This document shows positions 1-52,539 of a stretch of DNA of 52,539 bases, piece by piece (the stretch's first letter is position 1; the number at the start of each line of letters is the position of its first letter). The stretch spans positions 1-52,539 of the forward strand of contig NZ_FNIL01000018.1 of NCBI RefSeq assembly GCF_900103955.1, read 5' to 3'. This stretch comes from Alkalicoccus daliensis (GTDB lineage: Bacteria > Bacillota > Bacilli > Bacillales > Salisediminibacteriaceae). The translations under genes and the position numbers were made by a program. The notes under the pieces were generated by a model that worked only from the letters and a program-made list of their open reading frames with translations, did not search any database and had not been told where the DNA came from.

Positions 1-349
1 AAGCCAGATACCGGACAACGATCCACTCGGATCAAGGCTGGCACTACCAACACAAAAAGTGGGTAAAAACCTTAAAGAAACATCGAATCTTTCAAAGTAT
101 GTCCAGAAAAGCAACCTGCGCAGATAATGCCATGATGGAGAATTTTTTCGGGATTCTCAAACAGGAGATGTATCACGGAGAAGACCTGGTTTCGTATGAA
201 GAACTGAAACGAAAACTGGAGAGCTACATGGAGTACTATAATCATGAACGTGTAAAAGCAAAATTGGACGGATTGAGCCCCATCCAATATCGGAATCAAA
301 CCATCCAATCAGCTTCATAAGAAAACTCTAACTTTTAGGGGTCACTACC
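1..349 (+). mobile_element. IS3-family insertion sequence, 3' end (truncated by window edge)
   Basis: The element enters from outside the window. It holds the C-terminal part of an IS3-type transposase and then about 29 non-coding bases ending near GGGGTCACTAC, which resembles an IS3/IS150-type right terminal repeat. The left end and any target duplication lie outside the window, so the exact boundary (345-350) is approximate. Confidence 0.7.
3..320 (+). CDS. IS3-family transposase OrfB, C-terminal fragment (5' end outside window)
   Basis: The reading frame is open from base 3 to the stop at 318-320, so only about the last 105 residues are visible. They contain the integrase-core block HSDQGWHYQ (second catalytic Asp region) and DNAMMENFFGILKQE, where the Glu of MEN is the third DDE residue, and end with the family-typical YNHERVKAKLDGLSPIQYR. 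This is the IS150-like branch of IS3 and catalyses cut-and-copy transposition. The fragment has no internal stop, so the full copy outside the window may be intact. Confidence 0.9.
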   Translation, partial: ARYRTTIHSDQGWHYQHKKWVKTLKKHRIFQSMSRKATCADNAMMENFFGILKQEMYHGEDLVSYEELKRKLESYMEYYNHERVKAKLDGLSPIQYRNQTIQSAS

Positions 350-470
350 TTGCCGTGGGGCTGGCCTTCAGCTATTTCTCCTGCCCGCAGGGGCAGAAGA
401 AAGGATCTTCAGACTGCGCTTGAATCCCACGGGCGTCACCGCCGGGCGCTATGGAGAATATATTTTTATA
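350..470. repeat. Fragment of a dispersed intergenic repeat
   Basis: CTTGCCGTGG followed by TTCAGCTATTTC and a CCTGCCCGCAGG-type palindrome recurs in related form near 10345, 17785, 21830 and 51310. I see no supported gene here; the short frames through it are repeat-derived. Confidence 0.5.
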
Positions 471-573
471 AAAAGTTGCACTTATACTGGAAACGCTGTA
501 TAAAATCCAATCGTCTTTTTTCTCAGTTGCTGTCGCAGAAAAGTCGACTCCTGGAGGATGAAGAACGATTCTC

Positions 574-677
574 ATATCTTCCCAGGCGTTCTTACTGGGA
601 AGATATAGTAAGCATGTGCGAAACCAGCCAATGATCTTCAAATCACTGGAAAAAGCTCTTTGCTTTCCAGTGATTTG
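574..677. other. Two strong inverted repeats in a gene-free stretch
   Basis: The first hairpin has a perfect 12-bp stem (574-585 with 595-606, 9-nt loop). The second has a perfect 13-bp stem (640-652 with 664-676, 11-nt loop), and CAGCCA/TGGCTG outside it extends the pairing with a bulge. Neither is followed by a T run on the plus strand. They could be transcript ends, repeat remnants or small-RNA structure; I cannot decide. The rest of 470-793 shows no gene. Confidence 0.5.
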
Positions 678-793
678 GCTGCGTGAAGCCATGCTAGCTG
701 AGAGAGTTCCCTCCGAAAAGCGACCCTTCGGAGACAAAAGTATACTAGCGAATACTTATACTGAAAAAGTACTTTCTCAACAGCCTCTTTCGT

Positions 794-1960
794 TTATAAA
801 TTTTCAAAGAAGACGCGCAGCACATCTGCACCGCCGACCATGGTACCGATCGTACTTCCGATATTCGATAAAATAACAACAAGCAGAATACGGGTTACTT
901 TGTTTCTCCAGAAACCTTTAAATGTCTGCACATCATCCGATAGCGCTTCTAGATCAGCAACATGCGGCCGGCGCAGGTAAGCCTGGGTAAAGCCGGCGAA
1001 CCATCCGGCAGCCATAAACGGATTCAGTGAACTGATCGGTGCGATAACAAAAGCAGTAAGGATTGTTAAAGGATGGCCAAAAGCAATTGCAGCACCCAGT
1101 GCTGAGAAAGAACCGTTCCATAACAGCCAGCTGATTGTCTGCTCCATACCGGCAGAAGGATTGTTCATAAAAGTATAAGCAATCACCGCAATGATGGCGA
1201 TAGGAATTGCCCAGCCGATCATTTTCGGAACAATCGATTTTTTCGGTGTTTCCATTAACTTATCAAGGTCGTGTTCATGTTTAATTTCTTCCAGAATGCC
1301 TGGAATGTGCGCGGCACCTAAAACAGCTACAATTTTCTTCCCTGGAGCATCCTTTATTTTCTGCGCCAGATACTGATCACGTTCATCAATTAAGGGCTCT
1401 TTTAAACGGGGAAATGCCTGTGAAAATTCATTCATGGCTGCATTAAGGGTATCCTGTTTTTTCATCCGTTCAAGCTCTTCTTCTGAAATATTCTCCTGCA
1501 CTAAAATACTTCCAAATACAGAAGTGATTAATTTCCCTTTTCCCAAGAATCCCAGGTTGCCCCAGATACGTGAGAACGTTGTTTGAATATTACGGTCTGC
1601 AAGGACAAGTTCTGCATTAATTTCCTTCGCAGATTCAACGCCCTGAATCATTTCCTGTCCGGGCTTAATGCCGAACTGCTTTGCCATCCTGTTTTGAAAA
1701 GAGGATATAGCCAGGTTCATGAATAGCAGCGTTGCTTTTTTCTCGCGGATTACCTTAAATATATCCATATTGCGCCAGCGGTCACTGTCGATCACCGACT
1801 GATACCGCTGTTCATCAAGCTCTACACATACAGAATCCGGCTGTTCCGCTTCAATTACTTCCTTTACCTGAATTGCGCTGGATTTTGAAACGTGCGCTGT
1901 TCCAATTAAAATAATTTCCTTATCATCTATCGTAATACGGGTAATATTTTCCTCACTCAT
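794..1960 (-). CDS. TraB/PrgY (GumN-like) family membrane protein
   Basis: The product is 388 aa. The N-terminal half carries the family's GTAHVS motif near residue 20 and VCVELDEQRY near residue 45, followed by GAAHIPGI near residue 215. The C-terminal third has several hydrophobic segments, so it is probably membrane-anchored. The family includes PrgY of enterococcal pheromone plasmids and a putative metalloprotease fold; the substrate in Bacillaceae is unknown. I chose ATG at 1960 because AGGGA lies about 8 nt before it. A GTG at 1987 would add nine residues. It stands alone, flanked by repeat debris on both sides. Confidence 0.85.
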   Translation of the reverse strand: MSEENITRITIDDKEIILIGTAHVSKSSAIQVKEVIEAEQPDSVCVELDEQRYQSVIDSDRWRNMDIFKVIREKKATLLFMNLAISSFQNRMAKQFGIKPGQEMIQGVESAKEINAELVLADRNIQTTFSRIWGNLGFLGKGKLITSVFGSILVQENISEEELERMKKQDTLNAAMNEFSQAFPRLKEPLIDERDQYLAQKIKDAPGKKIVAVLGAAHIPGILEEIKHEHDLDKLMETPKKSIVPKMIGWAIPIAIIAVIAYTFMNNPSAGMEQTISWLLWNGSFSALGAAIAFGHPLTILTAFVIAPISSLNPFMAAGWFAGFTQAYLRRPHVADLEALSDDVQTFKGFWRNKVTRILLVVILSNIGSTIGTMVGGADVLRVFFENL

Positions 1961-2144
1961 ACGAATCTGTCCCTCATTTCTTCTCACTTGCCTCTATCAT
2001 ATATTGAACTAATTAGATGATTTTTTCAATGGATTTGTAAAAGCGTCCCTCAGACACTTCCTTATCATCGGCAGATTTTTGATCTTTATTAAATAGCTGC
2101 CTTGAAAATAAAAGTTCCGCTAAAAAGAAGTAATACTGCTGCTG

Positions 2145-2480
2145 CACTTTCGGAGAGGCTGCCCAAGGGCTTGTTCCCGACTAATTTCTCTCACAGGATA
2201 CGGCTTCCATCGATCCACAGACAGCAGGGCAGAGACCGCCATGCTGTCTTTAAAAACCAGGATCGATTCCGCTCGTACTTCGTGACCAGGCCACTTGGAT
2301 TCTCGAAATGCGCTCGTGCTTCCTCTCCTTCGTTCCACAGCAGTATTAATTATCGGACTAGGGCAAAAATTTGCATGAGTGTTTCTATTAAAACTGGTGT
2401 TGTCAGGAGGCAGGGACCTCTTCGGCTCCTTTTTCTTCGCTTGCCGCGGAGAAATCTTTCAGCATTACCTTGGAAATAAG
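2145..2480. repeat. Degenerate dispersed repeat region
   Basis: Two blocks match other places in the window in inverted orientation. Bases 2149-2187 (GGAGAGGCTGCCC..., then AAGGGCTTGTTC and GACTAATT) match the complement of about 22040-22080. Bases 2415-2460 (GGCTCCTTTTTCTTCGCTTG, then CCGCGGAGAAATC) match the complement of 18015-18055. Open frames across this block are not protein-like. The remainder of 1961-2641 holds no gene I can support, apart from the leader of the next gene. Confidence 0.6.
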
Positions 2481-2641
2481 CAGGGGTCCGCAAAGCCAGT
2501 CCACTACGAGTGATTGCTGTCTTAAAAACTTCTGCAGAGATATTCAAAAAAGCATCACAATAGTTTGACAATTCTCCGTGTTTTTCACTGCATTTCATGC
2601 TAAAATGATAAAAAGAAACAAAAGGGAAGGGACGGGGACTG

Positions 2642-3253
2642 ATGAAACTCTGGATGAGAAGATTGACGATCATAATGATGTCAGTACTCACTCTTGGTGC
2701 CTACATACCGCAGCTCGACTGGGATGATGACAGAAAAGATAAAGATACAGAACTTCCGAACGGAGAGAAAAATTCTGCAGATTCTGCTTTTGATGAGGTA
2801 TCTGACAGTTCACTTGATCTGGAAGACGAAGAAGACCTCTGGTCCATAGATGAATATATAGATAACATGAATATGCAGGCGCGCGAGCAGATGCTTTCGA
2901 AGCTCGGTCCTAAAATCGTAAACCGCGTGGAGGATAATCTGCTGCAGGAAATCCTGCCGCAGATGGAAGAAGTTATTTCTTCTATTTATGAGCAGTCTGA
3001 CGATCAGGCGCCGCCGAAGCTAACGATTACGGAGCACCCTTCTACAGGATACGGGGAAAAAATATTTCATATTTATGATGAGGATGAAGAAACAGATGTT
3101 GTCCGATTTCATGTAAGACGCGATATGAAGCCAAAGCAGGGATACTTCTTTAACTTTCATTACCATTTAAAAGAAGATGGCTTTGAAGAACATCATACAC
3201 TCGGAGACGTTTATTGGGATAAAAACACCCCGCCGAAGTGGATGGCACATTAG
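2642..3253 (+). CDS. ypjP: YpjP-like protein
   Basis: The product is 203 aa. It starts MKLWMRRLTIIMMSVLTLGAY, a basic stretch and a hydrophobic segment that look like a signal anchor or signal peptide. An acidic, low-complexity linker follows (residues 30-75), then a conserved C-terminal part ending GYFFNFHYHLKEDGFEEHHTLGDVYWDKNTPPKW. The start motif and the C-terminal block match my memory of the Bacillus YpjP family, whose function is unknown. An AAGGGACGGGG site lies just upstream. It is a single-gene unit closed by the terminator at 3312. Confidence 0.75.
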   Translation: MKLWMRRLTIIMMSVLTLGAYIPQLDWDDDRKDKDTELPNGEKNSADSAFDEVSDSSLDLEDEEDLWSIDEYIDNMNMQAREQMLSKLGPKIVNRVEDNLLQEILPQMEEVISSIYEQSDDQAPPKLTITEHPSTGYGEKIFHIYDEDEETDVVRFHVRRDMKPKQGYFFNFHYHLKEDGFEEHHTLGDVYWDKNTPPKWMAH

Positions 3254-3311
3254 ACGGTACCGTTGACAGCGGCAACCTTAAAAAATCACTTATAAAAAAT
3301 CAATATCCTGC

Positions 3312-3345
3312 AGCGCTGGGAAGACAATCCTTCCCAGCGCTTTTC
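3312..3345 (+). terminator. Rho-independent terminator after ypjP
   Basis: A perfect 12-bp stem (3312-3323 with 3330-3341, 6-nt loop) runs into a short T run. Confidence 0.85.
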
Positions 3346-3448
3346 ACTGTCACATATTCTTCACTTTTCAAATGAGCACCCTTGATGTACCGTGCGCAAA
3401 AATGATTTATAATGAAACAATGGTAAAACAGGAAGGAGTTATGTCTGC

Positions 3449-5173
3449 ATGACAGCTCAACAAAGGCTGAAAGAATTATCTAAACAGGACAAAACAACGC
3501 GGCGTCTGTTGATGCTTATTTCTGCTGCAATCGGTCTCACTATTGTAGCGCAGGCATATTTTATTGTGTCCGTCGTTGATCAAATATTCCTCCAGGGGGC
3601 CTCTGTTGCGGAAGTAGCCTGGCCGCTGTTTGGTGTACTTGTTTCATTAGCACTTCGTGCGCTGCTGCAATATGTGAACAATCGCACAGGTGAGCGGATG
3701 GCAGCCCGTATGAAGCAGAAATTCCGCAGTCAATTAATTAATAAATATACACGCAATCCAGTGCTGACCTCTGAGGAGGGGCAGTCGGGCGGTAAGGTAA
3801 GTGTGCTTCTCGATGCTGTCGATGAACTCGATGCCTATTTCAGCCAATATTACGTAGTAATGATGCAGTCCTCCCTCGTTCCGCTTATTTTATTAGGCGC
3901 TATCTTTTACATGAACTGGGTGTCCGGACTGATCCTGTTAATTACAGCTCCGTTTATTCCCGTTATGATGATTGTGATCGGAAATAATACACAGAAAAAA
4001 TCGGAAGAACAAATGAGTCAGCTGCAGGCTTTTTCCGGAAAATTTTTAGATATTCTACAGGGGCTTTCCACGCTGAAATTATTAGGGAAAGCAGAAAAGC
4101 AAGTGGAGGAAGTTGAAAAAAGCAGCTTAAATTACAGAGACGCCACAATGACGGTATTAAAAATTGCCTTTCTTTCTTCTTTAATGCTTGAATTTATTTC
4201 GATGCTGAGTATTTCGCTTGTAGCTCTTGAAGTCGGGCTGCGCCTCGTGTTGTACGATCAGCTTTCCTTCTTTATCGCATTTTTCGTCCTGATTCTGGCA
4301 CCTGAATTTTTTGCTTCCTTGAAAGAAATGGGAAGTGCATTTCATGCGGGCCGTGGAAGTATGGCAGCCGCGGATAAAATATATGCAGAGCTTGATAAAG
4401 AAGAAAAACAGACAGAGTGGGGAGAAAAAGCTGTACCGCCGTCTCCTGCACTTACTTTTCGCAGTGTCTCTTTCGCTTACGATGAAGAACGCTTTCAGTT
4501 CGGACCTGTGTCTCTGCACATGGAGGCAGGCTCACACACCGCTGTGGTTGGGAGGAGCGGAGCTGGGAAAACTACGATGATGCAGCTGATTTCCGGGCTT
4601 CTTCCTGCAGAAGGAGAAATAAAGCTGGATGGAAATCCCCTTTCACAGCACCGGGAATCTTCCTGGTTTCAGGAAGTTGCGTATGTGACGCAGCACCCGT
4701 TTCTCTTCTCAGGCACGTTAAAGGAAAATATCCTGCTCGGAGTAAAGCAGGGGGAGGAAGATGCGCTTCAAAAAGCAGTGGAAAAATCTGGTCTTCGGGA
4801 AGTGGTTGATCAGCTGCCGGAAGGTCTGGAAACAAAGATCGGGGAAGGCGGCCGAGGCCTCTCCGGAGGAGAGAAGCAAAGGGTGGCGGTTGCCCGTGCT
4901 TTTATGAAAAAACCGACGATTCTTTTGTTTGATGAACCGACAACCGGTCTTGATGTGAAAACAGAACAGATTCTCCAGCAGTCTATTGCAGAATTATCAC
5001 AGGGAGCTACTGTAGTAACGATTGCCCACCGGCTTCACACAATTCAGCAGGCAGATCAGATTATTTTCCTGGAAGATGGAAAACTGGCAGCCTCAGGAAG
5101 CCACCAGGAACTGCTCGCGCAGTCAGCAGAGTATCAGAATATGGTAAACGTACAGCAGGGGGTGCGGATATGA
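3449..5173 (+). CDS. cydD: Thiol reductant ABC exporter subunit CydD
   Basis: The product is 574 aa. It has an N-terminal six-helix ABC transmembrane domain (about residues 15-310) followed by an ABC ATPase domain with Walker A GRSGAGKTT (about 370), signature LSGGEKQR (about 470) and Walker B ILLFDEP. CydDC heterodimers act in the cytoplasmic membrane and are required to assemble cytochrome bd oxidase; transport of reduced thiols or heme has been proposed. It overlaps the next gene by ATGA. In B. subtilis the pair follows cydAB, which is not present here. Naming of the two subunits differs between E. coli and B. subtilis. Confidence 0.9.
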   Translation: MTAQQRLKELSKQDKTTRRLLMLISAAIGLTIVAQAYFIVSVVDQIFLQGASVAEVAWPLFGVLVSLALRALLQYVNNRTGERMAARMKQKFRSQLINKYTRNPVLTSEEGQSGGKVSVLLDAVDELDAYFSQYYVVMMQSSLVPLILLGAIFYMNWVSGLILLITAPFIPVMMIVIGNNTQKKSEEQMSQLQAFSGKFLDILQGLSTLKLLGKAEKQVEEVEKSSLNYRDATMTVLKIAFLSSLMLEFISMLSISLVALEVGLRLVLYDQLSFFIAFFVLILAPEFFASLKEMGSAFHAGRGSMAAADKIYAELDKEEKQTEWGEKAVPPSPALTFRSVSFAYDEERFQFGPVSLHMEAGSHTAVVGRSGAGKTTMMQLISGLLPAEGEIKLDGNPLSQHRESSWFQEVAYVTQHPFLFSGTLKENILLGVKQGEEDALQKAVEKSGLREVVDQLPEGLETKIGEGGRGLSGGEKQRVAVARAFMKKPTILLFDEPTTGLDVKTEQILQQSIAELSQGATVVTIAHRLHTIQQADQIIFLEDGKLAASGSHQELLAQSAEYQNMVNVQQGVRI

Positions 5174-6885
5174 AGGAAATAACACGGCTCTTACTTACGG
5201 AAAAAAGAGATATATTCCTTTCTGTGCTGTTTGGTTTTCTCGCAGGAATGGGAGCGGTAGCTTTATTTGCCAACAGCGGCTATTTAATTTCCAGAGCTGC
5301 TGTTGCACCGCCTTTAGCAGTGCTCACTGTCACAATCGCCCTCCTGAAACTGTTCAGCTTTACCCGGGCATTAAGCCGTTATGGGGAGCGATATTATTCC
5401 CACCGGGCAACCTTTACTATGCTTAGTAATATCCGCAGTCACTTCTTTCAGCGGCTGGAACCACTGGCTCCAAGAATCTCTCACAAATTTAAAAGCGGAG
5501 ATCTTCTCTCACGTATCGTTGGCGATGTGGAAAGCCTGCAGAATTATTTTCTGCGCGTGTACTACCCTCCGATCGTGATGATTACAGTTTTTCTTGCCAC
5601 GATAGCCTTCACAGCTTATTTTTCTATTCCTGTCGCAGTCATTTTAATTGCAGGTGTGCTTGTGACCGGCTGGCTGATACCTGCCTGGTTTCAGGTTCGG
5701 CACAGAAAAATTTCTTCTGAGATCCGAAAAGCAAGAGGAGAAGTTTCTACTGAGATCACAGAATTTTTATATGGGTTCCAGGATTTAAAGCTTCATCAGA
5801 AGTTAGAGGAAAAAGAAGATGCGCTTCTTGCTTCTTCCCGCCACTATATTGAGGAGCAGGCAGGAGCCTCTCACAGAAGGCTCGCCAGTGTCTCATGGAA
5901 TCAGTCAATCGCTTTTACAATTTCCTGGATTGTACTTGCAGCAGGGGCTTATCTTACAGCGGAAGGGCAGATGGAAGGAGTCTTTCTTGCGATGCTTGTG
6001 ATGGTAAGCCTGACAGTATTTGAAAATGCAACGCCGATGGCAGCGTATCCTTCCTATGCAGAAGAAAGCAGGCAGGCAGCAGCCCGGTTGGAAGAAGTAA
6101 TGCAGGATGAATCTTCCCGTCTTCCTGAAAAGAAGCAGCTGCGTGCCCTTCCGCAGGGGACTCCGGAGATTTCCTTTCAAGGTGCTTCATTTACGTACCC
6201 GGAAGAATCCCGCAGTGTGCTGAAAGAAATTAATCTTACTATTGCTCCCGGTACGAAAACAGCTGTTGTCGGAGGGAGCGGGTCAGGCAAATCTACAATG
6301 ATTCAGCTTATCCTCGGTATTTATCTGCCGGAAGATGGAAAGGTCTCCATCAGTGGCATATCGACCGAAGAATTGGAAGATAAAAAGATATGGGAAAAAA
6401 CAAATGCCATTCTGCAGGATCAGCATTTCTTCTTTGGGACTGTAAGAGAAAATCTGCTCATATCCAATGATGAAGCAAATGATGCACAGATGAAAAATGC
6501 TTTAGCGCGGATGAATCTCGCGTACCTTTCTCTCGATACGACGCTCACAGAAAAAGGGAAAAACCTTTCCGGCGGTGAGAGACAGCGCCTTGGACTTGCG
6601 CGCTCTATGTTGAGAGAGGCAGAGCTCTGGCTGCTTGATGAACCTACTTCATCTGTAGATGCAGCAACTGAAGCCAAAGTAATGAATGAAATATTCACAG
6701 AAGCAGAGAATAAAACTTTAATTCTGGTGAGCCATAAGCTGCAGGGACTTGAAGATATGGACCAGATTGTTGTCATGGACCATGGCAGCATCGCAGAGAC
6801 AGGAACATTTGCAGAGCTGATGGAGAAGCGCGGGGTGTTTTACCAGATGAAACAAATTGAAGCAGAGCTCTTCGCTGCCGGTTAA
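5170..6885 (+). CDS. cydC: Thiol reductant ABC exporter subunit CydC
   Basis: The product is 571 aa and is the second half of the heterodimeric exporter. The N-terminal membrane domain includes the family-typical FLAGMGAVALFANSGYLISRAA block at residues 18-40. The ATPase domain has Walker A GGSGSGKST near 370, signature LSGGERQR near 470 and Walker B LWLLDEPTSSVD. The start overlaps the cydD stop by four bases, which implies translational coupling and balanced subunit levels. The operon ends at the terminator at 7006. Confidence 0.9.
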   Translation: MKEITRLLLTEKRDIFLSVLFGFLAGMGAVALFANSGYLISRAAVAPPLAVLTVTIALLKLFSFTRALSRYGERYYSHRATFTMLSNIRSHFFQRLEPLAPRISHKFKSGDLLSRIVGDVESLQNYFLRVYYPPIVMITVFLATIAFTAYFSIPVAVILIAGVLVTGWLIPAWFQVRHRKISSEIRKARGEVSTEITEFLYGFQDLKLHQKLEEKEDALLASSRHYIEEQAGASHRRLASVSWNQSIAFTISWIVLAAGAYLTAEGQMEGVFLAMLVMVSLTVFENATPMAAYPSYAEESRQAAARLEEVMQDESSRLPEKKQLRALPQGTPEISFQGASFTYPEESRSVLKEINLTIAPGTKTAVVGGSGSGKSTMIQLILGIYLPEDGKVSISGISTEELEDKKIWEKTNAILQDQHFFFGTVRENLLISNDEANDAQMKNALARMNLAYLSLDTTLTEKGKNLSGGERQRLGLARSMLREAELWLLDEPTSSVDAATEAKVMNEIFTEAENKTLILVSHKLQGLEDMDQIVVMDHGSIAETGTFAELMEKRGVFYQMKQIEAELFAAG

Positions 6886-7005
6886 AGGCTTTGCAGGCAG
6901 ACATGTACCGCACCTGCGGAAGTTTTCATTATCGGAGGGGAGATTTATTCTCCAAGTGCGGACTATATAAACAATTTATTCTTTATCTTTTTTTGTTTAT
7001 CCTTT

Positions 7006-7037
7006 AAGACAGCCGGTAAAAAGGCTGTCTTTTTTTA
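7006..7037 (+). terminator. Terminator of the cydDC unit
   Basis: AAGACAGCC (7006-7014) pairs with GGCTGTCTT (7023-7031) across an 8-nt loop, followed by a run of T. Confidence 0.85.
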
Positions 7038-7106
7038 TCCTCTTTTCCCATAGCTATACAAAGTAAAGTTCGCTATGATGAAAGAAATACAGATGGGGAG
7101 GACACA

Positions 7107-8582
7107 ATGCTTCAGGAAAATGATTACATAAAAATGGATGCAGCTGCGCTTGCGGCTGGAATAAAGCAAAAGGAATTCAGTCCGGAAGAAGTAATGAAAG
7201 CTTTTGAAGCAAGGAAAACGAAAGTGAACCCTGCTTTAAATGCAGTTGTACGCTCCAGGAACCGGGAAATAGTGTTAAAGGAATATCAAAAACAAAGCAT
7301 ATTCAGTGGTGTCCCTTTTTTAACGAAAGATATTTCCCAGGCAATAAAAGGAGAACTGCTCACGGCAGGATCATCTCTTCTGCACCATCATTCAATAGAA
7401 GACTCCCATCTGGTCAGCCGTTTCCGCCAGTCGGGATTCATGATAGCCGGGCAGACGAATACACCTGAATTTGGGCTGAAAAACATTACAGAACCAAAAA
7501 GATATGGACCGACCCGTAATCCTCATCATCTGGAATTCAGTGCAGGCGGTTCAAGCGGAGGGGCAGCAGCTGCAGTCGCCGCTGGAATGGTGCCTATTGC
7601 CGGAGCGAGTGATGGAGGAGGATCGATCCGAATTCCTGCCTCGTTTACAGGCATATTCGGGTTAAAACCGACAAGAGGAAGAACCCCTGTCGGACCGGGA
7701 ACAGGAAGGCAGTGGCAGGGTGCTGCGATTGACTTTTGTGTAAGCAGATCCGTAAGGGACAGTGCTTTACTGTTAAAGGAAGTACAAGTATTTCAAAGAG
7801 AAGCAGCCTTTCCTTATCCGGTAATCCCCCATGATACATTTTTAAAAATCAGCCGCCCCCTGCCAAAGCTGAGAATTGCATTCAGCAGCATAAGTCCTGT
7901 CGGGACAAAAGTCAGCAAAGCGGCAGAAAATGCTTTGTTCCAGACGGTCGCGTTTTTAAAAGAAGAAGGACACGAACTGGAAGAAGCGGCACCTGCGATA
8001 GATGGCAGAGAGCTGATGAGAAAATACTATGTAATGAACAGCGGGGAAATGGCTGCAGTGGGCTCCAGATTGCACCAGGCGCTTGGAAGAAAAATCCGCC
8101 AAGAGGAATTTGAACTGGAATCGTGGATGCTGCAGGAAGCAGGAAAATATATATCCGGTGCGGAATATGCACAAAGTCTGCAGTCCTGGGATGAGGCTGC
8201 TTTCATAATGAGTGAATTTCATCAGCAGTATGATATTTATCTGACTCCTGCTACTGCAGACTCCGCACCGCGTGTCGGAGAACTTACTTACAGTGCGCAG
8301 GAAGACAGGGTGTGGAGAGAACGAATGAAGCAGACGGAAAACCGGCAGGAACTTATATATGAGATGTTTCTGCCAAGTCTTGCTTACACTCCTTTTACGC
8401 AGCTGGCGAATTTAACAGGACAGCCTGCTGTCTCGCTTCCTGTGGGAGAAAGCGAACTCGGTATGCCTGTAGGTGTGCAGGCGATGGCCTGGAAAGGCGA
8501 AGAAATTTTACTGCTGCAGCTTGCAGATAAATTAGAAAGATCTCCTCTTTGGAAGCAAAAAAGTTTACCAGAAATTTTTTAA
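7107..8582 (+). CDS. Amidase-signature family amidase
   Basis: The product is 491 aa, within the usual range for the family. The amidase signature is complete: Lys74 in PFLTKD, the cis-Ser in GGSSGG (about 149) and the nucleophile Ser173 in DGGGSIRIPASFTG. These enzymes hydrolyse carboxamides through a Ser-cisSer-Lys triad in the cytoplasm. GatA is unlikely because no gatC or gatB flanks it. The substrate cannot be predicted from sequence. A strong GGGGAGGA site lies upstream and the gene appears monocistronic. Confidence 0.88.
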   Translation: MLQENDYIKMDAAALAAGIKQKEFSPEEVMKAFEARKTKVNPALNAVVRSRNREIVLKEYQKQSIFSGVPFLTKDISQAIKGELLTAGSSLLHHHSIEDSHLVSRFRQSGFMIAGQTNTPEFGLKNITEPKRYGPTRNPHHLEFSAGGSSGGAAAAVAAGMVPIAGASDGGGSIRIPASFTGIFGLKPTRGRTPVGPGTGRQWQGAAIDFCVSRSVRDSALLLKEVQVFQREAAFPYPVIPHDTFLKISRPLPKLRIAFSSISPVGTKVSKAAENALFQTVAFLKEEGHELEEAAPAIDGRELMRKYYVMNSGEMAAVGSRLHQALGRKIRQEEFELESWMLQEAGKYISGAEYAQSLQSWDEAAFIMSEFHQQYDIYLTPATADSAPRVGELTYSAQEDRVWRERMKQTENRQELIYEMFLPSLAYTPFTQLANLTGQPAVSLPVGESELGMPVGVQAMAWKGEEILLLQLADKLERSPLWKQKSLPEIF

Positions 8583-8650
8583 TTAAGTGATCCAAATTGG
8601 CTTGCTGCACGTTATATAAGTAACGAAGCAATCCTGAAAAGGAGGGTAAA

Positions 8651-9214
8651 ATGGAAAAGATGGAAGATACAGAGGTGTATGGACAGATTTTAAAAAAAGA
8701 TAAAGAAGCGCTGGAGCAGCTGTATGATAAATATGAAAAGCTGCTGTTTTCTTTTGCATTAAAGATGGTAAGAAGCCCGGAAAGTGCAGAAGAAGTAGTA
8801 CAGGAAGTAATGATGAAATTATGGAGGGGCAGCGGCGGTATTTACGATGAAGAAAAAGGGAAATTTTCTTCCTGGATCCTTACGATGACAAGAAACACTT
8901 CCATTGATTACCTGCGAAAGCAGAACAGACGGCAGGAGGAAGAAGTCCATCAGGAAATGGAACTCCAGGATACACAGGCTCCTGTAGAAGAAATAGTAGA
9001 ATGGAAGCAGCAGAGAGAAAGAATAAAAGAAGCGATGACTTCCCTGAAGCAGGAACAGCAGCATGTCATTGAAATGTTTTATTTTAAAGGGTACTCCCAG
9101 AAAATGATTGCAGATAAAATAAATATTCCTTTAGGTACGGTGAAAGGACGAATACGATTGGCATTAAAGCACCTGAAAAGTGAACTTGCAATGGAAAGGG
9201 GGGATTGGCAATGA
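8651..9214 (+). CDS. ECF-type RNA polymerase sigma factor
   Basis: The product is 187 aa. It has sigma region 2 (ALEQLYDKYEKLLFSFALKM through FSSWILTMTRNTSIDYLRK, about residues 20-95) and region 4 (EQQHVIEMFYFKGYSQKMIA followed by PLGTVKGRIRLALKHL, about 130-180), with no region 3, as expected for group 4 sigma factors. AAAGGAGGG precedes the start. The stop overlaps the anti-sigma start by ATGA. The pairing with an RskA-type anti-sigma suggests a SigK-like envelope or redox stress regulator; the signal is unknown. Confidence 0.9.
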   Translation: MEKMEDTEVYGQILKKDKEALEQLYDKYEKLLFSFALKMVRSPESAEEVVQEVMMKLWRGSGGIYDEEKGKFSSWILTMTRNTSIDYLRKQNRRQEEEVHQEMELQDTQAPVEEIVEWKQQRERIKEAMTSLKQEQQHVIEMFYFKGYSQKMIADKINIPLGTVKGRIRLALKHLKSELAMERGDWQ

Positions 9215-10044
9215 CAGAGAAGCAGTGTGATAAGCTAGTGGACTACTTTAATGGACAAATGGATGATATGGAAAAGGAAGCATTTGAAACGCATTTAGCA
9301 GGATGTGCTTCCTGTCAGGAGGAGCTTGCAGAATGGGAAGCGCTGTCCAGCGACCTTCCGTATTTAAGTACGCCGGCTGATCCTCCGGAAGGAATGAAAA
9401 AAAGAGTACTGGATAATGTGTTTGCAGAAGAGGAAGAACCTGCACTTCCGCAGAAGAATTATACAGAATCAAAAGTGAAGAAAAACCGCTTCACGAAATT
9501 TTCTTCTCCATGGGTCATGGGTACGGCAGCGGCTGTCCTGCTGCTCTCGTTGGTGGGGAACGGGATTCTGTGGAGCGAAAGGCAGGATCTGGCGTCGGAA
9601 ACAGAAAGATTGAGTGAAGAAGCGGAGAGGCTGGCTTTTGAAAGAGATCTTGCGGAACAGAACCTGGCAACTGTACTGGAAGAAGAGGAAGAGGGCGGAG
9701 TTTCCGATGTACTGCTTGCTTCTAATCTTGCGTCCATTGGAGAAGCTGAGTTTTCCGGACAGGGTTCTGCAACAATTATCAGTGAAAATGGGGAGCTGGA
9801 GCTGCTGATCCAGGTTACGGACATGCCGGAACTGCAGGGAAGCGAAGCATTTCAGGCCTGGGTGATCGAGGGAGAAGTGCCGATTCCTGCAGGAAGTTTT
9901 ACAATTGATGAAAACGGAAATGGAGCAGTAAGCTATAACTTAAATGATATGGAAGATACGCAGATTGACCAAATAGCGATAAGTCTGGAACCGCAGCCGA
10001 ACAGTCTGCAGCCGCAGGGAGAAATCCTGCTTGCTTCTCAATAA
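9211..10044 (+). CDS. Anti-sigma factor, zinc-finger plus RskA-type domain
   Basis: The product is 277 aa. The N-terminus has the ZAS motif HLAGCASC (His-x3-Cys-x2-Cys, about residues 28-35), which in this family binds zinc and clamps the cognate sigma factor. One membrane helix (WVMGTAAAVLLLSLVGNGIL, about 101-120) is followed by a Glu-rich coiled-coil stretch (121-158). The extracellular C-terminus matches the RskA/anti-sigma-K domain (SEAFQAWVIEGEVPIPAGSF). I chose ATG 9211, with AAAGGGGGG about 8 nt upstream and a 4-bp overlap with the sigma gene, over a TTG at 9205. Confidence 0.9.
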   Translation: MTEKQCDKLVDYFNGQMDDMEKEAFETHLAGCASCQEELAEWEALSSDLPYLSTPADPPEGMKKRVLDNVFAEEEEPALPQKNYTESKVKKNRFTKFSSPWVMGTAAAVLLLSLVGNGILWSERQDLASETERLSEEAERLAFERDLAEQNLATVLEEEEEGGVSDVLLASNLASIGEAEFSGQGSATIISENGELELLIQVTDMPELQGSEAFQAWVIEGEVPIPAGSFTIDENGNGAVSYNLNDMEDTQIDQIAISLEPQPNSLQPQGEILLASQ

Positions 10045-10084
10045 AATCCATCAGGAAAAATTCAGCGGAGAAAGGAGCAGATAA

Positions 10085-10180
10085 ATGGATATTATGTTAG
10101 CCGGAATATTAATAACTGTTATACTGCTTCTCATTGCAGGAGTAAGCTATTTACTGTACCGTTCAAACTTAAAGAAATAG
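10085..10180 (+). CDS. Small single-span membrane peptide (31 aa)
   Basis: This short frame encodes MDIMLAGILITVILLLIAGV followed by SYLLYRSNLKK. It is one hydrophobic helix with a basic C-terminal tail, so N-out/C-in insertion is likely. AAAGGAG lies about 8 nt before the ATG, a better site than chance would give. It sits 40 bp after the anti-sigma gene and before the terminator, so it is probably the third gene of the sigma operon. I do not recognise a family. A role in modulating the anti-sigma complex is only a guess. Confidence 0.65.
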   Translation: MDIMLAGILITVILLLIAGVSYLLYRSNLKK

Positions 10181-10210
10181 CGCGTGAAGCAACACCGGCC
10201 GTGCAGTAAA

Positions 10211-10264
10211 AAAAACGCCTCTTTCGCAGCATGTGTAAAAACTTCTGCGCAGAGGCGTTTTTTC
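10211..10264 (+). terminator. Terminator of the sigma / anti-sigma operon
   Basis: AAAAACGCCTCT (10211-10222) pairs perfectly with AGAGGCGTTTTT (10251-10262). Both arms carry A/T tracts, so it can also act on the opposite strand. Confidence 0.85.
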
Positions 10265-10308
10265 GTATTGGTTAAATTCCATTTTTTGGTAATTGACTCT
10301 ATTATGGT

Positions 10309-10376
10309 TCGGTGTTGTTGCTCAGTAGAAACTCTGTTTCAGCCGGACCTGCCGTGGGCGGGCTCTTACACTAGCA
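10309..10376. repeat. Short copy of the dispersed repeat
   Basis: GTAGAAACTCTGTTTCAGCC, GGACCTGCCGTGGGCGGGCT and CTTACACTAG align with the inner part of the 17733 element (AATAGAAAACTTCACTGCAA, then CTGACCTGCCGTGG). It abuts and slightly overlaps the stop codon of the reverse-strand gene that ends at 10371. Confidence 0.55.
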
Positions 10377-11627
10377 GAATGAATCTTTTGATTTTGGTAC
10401 TGATAAGCCGAACAGCGGGCGCAGATACAGTGCCAGAAAAGTTCCGAGCAGTGCCATCACTCCCCAGATATATCCATGCAGGCTGAAGGAAGCAATGCCG
10501 CCGAAATAAGCACCGATATTGCATCCAAAAGCTAAACGGGCACCATAGCCCATAAGCAGGCCGCCAATGACAGCTGCTGCTACATTCTTTCCGTTAATAC
10601 TGGAAAAGTTAAATAAGCCGCCTGCAGCTGATGCTAAAAATGCGCCAATAATTACACCAAGGTTAAGCACCGTTGTAGTGTCAGCAAAAACAGAAGCTTC
10701 CAGTGCTGCTGCGTTATCTCCCTGCCAAAATCCCCAGCTGGCAACATCAAAGCCGAGAAAATCTGCAGCATGAGAGCCCCAGAGAGCAAAAGCGAAAGTA
10801 ACTCCCCAAGGTTCGCCCCGTGTCATCAGCGTCAGGGCATTCAGGACAGCGAGCACGATAGCTGCGGCAAACAGCGGCCAGGAGCCGCGCAGCATCCTTT
10901 TCCATCCTGAGGTGGAAGGTACAGGAGCCATTTTTGGAGGCTTTCTCTTTCTTTCCACCACGAGGGTAATCCAGGCAATAATTCCGAATAGTACAATAGA
11001 GATAAGCCAGGCGCCTCCAAATCCAAAACCGGTAGTTTCAGCGAGAGAAACTGCAGGGCCGTTTGGCATTTCATCCGTCCAGAAAGGCAGATGTGCTGCG
11101 CCTATAACCGAGCCGATGATAAAAAACAGCAGGGTAATAAACATGACGGTGCGGCCGGCTCCTACAGCAAACAGCGTGCCGGAGGCGCAGCCACCGCCAA
11201 GCTGCATCCCAATCCCGAATAAGAAAGCACCGACGAGCAGACTGGTACCAACAGGGAAAACATATCCGCTTACTTCCACATCAAAGAACGAAATACCAAA
11301 GGCAAGGATAGGAGCGAAGAGAGTAACGGCTGCAGCGAGCATGACCATATGGGAACGGATGGCCTGGCCATTTCCAACAGACATAAATCTGCGGAATGCT
11401 GACGTGAACCCGAATCGGGCATGGAATAATGTATAACCGAGCAGCAGGCCGAGGAGCAGCAGTACAGAATGCGTTGCTTCCTGAGTGAGGAGCAGATACA
11501 CTGCCAGCACAGCAGCAGCTGTTAATCCTCCAATTATTAATTTCATCTGTGGAGGTTTTAAGCCTGTATCAGGACGCTTTTCTACATCTTCCTGTGCACC
11601 CGCGGAATGCACATAAGTTTGAGCCAT
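10371..11627 (-). CDS. YeeE/YedE-family membrane transporter
   Basis: The product is 418 aa with about ten hydrophobic segments. Two conserved cysteine motifs mark the family: GIGMQLGGGCASGTLFAVG (about residues 140-158) and GYGARLAFGCNIGAYFGGIA (about 365-385). Related TsuA/YeeE proteins pass thiosulfate through a cysteine relay, and some YedE proteins are associated with selenium metabolism. Which substrate applies here is unknown. An AGGAGG site lies 7 nt upstream of the start. It is transcribed divergently from the candidate selenoprotein gene, 287 bp away. The C-terminal codons touch a dispersed repeat. Confidence 0.85.
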   Translation of the reverse strand: MAQTYVHSAGAQEDVEKRPDTGLKPPQMKLIIGGLTAAAVLAVYLLLTQEATHSVLLLLGLLLGYTLFHARFGFTSAFRRFMSVGNGQAIRSHMVMLAAAVTLFAPILAFGISFFDVEVSGYVFPVGTSLLVGAFLFGIGMQLGGGCASGTLFAVGAGRTVMFITLLFFIIGSVIGAAHLPFWTDEMPNGPAVSLAETTGFGFGGAWLISIVLFGIIAWITLVVERKRKPPKMAPVPSTSGWKRMLRGSWPLFAAAIVLAVLNALTLMTRGEPWGVTFAFALWGSHAADFLGFDVASWGFWQGDNAAALEASVFADTTTVLNLGVIIGAFLASAAGGLFNFSSINGKNVAAAVIGGLLMGYGARLAFGCNIGAYFGGIASFSLHGYIWGVMALLGTFLALYLRPLFGLSVPKSKDSFC

Positions 11628-11914
11628 AATAATACCTCCTATTCATAGTTATCTAATCAGGAATACGAAATTATTCTACGGGTGCATGGACCGGTTGTCA
11701 AAAATGATGATTTTATATTCATCTTAAATCAGTAGAGGCTGTTTTTAAAGAAAGCAACTTTGAAAAGAGTCTGTGAATGAGATATACATCATGCTGCAGC
11801 ACTCCCACAGATCAATATCGGAAGCCGGAATATCTGGCAGAAAATAAAAAAGCAGTTAACTTTAAAAGAGGCAGGAGAATGAGTATGATAAAAGAAAAGA
11901 GGAGGAATGAATAT

Positions 11915-12478
11915 ATGGAATTATCTTATAAGCTGGAAACTGAAAAACGCGAAAAAGTAACCTTTGATTCACTCCTGGGAGAAAGAGAAAAAGTAATTGT
12001 ATTTGTAAGGCATTTAGGCTGACCGATCTGCAGGAACCACCTTGCGCAGTTGCGCAGGAATCAGAATGTTTGGGAAAGCAGGAACGTGGAATTAATCGTG
12101 ATCACTCCATCCAATGGAGCGTATAATGCTGATTTCAAGAAAAAATTCGGGCCATTTCCGTTTTCATTTTATGGAGACCCAAAGCGAAAGGCTTTCCGTG
12201 GTTTAGGACATGTCACTATGCCGAAAGCAAAACTTTTAACTGCGGCCGCCGCTGCAGGTGTATCAGGAAGAGTGAAAAACTTCCTGCCGAAAGATAAACA
12301 GCAGCGCAGTTTTGTAGCAGATTCTATGCGTACACAGGATGTGTACATTCAGGGAGGCACTTGGATTTTTGATAAGCAAGGAATCCCGGTCTGGTCACAT
12401 ATTGATGATTCACCGGAAAATCATGCATCCATTGATGATGTAGAAGAAAAACTGCGGGAGCTCAAAGACAACAGTTAG
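11915..12478 (+). CDS. Peroxiredoxin-like (AhpC/TSA, Prx-like2) protein, candidate selenoprotein with in-frame TGA
   Basis: Translated straight through, the frame gives 187 residues with a single TGA (12020-12022) at residue 36. The context is VFVRHLG-[TGA]-PICRNHLAQL, exactly where this thioredoxin-fold family has the first cysteine of a CxxC (compare the UxxC of eukaryotic SelU/PRXL2). Downstream sequence is intact and conserved-looking (VELIVITPS, FPFSFYGDPKRKAFRGLG, GGTWIFDKQGIPVWSHIDD). GGAGGA lies 8 nt before ATG 11915. A SECIS-like hairpin follows the TGA. The alternative is a nonsense mutation of a Cys codon. TGA is an ordinary stop in neighbouring genes, so the genetic code is not altered. 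Confidence 0.75.
12020..12058 (+). promoter_or_regulatory. Putative bacterial SECIS element with recoded TGA
   Basis: After TGA 12020-12022, 25 nt separate it from the apical loop of a hairpin: stem CTTGCGC (12041-12047) with GCGCAGG (12052-12058), loop AGTT. A compact stem, a 3-14 nt loop with G in the first two positions and a 16-37 nt distance are the criteria I recall for bacterial SECIS elements, and all are met. Folding was done by eye. Confidence 0.55.
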
Positions 12479-12545
12479 AAAAGTTTTACAATTGATAAAC
12501 GAGGGTAGAAATTACCAGGACACAACCACGACAGGAGAGATACAG

Positions 12546-12836
12546 ATGGATAAGCAGGTAGTGGCAGTTTTACAGTCCCTGGAGCAGAAAGAAGGAGTAA
12601 TCCGGGAGCTCGAATTAAAAAATGTAGCTCGTGAAGATGTGGAAGTGATTCATAGAGAAGATGAAGGTGCCCCTGATTATCAAAGCTTTTTTAAACAGGG
12701 AGATTATGTAGTTGTAGTAGAGTCAGAAAATGAAATTGGGAGAATTCCGGTAGAGCAGGAAGACACACAGAATGACAGGCGGACTCCCAAAGGCCACCAT
12801 CACAAGCCCCATCACCAAATGAAAGAAGGCTTTTAG
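12546..12836 (+). CDS. Small protein of unknown function with His-rich tail
   Basis: The product is 96 aa. I do not recognise the family with confidence. The N-terminus (KQVVAVLQSLEQKEGVIREL, then ELKNVAREDVEVIHRE) has the beta-alpha-beta rhythm of YflT/GS17M-like stress domains. The C-terminus, KGHHHKPHHQMKEGF, has five histidines in seven residues and could bind metal. GGAGAG lies 6 nt before ATG 12546; an upstream TTG at 12492 lacks a comparable site. It lies 67 bp after the peroxiredoxin-like gene, probably in the same transcript, and is closed by the terminator at 12851. Confidence 0.65.
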   Translation: MDKQVVAVLQSLEQKEGVIRELELKNVAREDVEVIHREDEGAPDYQSFFKQGDYVVVVESENEIGRIPVEQEDTQNDRRTPKGHHHKPHHQMKEGF

Positions 12837-12850
12837 CTTCACGCACCATG

Positions 12851-12882
12851 AAAGCCGCCGGCAATCAGCTGGCGGCTTTTTA
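12851..12882 (+). terminator. Rho-independent terminator
   Basis: AAAGCCGCC (12851-12859) pairs with GGCGGCTTT (12871-12879), followed by T residues. It ends the peroxiredoxin-like / His-rich protein unit. Confidence 0.85.
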
Positions 12883-13059
12883 CAATGAATCAGGAACCGA
12901 ACTGAGCTCAGGTGAGAAAGCGCTGGCACACATTCGGAATATTCCGGAAAAACCTTGATACTTTTCAGCTTCAGAAGCGATATTTCCTTCAGATCATGCT
13001 AAAATAAAAGAGGCAGCTTATGAAAGCTGCAGCAAGTTTTTAAGGAGGATTCCTTTACT

Positions 13060-14034
13060 ATGAAAAGAAGACAAGAGCGTTCCGTTACGGAGCACCCTCA
13101 AATAGAAGCACTAATTCATAATATAGAAAAAGTAGTAGTAGGAAAGCGAAAGGAAATTGAGCTGAGCTTAATTGCCATTTTAAGCGGAGGCCACGTACTG
13201 CTGGAAGATGTTCCGGGAGTAGGGAAAACGATGATGGTCCGCGCGATTGCCAAGTCGCTCGGAGCGCAGTTTAAGCGTATACAGTTTACTCCGGATCTGC
13301 TTCCTTCGGATGTTACCGGAGTGTCTATATATAACCAGAAGGTACAGGAATTTCAATTCCGGCCCGGCCCGGTCATGGCAAACATTGTGCTCGCAGACGA
13401 AATTAACCGTACTTCTCCAAAGACGCAAGCTGCTCTTCTCGAAGCTTTGGAGGAAGGCAGTGTAACGACCGATGGAGAAACACGGGAACTGGAGAAACCA
13501 TTTTTCGTCATGGCGACACAGAACCCTATAGAATACGGCGGAACTTATCCACTTCCTGAAGCGCAGTTGGACCGGTTTTTATTTAAATTCCGCATTGGCT
13601 ACCCGACGAAATCTGAAGAGCTGGAAGTCCTTTCCCGGGTAGAAAATGAACATCCAATTGAAACTTTGCGTCCCGTCCTGGAGCTGGATGAATTACTGCA
13701 TATGCAGAAAAAGGTCAAGAGTGTGTATGTACAGGAAAGCATTAAGGAATACATTATTAGAATCGTGAGCGCTACCCGCCAGCATCATGCTGTGTACCTC
13801 GGTGCAAGCCCGAGAGCTTCTATTTCCTTAATGAAAGCAGGGCAGGCGCTGGCATTTATCCAGAATCGTGACTATGTGATCCCCGATGATATTAAGTACC
13901 TGGCGCCCTTCACTCTGCAGCATCGTATTATGCTTAATTCCGACGCAAAACTTTCGGAAACCACGACAGAAAAAGTGCTGCGTGAAGTGCTGGAACAGGT
14001 GCGCATACCGGCAGGAAATGAACAAGCGCAATGA
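13060..14034 (+). CDS. yeaC: MoxR-family AAA+ ATPase
   Basis: The product is 324 aa. It has Walker A DVPGVGKT (about residues 49-57), Walker B IVLADEINR (about 108-116) and sensor-1 MATQNP (about 150), the MoxR pattern. MoxR ATPases act as chaperones that mature or insert partner proteins, usually encoded next door with DUF58 and transglutaminase-like proteins, as here. The stop overlaps the next start by ATGA. The order matches yeaC-yeaD-yebA upstream of guaA in B. subtilis. AAGGAGGATT precedes the start. Confidence 0.92.
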   Translation: MKRRQERSVTEHPQIEALIHNIEKVVVGKRKEIELSLIAILSGGHVLLEDVPGVGKTMMVRAIAKSLGAQFKRIQFTPDLLPSDVTGVSIYNQKVQEFQFRPGPVMANIVLADEINRTSPKTQAALLEALEEGSVTTDGETRELEKPFFVMATQNPIEYGGTYPLPEAQLDRFLFKFRIGYPTKSEELEVLSRVENEHPIETLRPVLELDELLHMQKKVKSVYVQESIKEYIIRIVSATRQHHAVYLGASPRASISLMKAGQALAFIQNRDYVIPDDIKYLAPFTLQHRIMLNSDAKLSETTTEKVLREVLEQVRIPAGNEQAQ

Positions 14035-15248
14035 AAGCCCTCTGGAAATGGACGAAACTAATTCTAAAGGTACTTGCTGCAATAGCAGTGATAGGCGGAT
14101 TATTCAGTTATGCGATGTTTCAGGGCGGCTTTGTCAGCTGGTTTTTATTTTACACGGTAATGAGCCTGTTTCTTCTGCTTATCCTCTATGCACTGATACC
14201 ACTCGGCAATTTTCAAGTGGAACGCAGAGCGGGAGACGGAGCTATGTCTGCAGGAAATGAGCTGAAAATAGAAATAATCATTGAAAGAAAATGGCTCTTC
14301 CCTTTTTTATATCTGGCAGTAGAAGACGTTGCTGAAGATACACTTACAAAACAACTTCCTTTTCAGGCCTCTAAAATGATTTTTTATCCCACCATGAAAC
14401 GCAGACTTTCCTACAGCTATATTGTGCCTGAATTAAAGAGAGGCAAATACTATTCCTACGGAGTAAAACTTTCCACTAGTGATTTATTTGGATTCGTCAA
14501 TAAAGAAAAATTTGTTTCCATGCCGTCCGAGCTCCTGGTCTACCCGAAATATCATGACATTGAGCAGTGGGAAGCATTTGAAAAGCATGAAACAGAAACT
14601 ACGATGTCCCTGCAGGACTTTATTGAGGACCGGACTTCGATTGCCGGAGCAAGAGAATATGTACCAGGAGATAAATTAACAAGTCTGGACTGGAAAGCAA
14701 CAGCCCGGGCCAGTAAATTAATGACGAAGGAATTTGAAGAGTATATGGGGCAGAATTTCCTCGTTATCCTGAATAATAAAGTAACAGATTCTTCTTTTGC
14801 GGTATCGGATGCCTATGAGAAAGGAATAGAACTAGTAACTTCTCTTGTAATGTATGCCTATAAAGAACAGCTGCAGCTTGGTTTTTGGTCTTTTGGGACA
14901 GAGAAAAAAAAGTTCCCTGTAGGACTTGCAGCTGAGCAGCAGAAAGAAATTATCGCTTACTTAGCACAATTGAGGCCTGCCCGCTCCGGATCGTTCGCAG
15001 CTTCTTTAAAACAGGCAGAGAATGATGTTTCCCAGGGAGTTACGCTGGTAATCATATCGGTAGAATTAACGGACGAAAGCTTAAAAAGGTTAAAGGTGCT
15101 TCTTGGGAGAAGGGTTCGTATTTTCTTTGCACTGATGGACAAGGGAAAAGGAATAGATCCCTGGGAATTCAGACGATTGAAAGAACTGAGAGAAGCAGGT
15201 GCAGATGCTTATGTTTTGTCGGAAGGTCACTGGTCCAAAGAAAATTAA
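14031..15248 (+). CDS. yeaD: DUF58-domain membrane protein
   Basis: The product is 405 aa. Two N-terminal membrane helices (about residues 10-28 and 35-58) precede a soluble region. The DUF58 hallmark REYVPGDKLTSLDWKATAR is at about residues 207-226, followed by a von Willebrand-A-like fold (QNFLVILNN through LVIISVELTDE). DUF58 proteins are partners of MoxR ATPases; the biochemical role is not settled. The start overlaps yeaC and the next gene begins 17 bp after the stop, so the three form one operon. Confidence 0.9.
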   Translation: MKALWKWTKLILKVLAAIAVIGGLFSYAMFQGGFVSWFLFYTVMSLFLLLILYALIPLGNFQVERRAGDGAMSAGNELKIEIIIERKWLFPFLYLAVEDVAEDTLTKQLPFQASKMIFYPTMKRRLSYSYIVPELKRGKYYSYGVKLSTSDLFGFVNKEKFVSMPSELLVYPKYHDIEQWEAFEKHETETTMSLQDFIEDRTSIAGAREYVPGDKLTSLDWKATARASKLMTKEFEEYMGQNFLVILNNKVTDSSFAVSDAYEKGIELVTSLVMYAYKEQLQLGFWSFGTEKKKFPVGLAAEQQKEIIAYLAQLRPARSGSFAASLKQAENDVSQGVTLVIISVELTDESLKRLKVLLGRRVRIFFALMDKGKGIDPWEFRRLKELREAGADAYVLSEGHWSKEN

Positions 15249-15265
15249 AGAATAAGGGTGATTAA

Positions 15266-17530
15266 GTGAATCGTTTTCAATCAAAATCAGTGAATTCCAT
15301 CACTCACTTTTTTATATATGCATTGACGTTTTTATTAATATGGGAATGGCTGCGTCCTATTCCTGTCATCACTTCAACCGGCCAGATTGAAATTTTCGTC
15401 TGGTTTACGTTTTTCAGCGCAGCACTTATATATTTGCGGATACCTGCCTATATCACAGGTCCGGCTATTTTTATCGGGAGTATATTCTGCCTGCATATTA
15501 TATTTTTTGAAGGCAGTTTTTTATCCTGGGAAGGCGGAATAGCTACGTTCCAGACATTTCTGACTGAATTAGCCGTGAATACAGCGTTGATATTCAGCGG
15601 TAACTTTGCAGGATTAACGGATTTATTCCGGACATTTCTCTTATTTATGCTGCTGGCGATCATTTGTTATCTGCTTTACTTTTGGGTACTTTATACACGA
15701 AAAGTGTTTTTCTTTCTTTTATGTACAATCGTTTATATTACAGTGCTTGATACGTTCACGCTTGTAGATGCTTCCCAGGCGATTGTCCGCATTGTCGTGA
15801 TTGGATTTTTTATGCTGACACTGCTGCATATGCTGAAGGTGCAGGATGAAGAGAGAGCGATTGGAAGAAGAAAGGGAGCATTTATTTCTCCGGCATGGAT
15901 GTACACTTTAATTACAGTCGTTTCCATTGCCGTTCTTGCCGGATTTATTGCACCGAAACCGGAGCCTCAGTGGTCGGATCCTGTTCCGGCGATGATGACG
16001 ATGGTAGGGGGAGAAAGCTTCGGGAGTAACAGCAGCGGTACGATCCGCCGCATTGGTTACGGCGAAAACGACGAAAGACTCGGCGGCGGGTTTATTCAGG
16101 ACGACGGTGTTGTTTTTCAGGCAGAAATCGATCGTGAAACCTACTGGCGGGGAGAATCAAAAGATCAGTATACCGGGCAGGGATGGGTTTCAGAAGGAGA
16201 TTTCACTTCTTTTGATTCTGCTGCCGGGGAATTGGAAAATTACAGAATGTTTGAAGAAGAAGCCGGTTTGGAAGAAGGACAGGTTTCCATTGAAATGGCG
16301 GAAGATGCGAACTTTGAACTGCTTTTTTATCCAGGTCAGCTCCAGGGAATAGAGGCTGCAGAAGGAACAGCTGGAGGAGAAGCTGCAGCACAGGAAGAGA
16401 TGCAGTTTTACGCAGATGAAGCAGCTGGCAGATTCCGTGCAGAAGCACAGGAAGAAGATGTATTTTTTGAGAGCTATGAGCTTACATTTGAAGATACTGC
16501 ATTTCCGATAGAATCTTTAAGAAATACCGAAGCGGCAGATCCGGAAAGAATTACGGAGCAGTACTTACAGCTTCCGGAAGAACTGCCGGAAAGAGTGGTG
16601 GAGCTTGCAGAAGAGATTACAAAGGAGCACGATAACCGCTACGATAAAGTCGTGGCTGTCGAGCGGTATTTTTCCCAAAATGACTTTGAGTACAGTACAA
16701 CAGACGTACCGATTCCTGAAGAGGGCGAAGATTATGTAGATCAGTTCCTGTTTGAAACCCAGACAGGCTACTGTGATAATTTCTCTACATCTATGGCAGT
16801 CATGCTCCGGGCAGTCGATATCCCGGTCCGCTGGGTAAAAGGCTTTACCTCAGGGGAGGAAGTGGAAGAACTTGATAACGGGAATTCTATCTATGAAGTA
16901 GCAAACAGCAATGCGCACTCCTGGGTGGAAGTATACTTTCCGGAAGTCGGCTGGATCCCATTTGAACCGACGCAGGGATTCACGAACTATGCAGAATTTG
17001 AAATGGCATCACCGGAGCTCGACATGGATGATATCGAAAGTGCGGATACCCCCGACCCGGAATTCCCGGACCATGAGAATTCCGAAGTGGATGATCTGCT
17101 TGATGAGGGTGCAGAAGACAGCGGTCCTGTGGCCGGTGCGAATGATAATAACAGTGGAGGATTTTTCACTTTAAAAAATGTGTTAATCAGTATTCCACTT
17201 ACGATTTTTGTGATGATTCTGCATCATTACCAAAATATTATTCAAAATAAATTCTTTCTTTACCGTTACCGCTGGTTCGGCCGTGATGATACTTTCCACC
17301 GGGCCTACAGCAGGCTGCTGTGGATTCTTCAGAACGAAGGGCTGCCGAGAGCGGAGGGAGAAACGCTGCGGGAATATGCCCGGAGAGTGGACCTGGCTGT
17401 CGGCTCCCAGGCGATGATGAAGCTGACAATGACGTATGAAAGAATCTGCTATGGCGGACGGAGTGCAGAGGGAACATGGAAAGAAGGAAAGAAAGAATGG
17501 GAAGAAATTGTAAAGACTTTGAACGCTTGA
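15266..17530 (+). CDS. yebA: Transglutaminase-like membrane protein (TgpA/YebA type)
   Basis: The product is 754 aa from a GTG start preceded by AAGGGTG. About six N-terminal membrane helices (residues 10-225) lead to an extracellular region. The transglutaminase-like core has Cys503 in TGYCDNFS and His551 in NAHSWVEVYFPEVGW, with FEPT as the third site (Glu in place of the usual Asp). A further helix (about 637-655) precedes a cytoplasmic C-terminal DUF4129-like tail. It is probably a papain-fold protease or ligase acting at the cell surface, matured with the MoxR/DUF58 pair. The guaA promoter overlaps its 3' end. Confidence 0.88.
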   Translation: MNRFQSKSVNSITHFFIYALTFLLIWEWLRPIPVITSTGQIEIFVWFTFFSAALIYLRIPAYITGPAIFIGSIFCLHIIFFEGSFLSWEGGIATFQTFLTELAVNTALIFSGNFAGLTDLFRTFLLFMLLAIICYLLYFWVLYTRKVFFFLLCTIVYITVLDTFTLVDASQAIVRIVVIGFFMLTLLHMLKVQDEERAIGRRKGAFISPAWMYTLITVVSIAVLAGFIAPKPEPQWSDPVPAMMTMVGGESFGSNSSGTIRRIGYGENDERLGGGFIQDDGVVFQAEIDRETYWRGESKDQYTGQGWVSEGDFTSFDSAAGELENYRMFEEEAGLEEGQVSIEMAEDANFELLFYPGQLQGIEAAEGTAGGEAAAQEEMQFYADEAAGRFRAEAQEEDVFFESYELTFEDTAFPIESLRNTEAADPERITEQYLQLPEELPERVVELAEEITKEHDNRYDKVVAVERYFSQNDFEYSTTDVPIPEEGEDYVDQFLFETQTGYCDNFSTSMAVMLRAVDIPVRWVKGFTSGEEVEELDNGNSIYEVANSNAHSWVEVYFPEVGWIPFEPTQGFTNYAEFEMASPELDMDDIESADTPDPEFPDHENSEVDDLLDEGAEDSGPVAGANDNNSGGFFTLKNVLISIPLTIFVMILHHYQNIIQNKFFLYRYRWFGRDDTFHRAYSRLLWILQNEGLPRAEGETLREYARRVDLAVGSQAMMKLTMTYERICYGGRSAEGTWKEGKKEWEEIVKTLNA

Positions 17531-17555
17531 CCTGTAAAATCCGTCTTGGTAGAAT
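17527..17555 (+). promoter_or_regulatory. Sigma-A promoter for the guaA transcript
   Basis: TTGACC (17527-17532) and TAGAAT (17550-17555) are separated by 17 nt, just upstream of the riboswitch. The -35 box overlaps the yebA stop codon. Confidence 0.7.
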
Positions 17556-17577
17556 GATGAAGTGTTAATTGAAGATC

Positions 17578-17698
17578 GGCGCCTCATATATCCTTGAGAA
17601 TAGGGCTCAAGAGTCTCTACCGGACCACCTTAAATGGTCTGACTATGAAGGCAGTTTTCTTAGTGATGCAAGCTGGAATTCTGCCTTCGTATTTTTTT
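17578..17698 (+). promoter_or_regulatory. Guanine-type purine riboswitch with terminator (guaA leader)
   Basis: The aptamer spans about 17578-17652, with P1 GCCTCATA/TATGAAGGC, the TCTCTACC core and GACTATGAAG at the 3' side. The J3/1 specificity base is C, which indicates guanine or hypoxanthine rather than adenine. The 3' P1 strand overlaps the terminator arm GAAGGCAG (17647-17654), which pairs with CTGCCTTC (17681-17688) before a T run. In this family ligand binding normally favours P1 and frees or blocks the terminator; here P1 and the terminator stem share bases, so the exact switch needs folding. guaA begins 460 nt downstream. Confidence 0.9.
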
Positions 17699-17732
17699 AT
17701 GCGAAGACAGGAGCCGGCTTTTTTTTTGTAAA

Positions 17733-18090
17733 GCTCTGTTAATGCTCAATGTTGGTAATAGAAAACTTCACTGCAACTGACCTGCCGTGGACGAGCTTCT
17801 CAGCTTCCTCGATTCGCTGCGGGATCTTCCCAGCTCGTTCTTCCACAGGCGTCCGCCGGTTTCCGCTTCGTTCTTTCCTTTGTGAAACAAAAGAAAGAGA
17901 GTGTTTCTATTACAAGATTTCAATCAATAAAACGAAGACAAGGCGATTTTCAAGACGCCTGCGGAAAAAGAAAGCGTGAAGATCATCCCGGACGAAAGGG
18001 AGGGATAGCTGAAGGATTTCTCCGCGGCAAGCGCAGAAAAAGGAGCCGCAGGCGTACTTTTTTTATATCAATATCAGACTTTAACAGAGC
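17733..18090. mobile_element. MITE-like element, 358 bp, with 10-bp terminal inverted repeats
   Basis: The ends are exact inverted repeats, GCTCTGTTAA (17733-17742) and TTAACAGAGC (18081-18090). TTTTGTAAA lies directly before the left end and one base after the right end, compatible with a 9-bp target duplication. There is no credible coding region inside. Parts recur at 2415, 10340, 49490 and 51253. It sits between the riboswitch terminator and guaA, so read-through transcripts must cross it. Confidence 0.7.
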
Positions 18091-18157
18091 CTTTTGTAAA
18101 TGAACAATGTAAATAATAATTATGTAACGGGTGAGGATGGAAAGGAGCCAGGAAATA

Positions 18158-19696
18158 ATGCTGGAAATAAACGAAAAAATTATTGTGTTGGATTTTGGAG
18201 GTCAGTACAATCAGCTGATTGCACGGCGGATCAGAGACCTCGGGGTATTTAGTGAACTGGTTACAAATGAAATTACTGCGGCAGAAGTGAAAGAGATGCA
18301 GCCGAAAGGAATTATTTTTTCCGGCGGACCGGGAAGTGTCTATGCAGATGGAGCACCACAGTGTGATCCTGAAATATTTGATCTGGGAATCCCGGTACTG
18401 GGTATTTGCTACGGCATGCAGCTGATGACACATCATTTTAAAGGGAAAGTTGAAGCTGCGAATCACCGGGAGTATGGAAAAGCTACGATAGATCTGCAGA
18501 ACGAATCACCGCTGTTTAAAGAGCTTCCGCAGCAGCAGACTGTCTGGATGAGCCATGGGGACCTGGTACAGGCGCCGCCGGAAGGTTTTGAAGTGGACGC
18601 TACAAATGTATCAACTCCGGTAGCAGCGATGAGTAATGCTTCCAAAGGAATTTACGGTGTGCAGTTTCACCCGGAAGTAAGAAACACTGAATTTGGTAAT
18701 GACATGCTCCGCAATTTCATGTATGAAATCTGCAAGTGTGACGGAAACTGGACAATGGAAAGCTTTATTGATATGGAAGTCGATAAGATCCGCGAAAGTG
18801 TCGGAGACCGCAAAGTATTATGTGCGTTAAGTGGAGGAGTAGATTCTTCTGTTGTGGCTGCACTTGTACATAAAGCGATCGGTGACCAGCTGATTTGTAT
18901 GTTTATCGACCATGGCCTGCTTCGAAAGGGAGAAGCGGACAGTGTAATGAAAACGTTCGGAGAAGGATTCGATATGAATCTTGTGAAAATTGATGCACAG
19001 GATCGTTTTCTTGGAAAACTTTCAGGCATCAGTGACCCGGAACAGAAGCGCAAAATCATCGGCAACGAATTTATTTATGTATTTGAAGAAGAAGCAACAA
19101 AGCTGGATGGCATCGATTTCCTGGCGCAGGGTACGCTTTACACAGATATTATTGAAAGTGGTACTGCCACGGCACAGACGATCAAATCCCATCACAACGT
19201 CGGAGGCCTTCCGGAAGATATGAAGTTTGATTTAATCGAGCCGCTGAACACGCTATTTAAAGATGAAGTCAGAGTGGTTGGTTCTGAACTTGGCCTTCCG
19301 GATGAAATTGTCTGGCGGCAGCCTTTCCCAGGACCAGGTCTTGGAATTCGTGTACTGGGAGAGATTACAGAAGAAAAGCTGGAGATTGTCAGAGAATCCG
19401 ATCAGATCCTGCGTGACGAAATTAAAAAAGCCGGCCTCGACCGGGAAATCTGGCAGTACTTCACTGCACTTCCTGATATGAGAAGTGTCGGTGTAATGGG
19501 TGACGAGCGTACCTATGATTACACTGTAGGGGTGCGTGCGGTAACTTCAATTGACGGGATGACTTCAGACTGGGCACGTATCCCATATGATGTACTCGAA
19601 ATCATTTCCACCCGGATTGTAAACGAAGTAAAGCATGTTAACCGCGTAGTGTATGATATCACTTCAAAGCCGCCTTCCACGATTGAGTGGGAGTAA
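18158..19696 (+). CDS. guaA: GMP synthase (glutamine-hydrolysing)
   Basis: The product is 512 aa (B. subtilis GuaA is about 513). It converts XMP, ATP and glutamine to GMP. The N-terminal class I amidotransferase domain has Cys84 in GICYGMQ and His171 in VQFHPE. The ATP pyrophosphatase domain has the P-loop SGGVDSSVV (about 225-233), and the C-terminal dimerisation domain ends [12 protein letters not shown] chose ATG 18158, with AAAGGAG about 12 nt upstream, because it aligns with homologue length; GTG 18131 and ATG 18137 are in frame upstream. The riboswitch at 17578 controls it, with the MITE-like element in the leader. Confidence 0.95.
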
Positions 19697-19731
19697 GGTT
19701 ATTCACGAAAGTATTTTAAAAAGTAAGCACT

Positions 19732-19778
19732 AATCATTCGGATTTAGCATTGACATCCCGAATATCACCTGCTAAACT
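19732..19778 (+). promoter_or_regulatory. pbuG promoter with PurBox-like inverted repeat
   Basis: TTGACA (19750-19755) and TAAACT (19773-19778) have 17-nt spacing. ATTCGG (19736-19741) and CCGAAT (19758-19763) form an inverted pair around the -35 box. It resembles PurR boxes but differs from the CGAAC core, so the PurR assignment is tentative. Confidence 0.55.
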
Positions 19779-19802
19779 AAGCTTTGTTAAAAATAATGTC
19801 GA

Positions 19803-19981
19803 ATGTTCGTATAATGTTGGGAATATGGCCCAAGAGTTTCTACCAGACTGCCTTAAATGGTCTGACTACGAATAATGAAATTATTTTATGCAGGTGCTGT
19901 GGAACAGTCTGTATATTATTCCTTCATTATATTGTCAGATGATTCAGGGCCGTCCCAGGTAGAGGGGCGGCTCTTTTTATT
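19803..19981 (+). promoter_or_regulatory. Guanine-type purine riboswitch with terminator (pbuG leader)
   Basis: The aptamer is at about 19803-19876. P1 is TTCGTA/TACGAA, the core is GTTTCTACC, the P3 arm is CCAGAC...GGTCTG, and the J3/1 base in GACTACGAA is C (guanine type). A terminator follows at about 19948-19978: GGGCCGTCCC pairs with GGGGCGGCTC, then TTTTT. The start codon of the permease is 46 bp later. Confidence 0.9.
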
Positions 19982-20026
19982 GCGAAGCATACATCGGCAA
20001 AATATATTCAGTGGGGGAAATCAGGC

Positions 20027-21340
20027 ATGAATCGTTACTTCCAATTCGATGAACTGGAAACAAATTATAACAGAGAGATAATGGGTGGGTTAACTACCTT
20101 CCTGGCAATGGCATACATATTATTTGTGAACCCGTCTATTCTCTCCGGTGCAGGTATGGACGAAGGTGCTGTTTACACTGCCACAGCGTTAGCTGCAGCT
20201 ATCGGTACAATTATTATGGGGCTTCTTGCACGCTATCCGATTGCGCTCGCGCCGGGTATGGGATTGAACGCTTTCTTCACTTATTCTGTAGTGATCGGCC
20301 TTGGCATTCCATGGGAGACTGCGCTGTTGGGTGTTTTCATTTCAGGTATTATCTTTATTATCATTACGCTTATCGGAATTCGCGAAGTAATTATTAATGC
20401 AATTCCGCAGGAGCTTAAATTTGCAGCGGGAGCAGGTATTGGATTATTTATCGCGTTTATCGGGCTGCAGAATGCAGGTATCGTTGCCATGTCCGAAGCT
20501 ACGATGGTCGAACTTGGAAACATGGGTGATCCTGCGACGCTGCTTGCAATTGTCGGTATTGTGATCACTGTAGTGTTTATGAGCCTCGGATTAAGAGGAG
20601 GAATTTTTTACGGACTGGTGCTGACAGCATTAATCGGAGTTTTGACCGGTGTGATTGCTGCTCCGCAGGCAATCGTCGGTTCCGTTCCAAGTCTTGCGCC
20701 TACTTTCGGAGCAGCTTTTGCTCCTTTTGGAGAAATGGCGCTTGGTGAAATTTTTACTTGGCAGCTGATTATCGTTATTTTAACATTCTTATTTGTAGAC
20801 TTTTTTGATACTGCCGGCACACTTTATGCGGTAGCAAACCAGGCAGGTTTCACAAAAGAAAACAAGCTGCCGCGTGCACAGCGTGCGCTGCTTGCTGATT
20901 CTTCTGCTACTTCTATCGGGGCAATTCTTGGTACATCTACTACTACTGCTTATATAGAGTCGACTTCCGGTATTGCAGCAGGTGCCAGGACAGGATTTGC
21001 TTCTTTAGTAACAGGGGCATTATTCTTAATTGCTCTCCTGTTCTCACCGCTGCTTGCAGTCATTACTGATTCAGTAACTGCACCTGCGCTTATCATTGTC
21101 GGCGTGCTTATGGCCGGCTCCATCGCAAATATTGACTGGAAAAAGTTCGAAATTGCCGTTCCGGCTTTCTTTACAATGATTGCTATGCCGCTTACTTACA
21201 GTATCGCCACTGGTATCGCACTTGGGTTCATCATGTATCCAATTACGATGGTGTGTAAGGGAAGAGCGAAAGAAGTCCATCCGATTATGTACGTGCTGTT
21301 TGTAGTCTTTATTTTGTACTTTGTATATTTAGGAGAATAG
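20027..21340 (+). CDS. pbuG: NCS2-family hypoxanthine/guanine permease
   Basis: The product is 437 aa with about 12 to 14 hydrophobic segments. The opening YFQFDELETNYNREIMGGLT followed by TFLAMAYILFVNPSILS is the AzgA/PbuG signature, and FVDFFDTAGTLYAVANQAGF (about 250-270) holds the substrate-site residues of the family. It imports hypoxanthine and guanine by proton symport. The location between guaA and the pur operon matches B. subtilis. The guanine riboswitch in its leader would shut it off when guanine is abundant. Confidence 0.93.
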   Translation: MNRYFQFDELETNYNREIMGGLTTFLAMAYILFVNPSILSGAGMDEGAVYTATALAAAIGTIIMGLLARYPIALAPGMGLNAFFTYSVVIGLGIPWETALLGVFISGIIFIIITLIGIREVIINAIPQELKFAAGAGIGLFIAFIGLQNAGIVAMSEATMVELGNMGDPATLLAIVGIVITVVFMSLGLRGGIFYGLVLTALIGVLTGVIAAPQAIVGSVPSLAPTFGAAFAPFGEMALGEIFTWQLIIVILTFLFVDFFDTAGTLYAVANQAGFTKENKLPRAQRALLADSSATSIGAILGTSTTTAYIESTSGIAAGARTGFASLVTGALFLIALLFSPLLAVITDSVTAPALIIVGVLMAGSIANIDWKKFEIAVPAFFTMIAMPLTYSIATGIALGFIMYPITMVCKGRAKEVHPIMYVLFVVFILYFVYLGE

Positions 21341-21349
21341 GTTGTGAAG

Positions 21350-21386
21350 AGGATCCAGAGCGCAGATACGCACTCTGGATCCTCGT
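21350..21386 (+). terminator. Probable terminator after pbuG
   Basis: AGGATCCAGAG (21350-21360) pairs with CTCTGGATCCT (21373-21383). The T run after it is short, so termination may be inefficient. Confidence 0.6.
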
Positions 21387-21434
21387 TTAATGAGGGGAAT
21401 TTTCATAGGATGTTACAGCCTTACCACAGCTGAA

Positions 21435-21560
21435 GCGCTGTTTTCTGTTAATAGTGGCATTTATCTGTACAGCATAGACGGTTATCTGATTTTAGCAGCA
21501 AGCTTTCTATCAATAGTGCTTTTTTCTGCTATTAAATGAATGTTATCTGATTTTAAAAAG
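21435..21560. repeat. Intergenic repeat with 61-bp spacing, copy 1
   Basis: TTATCTGATTTTA occurs at 21482-21494 and 21543-21555, 61 bp apart, with TTTTCTGTTAATAG upstream. The complement of 35937-36060 has the same words with the same 61-bp spacing. Confidence 0.65.
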
Positions 21561-21774
21561 GGGAAATTCCAAAGAATTCATCGTCAGCAGACAAGAATCT
21601 GTCATTAGCAGCCCTGTAAAAATTTGATGTTACAGAAGCTCTTATCAAACCTAAGCTGCAATAACAATCTCAAGCGAATTGAAATCATTAGGTTCTTCAC
21701 CTAAATATGTAGTTGACAAAAATAAAGAAAGAAAACTGAAGGGAAATGATTGCTTTCAGCGTATTATTATTTAT

Positions 21775-22105
21775 CTTTATGGCAGGGGTTTCTCCTGCGC
21801 TTACCGGCGGAAGGTTGGCGTGGGTCTCCTCTTCAGCTATTTCACAACGCCTGCCGGATACAACAAAATAAGAGGAGCATGGATCCGCGCAGCCACATCC
21901 ATCGCGGAAAAGCCCGCGGGATCGATGCAAAACCCTGGCTGGCTCCCCTTGTGCTTTTGAGAGAATGTCCAGAAAAAATGTTTGGACATTCTCCAACTGA
22001 TTTCGCTTACATCCCGCAGTACACGCCGGACACACCGACAAAATTAGTCGAGAACAAGCCCTTGAGTAAGCCTCTCCAAAAAGTAGTTCAATACGATTAC
22101 TTCTT
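21775..22105. repeat. Dispersed repeat copy with internal hairpin
   Basis: CTTCAGCTATTTC (about 21830) matches 374-390, and 22035-22080 matches the complement of 2149-2187. A perfect 10-bp hairpin sits inside (21961-21970 with 21984-21993). Long frames on either strand here are not protein-like. Apart from this and the 61-bp repeat, 21390-22270 shows no gene. Confidence 0.55.
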
Positions 22106-22281
22106 TTTAGCAAAACTTTTATTTCGCAATTAGGCAATAGAAAAGAGGAACGGTGAGAAAGAAGCAAAATTTGAAATTTTCCTGACACTGCCGAGAGAAA
22201 AATCATCACAATGACTCTCTGAGCATCCAGCTGAAATATGATAAAATAAAAGCGCAGCAGAATGGAAAGGCAGGGAAAAGA

Positions 22282-22464
22282 ATGGGCAGAAAGAAGAAAT
22301 TTTATGTGGATGAAAAAGAAACAATTGATGCCTGTCTGGCGCGCATGAAACAGGAAGGCTATATCCCGGTACGGAGAATGGAAGAACCGGTGCTCAAAGA
22401 AACAAAAAAAGGCGTCGAAGTAGCTTATCAGCGCATTGTTTTTGAAGGGAAGCCGGTAGAGTAA
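22282..22464 (+). CDS. yebG: NETI motif-containing protein
   Basis: The product is 60 aa: a basic start MGRKKKFYV, then DEKETIDACLARMKQEGYIP, where KETI stands for the family's NETI motif, then VRRMEEPVLKE and a charged C-terminus. The function is unknown. Length, sequence and position directly before purE all fit YebG of B. subtilis. AAGGCAGGGA precedes the ATG. It is transcribed before the pur promoter and is therefore probably separate from the pur operon. Confidence 0.85.
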   Translation: MGRKKKFYVDEKETIDACLARMKQEGYIPVRRMEEPVLKETKKGVEVAYQRIVFEGKPVE

Positions 22465-22538
22465 CAGTACTATCCTAAAAAAGGAAATTTTCAGTGCTTT
22501 TATCCAAAAAAGCGAGAAAATTCCGGGGGTTACTACCA

Positions 22539-22615
22539 AAAGACGAACAATAGAATCTTATGCATTATTAAATGTTCGAAAATAGTTGACGGTCTTCCCC
22601 GAAAATTGATATGAT
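22539..22615 (+). promoter_or_regulatory. pur operon promoter with two inverted PurR boxes
   Basis: Box 1 AAAGACGAACAAT (22539-22551) and box 2 AATGTTCGAAAAT (22571-22583) carry the CGAAC core in opposite orientation, the arrangement bound by PurR in Bacillus. The promoter follows at once: TTGACG (22586-22591), 18 nt, TATGAT (22610-22615). Confidence 0.8.
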
Positions 22616-22631
22616 AACAATAGATTAATAC

Positions 22632-22848
22632 GAAACCTCATATAATATCAGGAATACGGCCTGAGAGTATCTACCTGCGACCGCAAATCAGCAGACTATG
22701 AGGGACGAGATACATAATAGAAGAGAGACGAAGATGCAAGCTGTATCTTCTGCCTCGCTGTGCATGCAGGAGCATGTGCGATATTCTGACAAAGTCGTGT
22801 GTCTTATCGTTCCCTCAAACGTAGCAGGCGGACGGTAAGGCATTTTTT
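22632..22848 (+). promoter_or_regulatory. Guanine-type purine riboswitch with terminator (pur operon leader)
   Basis: The aptamer is at about 22632-22704: P1 CCTCATA/TATGAGG, the ATCTACC core, and C in GACTATGAGG (guanine type). The terminator is a long stem, TGTCTTATCGT (22800-22810) with ACGGTAAGGCA (22832-22842), then six T. GAGGGACGAGATA after the aptamer can pair with TATCGTTCCCTC in the terminator, a plausible antiterminator that P1 formation would prevent. Confidence 0.92.
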
Positions 22849-22944
22849 GTGGCGTAAATAAGGAATAAGCACCTGTGAATGTCTGTACTGAAGGAAATTA
22901 CTTAATAGAAAAAATGTATTTTAATGAATTGAAGGAGGCACAAC

Positions 22945-23430
22945 ATGTCAGCAAGAGTTGGAGTCATTATGGGATCTACCTCAGACTGGGAAACAATGCG
23001 CCATACGACAGAAACGCTGGAGGAGCTGGAAGTTCCATTTGAAGCGAAAGTAGTATCTGCCCACCGCACTCCGGATTTAATGTTTCAATACGCTGAGGAG
23101 GCGCGGGGAAGAGGGGTTGAAGTAATCATTGCCGGCGCAGGAGGAGCAGCACATCTGCCGGGAATGGTAGCCGCGAAAACAACGCTTCCCGTCATCGGCG
23201 TTCCTGTTCAGTCAAAAGCGCTGAACGGCATGGACTCACTTCTTTCGATCGTGCAGATGCCTGCGGGCGTACCGGTAGCGACTGTTGCGATCGGCAGAGC
23301 AGGAGCTGCAAATGCAGCCCTTCTAGCGGCCCAGCAGCTTTCTGTGCATGATAAAGCAATTCAGGAAAGGCTGGAAGAAAGACGCAGGAAAAAACAGGAG
23401 GAAGTTATAGAACAGGGGGATTTACTATGA
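22945..23430 (+). CDS. purE: N5-carboxyaminoimidazole ribonucleotide mutase
   Basis: The product is 161 aa, class I PurE. It moves the carboxyl group of N5-CAIR to C4 to make [14 protein letters not shown] (residues 6-15), VVSAHRTPD (about 37-45) and [13 protein letters not shown] (about 67-79) are the conserved substrate-binding segments. It is the first gene of the pur operon, with GGAGGC before the ATG, and overlaps purK by ATGA. Confidence 0.96.
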
Positions 23431-24587
23431 GCGGTCAGGGGAAATTTATCGTTCCGCCGGCAGTAATAGGGATTCTTGGCGGAGGCCAGCTCGGCAGGAT
23501 GATGGCTGTTTCTGCCCGGGAGATGGGGTACCGGATTGCCGTAATGGAACCGAAAGAAGATTCTCCGTGCGGAATGATTGCGGACCATGAAGTAGTCGCA
23601 TCATATGATGATCAGCTCGGCGCGAAAAAACTGGCCGATGTCTGTGACGTTCTCACCTATGAATTTGAAAACATTACTGCGGAAACGGCAGCTTACCTGG
23701 AAAAGACGATGTATCTCCCCCAGGGCAGTGAGCTTCTGCAGATAAGTCAGGACAGGCTGAAAGAAAAAGAAATGATCTCCAGTTATGACATTCCGGTCGC
23801 ACCTTATCAGGCTGTTTACACTTTTGCGCAGCTGAAAGAGGCAGCAGAGGAAATCGGCCTGCCTGCAGTATTGAAAACAACACGCGGCGGCTATGATGGA
23901 AAAGGCCAGTATATGCTGAAAGAACAAGACGACATTCATAAAAGCTGGCAGCTCTTGAAAGAAGCAGCACCGCTTGTGCTGGAAAAGAAAATGGACTTTG
24001 ATCTCGAAGTATCCGTGATTATGACACGCAGTACAAATGGGGAAATGAGTGTTTTTCCAATCGGGGAAAATGTTCACCGCAATGGCGTGCTCCACCAGAC
24101 AATTGTACCGGCAAGAATTTCGCAGGAAGCGGAAGAAAAAGCAGAAGTGCTTGCCCGCAGGCTGGCAGAATCAATCGAACTGGTCGGCACGCTGGCAGTG
24201 GAAATGTTCGTACTCGGCAATGATATCTATGTAAACGAAATTGCGCCGCGTCCGCACAATTCAGGTCATTATACGATCAATGCCTGCGAAACATCACAGT
24301 TTGAGCAGCATATCAGAGCAATCTGCGGGTGGCCGCTCGGTTCTACAAAATTGTTAAAACCGACGGTAATGGTAAATCTGCTTGGACAACATGTTGAACC
24401 TTATTTAGCGCAGCACAGTTCGCTGCCGCCGGCACATGTACACTTATATGGAAAAGAGGAAGCGAAGCAGGGCCGCAAGATGGGCCATGTAACTTTTTTA
24501 ACAGATGACATAGAAGAACTGCTGAAAACAATTGATGCATCACCAATATGGAAACAAACAGAGCTTACAGGAGGCCAATCATTATGA
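23427..24587 (+). CDS. purK: 5-(carboxyamino)imidazole ribonucleotide synthase
   Basis: The product is 386 aa, an ATP-grasp enzyme that carboxylates AIR with bicarbonate and ATP to N5-CAIR for Pur[15 protein letters not shown] (about 15-28) is the N-terminal nucleotide-fold motif, [11 protein letters not shown] (about 150-160) the flexible ATP-grasp loop, and [14 protein letters not shown] (about 270-283) the metal and substrate site. It overlaps purE by four bases and purB by four bases. Confidence 0.95.
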
Positions 24588-25882
24588 TCGAACGTTATAC
24601 ACGCCCGGAAATGGGCAGCATCTGGAAAGATGAAAACCGTTATCAGGCGTGGCTGGAAGTAGAAATTCTTGCATGTGAAGCTTGGGCGGAACTGGGTGAT
24701 ATCCCAAAAGAGGATACAGTGAAAATCCGGGAAAATGCTTCATTTGATGTAAAACGAATTCTGGAAATAGAAGAAGAAACCCGGCATGATGTTGTCGCGT
24801 TTACCCGGGCAGTGTCGGAAACCCTTGGTCCGGAACGGAAATGGGTACACTATGGCTTAACTTCCACCGACGTAGTAGACACGGCATTATCCTATATGCT
24901 GCTGCAGGCAAACAATATTATTGAAGCAGATATCCGCCGCTTTATCGACATATTAAAGACAAAAGCACAGGAGCATAAGCATACTGTAATGATGGGGCGT
25001 ACGCACGGCGTGCACGCTGAGCCCACGACCTTCGGATTGAAGCTTGCGCTGTGGCATGAAGAAATGAAGCGGAATCTGGAACGGTTTCTTCAGGCGAAAG
25101 AAACAGTGCGTGTCGGAAAGCTTTCCGGCGCAGTAGGTACATACGCAAATATTGATCCTTCTGTGGAAACATATGTATGTCGTGGTCTTGGGCTGGAAGC
25201 TTCTCCTATTTCCACGCAGACTTTGCAGCGTGACCGGCACGCGCACTACATTGCAACGCTCTCTTTGATTGGTTCTTCGATTGAAAAAATGGCAGTGGAA
25301 ATCCGCGGTCTTCAGAAAAGTGAAACCCGGGAAGTAGAGGAATTTTTCGCAAAAGGACAGAAAGGCTCTTCCGCAATGCCGCATAAACGAAATCCAATTG
25401 GCTCAGAAAATATGACCGGGCTGGCAAGAATTTTACGCGGACATGTAGTCACTGCTTATGAAAATGTGGCTCTTTGGCACGAGCGGGATATTTCCCACTC
25501 CTCTGCGGAAAGAATTATGCTTCCGGACGCGACGATTGCACTAAATTATATGCTGAACCGTTTTGGAAATATCGTAAAGAACCTGACCGTTTTTCCGGAG
25601 AACATGAAACGCAACATGAGCCGGACCTACGGATTAATTTATTCCCAGCGTGTGCTGCTTTCTTTAATTGATAAAGGAATGGCGCGGGAAGAAGCGTATG
25701 ATTTAGTTCAGCCGAAAGCTATGCAGGCTTGGGAGGAAGCGAAACAGTTCCGCGAATTAGTAGAAGCGGACAACGCAATTACAGATAAGCTTTCCTCCGC
25801 AGAACTCGATGACTGCTTTGACTACCGTCACCATCTGAAGCATGTAGATATGATTTTTGACCGTCTTGGTTTAAACGAATAG
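24584..25882 (+). CDS. purB: Adenylosuccinate lyase
   Basis: The product is 432 aa. It acts twice in purine synthesis, splitting SAICAR to AICAR and adenylosuccinate to AMP with release of fumarate. The superfamily signature [15 protein letters not shown] is at about residues 262-276, with [14 protein letters not shown] (about 138-151) forming another part of the tetrameric active site. ATG 24584 overlaps the purK stop and has AGGAGG 8 nt upstream; a longer frame from 24548 lacks support. Confidence 0.96.
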
Positions 25883-25899
25883 AAAAAGGGGTGCGCTGC

Positions 25900-26604
25900 A
25901 TGGAATCAACCTGCTTATACGAAGGGAAAGCAAAGCGGATTTTTACGACAGAAGATCCGGATATACTAAGAATTGCCTACAAGGATGATGCAACTGCTTT
26001 TAACGGCGAGAAAAAAGAAGTACTGGAAGGAAAAGGCCGTTTAAATAATGAGATCAGCTCCCTTATTTTTACGCGCCTGCGGGAAGCCGGGGTGGAAAGC
26101 CATTTCGTAAAAAGACTTTCTTCCACAGAGCAGCTCGTACGTCATGTGGAAATTGTACCTTTGGAAGTAGTAGTGCGAAATATTGCAGCCGGCAGCCTGG
26201 TAAAGCGTACCGGATTTGCACGCGGCACAAAAATGAAGCATCCGATCGTTGAATTTTATTATAAAGACGATGAACTGGGAGATCCGCTGCTGAATAACGC
26301 CCACATCGCTGCACTGGAGCTCGCATCACCGGAAGAGCTGAGCAGGATGACAGAAATGGCACTGCAGGTCAATCAGGAGCTGCAGCAGGTGTTTGAAGAT
26401 GCCGGCATTGATATCGTTGATTTTAAGCTGGAGTTCGGACGGAAAAACGGCGAGATTCTGCTTGCAGATGAGATTTCTCCGGATACCTGCCGTTTATGGG
26501 ATAAAGAAACTGGCGATTCCTTTGATAAAGATTTATTCCGTTTCCAGCAGGGAAGCCTGCAGGATGGATACGAGACTATACTACAACGTCTAGGAGGACG
26601 ATGA
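25900..26604 (+). CDS. purC: SAICAR synthetase
   Basis: The product is 234 aa. It joins CAIR and aspartate using ATP. LYEGKAKRIF (residues 6-15) is the ATP loop, VVVRNIAAGSLVKR (about 89-102) and LADEISPDTCRLWD (about 189-202) are family motifs. ATG 25900 fits homologue length and has AAAGGGG at a suitable distance; GTG 25891 is possible. The stop overlaps the purS start region. Confidence 0.95.
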   Translation: MESTCLYEGKAKRIFTTEDPDILRIAYKDDATAFNGEKKEVLEGKGRLNNEISSLIFTRLREAGVESHFVKRLSSTEQLVRHVEIVPLEVVVRNIAAGSLVKRTGFARGTKMKHPIVEFYYKDDELGDPLLNNAHIAALELASPEELSRMTEMALQVNQELQQVFEDAGIDIVDFKLEFGRKNGEILLADEISPDTCRLWDKETGDSFDKDLFRFQQGSLQDGYETILQRLGGR

Positions 26605-26606
26605 TG

Positions 26607-26864
26607 ATGACATTTGAAGTCACAATTTATGTAACTTGGAAAAATGGTGTACTGGATCCGCAGGGAGCTGCAGTTACAGAATCGCTTCATAAGCTTGGCT
26701 ATGAAGGAGTAGAGTCAGTATCTATCAGCAAGATGATGCAGGTGCGTTTAACAGCAGAAAAGGAAGAAGTAGAAGCGCAGGTAACAGAAATGTGTGAAAA
26801 GCTTCTGGCAAACCCGGTAATTGAAGATTATACCTTTGAAATCGAGGAGGTTATCTCCTTATGA
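26607..26864 (+). CDS. purS: FGAM synthase subunit PurS
   Basis: The product is 85 aa. PurS bridges PurL and PurQ in the FGAM synthase complex of Bacillus and helps pass ammonia. LDPQGAAV and [20 protein letters not shown] are the conserved segments. Three consecutive ATGs (26601, 26604, 26607) follow AGGAGG; the third has the best spacing (9 nt) and matches the family length of about 84. Confidence 0.93.
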
Positions 26865-27544
26865 AGTTTGCAGTGATCATGTTTCCCGGGTCCAACTGTG
26901 ACCTGGATATGTTCCATGCCATTCAGGATGGAATCGGTGAAGAGGTTTCCTATGTCTGGCACAATGACACCAATCTCGACGAGTATGACGGCGTACTGCT
27001 GCCGGGAGGTTTTTCCTATGGAGACTATCTCCGTGCCGGAGCGATTGCACACTTCTCCCCAATCATGGAAGCTGTAAAGAAAGCTGCGGCAGAAGGAAAG
27101 CCGGTGCTTGGGGTATGCAACGGATTTCAGGTGCTTTTGGAAAGCGGACTTCTTCCCGGAGCGATGCGCAGAAACGAAAACCTTCATTTTATATGCAAAA
27201 ATGCCGCACTGCAGGTGGAAAATACAGAAACAATGTTTACACGAAGCTATGCACCGGGACAGGAAGTAATTATTCCCGTGGCGCACGGTGAAGGCAACTA
27301 CTATTGTGATGAGAAAACACTCGCAGCATTAAAAGAAAACAATCAGATTGCTTTTACGTATAAGCAGAATCAAAATGGCTCTGTTGCTGATATCGCAGGG
27401 ATTACCAATGAAGCTGGAAATGTGCTCGGCATGATGCCGCACCCCGAACGTGCGATGGAAACACTGCTGGGATCAGAGGATGGAAAAAAATTGTTTGAAT
27501 CGATCGTGAAGGAGTGGAAAGATAAGCATGCAATTACTACGTGA
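26861..27544 (+). CDS. purQ: FGAM synthase subunit PurQ (glutaminase)
   Basis: The product is 227 aa, a class I glutamine amidotransferase that supplies ammonia to Pur[10 protein letters not shown] is at the N-terminus, the nucleophile Cys is in GVCNGFQ (about residues 84-90), and the His/Glu pair is in [10 protein letters not shown] (about 190-199). It overlaps purS by ATGA and purL by 17 bp. Confidence 0.95.
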
Positions 27545-29756
27545 GCCGTCGCCAGAGATGATTCAGGAACAGAAGCTGTATACAGAAATGGGTATGACTG
27601 ACGAGGAATTTGACCTTGTGCTTAAAGAACTTGGCAGACTGCCGAACTATACAGAACTTGGTTTGTTTTCCGTAATGTGGTCGGAGCACTGCAGCTATAA
27701 AAATTCCAAAGTCCTGTTAAAGAAGTTCCCTGTAGAAGGAGAGCGTGTGCTGCAGGGTCCGGGAGAAGGTGCCGGCATCATTGATATTGATGATGAGCAG
27801 GCAGTGGTATTTAAAATTGAAAGTCATAACCACCCTTCTGCCGTGGAGCCGTATGAAGGAGCTGCAACAGGAGTCGGGGGCATTATCCGCGACGTATTTT
27901 CCATGGGTGCACGCCCGATTGCATTAATGAACTCTTTACGTTTTGGGGAACTGAGAAACCCGCGCGTAAAGTATATTTTTGAAGGGGTTGTGGCTGGAAT
28001 TGCAGGCTATGGAAACTGTATCGGCATCCCGACCGTCGGCGGAGAAATTCAGTTTGATGACTGCTATGAGGGCAATCCACTTGTGAATGCCATGTGTGTC
28101 GGCTTAATTGACCATAAAGATATTCAAAAAGGACAGGCAAAAGGAATTGGCAACCCGGTATTATACGTGGGAGCAAGCACCGGCCGTGACGGTATCCACG
28201 GAGCGACGTTTGCGTCGGAAGAATTGAGCGAGGATTCCGAGGCAAAACGTCCTGCAGTGCAGGTGGGAGATCCATTTATGGAAAAGCTGCTCATAGAAGC
28301 TTGCCTGGTTGCAATAAAGCATCCGAAACTTGTCGGCATCCAGGATATGGGAGCAGCGGGATTAACTTCTTCCTCTGCAGAAATGGCAAGCAAAGCCGGT
28401 TCAGGAATTACGATGAACCTGGACCACGTGCCGCAGCGGGAAAAAGGAATGACTCCTTATGAAATGATGCTTTCCGAATCCCAGGAGCGTATGCTTCTCG
28501 TAGTGGAAAAAGGAAGCGAGCAGGAATTCATCGACATTTTTGAACATTGGGGCCTGAAAGCCGCAATCGTAGGGGAAGTAACCGACGACCACCGGCTCAC
28601 ATTGCTTCATAATGGAGAGACAGTTGCAGATGTACCTGTGGATGCCCTGGCCGAAGAAGCACCGGTATATCACAAACCATCAAAAGAGCCTGCTTATTTC
28701 AAAGAATTTCAGGCGCAGGAATACCGTCCGAAAGTGGAAAACTACAGCGAAACGTTAAAAACTTTGCTGCAGCAGCCGACAATTGCAAGTAAAGAGTGGG
28801 TCTATGAGCAGTATGATCATATGGTGCGCACAAGTACGGTAGTGGCACCTGGTTCAGACGCTGCGGTAGTCCGCATCCGCGGTACGAAAAAAGCACTGGC
28901 AATGACAACGGACTGCAACTCCCGGTTTATTTACCTGGATCCTTATGAAGGCGGAAAACTGGCAGTAGCCGAAGCAGCACGGAACATCGTTGCCTCAGGA
29001 GCAGAGCCGCTCGGTCTTACCGACTGCCTGAACTACGGCAGTCCGGATAAACCGGAAATCTTCTGGCAGCTGGAGCGGTCCACGGACGGTTTAAGTGAAG
29101 CATGCCGCGAGCTTGGAACACCTGTTGTAGGCGGGAATGTGTCACTTTACAATGAAACTTCCAAAGGCGCAATTTATCCGACACCTGTTATCGGTATGGT
29201 GGGATTGATTCATGACACGAACCATATTACCACGCAGGCTGTAAAACAGGCAGGTGACCTTGTGTATTTCCTTGGGGAAGTAACACCTGCCTTTGCCGGA
29301 ACAGAGCTGCAGAAGCTGCAGGAGGGCAGAATTTTCGGAAAAGCCCCTGTCGTAGACCTGAAACTTGAAAAGAAACGTCACACAGAAATTCTTGACGCCA
29401 TTCATAAAGAAACGACAGCTTCCGTGCACGATGTAAGTGAAGGCGGATTTGCAGCGTCTCTTACGGAAAAATTATTCGGTACAGGGCTTGGAGCAGAAGT
29501 TACGCTTCCTTCCGAGGATACGCTTGCTGCAAGCTTCAGTGAAGGAAATGCGAATTATATTATTACTGTCCCTGCAGAGAAACAGGAAATGTTTGAAGAA
29601 ATTATAACGGAAGCAGTGCTGATTGGAAAAGTTACAGAACAGCCGACCCTCCGTATTAACGAAAAATCCGGAGCGAACTTGATCACAGAATCTGTTGCAT
29701 CATTAGAAGAGCTTTGGAGAGGAGCGATCGCATGCGCGGTGAAATCAAAGGGTTAA
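27528..29756 (+). CDS. purL: FGAM synthase subunit PurL
   Basis: The product is 742 aa, the small-type PurL that uses ATP to convert FGAR plus ammonia to FGAM, in complex with PurS and Pur[13 protein letters not shown] (about 50-61) and [20 protein letters not shown] (about 88-107) are diagnostic, and the second ATP-binding half contains [13 protein letters not shown] and [10 protein letters not shown]. The start lies inside the purQ end and the last 25 bases overlap purF. Confidence 0.96.
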
Positions 29757-31156
29757 ATGAAGAGTGCGGCGTTTTTGGAGTATGGGGACATGTAGATGCT
29801 TCCCACATCACGTATTATGGACTGCACAGCCTGCAGCACCGGGGACAGGAGGGTGCAGGAATTGTAGTATCCGACCGGGAAAAGTTAAAAATCCACAAAG
29901 GGATGGGGCTCGTCAACGATGTATTTGATGAGGACCGCCTGGATCGGTTAACAGGAACAGGTTCTATCGGTCACGTACGTTACACAACAGCCGGAGACAG
30001 TGACTTTGTAAACTGCCAGCCGCTCCTGTTTAATTCCCAGACGACAAGTCTCTCCCTTGCACACAATGGAAACATTGTAAATGCTTCAGCTTTAAAGCAT
30101 CAGCTGGAGCATCAGGGAAGTATTTTCCAGACGACTTCTGATACAGAGGTAATTGCTCATTTAATTAAACGAAGCGGCTATCCGAATCTGCAGGATTCCA
30201 TAAAAAATGCGCTGACCATGATTAAAGGTGCCTATGCACTGGCAATTCTTGTAGAAGACGCGCTGATCGTGGCGCAGGATCCGAATGGTCTTCGTCCGCT
30301 TTCGATTGGAAAAATTGGTGATGCCTATGTAGTTTCTTCAGAAACATGTGCATTTGATATTGTAGGTGCAGAATTTGTAAGGGACGTACAGCCGGGGGAA
30401 CTGATTACGATTAACGATGAAGGCATGCATATCGACCGCTTTGCCTACTCGACACAGCCAACAATCTGTTCCATGGAATACGTATATTTCTCCCGTCCCG
30501 ACAGTGATATGGGCGGAGTGAATATTCATATGGCGCGAAAAAATCTCGGCCGCCAGCTTGCACTTGAAGCACCGGTGGAAGCGGACGTCGTTACAGGCGT
30601 GCCTGACTCCAGTATTTCAGCGGCGATTGGTTACGCAGAGGCAAGCAATATTCCTTACGAGCTCGGATTAATTAAAAACCGTTACGTCGGACGAACGTTT
30701 ATCCAGCCTTCCCAGGCACTCAGGGAACAGGGAGTGAAAATGAAGCTTTCTGCAGTCCGCGGCGTGGTGGAAGGAAAACGTGTGGTCATGATTGATGATT
30801 CCATCGTCCGGGGAACTACCGCACGTAGAATTGTAAAACTGCTGAAAGAAGCAGGCGCGCTTGAAGTACACGTAAGAATCAGCTCGCCGCCAATTATTAA
30901 TCCCTGCTATTACGGTATTGATACGTCTACGACAGGAGAGCTGATTGCCTCTAAGAAAACGACCGAAGAAATTCGGGAAGAGATGGGCGCAGACTCTCTT
31001 TCCTACCTGAGCGTAGACGGCTTAAAAGAAGGAATCGGCCGTTCCAAAGAAATGACAAACTGTGGACAGTGTCTGGCCTGCTTTACAGGAGAATACCCGA
31101 CAGATATCTTCCCGGAAGCAGATCATCCGTACGACAAAGTGCTGGGGGGCAAATAA
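29732..31156 (+). CDS. purF: Amidophosphoribosyltransferase
   Basis: The product is 474 aa and makes phosphoribosylamine from PRPP and glutamine, the committed step. [12 protein letters not shown] places the catalytic cysteine at position 12 after an 11-residue propeptide, as in B. subtilis, where the peptide is removed. NCGQCLACF near residue 445 supplies cysteines of the oxygen-sensitive 4Fe-4S cluster. The PRPP loop is [13 protein letters not shown] (about 351-363). GGAGAGGAG precedes ATG 29732. Confidence 0.96.
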
Positions 31157-31157
31157 C

Positions 31158-32192
31158 GTGGCTGGAGCTTACGAAAAAGCCGGCGTAAATATAGAAGCCG
31201 GCTATGAAGGCGTAAAACGAATGAAAAAGCACGTGCAGTCCACGATGCGGCCGGAAGTAATCGGCGGTCTCGGCGGATTTGGCGGGTTGTTTGATATGAG
31301 TCAGCTGAACCTGAAAGAGCCGGTGCTTGTTTCCGGTACGGACGGGGTAGGAACAAAACTTCTTATTGCGCAGCAGACAGGAATCCACGATACGATCGGG
31401 ATAGACGCAGTCGCTATGTGTGTGAACGATATTGTCGCACAGGGAGCGTCTCCTCTATTCTTTCTTGACTACCTTGCCCTTGGAAAAAATGACCCTGCCC
31501 TCGTAGAACAAATTGTCGCAGGAGTGGCAGCGGGCTGCCGCGAAGCAGACTGCGCCCTGATCGGCGGAGAAACTGCCGAGATGCCCGGGCTCTATGAAGA
31601 AGAGGAATACGATGTAGCCGGTTTTGTAGTGGGAGCGGCAGAGAAAACAGCCATCTGGCAGCAGGCAGAAGCAGGCGATGTACTGATCGGCCTTCCGTCC
31701 AGCGGCATTCACAGCAACGGGTTTTCACTCGTTCGTAAAATTGCTTCTGACAAGGGCCTGACCTGGGAAGATAAAGCACCATTTAATGCAGCGCAGACAG
31801 TGGCAGAAGCACTGCTTACACCGACAAGAATTTATGTGCAGGCACTAAAAGGACTGCTCGGAACCTCGCTCGTACGGGCAGCGGCACATATTACCGGCGG
31901 CGGGCTCGTGGAAAATGTACCAAGAATGCTTTCTGAAGGGGCAGGTGCAGAAATAGATCTCACAAAGCTGCCGCAACTTCCGGTTTTCTCCTGGCTGCAG
32001 CAGGCAGGAGACTTAACACAGGAAGATATGCTGGAAACGTTTAATACCGGTGTCGGCATGGTGCTTTCCGTAAGCCTGGAAAATCAGGAAAAAGTAATGT
32101 CCGTACTTAAAGAAAACGGGGAAACACCATTTTTACTTGGAGAAGTAACGAATACAGGAAACCTGCAGTTCAAGGGGGAGCTTACTGTATGA
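31158..32192 (+). CDS. purM: AIR synthetase (FGAM cyclo-ligase)
   Basis: The product is 344 aa. It closes the imidazole ring using ATP. SGTDGVGTKLLIA (about 57-69), MCVNDIVAQGASPLFFLDYL (about 86-105) and GGGLVENVPR (about 247-256) are the conserved nucleotide and dimer-interface segments. I chose GTG 31158, one base after the purF stop, with GGGGGGC upstream; the longer frame into purF is an artefact. Confidence 0.94.
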   Translation: MAGAYEKAGVNIEAGYEGVKRMKKHVQSTMRPEVIGGLGGFGGLFDMSQLNLKEPVLVSGTDGVGTKLLIAQQTGIHDTIGIDAVAMCVNDIVAQGASPLFFLDYLALGKNDPALVEQIVAGVAAGCREADCALIGGETAEMPGLYEEEEYDVAGFVVGAAEKTAIWQQAEAGDVLIGLPSSGIHSNGFSLVRKIASDKGLTWEDKAPFNAAQTVAEALLTPTRIYVQALKGLLGTSLVRAAAHITGGGLVENVPRMLSEGAGAEIDLTKLPQLPVFSWLQQAGDLTQEDMLETFNTGVGMVLSVSLENQEKVMSVLKENGETPFLLGEVTNTGNLQFKGELTV

Positions 32193-32767
32193 CAAACATC
32201 GCAGTCTTTGCTTCAGGAAACGGCAGCAACTTTCAGGCGGTAGCGGACGCCTGCGGAAAAAAGGAGCTGGACGCGCAGATCGTTCTCGCTGTCTGTGACA
32301 AACCGGGAGCATATGTAGAAAAGAGAGCGGAGAAAGCACAAATTCCGCTCTTTTCTTTTTCGCCGAAATCCTATGAATCCAAACAGGCTTTTGAACAGGA
32401 ACTTGTAGAAAAACTGAAGGAAAAGCAGGTGGACCTGATTGTACTTGCCGGGTATATGCGTCTTATCGGCCCAACGCTCCTGCAGGAATTCGAAGGAAGA
32501 ATGATGAATATTCATCCTTCTTTGCTGCCGGCATTTCCAGGGCTGGATGCAATTGGACAGGCATTTGATGCGAAAGTAAAAGTAACAGGAGTGACCGTCC
32601 ATCTGGTGGATGCCGGCATGGATACCGGACCAATCCTCGCGCAGGAGCCGGTGCGGATAGATGAAGCAGACACACAGGAAGAGATTGAAAAGAAAATCCG
32701 GAACGTAGAGCACCAGTTATACCCGGCTGCCATTAAGCAGTGGATTACAACAACTCAAGGAGTGTGA
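32189..32767 (+). CDS. purN: GAR transformylase (10-formyl-THF dependent)
   Basis: The product is 192 aa. It transfers formyl from 10-formyl-THF to [14 protein letters not shown] (residues 7-17) is the N-terminal motif, [10 protein letters not shown] (about 88-97) the folate loop, [16 protein letters not shown] (about 109-124) contains the catalytic Asn and His, and [15 protein letters not shown] (about 138-152) the catalytic Asp. It overlaps purM by ATGA. Confidence 0.95.
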
Positions 32768-32772
32768 CATCA

Positions 32773-34308
32773 ATGGCCAAAAGAGCATTAGTAAGTGTAT
32801 CTGATAAAGCAGGGATCGTCCCTTTCGTAAAAAGTCTGATCGCGCAGGGTGTGGAAATAATATCTACCGGCGGTACAAAGCGTCAGCTGGAAGAAGAAGG
32901 CCTGCAGGTAATTGGAATTGAAGAAGTGACCGGATTTCCGGAAATGATGGACGGGCGTGTGAAAACACTTCATCCGGCAATTCATGGAGGACTGCTGGCA
33001 GTACGCAATAATGAAGAGCATATGAGTGCTTTATCCTCTGAAAAAATCAGCTTGATAGACTTCGTGATCGTAAATCTTTATCCTTTCCAGCAAACCATTG
33101 AAAATCCGGATTCCACCTTCCAGGATGCAGTGGAAAACATTGATATCGGGGGACCTTCCATGATCCGTTCCGCGGCAAAAAATCATCAGGACGTAACAAT
33201 TGTCGTTGACACTGCCGACTATGATGGTGTTATCGAAGAGCTGCAGGAGTTCGGGGAAGTTACTGACCGCAAGAAACAAAAGCTTGCAGCAAAAGCTTTC
33301 CGCCATACTGCAGCTTATGATGCGCTGATTGCAGAATATATGACAAAGCATGTCGGGGAAGATGCACCTGAAAAGCTGACGAAAACGTATAACCTGAAAC
33401 AGACGCTTCGCTACGGTGAGAATCCGCACCAGATGGCTTCTTTCTATGAGCGTCCCATCAGCAGCCCGGCAACGATTGCAAAAGCAAAGCAGCTGCACGG
33501 AAAAGAGCTCTCCTACAATAATATCAATGACGCAGACGCAGCAATTGCGGTTATCCGGGATTTTAACGAACCTGCCGTCGCTGCAATTAAGCATATGAAT
33601 CCGTGCGGTGTCGGCATCGGGGGAGACATTGCCCAGGCCTATCAGAAAGCTTATGAAGCAGATCCAATGTCTATCTTCGGCGGTATTGTCGCCTGTAACC
33701 GCGAAGTAGATGCGGAAGCTGCTGCAATGATGAAAGAAATTTTCCTGGAAATTATTCTCGCACCTTCCTTTACAGAAGAAGCGCTGAAAATTTTAAAAGA
33801 AAAGAAAAATCTCCGGTTAATGACGATTGATCTGGAAGCACATTATGCCGGGGAAAGCCGGGTAACAACAGTTTCCGGTGGCGCATTGATCCAGGAAACT
33901 GATACACTCAGCTATGAGGATGTTGAAGTGACGATTCCAACAGACCGCAAACCATCAGACCGTGAGCTTGAACAGATTCAAATGGCCTGGAAAGTAGTAA
34001 AGCATGTGAAATCAAATGCGATCGTCCTGGCGAAGGAAGACCGTACGATTGGCATCGGTGCAGGCCAGATGAACCGGATCGGCGCTGCAAAAATTGCAAT
34101 TGAACAGGCAGGGGAAGCAGCGGAAGGCTCTGTCATGGCTTCAGATGCATTTTTCCCAATGAGTGATACGGTGGAAGCAGCTGCAAAAGCAGGCATCCGG
34201 GCGATCATTCAGCCTGGAGGATCGAAACGGGATCAGGAATCTATCGATATGGCAAACGAGCATGGAATTGCGATGGTCTTTACTGGTGTGAGACACTTTA
34301 AGCATTAA
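32773..34308 (+). CDS. purH: Bifunctional AICAR transformylase / IMP cyclohydrolase
   Basis: The product is 511 aa and catalyses the last two steps to IMP. The N-terminal cyclohydrolase (to about 195) has [21 protein letters not shown] and [14 protein letters not shown]. The C-terminal transformylase has [20 protein letters not shown] with the catalytic Lys-His pair, and SDAFFPM. ATG 32773 follows AAGGAG and begins five bases after the purN stop. Confidence 0.96.
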
Positions 34309-34327
34309 TTTAGAGGAGGGACCATTT

Positions 34328-35614
34328 GTGAATATATTATTAGTAGGCGGCGGCGGACGCGAGCATGCACTTGCCTGGAAACTTGCCGACTCCGATATGG
34401 TGGATGAAATTATTGTAGCACCCGGAAACGATGCAATTGCACAGATTCTGGAGTGCCGCGTGGAAGATGTAGCGATGGATGACCATGAAGGTCTTGTCCA
34501 GCTGGCGAAAGAAGAAGAGGTGGAGCTGGCAATCATCGGACCGGAAGCTCCCCTTGTTGCAGGGTTATCTGATAAGCTGAACGAAGCGGGGATCCGCGTA
34601 TTCGGCCCTTCCAAAGCGGCAGCGCAGCTGGAAGGAAGCAAGCAGTTTGCTAAAGACATTATGAAGAAATATCAGATTCCTACGGCAGCTTTTGAAAGCT
34701 TTACAGATAAAGAAAAAGCAATTGCCTATGTAAAGCAGCAGGGAGCTCCGATCGTTATTAAAGCCGACGGCCTGGCTGCCGGCAAAGGCGTAACCGTAGC
34801 AGAAACAGAAGCGGAAGCGCTGGAAGCAGTTGAGCAGATGATGGAAGAAAAAGCTTTCGGGGAAGCAGGAAGCTCCGTAGTGATAGAAGAATGCCTGGTA
34901 GGAGAAGAGCTTTCTTTTATGGCATTTGTACATGGAACTACGGTCGTGCCGATGGTTACAGCACAGGATCATAAGCGTGCTTTCGATGGCGATAAAGGTC
35001 CGAATACCGGGGGAATGGGTGCCTATTCACCAGTGCCGCACCTCGATGGAGAGTGGGAGAAAAAAGCAGAAGAGGAAATTCTCCGTCCGATGGCAGAAGC
35101 GATGGTCAAAGAGGGCAATCCATTTACCGGCATCTTGTATGCAGGCCTCATGATCACAGAAGAGGGACCGAAAGTTATTGAATTCAATACAAGATTCGGC
35201 GATCCGGAAGCACAGGTCATTCTGCCAAGGCTGAAAAGTGATCTTGTCGGCGTACTGCTTGACGTGCTTGATGGAAAAGAAGTGACGCTCGACTGGAGTG
35301 AGAATGCCTGCGCAGGCGTAGTGCTCGCGTCAGAAGGTTATCCCGGCAGTTATGAAAAAGGGGTGCCTTTCACTCTTCCAATGACAAGGTCAGAGGAAAC
35401 CCAGCAGTTCTTTCACGCTGGATCCAAAGTGAACAGCGAGCAGGTCGGCTGGAAAACAAACGGAGGCCGTGTCTTTCTGTTGTCTACTCAGGCACCAACA
35501 CTGGAAGAAGCTTTTGATATGACGTATCAAGTGCTGAACCAGAAAAGCTGGGACGGGCTGTTTTACCGCAGTGACATCGGCCACAGAGTATTGAAAAAAA
35601 CGGAACACAAATAA
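34328..35614 (+). CDS. purD: GAR synthetase (phosphoribosylamine-glycine ligase)
   Basis: The product is 428 aa from a GTG start with GAGGAGGG 7 nt upstream. It is an ATP-grasp enzyme that joins phosphoribosylamine and glycine. LLVGGGGREHALAWK (residues 4-18), KADGLAAGKGV (about 144-154) and the metal-site block IEFNTRFGDPEAQV (about 284-297) are all present. It is the last gene of the pur operon, closed by the terminator at 35619. Confidence 0.96.
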   Translation: MNILLVGGGGREHALAWKLADSDMVDEIIVAPGNDAIAQILECRVEDVAMDDHEGLVQLAKEEEVELAIIGPEAPLVAGLSDKLNEAGIRVFGPSKAAAQLEGSKQFAKDIMKKYQIPTAAFESFTDKEKAIAYVKQQGAPIVIKADGLAAGKGVTVAETEAEALEAVEQMMEEKAFGEAGSSVVIEECLVGEELSFMAFVHGTTVVPMVTAQDHKRAFDGDKGPNTGGMGAYSPVPHLDGEWEKKAEEEILRPMAEAMVKEGNPFTGILYAGLMITEEGPKVIEFNTRFGDPEAQVILPRLKSDLVGVLLDVLDGKEVTLDWSENACAGVVLASEGYPGSYEKGVPFTLPMTRSEETQQFFHAGSKVNSEQVGWKTNGGRVFLLSTQAPTLEEAFDMTYQVLNQKSWDGLFYRSDIGHRVLKKTEHK

Positions 35615-35618
35615 TATA

Positions 35619-35653
35619 AGCGCTTCTCCTGTAGAGGGAGGAGCGTTTTTTTA
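35619..35653 (+). terminator. Terminator of the pur operon
   Basis: CGCTTCTCC (35621-35629) pairs with GGAGGAGCG (35637-35645, one G-T pair), followed by seven T. Confidence 0.9.
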
Positions 35654-35754
35654 TGTTCTATTTCGGATAAGAGAATTTTTAGCTTAATAAGAGTTGCGTG
35701 GGTTGAAACGATGAATAACGTGAAAAAAGAGCGTTCTAAAATTCGTAAGCGTGA

Positions 35755-36060
35755 TTCATTTGAGAGTTAGTGCCGCTTACGTGTAAGTAAAATGCCATTT
35801 CGTAGAAGTAAAGTGGTTTCATTTGAGAGTAAACAGCAGCATTCGGACGTAAGCAGAGAAAAGAAAGAAAACAGGGCAGTTTACTAAAAACAGATTCGGT
35901 CCTCGTAACGACGGATTCCGCGGGATATCGCTGTCTTAAAATCAGATAAGTTAATGTTAGCACCAGAAAAAGGAGTTAGTGACAGAAAACCATCCACTAA
36001 AATCAGATAATCGCCGATACTGCATAGATAATCGCTGTAAATAACAGAAAACTGCACCTT
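35755..36060. repeat. Intergenic repeat block, including copy 2 of the 61-bp-spaced repeat
   Basis: TTCATTTGAGAGT occurs at 35755 and 35818 (63 bp apart). TAAAATCAGATAA occurs at 35937-35949 and 35998-36010 (61 bp apart); its complement is the TTATCTGATTTTA word of 21482-21555, and flanking TTTTCTGTTA also matches. No gene is seen in 35655-36195. Confidence 0.65.
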
Positions 36061-36195
36061 TAATTGAAAAACTAAATTTCATCAATAATGTACCGGCAAA
36101 ATTTCTGCCCGTCCTGGAACCGAAAAATGCATATTTTTCCCGCAAAGTGGATATAGCTACTGTAAGAGAGATTAGACGAAAAAGGGGGCAGTCCA

Positions 36196-36606
36196 ATGGA
36201 TGTACTAATCATTATTGCAGTGACCGCACTATTACTCGTAACCGGCTTTCTATTAAGAAGAGGTTTGAACAAGCTTTTTGGCGTAACATTAAAATCTGCA
36301 GGAAAGTTTGAGCGTGAAGGAGGCGCCTACTTCAGCGCAGCAAGAGGAATTTTATTTGCTGCACTGTTAATTTATTTCAGTAACCGTCTCATAGATTGGA
36401 CAGGCGGGAATCCGTTTCTTTCAGTAGAATGGGAAACGTTGATTATCGGCGTTGGAATCGCAGCAATGGTGCTTATTCAAATCTTATTTGAATGGACAAA
36501 ATCAGGCGAGCCGCTGCGGGCACTTGTATCGTTAGCGATGCTGACGTACTTTATTTCTGCCGTAGTAGGAATGGTAATTTTACTGACGTCGTTGAACCTC
36601 ACGTAA
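36196..36606 (+). CDS. Four-helix membrane protein of unknown function
   Basis: The product is 136 aa with hydrophobic segments at about residues 2-19, 50-63, 78-96 and 105-130, so it is very likely an integral membrane protein. The motif RRGLNKLFGVTLKSAGKFER after the first helix is reminiscent of small DUF4181-like Bacillus proteins, but I am not sure. GGGGGC precedes the ATG. It stands alone between repeat-rich DNA and a bidirectional terminator. Confidence 0.7.
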   Translation: MDVLIIIAVTALLLVTGFLLRRGLNKLFGVTLKSAGKFEREGGAYFSAARGILFAALLIYFSNRLIDWTGGNPFLSVEWETLIIGVGIAAMVLIQILFEWTKSGEPLRALVSLAMLTYFISAVVGMVILLTSLNLT

Positions 36607-36631
36607 AGCCTGTATAGCCAAGGAAACATAG

Positions 36632-36676
36632 AAAAGATGAGCAGATCCGCTGCGGGCGGACTCGCTCATCTTTTTT
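36632..36676. terminator. Bidirectional terminator between convergent genes
   Basis: AAAAGATGAGC (36632-36642) pairs with GCTCATCTTTT (36664-36674). The A run on one side and T run on the other let it serve both the membrane protein gene and the reverse-strand dehydrogenase. Confidence 0.85.
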
Positions 36677-36687
36677 ATATCATTTCA

Positions 36688-37902
36688 TTATTTCAGCATT
36701 CCGTGTGGATCAATGACGAACTTTTTCGAAGCGCCGCCGTCAAATTCCTGGTAGCCCTGCGGTGCCTGATCCAGCGAAATAACTGTGGCGTTTACTGCTT
36801 TTGCAATCTGGGCGCGTCCGCTTAGAATTGAATTCATCAATTCCCGGTGGTACTTCATGACGGGCGTCTGTCCGGTAACAAAAGTATGTGCTTTTGCCCA
36901 GCCGAGCCCAAGCCTGATCTTCAGCGTTCCTTCCCGTGCATCTTCGTCAATTCCGCCTGGATCGCCTGTTACGTATAAGCCAGGAATACCCAGCTTTCCA
37001 CCTGCCCGGGTCAGCTGCATGATGGAATTTAATACCGTTGCCGGTGCTTCCCCGCCGCCAGAGCCATGTGCGGAAGCTTCAAAGCCTACAGCATCGACCG
37101 CACAGTCTACTTCCGGTGTGCCGAGAATCTGTTCAATCTGTTCCCCGATGTCATCATGATCGCGCAGGTTGATGGTTTCGCATCCAAAGCTTTTTGCCTG
37201 GTCAAGACGTTCCTGGATCAGGTCGCCGACAATGACCACAGAAGCACCGAGCAGCTGGGCAGAGTGTGCTGCAGCAAGACCTACAGGACCTGCCCCTGCA
37301 ATGTAAACAGATTTACCAGGACTGACACCTGCACTGTAGGCACCGTGGAAGCCGGTAGGAAAAATATCGGAAAGCATCGTCAGGTCGCGGATCTTTTCCA
37401 TTGCTTTATCTTTATCCGGAAACTTCAATAATTGAAAATCTGCATAAGGAACCATGACATACTCGGACTGTCCGCCTACCCAGCCTCCCATATCCACATA
37501 ACCGTATGCTGATCCGGGACGATCAGGATTTACATTCAGGCATATATGGGTATCCTGCTCTTTACAAGCGCGGCAGCGTCCGCAGGCAATATTAAAAGGT
37601 ACGGAAACGAGATCTCCCTTTTTCATAAATTCCACATCGCGGCCGCACTCGATAACCTCACCGGTGATTTCATGCCCCAGGATCAGTCCGGCAGGCGCGG
37701 TAGTTCTTCCCCGTACCATGTGCTGGTCGCTTCCGCAGATGTTCGTTGTCACTACCTTTAAAATAACACCGTGATCACAGCGACGTCCTACATTCAGGGG
37801 ATTGACCCCGGGACCATCCTTTAACACAAGATCCGGAAATGCCGTATCCTGCACTTCTACTTTCCCTGGCTCAATGTAAGCAACTCCTCTGTTTCCACCC
37901 AT
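36688..37902 (-). CDS. fdhA: Zinc-dependent dehydrogenase, glutathione-independent formaldehyde dehydrogenase type
   Basis: The product is 404 aa in the medium-chain alcohol dehydrogenase family. Catalytic zinc site: NICGSDQHMVRGRTTAPAGL followed by ILGHEITGEV. Structural zinc: CGRCRACKEQDTHIC. Rossmann motif: GAGPVGLAAAH (about 178-188). The GSAYGYVDMGGWVGGQSEYV segment and overall length match the Pseudomonas-type FdhA that oxidises formaldehyde with tightly bound NAD; other aldehydes or alcohols are possible. ATG 37902 has GGAGG 9 nt upstream, better than ATG 37911. A sigma-54 promoter and a divergent activator control it. Confidence 0.85.
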   Translation of the reverse strand: MGGNRGVAYIEPGKVEVQDTAFPDLVLKDGPGVNPLNVGRRCDHGVILKVVTTNICGSDQHMVRGRTTAPAGLILGHEITGEVIECGRDVEFMKKGDLVSVPFNIACGRCRACKEQDTHICLNVNPDRPGSAYGYVDMGGWVGGQSEYVMVPYADFQLLKFPDKDKAMEKIRDLTMLSDIFPTGFHGAYSAGVSPGKSVYIAGAGPVGLAAAHSAQLLGASVVIVGDLIQERLDQAKSFGCETINLRDHDDIGEQIEQILGTPEVDCAVDAVGFEASAHGSGGGEAPATVLNSIMQLTRAGGKLGIPGLYVTGDPGGIDEDAREGTLKIRLGLGWAKAHTFVTGQTPVMKYHRELMNSILSGRAQIAKAVNATVISLDQAPQGYQEFDGGASKKFVIDPHGMLK

Positions 37903-37954
37903 ACATAACATCCTCCTTTATTTAATCTGAAAAAATCCGTACAACTAATTATTA

Positions 37955-37974
37955 ATGCAAAAATGGTGCCAAAA
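37955..37974 (-). promoter_or_regulatory. Sigma-54 (SigL) promoter for the dehydrogenase
   Basis: On the reverse strand the site reads TTGGCACCATTTTTGCA. GG (37970-37969) and GC (37958-37957) are exactly 10 nt apart, as required for the -24/-12 elements. Transcription should start near 37945, about 43 nt before the start codon. Confidence 0.85.
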
Positions 37975-37989
37975 ATAAAATCATCATAA

Positions 37990-38003
37990 TTAAAGCGCTT
38001 ACA
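37990..38003. promoter_or_regulatory. CcpA-type cre-like site
   Basis: TTAAAGCGCTTACA matches the cre consensus TGWAARCGYTWWCA at all but the second base. It overlaps the expected -35 position of a TATAAT box at 38013-38018 reading toward the activator gene. Confidence 0.5.
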
Positions 38004-38116
38004 TAATTGTGCTATAATAAAAATGTCTCTAATTCGAACGATTGTGTCTTAAAATAGTACAAATAATTCTGATAATTTAGTAAGATTGCTGTACACCTTG
38101 AAAAGGGGGTTAAAAC

Positions 38117-39829
38117 GTGGAACAAAGCTTAATTGAAGAATCCCGTAAACGTTGTCAGGAATCCGGGCTGGAGCCAACCGGCCCGATTAGATTTCAGCCT
38201 CTTACAAAGCAGCAGCTGAAGAAGCTGCTGGAAAAAAATAAAGACCTGGTGCGTCATGTCCAGCCGATTTTTTCCCACTTGCATACCCTGATAAATAAAG
38301 ATCATTTTGTTGCTGTAGTGATAGACGCAGATGGCTACGTATTAAGCCGAGCTGGAGGAATAGGAAGCAGGGAAGCAGATGAATGTCTGGATGTAGGAAC
38401 AAACTGGTCCGAGAAAAATATGGGCACGAATGCGATGGGAATTGTACTGCAGGAAAAACAGCCTGTCGTCATTCACGGAGAACATCATTATTATCAGAAA
38501 CATCATTTTCTTGCCTGTGCTGCGAGTCCTGTATATGCACCGGATGGCACTTTTTGCGGTGCGGTGAACATCAGTACGAAACGGGAAAATTATCATCCGC
38601 TCCTCCTGAGTTTAACAAGCACTATTGCAGCAAGTGTACAAAGCAATATGAAGCTCGATAAAGCCGAAGAAGAGGAAACTCTGCTGGAAAAAGAGTTGGA
38701 AATTCTTGCGGATCTCACTGCCCAGCCGCTGATTACACTTGCGCAGGAAAACCAGATTATCCGGGCAAATGCCCATGCCAAAAAAATGTTCGGAAAAGAA
38801 ATGATAGGAAAAAACTGGAGAGCCGACTGGGGAGGAGACCGGTATTTTTATCCTGTGCAGACCGGAACACGTACACTCCTTCTGTTAAAACAAAAGACTT
38901 CAAGGCAGCAATTATATACTTTTAATGACTTAAAAGGGTCCTGCTTAAAGCTGAAGCAGATAAAAAAGCTGGGGGCAAGGGCAGCAGCATTTGAATATCC
39001 ACTAATGATCGGCGGAGAAAGCGGCACTGGAAAAGAGCTTCTTGCACAGGCAGTGCATGCTGCAAGTGAAAGAAGGGAGCAGCCTTTTATCGCCCTCAAC
39101 TGCAACGCCCTGCCGGAAAACCTTATGGAAAGTGAGCTGTTCGGCTATGAAAAAGGGTCATTTACCGGGGCACATCAACAGGGAAAAGCCGGGAAATTTG
39201 AGGCGGCTGAAGGCGGCACGGTATTTCTAGATGAGGTAGCTGATTTATCTTTAAAAGCCCAGGGAGCGCTCCTCCGGGTGCTGCAGGAAAAAATGGTGGT
39301 AAGAATCGGTGGAGTAAAAGTAATCCCCTTAGATGTAAGAATTATCTCTGCGACAAATAAAGATTTAAGACAGGAAGTAAATCAGGGCAGATTCCGGGAG
39401 GATTTATATTTCAGGCTTAAAGGTATTTCAATTACGATGCCTCCGCTGAGAGAAAGGGCCGATCTGCTGGAGCTTGCAGATGTTATGCTGGAAAAACTGG
39501 TGGAAGGAAGTGCTGAGCTTTCACCAGAAGCAAAAGCAAAGCTTCTGACGTATGCCTGGCCGGGCAATGTCAGAGAACTGCAAAGTGTATTAATGCAGGC
39601 TTATTTTATATCGGAAACACAAAGGATCCCTGGGGAGGCAGTGCAGTTTGAACAAGGAGCCGCAGAAAAAACAGGTTTCAACATCCGGACGATAGAAGCA
39701 CTGGAAGAAGAAGCAATCCGAAATGCCCTCCATCAGCTGCAGGGAAATGTCTCCCAGGCTGCAGAACGTCTGGGCCTCGGCAGAAATACTATATATGCGA
39801 AGATGAAAAAATACAATATAAGAATTTAA
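38117..39829 (+). CDS. Sigma-54-dependent transcriptional activator, AcoR-like
   Basis: The product is 570 aa. The N-terminal GAF-like sensor region (about residues 60-185) includes DECLDVGTNWSEKNMGTNAM, typical of AcoR and related activators. The AAA+ domain (about 275-505) has Walker A GESGTGKE (about 298), FGYEKGSFTGAHQ (the GAFTGA loop that contacts sigma-54) and Walker B GTVFLDEV. A Fis-type helix-turn-helix ends the protein (QAAERLGLGRNTIYAKMKKY). It probably activates the divergent dehydrogenase; the effector is unknown. AAAGGGGG precedes the ATG-like GTG/ATG start region. Confidence 0.9.
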   Translation: MEQSLIEESRKRCQESGLEPTGPIRFQPLTKQQLKKLLEKNKDLVRHVQPIFSHLHTLINKDHFVAVVIDADGYVLSRAGGIGSREADECLDVGTNWSEKNMGTNAMGIVLQEKQPVVIHGEHHYYQKHHFLACAASPVYAPDGTFCGAVNISTKRENYHPLLLSLTSTIAASVQSNMKLDKAEEEETLLEKELEILADLTAQPLITLAQENQIIRANAHAKKMFGKEMIGKNWRADWGGDRYFYPVQTGTRTLLLLKQKTSRQQLYTFNDLKGSCLKLKQIKKLGARAAAFEYPLMIGGESGTGKELLAQAVHAASERREQPFIALNCNALPENLMESELFGYEKGSFTGAHQQGKAGKFEAAEGGTVFLDEVADLSLKAQGALLRVLQEKMVVRIGGVKVIPLDVRIISATNKDLRQEVNQGRFREDLYFRLKGISITMPPLRERADLLELADVMLEKLVEGSAELSPEAKAKLLTYAWPGNVRELQSVLMQAYFISETQRIPGEAVQFEQGAAEKTGFNIRTIEALEEEAIRNALHQLQGNVSQAAERLGLGRNTIYAKMKKYNIRI

Positions 39830-40049
39830 AGGGGATGTTCGACGGGCGCAAATAACAATGGATCCCGGTGTGAAAACATTGAATAATAAGAGATAAATGC
39901 ATATAATGAACACAACTATCATTCTTACTTGAAAGTGAATTCTTTTTTAAAATAAAAATGTAAAAATATTGAAATTAAAGGTGCTTTATTTCCGGTAATT
40001 TCGGGATTTATATAAGCATTTTTCAGGAAAGCAGTCAGGAGTGGTCCCT

Positions 40050-41654
40050 ATGGCAGATGCAAGACCGGTTTCTACCGCCTCTTCGAATGGAGGCATGGTA
40101 TCTACTGCATCCTCCTACGCAACTCGTGCAGGGGTGGAAATGTTAAATAAAGGAGGAAACGCGGTGGATGCAGCAGCTGCAGCAGCTTTCTGCCTGGGCG
40201 TCTCTGAACCGCAGGCTTCCGGCATCGGCGGACAATCGATGGCGCTGATTCACCTGCAGGAGGAAGGAAGAAGTTTTACGCTGGATGGCTCTTCCCGTGC
40301 ACCGTACGTACTGTCCCCAGAGAAAAATCCAGTCAAACCGATCAAACTTGGACTTCGCTCCAGTACGGTGCCTTCCACCCCGGCAGCAATCGGATATATG
40401 CAGGAAACCTATGGAAAGCTTTCCTTAGCTGAAGTGCTGGCACCTGCCATTCAGACCGCAAGAGAAGGAATCACCGTTTCCAGGCTCCTGCATCGCATGA
40501 TTGTAAAAGAAGCAGAACAGCTGAGAAAAGACCCGCTCATATTTAAAAATTATTTTTCCGGCAGAAAACCGCTGGCGGAAGGGGCTCTGCTGCAACAGTC
40601 GGAGCTTGCAGACACCTTGGAAGAGATGGCAGAGAAAGGCTGGCGCGATTTTTACACAGGCGGCATCGGTCAAAGAATTATAGAAGATATGAAAAAGCGC
40701 AACGGCTTGATTACGGAAGTGGATCTGCACCAAATTCCGATGCCGGTGGAGCGGGGTGTGCTGGAAAGCAGCTACCGGGAATATGATATTGTGACCTATC
40801 CTCCACCTGGAGCCGGCCGCGTGCTTGTGCAGATTTTAAATACACTGGAAGGATTTGAAGCAGAAGAACTGGACCCGGATCAGCCGCTCGGGGCTGTAAT
40901 TCTCGCACTCGCCTTCCGTTTTGCACTGAACTACCGGCAGCGGATGCCTGTCCATCCGGACCATTATTTTCAATCTCTCACGCAGGAACTTGTAGATAAA
41001 AATTATGCGGATGAAATTATAAAACGAATAAAAGAAATCTACCATCTGGCGCTGAAAGATACGTTTGTACCTCCTCCGACTTCCGGAGAAACAACACACC
41101 TTTCCGTTGTCGATAAGGATGGCAACGCCGTAGGAGTGACGCAGTCTATCGAGCTCGTATTCGGCAGTAAAAAAATGGCTGCAGGACTCGGATTTTTTTA
41201 TAACAATTATATGTCAGCATTTGAATATAAAGATGTTACCCATCCATACTATCTTCTCCCGGGCGGAAGACCCTGGAGCAGCGTGGCGCCGGTACTGCTG
41301 CTGAAAAAAGGCAGGCCGCAGTATCTGCTTGGAAGCCCGGGCAGTGCAAGAATATCCACGACGCTCGCACAGGTTATTACACGCCTGGTAGATCAGGGAG
41401 AAAGCCTGGAAGCAGCAATTGCAGCACCAAGGTTTCACGCATCGGATGCCGGAGAGCTGATGATTGAAAAAGAGCGCTTTTCAATGGAAGTGAACCAGGC
41501 ACTCCGATTAGCAAGCTTTAAAATTACGAAGAGAGATCCTTACAGTTTCTATCTCGGCTGTGTGCAGGGAGTGCAGATGCCGGTAAGGTGGCTCGAACAG
41601 TTTCAGGGAGTCGCCGATCCCAGAAGAGACGGAACAGCGCAGGGACCAGAATAA
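40050..41654 (+). CDS. Gamma-glutamyltransferase family protein (cytosolic, YwrD-like)
   Basis: The product is 534 aa. GGT enzymes mature by self-cleavage before a Thr that becomes the nucleophile; here it is Thr348 in GETTHLSVVDKDGNAVGVTQS. The oxyanion-site region LPGGRPWSS is present. There is no signal peptide, unlike secreted GGTs, so it should act in the cytoplasm, as expected for YwrD-like members. ATG 40050 has AGGAG 8 nt upstream. It heads an operon with the ATP-grasp fusion 21 bp later. The 220 bp before it are AT-rich, with no other gene. Confidence 0.88.
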   Translation: MADARPVSTASSNGGMVSTASSYATRAGVEMLNKGGNAVDAAAAAAFCLGVSEPQASGIGGQSMALIHLQEEGRSFTLDGSSRAPYVLSPEKNPVKPIKLGLRSSTVPSTPAAIGYMQETYGKLSLAEVLAPAIQTAREGITVSRLLHRMIVKEAEQLRKDPLIFKNYFSGRKPLAEGALLQQSELADTLEEMAEKGWRDFYTGGIGQRIIEDMKKRNGLITEVDLHQIPMPVERGVLESSYREYDIVTYPPPGAGRVLVQILNTLEGFEAEELDPDQPLGAVILALAFRFALNYRQRMPVHPDHYFQSLTQELVDKNYADEIIKRIKEIYHLALKDTFVPPPTSGETTHLSVVDKDGNAVGVTQSIELVFGSKKMAAGLGFFYNNYMSAFEYKDVTHPYYLLPGGRPWSSVAPVLLLKKGRPQYLLGSPGSARISTTLAQVITRLVDQGESLEAAIAAPRFHASDAGELMIEKERFSMEVNQALRLASFKITKRDPYSFYLGCVQGVQMPVRWLEQFQGVADPRRDGTAQGPE

Positions 41655-41675
41655 TCATTGGAAGGGTGTGGAAGA

Positions 41676-43820
41676 GTGAAAATAGCAGTAGTTTATAACC
41701 GGGAAAGTCAAGCTGTCATTAATCTTTTTGGAACACAAAATCGGGAAAAGTACGGTCTGGAAACAATTAAACGCATTAAAGACGGCTTGAAAAAAGGCGG
41801 GCACGAAGTAAAGACATTTGAAGGGGATAAAAATTTAATCCAGAACCTTGAAGACTTTATGCCTTCTGTTATCTCCGGAGAACGGCCGGGCCTGGTTTTT
41901 AATTTAAGCTATGGCATCCAGGGGCGCGGCAGATACATGCACGTGCCGGGAATGCTGGAAATGCTCGGCATCCCTTACGTCGGCTCCGGCCCGGAAACTC
42001 ATGCCCTTGCACTCGATAAAGTGGTTACAAAGATTATTCTGCTGCAGCAGGGGCTGCCTACACCCAAATTTGCAGTGCTTGATAAGCCGGACAGCCCGCT
42101 GCAGGAAGATTTAAAATATCCGCTGATCGTAAAACCAAAGGACGAAGCTGTCTCGTTTGGATTAAGAATTGTAAATAACGACGAAGAGCTCCGGGAAGGA
42201 ATCCAGGTTATCTACGATACGTATAATGCTCCGACGCTTGTAGAGGAATATATCAGTGGACGGGAAGTAAACGTAGGGCTTCTTGGAAACGGGCCGACAG
42301 AAGCACTTCCGCCGGTGGAGCTTGTATTCGGCAAGGGACCGCAGATTTTCACTTATGAAGATAAGAAAAATGAAAGCGGCAGAACGGTAGAAAAAGTCTG
42401 CCCGGCACCTCTTACAGAAGAAGAAACAGCACGGGTAAAGGAATTGGCAGTAAAAACGTTCGAAGCACTGAACTGCTACGACAGCGCTCGTGTAGATTTT
42501 CGTATTGATGAGGAAGGGAACCCTTATATTCTCGAAGTAAACTCCATGGCAAGTCTCGGTAAAGACGGCTCCTTCGTTTTTGCAGCAGAAAAGGTGGGAT
42601 ATGATTATCCGGCCCTTATGAATAAAATTATTGACGTTACCTGCGAACGCTATTTCGGAGCAGATTTCTTCGATAAAGAATCTCACCAGCAGAATACTGC
42701 TGCAAACAAACTGTTTCAGCGGCTGACGACGAACCGGGGTAAGCTGGAAGCTGATTTAAAGAGCTGGACGAACTTATCCAGCCGCACAGAAGATGCAGTC
42801 GGGCTGAGCAGCCTGCGCAAAAAGCTTGCTGAAAGACTGACAAAGCTGTCAATGCAGCCGGTGGAATCTTTTACAAACGGCAGATCTGCCTGGACGTGGG
42901 AATCAAAAGCCGGGATGAAGGACGGAACGCTTCTCGTCATACCAATAGATGTGCCGGGAGCGCGAACCGGATTTCCTCTCCCGTTCCGAAAAGAACAGGA
43001 ATGGATATACGGAGAAGGCGTCGCATCCAGCCGCGGGGGAATTACAATTACGCTTGCTGCCCTGCAGGCGTTGAAGGAGGAAAAGCAGCTATCGAAAGCG
43101 AAGGTCGGGATTTTCTTTTATGCAGATGAAGGCAGAGGCATGAGATACAGTGCAGGAATGCTCGAGAAAGCTGCAGCTGAAGCGAAAGAAGTGATCGTGA
43201 TGCAGCCCGGATTTGTGGAAGGAAAAATTGTCGATCAGCGGCGGGGTTCGAAGCAGTTTCATCTGATCGTCGAAGGAGACCCGGAGCGGATTGGAAAACG
43301 TGCAGAGCCGGTCGATGTGCTCAGCTGGTTTCTTGAAAAAACAGGCAAGCTGAACGAACTGAACAGCCGCCAGAAAAAAATCGCAGTAGCAGTGCAGGAT
43401 CTGCGTTCGGAAAGATACAGCGTACTGACGCCGCACCGTGTGAGTGCCACAATTGCGATGACGTATATTGATGAAAAAGTAGCAGAAAAAACTGAAGAGC
43501 AGCTGCGGTCATTGTTTAAAGCTTCCAAGCCGGGCATGAAGACGTATATTGAACTGCTGACAGAGCGCCCGCCTCTGCTCCGCAAAAAAGACCATCCGAC
43601 GCTTCAAAGTCTGGAACGATGGGCGAAAGAATATCAGCTGCCTTTCGGCAAAGAATCAAGCCTGCTTGCGACAGCAGCCGGCGTTATTCCAGCGGAAAAG
43701 CCGGTTATCTGCGGATTTGCCCCGGCCAGCAAAAAGCTGTTTACACCGAATGAAGCGCTGCATCGAAGTGAACTTGTGCAGAGATCAGTGCTGCTTGCAT
43801 TACAATTACAGGGGGAATGA
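41676..43820 (+). CDS. D-Ala-D-Ala ligase-like ATP-grasp protein fused to a degenerate M20 peptidase-like domain
   Basis: The product is 714 aa. Residues 1 to about 330 resemble Ddl: VFNLSYGIQGRGRYMHVPGM, IPYVGSGPETHALALDK, KPKDEAVSFG and the metal-site ILEVNSM (about 285). Residues about 400-714 follow the M20 order, but the metal motifs are altered: VIPIDVPG (421) for HxD, GEGVASSRGG (446) lacks the Asp, FFYADEGRG (480) has DEG for DEE, and LFTPNEALHRSEL (688) has Phe for the usual His. Ligation of an amino acid or peptide is likely; peptidase activity is doubtful. GTG 41676 has GGAAGGG 9 nt upstream. Confidence 0.82.
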   Translation: MKIAVVYNRESQAVINLFGTQNREKYGLETIKRIKDGLKKGGHEVKTFEGDKNLIQNLEDFMPSVISGERPGLVFNLSYGIQGRGRYMHVPGMLEMLGIPYVGSGPETHALALDKVVTKIILLQQGLPTPKFAVLDKPDSPLQEDLKYPLIVKPKDEAVSFGLRIVNNDEELREGIQVIYDTYNAPTLVEEYISGREVNVGLLGNGPTEALPPVELVFGKGPQIFTYEDKKNESGRTVEKVCPAPLTEEETARVKELAVKTFEALNCYDSARVDFRIDEEGNPYILEVNSMASLGKDGSFVFAAEKVGYDYPALMNKIIDVTCERYFGADFFDKESHQQNTAANKLFQRLTTNRGKLEADLKSWTNLSSRTEDAVGLSSLRKKLAERLTKLSMQPVESFTNGRSAWTWESKAGMKDGTLLVIPIDVPGARTGFPLPFRKEQEWIYGEGVASSRGGITITLAALQALKEEKQLSKAKVGIFFYADEGRGMRYSAGMLEKAAAEAKEVIVMQPGFVEGKIVDQRRGSKQFHLIVEGDPERIGKRAEPVDVLSWFLEKTGKLNELNSRQKKIAVAVQDLRSERYSVLTPHRVSATIAMTYIDEKVAEKTEEQLRSLFKASKPGMKTYIELLTERPPLLRKKDHPTLQSLERWAKEYQLPFGKESSLLATAAGVIPAEKPVICGFAPASKKLFTPNEALHRSELVQRSVLLALQLQGE

Positions 43821-43822
43821 GT

Positions 43823-44680
43823 ATGAAACAAACAAAGCTGCCGGTATTAATTTCTGTTCCGCACGGAGGAACAGAAATTCCGGCAAAACTTCGACCCAGA
43901 TGCTTGATCACGGATTTGGACGTCGTGCTCGATGGCGATACATGGACGAAGCATTTATTTAATTTTCAAGGTCTTGCTGTGGAATACCAGGTAATGGATA
44001 TTTCCAGGCTTGTCGTTGATTTGAACCGTGACCCGATGGACAGACCGCCGGATAACCCGGACGGCGTCGTAAAAACGCGCACCGTCGAAGGGCTGCCGGT
44101 CTGGTCGGAAGAGTTAACGGAGCTCGAAGCAAATGATATTATCCGCACCTATTATGAACCTTATCATGAACAGCTGATGGAGAAATCCAACAATCCTGCC
44201 GTTAAGTTTGCGGTTGACTGCCACACTATGCTGGATGTCGGCCCAGTAAAAGGAAGCGATGAATGGGAAACACGGCCGTTATTTTGTATCAGCAACAGAG
44301 GACTTCCCAATGGTGAACAGGGAGGAGAAACGATTACTGCTCCGCCGGAATTTATGCAGAAGCTGAAGGTGCTTCTGGAAAATGTCTTTGCAGAGGAAGC
44401 AGATGAAAAAGTACCGCTCGTCGCTGTCAATCAGCCGTTTCAGGGAGGCTATATTACCCGCTCCCACGGTTTGAGAACAGACATCCCCTGGGTACAGCTG
44501 GAGATTAACCGCCGCCTTTACGTACCGGAAGCAATTGCAATAGATCCCACGCCGCAGGAACTTGCGCGGATGAAGGATATCCGGGATAAACTCTACGAGG
44601 TGTTTTCCCTGGCGGCCCAGGAAGAAATTGTTTTTTCTGAGGAAGAAATTCTTTCAGAAGAAGCGAAAACTATTTCATGA
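43823..44680 (+). CDS. N-formylglutamate amidohydrolase family protein
   Basis: The product is 285 aa. Family motifs are visible: LISVPHGGTEIP (about 8-19), RLVVDLNRDP (about 66-75), FAVDCHTMLD (about 131-140) and QPFQGGYITRSHG (about 210-222); the Asp, His and Glu residues bind zinc. The family hydrolyses N-formylglutamate in histidine degradation, but no hut genes are near, so the substrate may be another N-acyl or gamma-glutamyl compound linked to the two upstream genes. ATG 43823 follows AGGGGG by 7 nt; ATG 43817 overlaps the previous stop but is too close to it. Confidence 0.85.
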   Translation: MKQTKLPVLISVPHGGTEIPAKLRPRCLITDLDVVLDGDTWTKHLFNFQGLAVEYQVMDISRLVVDLNRDPMDRPPDNPDGVVKTRTVEGLPVWSEELTELEANDIIRTYYEPYHEQLMEKSNNPAVKFAVDCHTMLDVGPVKGSDEWETRPLFCISNRGLPNGEQGGETITAPPEFMQKLKVLLENVFAEEADEKVPLVAVNQPFQGGYITRSHGLRTDIPWVQLEINRRLYVPEAIAIDPTPQELARMKDIRDKLYEVFSLAAQEEIVFSEEEILSEEAKTIS

Positions 44681-44726
44681 TGATCATTTATTCAAACAGC
44701 ATCCTGCAATTATAATATTTAGTAGA

Positions 44727-44768
44727 GAAAAGCAGCCAGGTGTCAACATACCTGACTGCTTTTTTTAT
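44727..44768 (+). terminator. Terminator of the GGT / ATP-grasp / amidohydrolase operon
   Basis: AGCAGCCAGGT pairs with ACCTGACTGCT (one C-A mismatch), followed by eight T. Confidence 0.85.
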
Positions 44769-44844
44769 GGTTGGAAATCGGCAGCAAGCAGGGTTTATCG
44801 TTCACTGATCAGGTGCTCTGCGCCAGCTGGGATTTCCGGATATC

Positions 44845-45357
44845 AAAACAAACCCGAAAAGCATGTGACCTTCATCATTTCAACCCGCTCTCCCGCTGGA
44901 GAAGCTAAAATGAAGCAGCTCATTGATGTTCGTGCCCGCTTATTATACTGTCAGCCCCGCTATTTTACTCCAAATCGCTTATGCTTTACTCCGAACCCGC
45001 TATACTAACATGAAAGTGCCCTATGCTGACATCCGAACCGGCTATACTATAATGAAATTTCCTTATAATGAATCATCAACCAAAAACAAACCCGAAAAGC
45101 ATGTGACCTTCATCATTTCAACCCGCTCTCCCGCTGGAGAAGCTAAAATGAAGCAGCTCATTGATGTCCGTGCCCGCTTATTATACTGTCAGCCCCGCTA
45201 TTTTACTCCGAATCGCTTATACTTTACTCCGAACCCGCTATACTAACATGAAAGTGCGCTATGCTGACATCCGAGCCGGCTATACTATAATGAAATTTCC
45301 TTATAATGAATCATAAACCAAAAACAAACCCGAAAAGCATGTGACCTTCTTCATTTA
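44845..45357. repeat. Tandem repeat, 238-bp unit, two full copies and the start of a third
   Basis: CCCGAAAAGCATGTGACCTT starts at 44853, 45091 and 45329, giving a constant 238-bp period. The first two copies are nearly identical. Each unit contains shorter imperfect repeats of about 20 to 22 bp, such as CGCTATACTAACATGAAAGT, CTATGCTGACATCCGAAC and CTATACTATAATGAAATT. The third copy breaks off near 45357. Open frames here follow the repeat and are not credible genes. From 45358 to 45540 I see nothing beyond the riboswitch promoter region. Confidence 0.9.
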
Positions 45358-45544
45358 AACCCTTGTAACTCTTATTTGAGGCACACCGATCTTGCTCACA
45401 AAACTCAATAAGTGCAGAGTGATGCGCACAAAACGCAAGCTTCACTGGGAATTAAAACTAATTTTCCAGCATCATCCACTTCTCCTCTTTACTTTCCGGA
45501 CAGACTATGTTTAAAATGAAGATAACAATTCGATACGTAACAAT

Positions 45545-45686
45545 GCACTAGGGGTGCTGCAAGCTGAGAGACGGATGCGATCCGTTAACCCTTTGAACCC
45601 GAACTAGATAATACTAGCGTGGGGAAGTGCAGGTAGTTCATTTTTATGAATCCTGCATCTTCTTATTTTGGAAGATGCAATTTTTA
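45545..45686 (+). promoter_or_regulatory. TPP riboswitch with terminator (ykoFEDC leader)
   Basis: The aptamer at about 45545-45640 has the THI-box features: AGGGGTGCTG, GCTGAGAG, ACCCTTTGAACCCGAACTAG and ATACTAGCGTGGGGAAG. A terminator follows, TGCATCTTC (45654-45662) with GAAGATGCA (45671-45679) and T's. GTGCAGG at the 3' aptamer edge can pair with CCTGCA to form an antiterminator. TPP binding is expected to repress. Confidence 0.93.
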
Positions 45687-45746
45687 TGAGCGGGAAGCAG
45701 TGGTATATTCCATTGTTCCTCTACCTGTATTCAAGTACTCAGTTAT

Positions 45747-45786
45747 AAAGCAGCCATCCCTTTTCAGGGAATCGGCTGCTTTTTTG
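45747..45786 (+). terminator. Second terminator in the ykoF leader
   Basis: AAAGCAGCC pairs with GGCTGCTTT, with CCCT/AGGG continuing the stem, followed by T's. It lies 60 bp after the riboswitch terminator and 85 bp before ykoF. Confidence 0.8.
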
Positions 45787-45870
45787 CGTAACAAAGGCTT
45801 TTTGAAAACCGATAAAGCATAGCAGGCTTCACGATCGAATTGAAAAATTTTTTAACAGGAGGAATCATGC

Positions 45871-46473
45871 ATGAATGGTCTTAGTTGTGGAACGAGCAAT
45901 ATCGTCGGGGTACGCTTCGCGGTATATCCGATGGCAGACAATTTTGTGGAAATTATTAAAGGTGCGCTGAAGGAAGTGGATACTTCCAAGGTGTGGGTGC
46001 AGACAGATGACATCACCACCTGTGTACGGGGAAGAAGTGAACACGTATTTGACGTAGCAAAAGCTGTATTTATTCAGGCGGCTAAAACAGGGACCCATGT
46101 TGTATTTAACGGCACTTTTTCTGTGGGATGCCCCGGTGACAGTGAGGGAGACACGTATATGTCAGAAGATGATATCCGGCTGAATGAAGAAGCCTCCCGG
46201 CAGGAGTCCGTAGAAGCAGCCACCCATTTTGCACTTTATCCGATGGATAATCCTGATTATATGCAGGTGATTGCAGATCAGGTGAAAACAGCAGAGAAGC
46301 ACGGCACTTTTACTAAAGGCGTACATTATGCTTCCCGCCTTGACGGCACTGCAAATGAAATTTTTGCAAGTCTGGAAGAAATGTTCGTGGATGCTTCCAA
46401 AACAAAAGAACGCGCGCATGTCACAATGACGGCGACAATTTCAGCCAACAGTCCGTCCACAAAAGATAACTAG
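45871..46473 (+). CDS. ykoF: Thiamine/HMP-binding protein YkoF
   Basis: The product is 200 aa with two similar halves (VGVRFAVYPMADNFVEIIKG at about 10-30 and ATHFALYPMDNPDYMQVI at about 115-133), each an ACT-like fold, as in B. subtilis YkoF, which binds thiamine or the HMP precursor in the cytoplasm. CGTSNIVGVRF matches the family start. AGGAGG lies 8 nt before the ATG. It is the first gene of ykoFEDC, under the TPP riboswitch. Confidence 0.92.
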   Translation: MNGLSCGTSNIVGVRFAVYPMADNFVEIIKGALKEVDTSKVWVQTDDITTCVRGRSEHVFDVAKAVFIQAAKTGTHVVFNGTFSVGCPGDSEGDTYMSEDDIRLNEEASRQESVEAATHFALYPMDNPDYMQVIADQVKTAEKHGTFTKGVHYASRLDGTANEIFASLEEMFVDASKTKERAHVTMTATISANSPSTKDN

Positions 46474-46485
46474 GAGGAAACAAGA

Positions 46486-47094
46486 ATGCTATTTAAAGAA
46501 TGGAAGTTAAAAGAAATTGTGCTGATGTCCATTTTAGGTGTTGTATTTGCTTTTATTTATCTTGGCTTTTTCCTTTTTGGACAGACCCTGCGGAACTTTC
46601 TGATTCCCTTTGGACTTGCGCCGTTTGCCTATGAGTTTATCTTCGGTATCTGGTTTATCGTTTCTATCATTGCAGCCTACATCATACGAAAGAGGGGTGC
46701 TGCCTTCTGGTCGGAGCTGATCGCAGGTACTGTGCAGGTGCTGGTAGGAAGCCCGGCGGGTCCAATGCTGATTATCTCTGCAGCGATCCAGGGTCTCGGA
46801 GCAGAGGCGGTATTTGCGGCTACAAAATGGAAAAACTACACGCTCCCCGTACTGGTTGCAGCAGGTATGTCTGCTGCGGTATTCAGCTACGCCTGGGGCT
46901 GGTTTAATTCCGGTCTCGCTGCACTTGCGCCGGGATTAATTATCGCTACACTCCTTGTTCGTATTGTCAGCGGTGCGCTGCTTGCAGGAGTTCTCGGGAA
47001 ATGGATTGGCGACCAGCTTGCGAAAACTGGTGTCCTGCGGGGATATGCTTTAGGAAAGGAGCGTCAGAAGCCACGTGAACGCAAAGCCTCTTAA
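46486..47094 (+). CDS. ykoE: ECF transporter S component YkoE (thiamine precursor)
   Basis: The product is 202 aa with about five or six membrane helices (for example ILGVVFAFIYLGFFLFGQ, FGIWFIVSIIAAYII, LIIATLLVRIVSGALLAGVL). As the substrate-binding S component it recognises HMP or thiamine and docks on the YkoCD module. ELIAGTVQVLVGSPAGPML is a conserved internal segment of YkoE. AGGAGG precedes the start and the 3' end overlaps ykoD by 20 bp. Confidence 0.9.
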   Translation: MLFKEWKLKEIVLMSILGVVFAFIYLGFFLFGQTLRNFLIPFGLAPFAYEFIFGIWFIVSIIAAYIIRKRGAAFWSELIAGTVQVLVGSPAGPMLIISAAIQGLGAEAVFAATKWKNYTLPVLVAAGMSAAVFSYAWGWFNSGLAALAPGLIIATLLVRIVSGALLAGVLGKWIGDQLAKTGVLRGYALGKERQKPRERKAS

Positions 47095-48646
47095 TTCTAA
47101 ACAGCTGCTGATGGAAGTCTCTGATTTTTCTTTTGCTTTTGAAGAAGAAAGTCCGATTTTAAACCAGCTGAATTTCTCTCTTTTTTCAGGAGAATGCTGT
47201 CTGGTCGCAGGAGCGAGCGGATCCGGCAAAAGTACGCTGGCACTTTGTTTAAATGGTTTGTACCCGGATACTGTGGAGGGAGAAACGAAAGGAAATATCA
47301 GCTGCCGTTCTCAAAATATTGCAGACTTTCCCCAGGGGAAGCTGAGTCAATCTGTAGGAGTTGTGTTTCAAGATCCCGAAAGCCAGTTCTGCATGATGAA
47401 AGTAGAAGACGAGCTGGCATTCGTATTAGAGAATCAACAGGCCCCCCGGGAAAGGATGCAGGAAGCCATTCACAGTGTGCTGAAAGAAACAGGCATGCTT
47501 GACCAGAAGCATGCGCTCATTCACGAGCTGTCGGGAGGGCAGAAGCAGAAGATTGCGCTCGCTTCTGTTCTGCTGATGGAACCTGATCTGCTGATACTGG
47601 ATGAAGCAACCGCAAATCTCGATCCGATGTCGAGTTTTGAATTTACAAGATTGATTCAGCAGGTCCGGCAGAAACGGAACTGCGCGGTGCTCGTAATAGA
47701 GCATCAGCCGGACGACTGGATGGATATCGTTGAGAGAGTTCTCGTAATTGGGAAAGAAGGAACGCTGCTCGCGGATGATTCCCCAGACAACATTTATGGC
47801 GCAGGGAGGCCGCTCCTGATAAAAGAAGGAATCCACATTCCGCTGTCTTATCAGGAAGATAGAAACGTCCATAAAAATCCTCCACAGATGCATGGCGAAA
47901 AACTAATTACGCTTCAAAATGTTTCCTTCTCCAGAAAAAATAAAAGTATTCTCCAAAATATTAATGTTACTTTTCACCGGGGAGAGTTTATTGCGATCGT
48001 CGGAGAAAATGGAGCTGGAAAATCCACGCTGCTGCAGCTGCTTGCCCGGCTGCTCACACCAGAGAGTGGGAACGTTAAACTGGATGGAATACCGCTGCAG
48101 GATTGGACAGAAAGAGAACTGCGCAGAATCAGCGGGTATGTATTTCAAAATCCGGAACATCAGTTTATCACAGATACTTTATATGACGAAGTGGCCTTTG
48201 GGATGAAGCTGAATGGAGAAAAGGAGATTGACGCAAAGGTGCAGGAGCTTCTTACGGCTTTCCAGCTGGAACAGTTCGCTGATGCAAACCCGTTTGCTAT
48301 CAGCGGCGGGCAGAAGCGAAGATTAAGCGTAGCCACGATGCTTGATGACACACCGGACATTCTCTTTTTTGATGAACCGACATTCGGGCAGGATGCGAAA
48401 ACTACAAAAGAACTCATGCGGCTGATTACGGAGCTGCGGGAGCAGGGGACAACGATTATCTTTGTGACACATGATATGGAACTGGTAGATGAATACTGTG
48501 AAAGAGTACTTCTTCTTCTGGAAGGGAAGACTGCATTTGACGGTTCTCCGGAAGAACTGTGGTCCAGGAAATCCCTGCTGCAGAAGGCACGGCTGCGGCT
48601 TCCTTACAGCATGCGGAAGGAGCGAGCCTATGGTATCGTCAATTAA
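47075..48646 (+). CDS. ykoD: ECF transporter ATPase YkoD (two ABC domains)
   Basis: The product is 523 aa with two ATPase domains in tandem. The first has Walker A GASGSGKST (about 48), LSGGQKQK and LLILDEATANLD. The second has Walker A GENGAGKST (about 310), ISGGQKRR and ILFFDEPTFGQD. It energises HMP/thiamine import with YkoC and YkoE. GTG 47075 is used for lack of a better start; AAAGGAG is 13 nt upstream, slightly far, so the start is less certain. Confidence 0.9.
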   Translation: MNAKPLNSKQLLMEVSDFSFAFEEESPILNQLNFSLFSGECCLVAGASGSGKSTLALCLNGLYPDTVEGETKGNISCRSQNIADFPQGKLSQSVGVVFQDPESQFCMMKVEDELAFVLENQQAPRERMQEAIHSVLKETGMLDQKHALIHELSGGQKQKIALASVLLMEPDLLILDEATANLDPMSSFEFTRLIQQVRQKRNCAVLVIEHQPDDWMDIVERVLVIGKEGTLLADDSPDNIYGAGRPLLIKEGIHIPLSYQEDRNVHKNPPQMHGEKLITLQNVSFSRKNKSILQNINVTFHRGEFIAIVGENGAGKSTLLQLLARLLTPESGNVKLDGIPLQDWTERELRRISGYVFQNPEHQFITDTLYDEVAFGMKLNGEKEIDAKVQELLTAFQLEQFADANPFAISGGQKRRLSVATMLDDTPDILFFDEPTFGQDAKTTKELMRLITELREQGTTIIFVTHDMELVDEYCERVLLLLEGKTAFDGSPEELWSRKSLLQKARLRLPYSMRKERAYGIVN

Positions 48647-49412
48647 TCCCTCGTTAAAAGGAATTACCGTATTGATTCCGGGTGTTCTGCTGAGCTTCAG
48701 TTTCGATATTTATACACCACTCGTTTTCCTGATTTTTATGATGCTGTTTACTTTTTTATTCAGTGGCATTCCGCTGAAAAAATGGCTGCTATTCTTTACA
48801 CCATTTATTATCGTAGCGCTCGGTTTCGCCTGGATGACTATGCTTTATACAAGTGAATCCTTTGCAGGAGGGGAGCATTTATTTTCCATATGGCGGTTTG
48901 ATGTCACGACAGGCGCTGTGATGACAGGAATCAGCCTTGCTCTTCGTTCGCTCTGCTTCATTACACTTTCTCTGCTGTTTATTCTCACAACGGATTCTAC
49001 CAAATTTATGCTGAGTTTAATGCAGCAGCTTAAAATGCCGCCGAAACTTACCTATGGAATTTTAGCCGGCTACCGGTTTCTGCCTGCATTCCGCCACGAA
49101 TTTCACATATTAAAGCAGGCACACAGAATCCGCGGAGTAGGACGGGCAAGAGGAATAAAAGACAGGCTGGAACAGATGCGGCGCTATGCAATTCCGCTCA
49201 TGGCAAATGCGATTCGAAAAGCAGAGCGTGTAGCAAATGCAATGGAGTCAAAAGGATTTACTGGGTCGCATAATCGAACACACTATCATTACATGAAAAT
49301 TAATAAAAAAGACTGGATGTTTTTCAGTGTAATCAATGGAGCACTGGTGCTTACATTTGTCTCTTCTTATTTTCTGGGATATTTGAATATTTTCGGGATC
49401 CGGGTGGGGTAA
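48630..49412 (+). CDS. ykoC: ECF transporter T component YkoC
   Basis: The product is 260 aa with about five membrane helices. The T-component coupling motif is in the C-terminal half, around LKQAHRIRGVGRARG (about 169-183) and ANAMESKGFTGSH (about 204-216), where the Ala-Arg-Gly type helices contact the ATPase. ATG 48630 has AAGGAG 7 nt upstream and overlaps the ykoD end by 17 bp. It ends the operon at the terminator at 49431. Confidence 0.9.
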   Translation: MVSSINPSLKGITVLIPGVLLSFSFDIYTPLVFLIFMMLFTFLFSGIPLKKWLLFFTPFIIVALGFAWMTMLYTSESFAGGEHLFSIWRFDVTTGAVMTGISLALRSLCFITLSLLFILTTDSTKFMLSLMQQLKMPPKLTYGILAGYRFLPAFRHEFHILKQAHRIRGVGRARGIKDRLEQMRRYAIPLMANAIRKAERVANAMESKGFTGSHNRTHYHYMKINKKDWMFFSVINGALVLTFVSSYFLGYLNIFGIRVG

Positions 49413-49430
49413 TAAAATAATTTCAACGTT

Positions 49431-49461
49431 AAAGCGATCTGAACATTTCAGATCGCTTTTT
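49431..49461 (+). terminator. Terminator of ykoFEDC
   Basis: AAAGCGATCTGA (49431-49442) pairs perfectly with TCAGATCGCTTT (49448-49459), followed by T's. Confidence 0.9.
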
Positions 49462-49484
49462 GAAATTCGGTTCAGTTATTGTGT

Positions 49485-49575
49485 GTTGTTATAATGAAGA
49501 CTTCCGCTGCAACCCGGCAGGCAAAGAAAAAGAACTGCAGGCGCAGCTTCCTTATAGAAACGCTGAACTTTCACA
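49485..49575. repeat. Remnant of the dispersed repeat
   Basis: GAAGACTTCCGCTGCAACCC followed by GGCAGG resembles the 51280 copy (GAAGACTTCGCTGCAACTCG followed by GCAGG). The rest of 49576-49818 contains no gene I can support; it is probably the leader of the symporter gene. Confidence 0.5.
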
Positions 49576-49818
49576 AAACCAGGAATAGAAGACGAGGGGT
49601 AACCCTTTAAAAACTGCTCTTATAGGGCAATCTTTGTTCGGAAATTGTAATTATTTCCTTTTTAAAGTTTACAGGCAACTGGTTAAGGCTATGAGAAATA
49701 TAATGTCTGCCAAAAATAAACATACAGGAAAACGTCACTCTTTTATTCTTGAGAATTACATAGTTTTTACGTGTATAAAAGAATTAACATACCGAATTTT
49801 TGCAGTGGAGGGGATAAG

Positions 49819-51219
49819 ATGGATGTGACTCCGGAGGTAGTTGGATTTAGTTTAATAATCTTAGGAATATTGCTTTTAATCGGAAAGTGGATGAGAGTAT
49901 TCACGCCATTCTTTCAAAATTTCTTTATCCCGAGTTCAATGATTGCTGGATTAATAGGATTAATACTGGGACCGGAAATTTTAGGACAGTTCGGTATTCA
50001 TTTTTTCGATGAAGGCGGGGCCTTTCCGCAGGTAATGATTGACATATGGAGCGAGCTTCCCGGACTGTTGATCAACGTAATTTTTGCTTCTTTATTTCTG
50101 GGAATGACCTTTCCTTCCATTAAGAAAATGTGGGAAATAGCAGGACCGCAGATTACCTTTGCGCATTTTATTTCCTGGGGAATGTATGTCGTAGGTATCA
50201 GTCTTGCCTTACTTGTATTAACGCCAGTATTCGGAATGAATCCCGCTGCAGGTGCTCTTCTGGAAATCAGTTTTGTTGGAGGACACGGAACAGCGGCAGG
50301 TCTTTCAGGTACGTTTGAAGCAGTAGGTTTTGAAGAAGGAAGAGACCTTGCTATCGGCCTCGCCACCATCGGCGTCCTGACAGGTGTTTTCCTAGGCATG
50401 GGGCTGCTGAACTGGGCCGCAAGAAAAGGAAAAACAGAAATAATTAAGGATCCTTCCGATGTTTCCGAAGATGAGAAAAAAGGATTAATTGCAAAAGAGG
50501 ACCAGCAGGAAGAACCTGCAGGAAACCAGACAACACACTCTGAATTTATTGAAACACTCACCGTCCATTTGGGTTATATCGGTGTGGCAGTCACGTTAGG
50601 TTACTTAATGCTGGAAGGATTAATTATTATTGAAGAAATGTTCTGGATTGACGAGATAGAAATCCTGACACACCTTCCGTTATTTCCGCTGGCAATGATA
50701 GGAGCCGTCATCGTCCAGCTGTTTTTAACAAACTTTGTGAAACATGATGTGATCGACCGGGGAATGATCAACCGCATTCAGGGGCTGGCGCTCGATATGC
50801 TGATAACGGCTGCGATCGCTACATTGTCTCTGACGGTTATCGGAAACCATCTGCTGCCATTCCTCATTATGGCTGCCGGAGCAATTTTGTGGAACATCGT
50901 TGCGTTTATTTTTATTGCGCCGAGAATTATGCCAGATTACTGGTTTGAAAGAGGAATCGGGGATCTCGGGCAGGCGATGGGCATGAGCGCTGCGGGTCTC
51001 CTGCTCATCAAACTGGCGGATCCGGAAAATGAGTCGCCTGCAAAGGCAGGGTTCAGCTACAAGCAGCTGTTGCTTGATATTTTCGTTGGCGGCGGGCTCG
51101 TTACTGCAGCTTCTGTACCAATTATCATTGCCTTCGGACCGGTTCCTTCTTTAATTACTGCAGCAGTTATTATGACAGGCTGGCTGCTTCTCGGGTTATT
51201 TTACTTTGGAAAAAAATAA
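49819..51219 (+). CDS. gltS: Sodium/glutamate symporter, GltS family
   Basis: The product is 466 aa in two inverted membrane halves with a charged central loop (about residues 205-250). ISFVGGHGTAAGLSGTF (about 150-166) and GDLGQAMGMSAAGLLLI (about 380-396) are the two re-entrant loop motifs that form the glutamate and sodium path in GltS. It imports glutamate with sodium, fitting a sodium-dependent alkaliphile, although that lifestyle is inferred. GGAGGGG lies 6 nt before ATG 49819; the longer frame from 49771 is unlikely. Confidence 0.88.
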   Translation: MDVTPEVVGFSLIILGILLLIGKWMRVFTPFFQNFFIPSSMIAGLIGLILGPEILGQFGIHFFDEGGAFPQVMIDIWSELPGLLINVIFASLFLGMTFPSIKKMWEIAGPQITFAHFISWGMYVVGISLALLVLTPVFGMNPAAGALLEISFVGGHGTAAGLSGTFEAVGFEEGRDLAIGLATIGVLTGVFLGMGLLNWAARKGKTEIIKDPSDVSEDEKKGLIAKEDQQEEPAGNQTTHSEFIETLTVHLGYIGVAVTLGYLMLEGLIIIEEMFWIDEIEILTHLPLFPLAMIGAVIVQLFLTNFVKHDVIDRGMINRIQGLALDMLITAAIATLSLTVIGNHLLPFLIMAAGAILWNIVAFIFIAPRIMPDYWFERGIGDLGQAMGMSAAGLLLIKLADPENESPAKAGFSYKQLLLDIFVGGGLVTAASVPIIIAFGPVPSLITAAVIMTGWLLLGLFYFGKK

Positions 51220-51252
51220 ATAGCAGCAGGCAGGATGATGTTTTAGTTTATT

Positions 51253-51345
51253 AGCTCTGTTAATGTTCAGTGTTGATAATAATAGAAGACTTCGCTGCAA
51301 CTCGGCAGGCTTGCCGTGGAGGAGATCTCCAGCTTCCTGATATGA
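51253..51345. repeat. Left-end copy of the MITE-like dispersed repeat
   Basis: AGCTCTGTTAATGTTCAGTG begins this copy and matches the left end of the 17733 element (AGCTCTGTTAATGCTCAATG). Similarity continues through CTTCGCTGCAACT, GCCGTGG and CAGCTTCCTGA. No matching right end is visible before the IS110-type element. Confidence 0.65.
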
Positions 51346-51539
51346 ACGAAACTGTCAAGAGAAGAACTCCCTTTGCCATTGGTATTACATTTTGACCGAC
51401 CTAAAGAACCAAAGCCTTTCGGCTTCTTTTTCAAGTTCTCGTGTTCTTTCGGATCGCTTGAATTCCTCCTCTTTTCTTTCGGCGTGCCCGTAAAGGTAAG
51501 CACACGGCACGAAGGCAAAAATAGTGGCGACGGTTCGCA

Positions 51540-51728
51540 CTCTGATATCCGTGGGTTCTCACATGGTCTCTTTCCGGATTAAGGACGTTACCACTAACTC
51601 AGGACGTGCGTTCATCCGGTGAAACCGGACTAGCACAGAGGAAGCACGTGGATGTTCCTTACCGGTCTTTCCTCTTTGCCTTCGAGCCCTGGGCTCATCT
51701 ATCGGGTGTATTTCCGGGAAGAAAAGGA
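51540..51728 (-). ncRNA. Candidate bridge RNA region of the IS110-family element
   Basis: This non-coding end is rich in inverted repeats. TCCGGT/ACCGGA (51615-51629) lies inside GTGC/GCAC, flanked by ACGTGC/GCACGT, and GAGCCC/GGGCTC lies near 51685. IS110-type elements encode a structured guide (bridge) RNA in a non-coding end; the location after the transposase gene suits the IS1111 subgroup. The boundaries are approximate and no target loops were assigned. Confidence 0.35.
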
Positions 51729-52539
51729 TTACATTTGTTCGCTGGCGGGTGGCAACGGGTCGATTTCTCGAGAGATCGCCCAGATGAAACCAAGGAGTTC
51801 CCGGGCGACGGCAGTAACGGCTTTGTGACTTTCTTTTCCTCTGGCGAGCAAACGGTAAAATTTTTTATGAAGCCGATTTTGCGCTTTCCAGGAGATTAAC
51901 TGCACTGCGGGAGAACTGCCAACTTGTCGTTTTTTCAAATCTCCTTTGACCGCAGGGGAATAGCGGTAACTCCACCCTGCCTCCACCAACAAATGACGTA
52001 TATGCCGATTCCCGGTTTTCGTAATGCCTCCCTGATTCCGTCGTTCTCCGCTCGAGTATTCGGAGGGGACGAGACCGGCGTATGCCATCAATTGTCCGGG
52101 GGTGCGGAACCGATGAAAGGATCCAATTTCTGCGACAATTCCGATGGCTGTAATGAGTGCCACCCCTTTGAGGCATTGAAGTGCCTGAATCATGGGGGCG
52201 TGAACCCCTTGAATCGACTGAGTATAGATTTCGTCTTCCAGCCGTTGCACGCGTAGTTCCATTTCTTTGAGCTGATGGTAATATTCCCGGAAAACAACCC
52301 GCAGGGTATCCTGAGAGAACTTCAGTGTATCTAACCACTCTCTGTATTTTTTCGTTTGGCGCTTCACGCCTTGCGGCGGTCGAAGCTCGTGGCGCAGGAG
52401 AAACTTGCTCAACCTTTGACGGGTCCGAAGTTCATCTTCTTTTGCATCTTCTCGGCAGCGCACCAGATCGCGCAGTGCTTCATCTGCTTCCGTCGGCACG
52501 TAAATCGAGGTTAACTCTCCGGCACGATACAGTTGTGCG
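51729..52539 (-). CDS. IS110-family transposase, C-terminal part (5' truncated by window edge)
   Basis: The frame is open to the window edge and encodes about the last 270 residues, beginning AQLYRAGELTSIYVPTEADE. A long helical linker leads to the C-terminal Transposase_20 domain: LKGVALITAIGIVAEIGSFH, the YAGLVPSEYSSGERRNQGGI block with the catalytic Ser region, and KTGNRHIRHLLVEAGWSYR. The RuvC-like N-terminal DEDD domain lies outside the window. No internal stops are present, so the copy may be active. Confidence 0.92.
   Translation of the reverse strand, partial: AQLYRAGELTSIYVPTEADEALRDLVRCREDAKEDELRTRQRLSKFLLRHELRPPQGVKRQTKKYREWLDTLKFSQDTLRVVFREYYHQLKEMELRVQRLEDEIYTQSIQGVHAPMIQALQCLKGVALITAIGIVAEIGSFHRFRTPGQLMAYAGLVPSEYSSGERRNQGGITKTGNRHIRHLLVEAGWSYRYSPAVKGDLKKRQVGSSPAVQLISWKAQNRLHKKFYRLLARGKESHKAVTAVARELLGFIWAISREIDPLPPASEQM

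What the first reader, a model, noticed from the sequence alone, without database searches (positions are those of the whole stretch)
11915..12478. Candidate selenoprotein: peroxiredoxin-like protein with TGA in place of the active-site cysteine codon
A complete 187-codon frame is interrupted once, by TGA at residue 36, in the context RHLG-x-PICR. The position is the first Cys of the CxxC of Prx-like2/AhpC-TSA proteins, where eukaryotic SelU has selenocysteine. Everything before and after reads as an intact, conserved protein with a good ribosome site, and a SECIS-like hairpin follows. Selenoproteins are rare in Bacillaceae, and automatic annotation would split or truncate this gene.
Basis: partly seen in the sequence, partly recalled or inferred. 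Interest (0 to 1): 0.88.

Follow-up and report, generated by a model that had tools for sequence, protein, structure and literature searches.

The report
Real selenoprotein, conserved across Bacillaceae relatives
The gene interrupted by a stop codon is very probably a genuine selenium-containing redox protein: the stop codon and the RNA hairpin that would let the cell read it as selenocysteine are kept in all the close relatives examined, and the genome carries the whole selenocysteine machinery.

Summary
Frame 11915-12478 has one in-frame TGA (codon 36). (1) The genome (same GTDB genus as Alkalicoccus) has selA, selB, selD, tRNA-Sec(UCA) and mnmH on one contig. (2) Relatives do not carry Cys there: all homologues over 100 bits have TGA (20 of 20 in 35 family genomes, 69 of 69 in 397 order genomes, 12 of 12 in 398 class genomes, own gene included), as do 80 of 80 named loci; the sets overlap. 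The 69 order carriers are all among the 181 genomes with selA. A hairpin with AGUU loop follows the TGA; over 77 distinct sequences 98.7% of cells pair, with compensatory changes, far beyond synonymous codon choice, and it fits the published bacterial SECIS model. The protein is a PRXL2/SelU-like, SelL-related thioredoxin-fold redoxin (UPxC; Tyr replaces the second Cys in 8 of 78). I file it as a new subfamily of a known kind, without a close Cys form in the samples and mostly below NCBI's SelL-related cut-off. Selenoproteins are not rare here; this genome has four candidates. No experiment was possible.

The parts
11900..11905 (+). Shine-Dalgarno AGGAGG, nine bases before the ATG
   Evidence: sequence
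11915..12478 (+). Selenoprotein gene, 187 codons with UGA=Sec at codon 36; PRXL2/SelU-like, SelL-related redoxin
12020..12022 (+). In-frame TGA read as selenocysteine 36
   Evidence: TGA in 20 of 20 homologues over 100 bits of the family scan, 69 of 69 of the order scan, 12 of 12 of the class scan, own gene included in each, and 80 of 80 named loci
12029..12031 (+). Cys39, putative resolving residue of the UPxC motif (Cys in 70 of 78, Tyr in 8 of 78 homologues)
12041..12058 (+). bacterial SECIS hairpin: stem 12041-12047 with 12052-12058, loop AGUU 12048-12051, 25 nt after the UGA
10371..11627 (-). Divergent neighbour: YeeE/YedE-type sulfur transport protein (Cys form); not shown to be part of the system
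   Evidence: PF04143 237.7 bits; NCBIfam NF033796 selenium metabolism YedE/FdhT 146.6 bits, below its cut-off of 350

Best explanation
The gene encodes a selenoprotein. A ribosome reaching UGA at codon 36 meets the AGUU hairpin 25 nt downstream; SelB with GTP and Sec-tRNA-Sec binds it and inserts Sec in place of termination (inferred from the conserved parts and from the known bacterial pathway; not shown by experiment). The product is a single-domain thioredoxin-fold redoxin of the PRXL2/SelU-SelL group. Sec36, at the position of Cys44 of human PGF synthase, is the attacking residue toward a peroxide or disulfide; it then forms a selenenylsulfide with Cys39, which a thioredoxin-like or low-molecular-weight thiol reductant reopens (inferred). 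The 8 of 78 homologues with Tyr at position 39 would need an external thiol instead, so the selenium rather than the CxxC pair is the indispensable part (inferred).
For: Machinery in the same genome: selA 518 bits, tRNA-Sec(UCA), selB 387 bits, selD 408 bits and itself with UGA at the Sec site. TGA conserved. In the order sample the gene is confined to selA genomes: 69 of 69 carriers among 181 selA-positive of 397, hypergeometric P 5e-28, not corrected for shared ancestry. SECIS: 98.7% of 539 cells paired, 33 cells changed on both sides, 0 of 500 shuffles for four of five measures and 22 of 500 for the fifth, the number of further pair types; 490 of 497 cells paired against at most 294 in 2000 synonymous resamplings, loop AGTT in 70 of 71 against at most 25; TTG for Leu in 81 of 82 and CAG for Gln in 82 of 82 distinct sequences. 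Fold: mean pLDDT 93.1, best PDB match human PGF synthase.
Against: No experiment. The hairpin of this one sequence folds only slightly better than shuffles and Rfam does not list it. G005 has the gene but no selA match; that assembly is 80% complete. Nine of the 28 selA-positive genomes of the family lack the gene, so it is not needed for the trait. Substrate and reductant are unknown, and the gene neighbourhood, conserved in part in 3 to 6 of 20 loci looked at, names no partner.
Confidence: 0.96

Rival explanations
1. A nonsense mutation or sequencing error in a Cys gene of this one strain.
For: Only the bare fact of an in-frame TGA.
Against: The same TGA in 69 of 69 order-level homologues above 100 bits and 80 of 80 named loci; frame, start and downstream protein conserved; no Cys orthologue found in the samples.
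Confidence: 0.005
2. The TGA is read through as another amino acid (Trp or similar) or UGA is reassigned in these genomes.
For: A conserved in-frame TGA alone would allow it.
Against: TGA appears to be the terminal stop of 18 of 78 homologues (I took a TGA near the C-terminus as the end); the position is Cys in the structural relative; tRNA-Sec, selA, selB, selD and a SECIS are present and selA co-occurs.
Confidence: 0.01
3. Deliberate termination: a regulated 35-residue product, with the downstream frame translated only under some condition, selenium acting as the switch.
For: Termination at UGA competes with Sec insertion in known bacterial selenoprotein genes (recalled); the window cannot exclude that both products occur.
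Against: The predicted fold is one domain made of both halves; the 35-residue upstream product would be a fragment of it (inference).
Confidence: 0.02

Closest known systems
NCBIfam NF040769, SelL-related redox protein
   Same: Match over nearly the full model; the two genomes over the cut-off in the phylum scan (G648 and G780, 2 of 398) also carry TGA and an AGTT-loop hairpin.
   Different: The window protein scores 85.6 bits, cut-off 120; 1 of 42 members of this group reaches about the cut-off. Matches below the cut-off in G445 and G761 have Cys.
PRXL2 / eukaryotic SelU (prostamide/PGF synthase, FAM213)
   Same: AhpC-TSA_2 domain in 42 of 42; Sec36/Cys39 aligns with Cys44/Cys47 of human PGF synthase, top hit by sequence profile and by fold.
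   Different: 16-18% identity in the fold alignments; bacterial SECIS inside the coding region instead of a 3' UTR SECIS (the latter recalled); substrate unknown.
Eukaryotic SelL (UxxU diselenide protein)
   Same: Prx-like protein with Sec in the redox motif (passages of PMC2398784 and PMC3473315; the UxxU motif is recalled, the 2007 paper was not held).
   Different: Here UxxC or UxxY, one Sec only.
Prx-like thiol:disulfide oxidoreductase selenoproteins (PF00578, UxxC/UxxU) in Table 1 of PMC13188914
   Same: UxxC redox motif, Prx-like domain.
   Different: That table lists no NF040769 or SelL-related row; no sequence comparison with its representative was made.

Membership tests
Bacterial selenoprotein | In-frame UGA conserved at a redox site | tested here: met
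   69 of 69, 80 of 80
Bacterial selenoprotein | selA, selB, selC, selD in the genome | tested here: met
Bacterial selenoprotein | bSECIS model of PMC13188914 Fig. 2 legend: loop 3-9 nt, G in its first two positions (mostly followed by G/U), 16-37 nt after UGA, stem 4-16 bp, energy at most -7.5 | tested here: met
   loop AGUU, 25 nt, 7 bp, -12.6 kcal/mol for the 45-nt stretch
Bacterial selenoprotein | Selenium incorporated in the protein | not testable with these tools
   needs 75Se or mass spectrometry
NCBIfam NF040769 SelL-related redox protein | Score over the curated cut-off of 120 bits | tested here: not met
   85.6 bits; 1 of 7 members tested by bits is over it
PRXL2/SelU | AhpC-TSA_2 domain with CxxC/UxxC at the start of the first long helix | tested here: met
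PRXL2/SelU | Nearest relative in a tree of the superfamily | not tested
   no tree was built
Eukaryotic SelL | UxxU motif (recalled) | tested here: not met
   UxxC 70 of 78, UxxY 8 of 78
Classical peroxiredoxin (TxxC/TxxU) | Thr three residues before the peroxidatic Cys/Sec | tested here: not met
   His33 in the window protein; His or Tyr at that place in the 78 motifs printed

The most novel reading that the evidence does not exclude
This is an obligately selenium-dependent enzyme family of Bacillota: in the sampled genomes no close homologue has Cys, some lineages dropped the resolving Cys yet kept Sec, and in the order sample the gene occurs only where selA does. Together with SelD and two further Prx-type selenoproteins it may help keep the Sec system in bacteria whose formate dehydrogenases are not selenoproteins, and its AGUU-loop SECIS is a distinct SECIS class shared by several redoxin families across Bacillota.
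Probability: 0.35. Interest if true: 0.72.

Novelty: new member of a known kind. Interest (0 to 1): 0.58.

Why it matters
A selenoprotein subfamily spread over many genera of Bacillales (Alkalicoccus, Cytobacillus, Mesobacillus, Fictibacillus, Salipaludibacillus and others, record titles) mostly falls below the cut-off of the NCBI model that would recognise it, so its genes risk being annotated as truncated or split (how RefSeq annotates them was not checked). Search methods that rely on Cys/Sec pairs (passage of PMC9312934) could also miss it, because no close Cys form was found. A family in which Sec is kept while even the resolving Cys can be lost is a good test case for why Sec cannot always be replaced by Cys. 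In this genome selenium use rests on SelD and redoxins, not on formate dehydrogenase.

Tried and rejected
A nonsense mutation, a reassigned code and a chance hairpin were considered and rejected (see rivals). Folding energy of the single sequence was tried and is weak evidence; Rfam gave no match at the hairpin. A search of the own genome with a covariance model of this hairpin gave the window site at 45.1 bits; the next was 15.6 bits, E 0.08 (150 of 1411 first-look candidates were scored), so the other selenoprotein genes of this genome seem to use other hairpins (selD has a hairpin that can be read as ACGCA-AGUUU-UGCGU; the C3 gene a different one). Four formate dehydrogenase matches in the genome carry no TGA.

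Neighbours: one search took the longest ORF on each side in 20 of the 78 loci; a YeeE/YedE-like gene lies upstream in 3 (L012, L013, L017) and a MoxR-like ATPase gene (label recalled) downstream in 5 (L012, L013, L017, L019 and L074, the last from another family of the order). The 96-residue downstream protein is found in 6 of 20 family loci. No partner with a plain redox or selenium role came out.

Rows dropped: L132 and L139 were left out of the hairpin alignment because the motif search took a wrong site or missed it; both have TGA and an AGTT-loop hairpin. L099, L100 (missed by the motif search), L033 and L095 belong to other subfamilies and were also left out; L033 and L095 do not show the clean hairpin. 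Seven of the 84 remaining sequences were identical repeats, giving 77 rows. One search also listed G206 (47.5 bits, TGA plus TAG) and G311 (a 64-residue frame without stop), which look like remnants, and hits of 20-27 bits to other redoxins, most without TGA; these are not in the 69. Extra stops in some rows lie near the C-terminus and were taken as the terminal stop. In one search only the first 8 candidates of a genome were scored, so a weak Cys relative could have been missed. A distant full-length Cys-form relative is in that scan too: G1096, 48 bits.

Full report
Observation. The frame 11915-12478 (+) is as described: ATG with AGGAGG nine bases upstream, one TGA at codon 36 (12020-12022), then open to TAG. 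The mechanical ORF list splits it into an 81-residue and a 142-residue frame. Read through, it is an AhpC-TSA_2 / AhpC-TSA / Redoxin protein.

Machinery. The window is contig C24 of a 3.78 Mb assembly, 99.98% complete. On contig C15 lie mnmH (337 bits, cut-off 241), tRNA-Sec with anticodon UCA, selB (387 bits, cut-off 242), selD (408 bits, cut-off 125) and selA (518 bits, cut-off 268). The first condition for refutation (no selA/selB/selC) is not met. The genome is placed in the same genus as four Alkalicoccus species: the homologous genes of the same-genus genomes behind L016, L017, L018 and L024 are identical, over the core compared, to the named loci L192, L186, L203 and L232 (A. urumqiensis, chagannorensis, luteus, saliphilus).

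The TGA column. In 35 genomes of the family, 21 have a match; the 20 over 100 bits (own gene included) all carry one TGA inside, and the 21st genome (G009) has only a distant redoxin at 21 bits without TGA. In 397 genomes of the order, drawn evenly from a larger group, 69 have a match over 100 bits and all 69 carry the TGA. In 398 genomes of the class, 12 matches of at least 190 bits (four of them from the order) all carry it; the next match, G1096 at 48 bits, is a distant Cys-form redoxin. Of 106 relatives in named genomes the best 80 were returned; 80 of 80 have TGA at this codon and 80 of 80 the AGTT loop. In the 78 genes the TGA falls at one motif, R[HY]xG-U-P. The second condition for refutation (sister strains with Cys) is not met; no Cys orthologue was found in these samples. 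Other distant Cys forms are in two genomes of the phylum (G445, G761) that match the NCBI SelL-related model at 71-81 bits and this group's own profile at 43-45 bits.

Co-occurrence. selA is over its cut-off in 181 of 397 order genomes, and all 69 gene carriers are among these (P 5e-28, without correction for shared ancestry). In the family, 19 of 28 selA genomes and 1 of 7 without selA carry the gene; the exception, G005, is 80% complete (Fisher P 0.016).

SECIS. After the TGA the homologues keep a 7-bp hairpin with loop AGUU. Over 77 distinct sequences 98.7% of 539 cells pair and three pairs have changes on both sides (33 cells); 0 of 500 shuffles reach four of the five measures, 22 of 500 reach the fifth (further pair types); sliding the partner by 1-3 columns gives 15-60%. 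RNAalifold finds the same stem on its own, less the outermost pair. The stretch codes mostly for L[AT]QLR[EK], so I resampled synonymous codons: 490 of 497 observed cells pair against a mean of 268 and a maximum of 294 in 2000 resamplings; 64 of 71 full stems against a maximum of 4. Leu is TTG in 81 of 82 and Gln CAG in 82 of 82 distinct sequences. In one genome residues change to Met and His while the stem is kept by a paired change (L027). Spacing (25 nt), loop, stem and energy fit the bSECIS model in section 5 of PMC13188914 (section read whole). Weak points: the single sequence folds little better than its shuffles (z -1.24, 27 of 200), and Rfam lists nothing there.

Protein. AlphaFold2 gives mean pLDDT 93.1, pTM 0.89, with Sec36 just before the first long helix. 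The best PDB match by profile (9us9, E 1.4e-9) and by fold (9usa, E 1.9e-9) is human prostamide/PGF synthase, whose Cys44 and Cys47 align with Sec36 and Cys39. That protein is called SelU3 in a passage of PMC3473315. The window protein's only Cys/Sec residues are Sec36 and Cys39. Position 39 is Cys in 70 and Tyr in 8 of 78; 7 of 78 have no Cys at all. This is why I think Sec is the attacking group and the second Cys is dispensable in some lineages (inference).

Other selenoproteins of this genome: SelD with UGA at its Sec site; a 168-residue redoxin RGSWUPAC on C3, with TGA also in three same-genus genomes (G001, G002, G004, the last with two copies) and Cys forms in G003, G009, G022, G025 (strong hits without a stop); and a peroxiredoxin with TPGU on C11. 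The four formate dehydrogenase matches have no TGA.

Novelty. NCBIfam holds a SelL-related redox family (NF040769) that matches over nearly its full length but below cut-off for the window (85.6 against 120 bits); 1 of 42 group members reaches an E-value equivalent to the cut-off. The 2026 review of prokaryotic selenoproteins has a table of 119 families, which I read (I also saw its outline, section 5 and passages, not section 7 part 3); it has no such row, and words beginning with 'bacill' or 'NF040769' are not in its main text. Of PMC5029168, PMC2398784, PMC1794560, PMC9312934 and PMC3473315 I saw passages only. Ten searches of the open-access library listed no title or abstract start that describes this family; subscription papers were not searchable. 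I therefore file it as a new member (subfamily) of a known kind.

Noticed in passing
G000:C3:32981-33487 (L159:2482-2988): Second selenoprotein candidate of the same genome: 168-residue redoxin with RGSWUPAC; TGA in three other same-genus genomes, no stop in G003, G009, G022, G025.
   Followed up: partly
G000:C11, L254:994-1455: Peroxiredoxin with TPG-U in place of TPGC, a third redoxin selenoprotein candidate of this genome.
   Followed up: partly
G000:C15, L002:12448-13515 (-): selD is itself a selenoprotein gene (KKAGUGCK); ordinary ORF calling starts it too late.
   Followed up: yes
window 10371-11627 (-): Divergent YeeE/YedE-type protein with GCASG, where the selenoprotein form listed in PMC13188914 has GUxSG; best NCBIfam match is the selenium metabolism YedE/FdhT model, below its cut-off.
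   Followed up: partly
window 12546-12836 (+): 96-residue protein gene of unknown function just downstream, found in 6 of 20 family loci searched including the window's own; no Pfam or NCBIfam match at the thresholds used.
   Followed up: partly
window 17564-17665, 19787-19888, 22618-22718 and 45540-45642 (+): Three purine riboswitches within about 5 kb and one TPP riboswitch.
   Followed up: no
L092 (G206), L093 (G311): Apparent remnants of the selenoprotein gene in two selA-positive genomes, a hint of loss.
   Followed up: no
L033, L095, L105, L107, L108, L110, L149: Other redoxin subfamilies of Bacillota with UPxC; L105, L107, L108, L110 and L149 share a CAGTTG-centred hairpin sequence after the TGA, so the SECIS may be a wider class (by eye).
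   Followed up: partly
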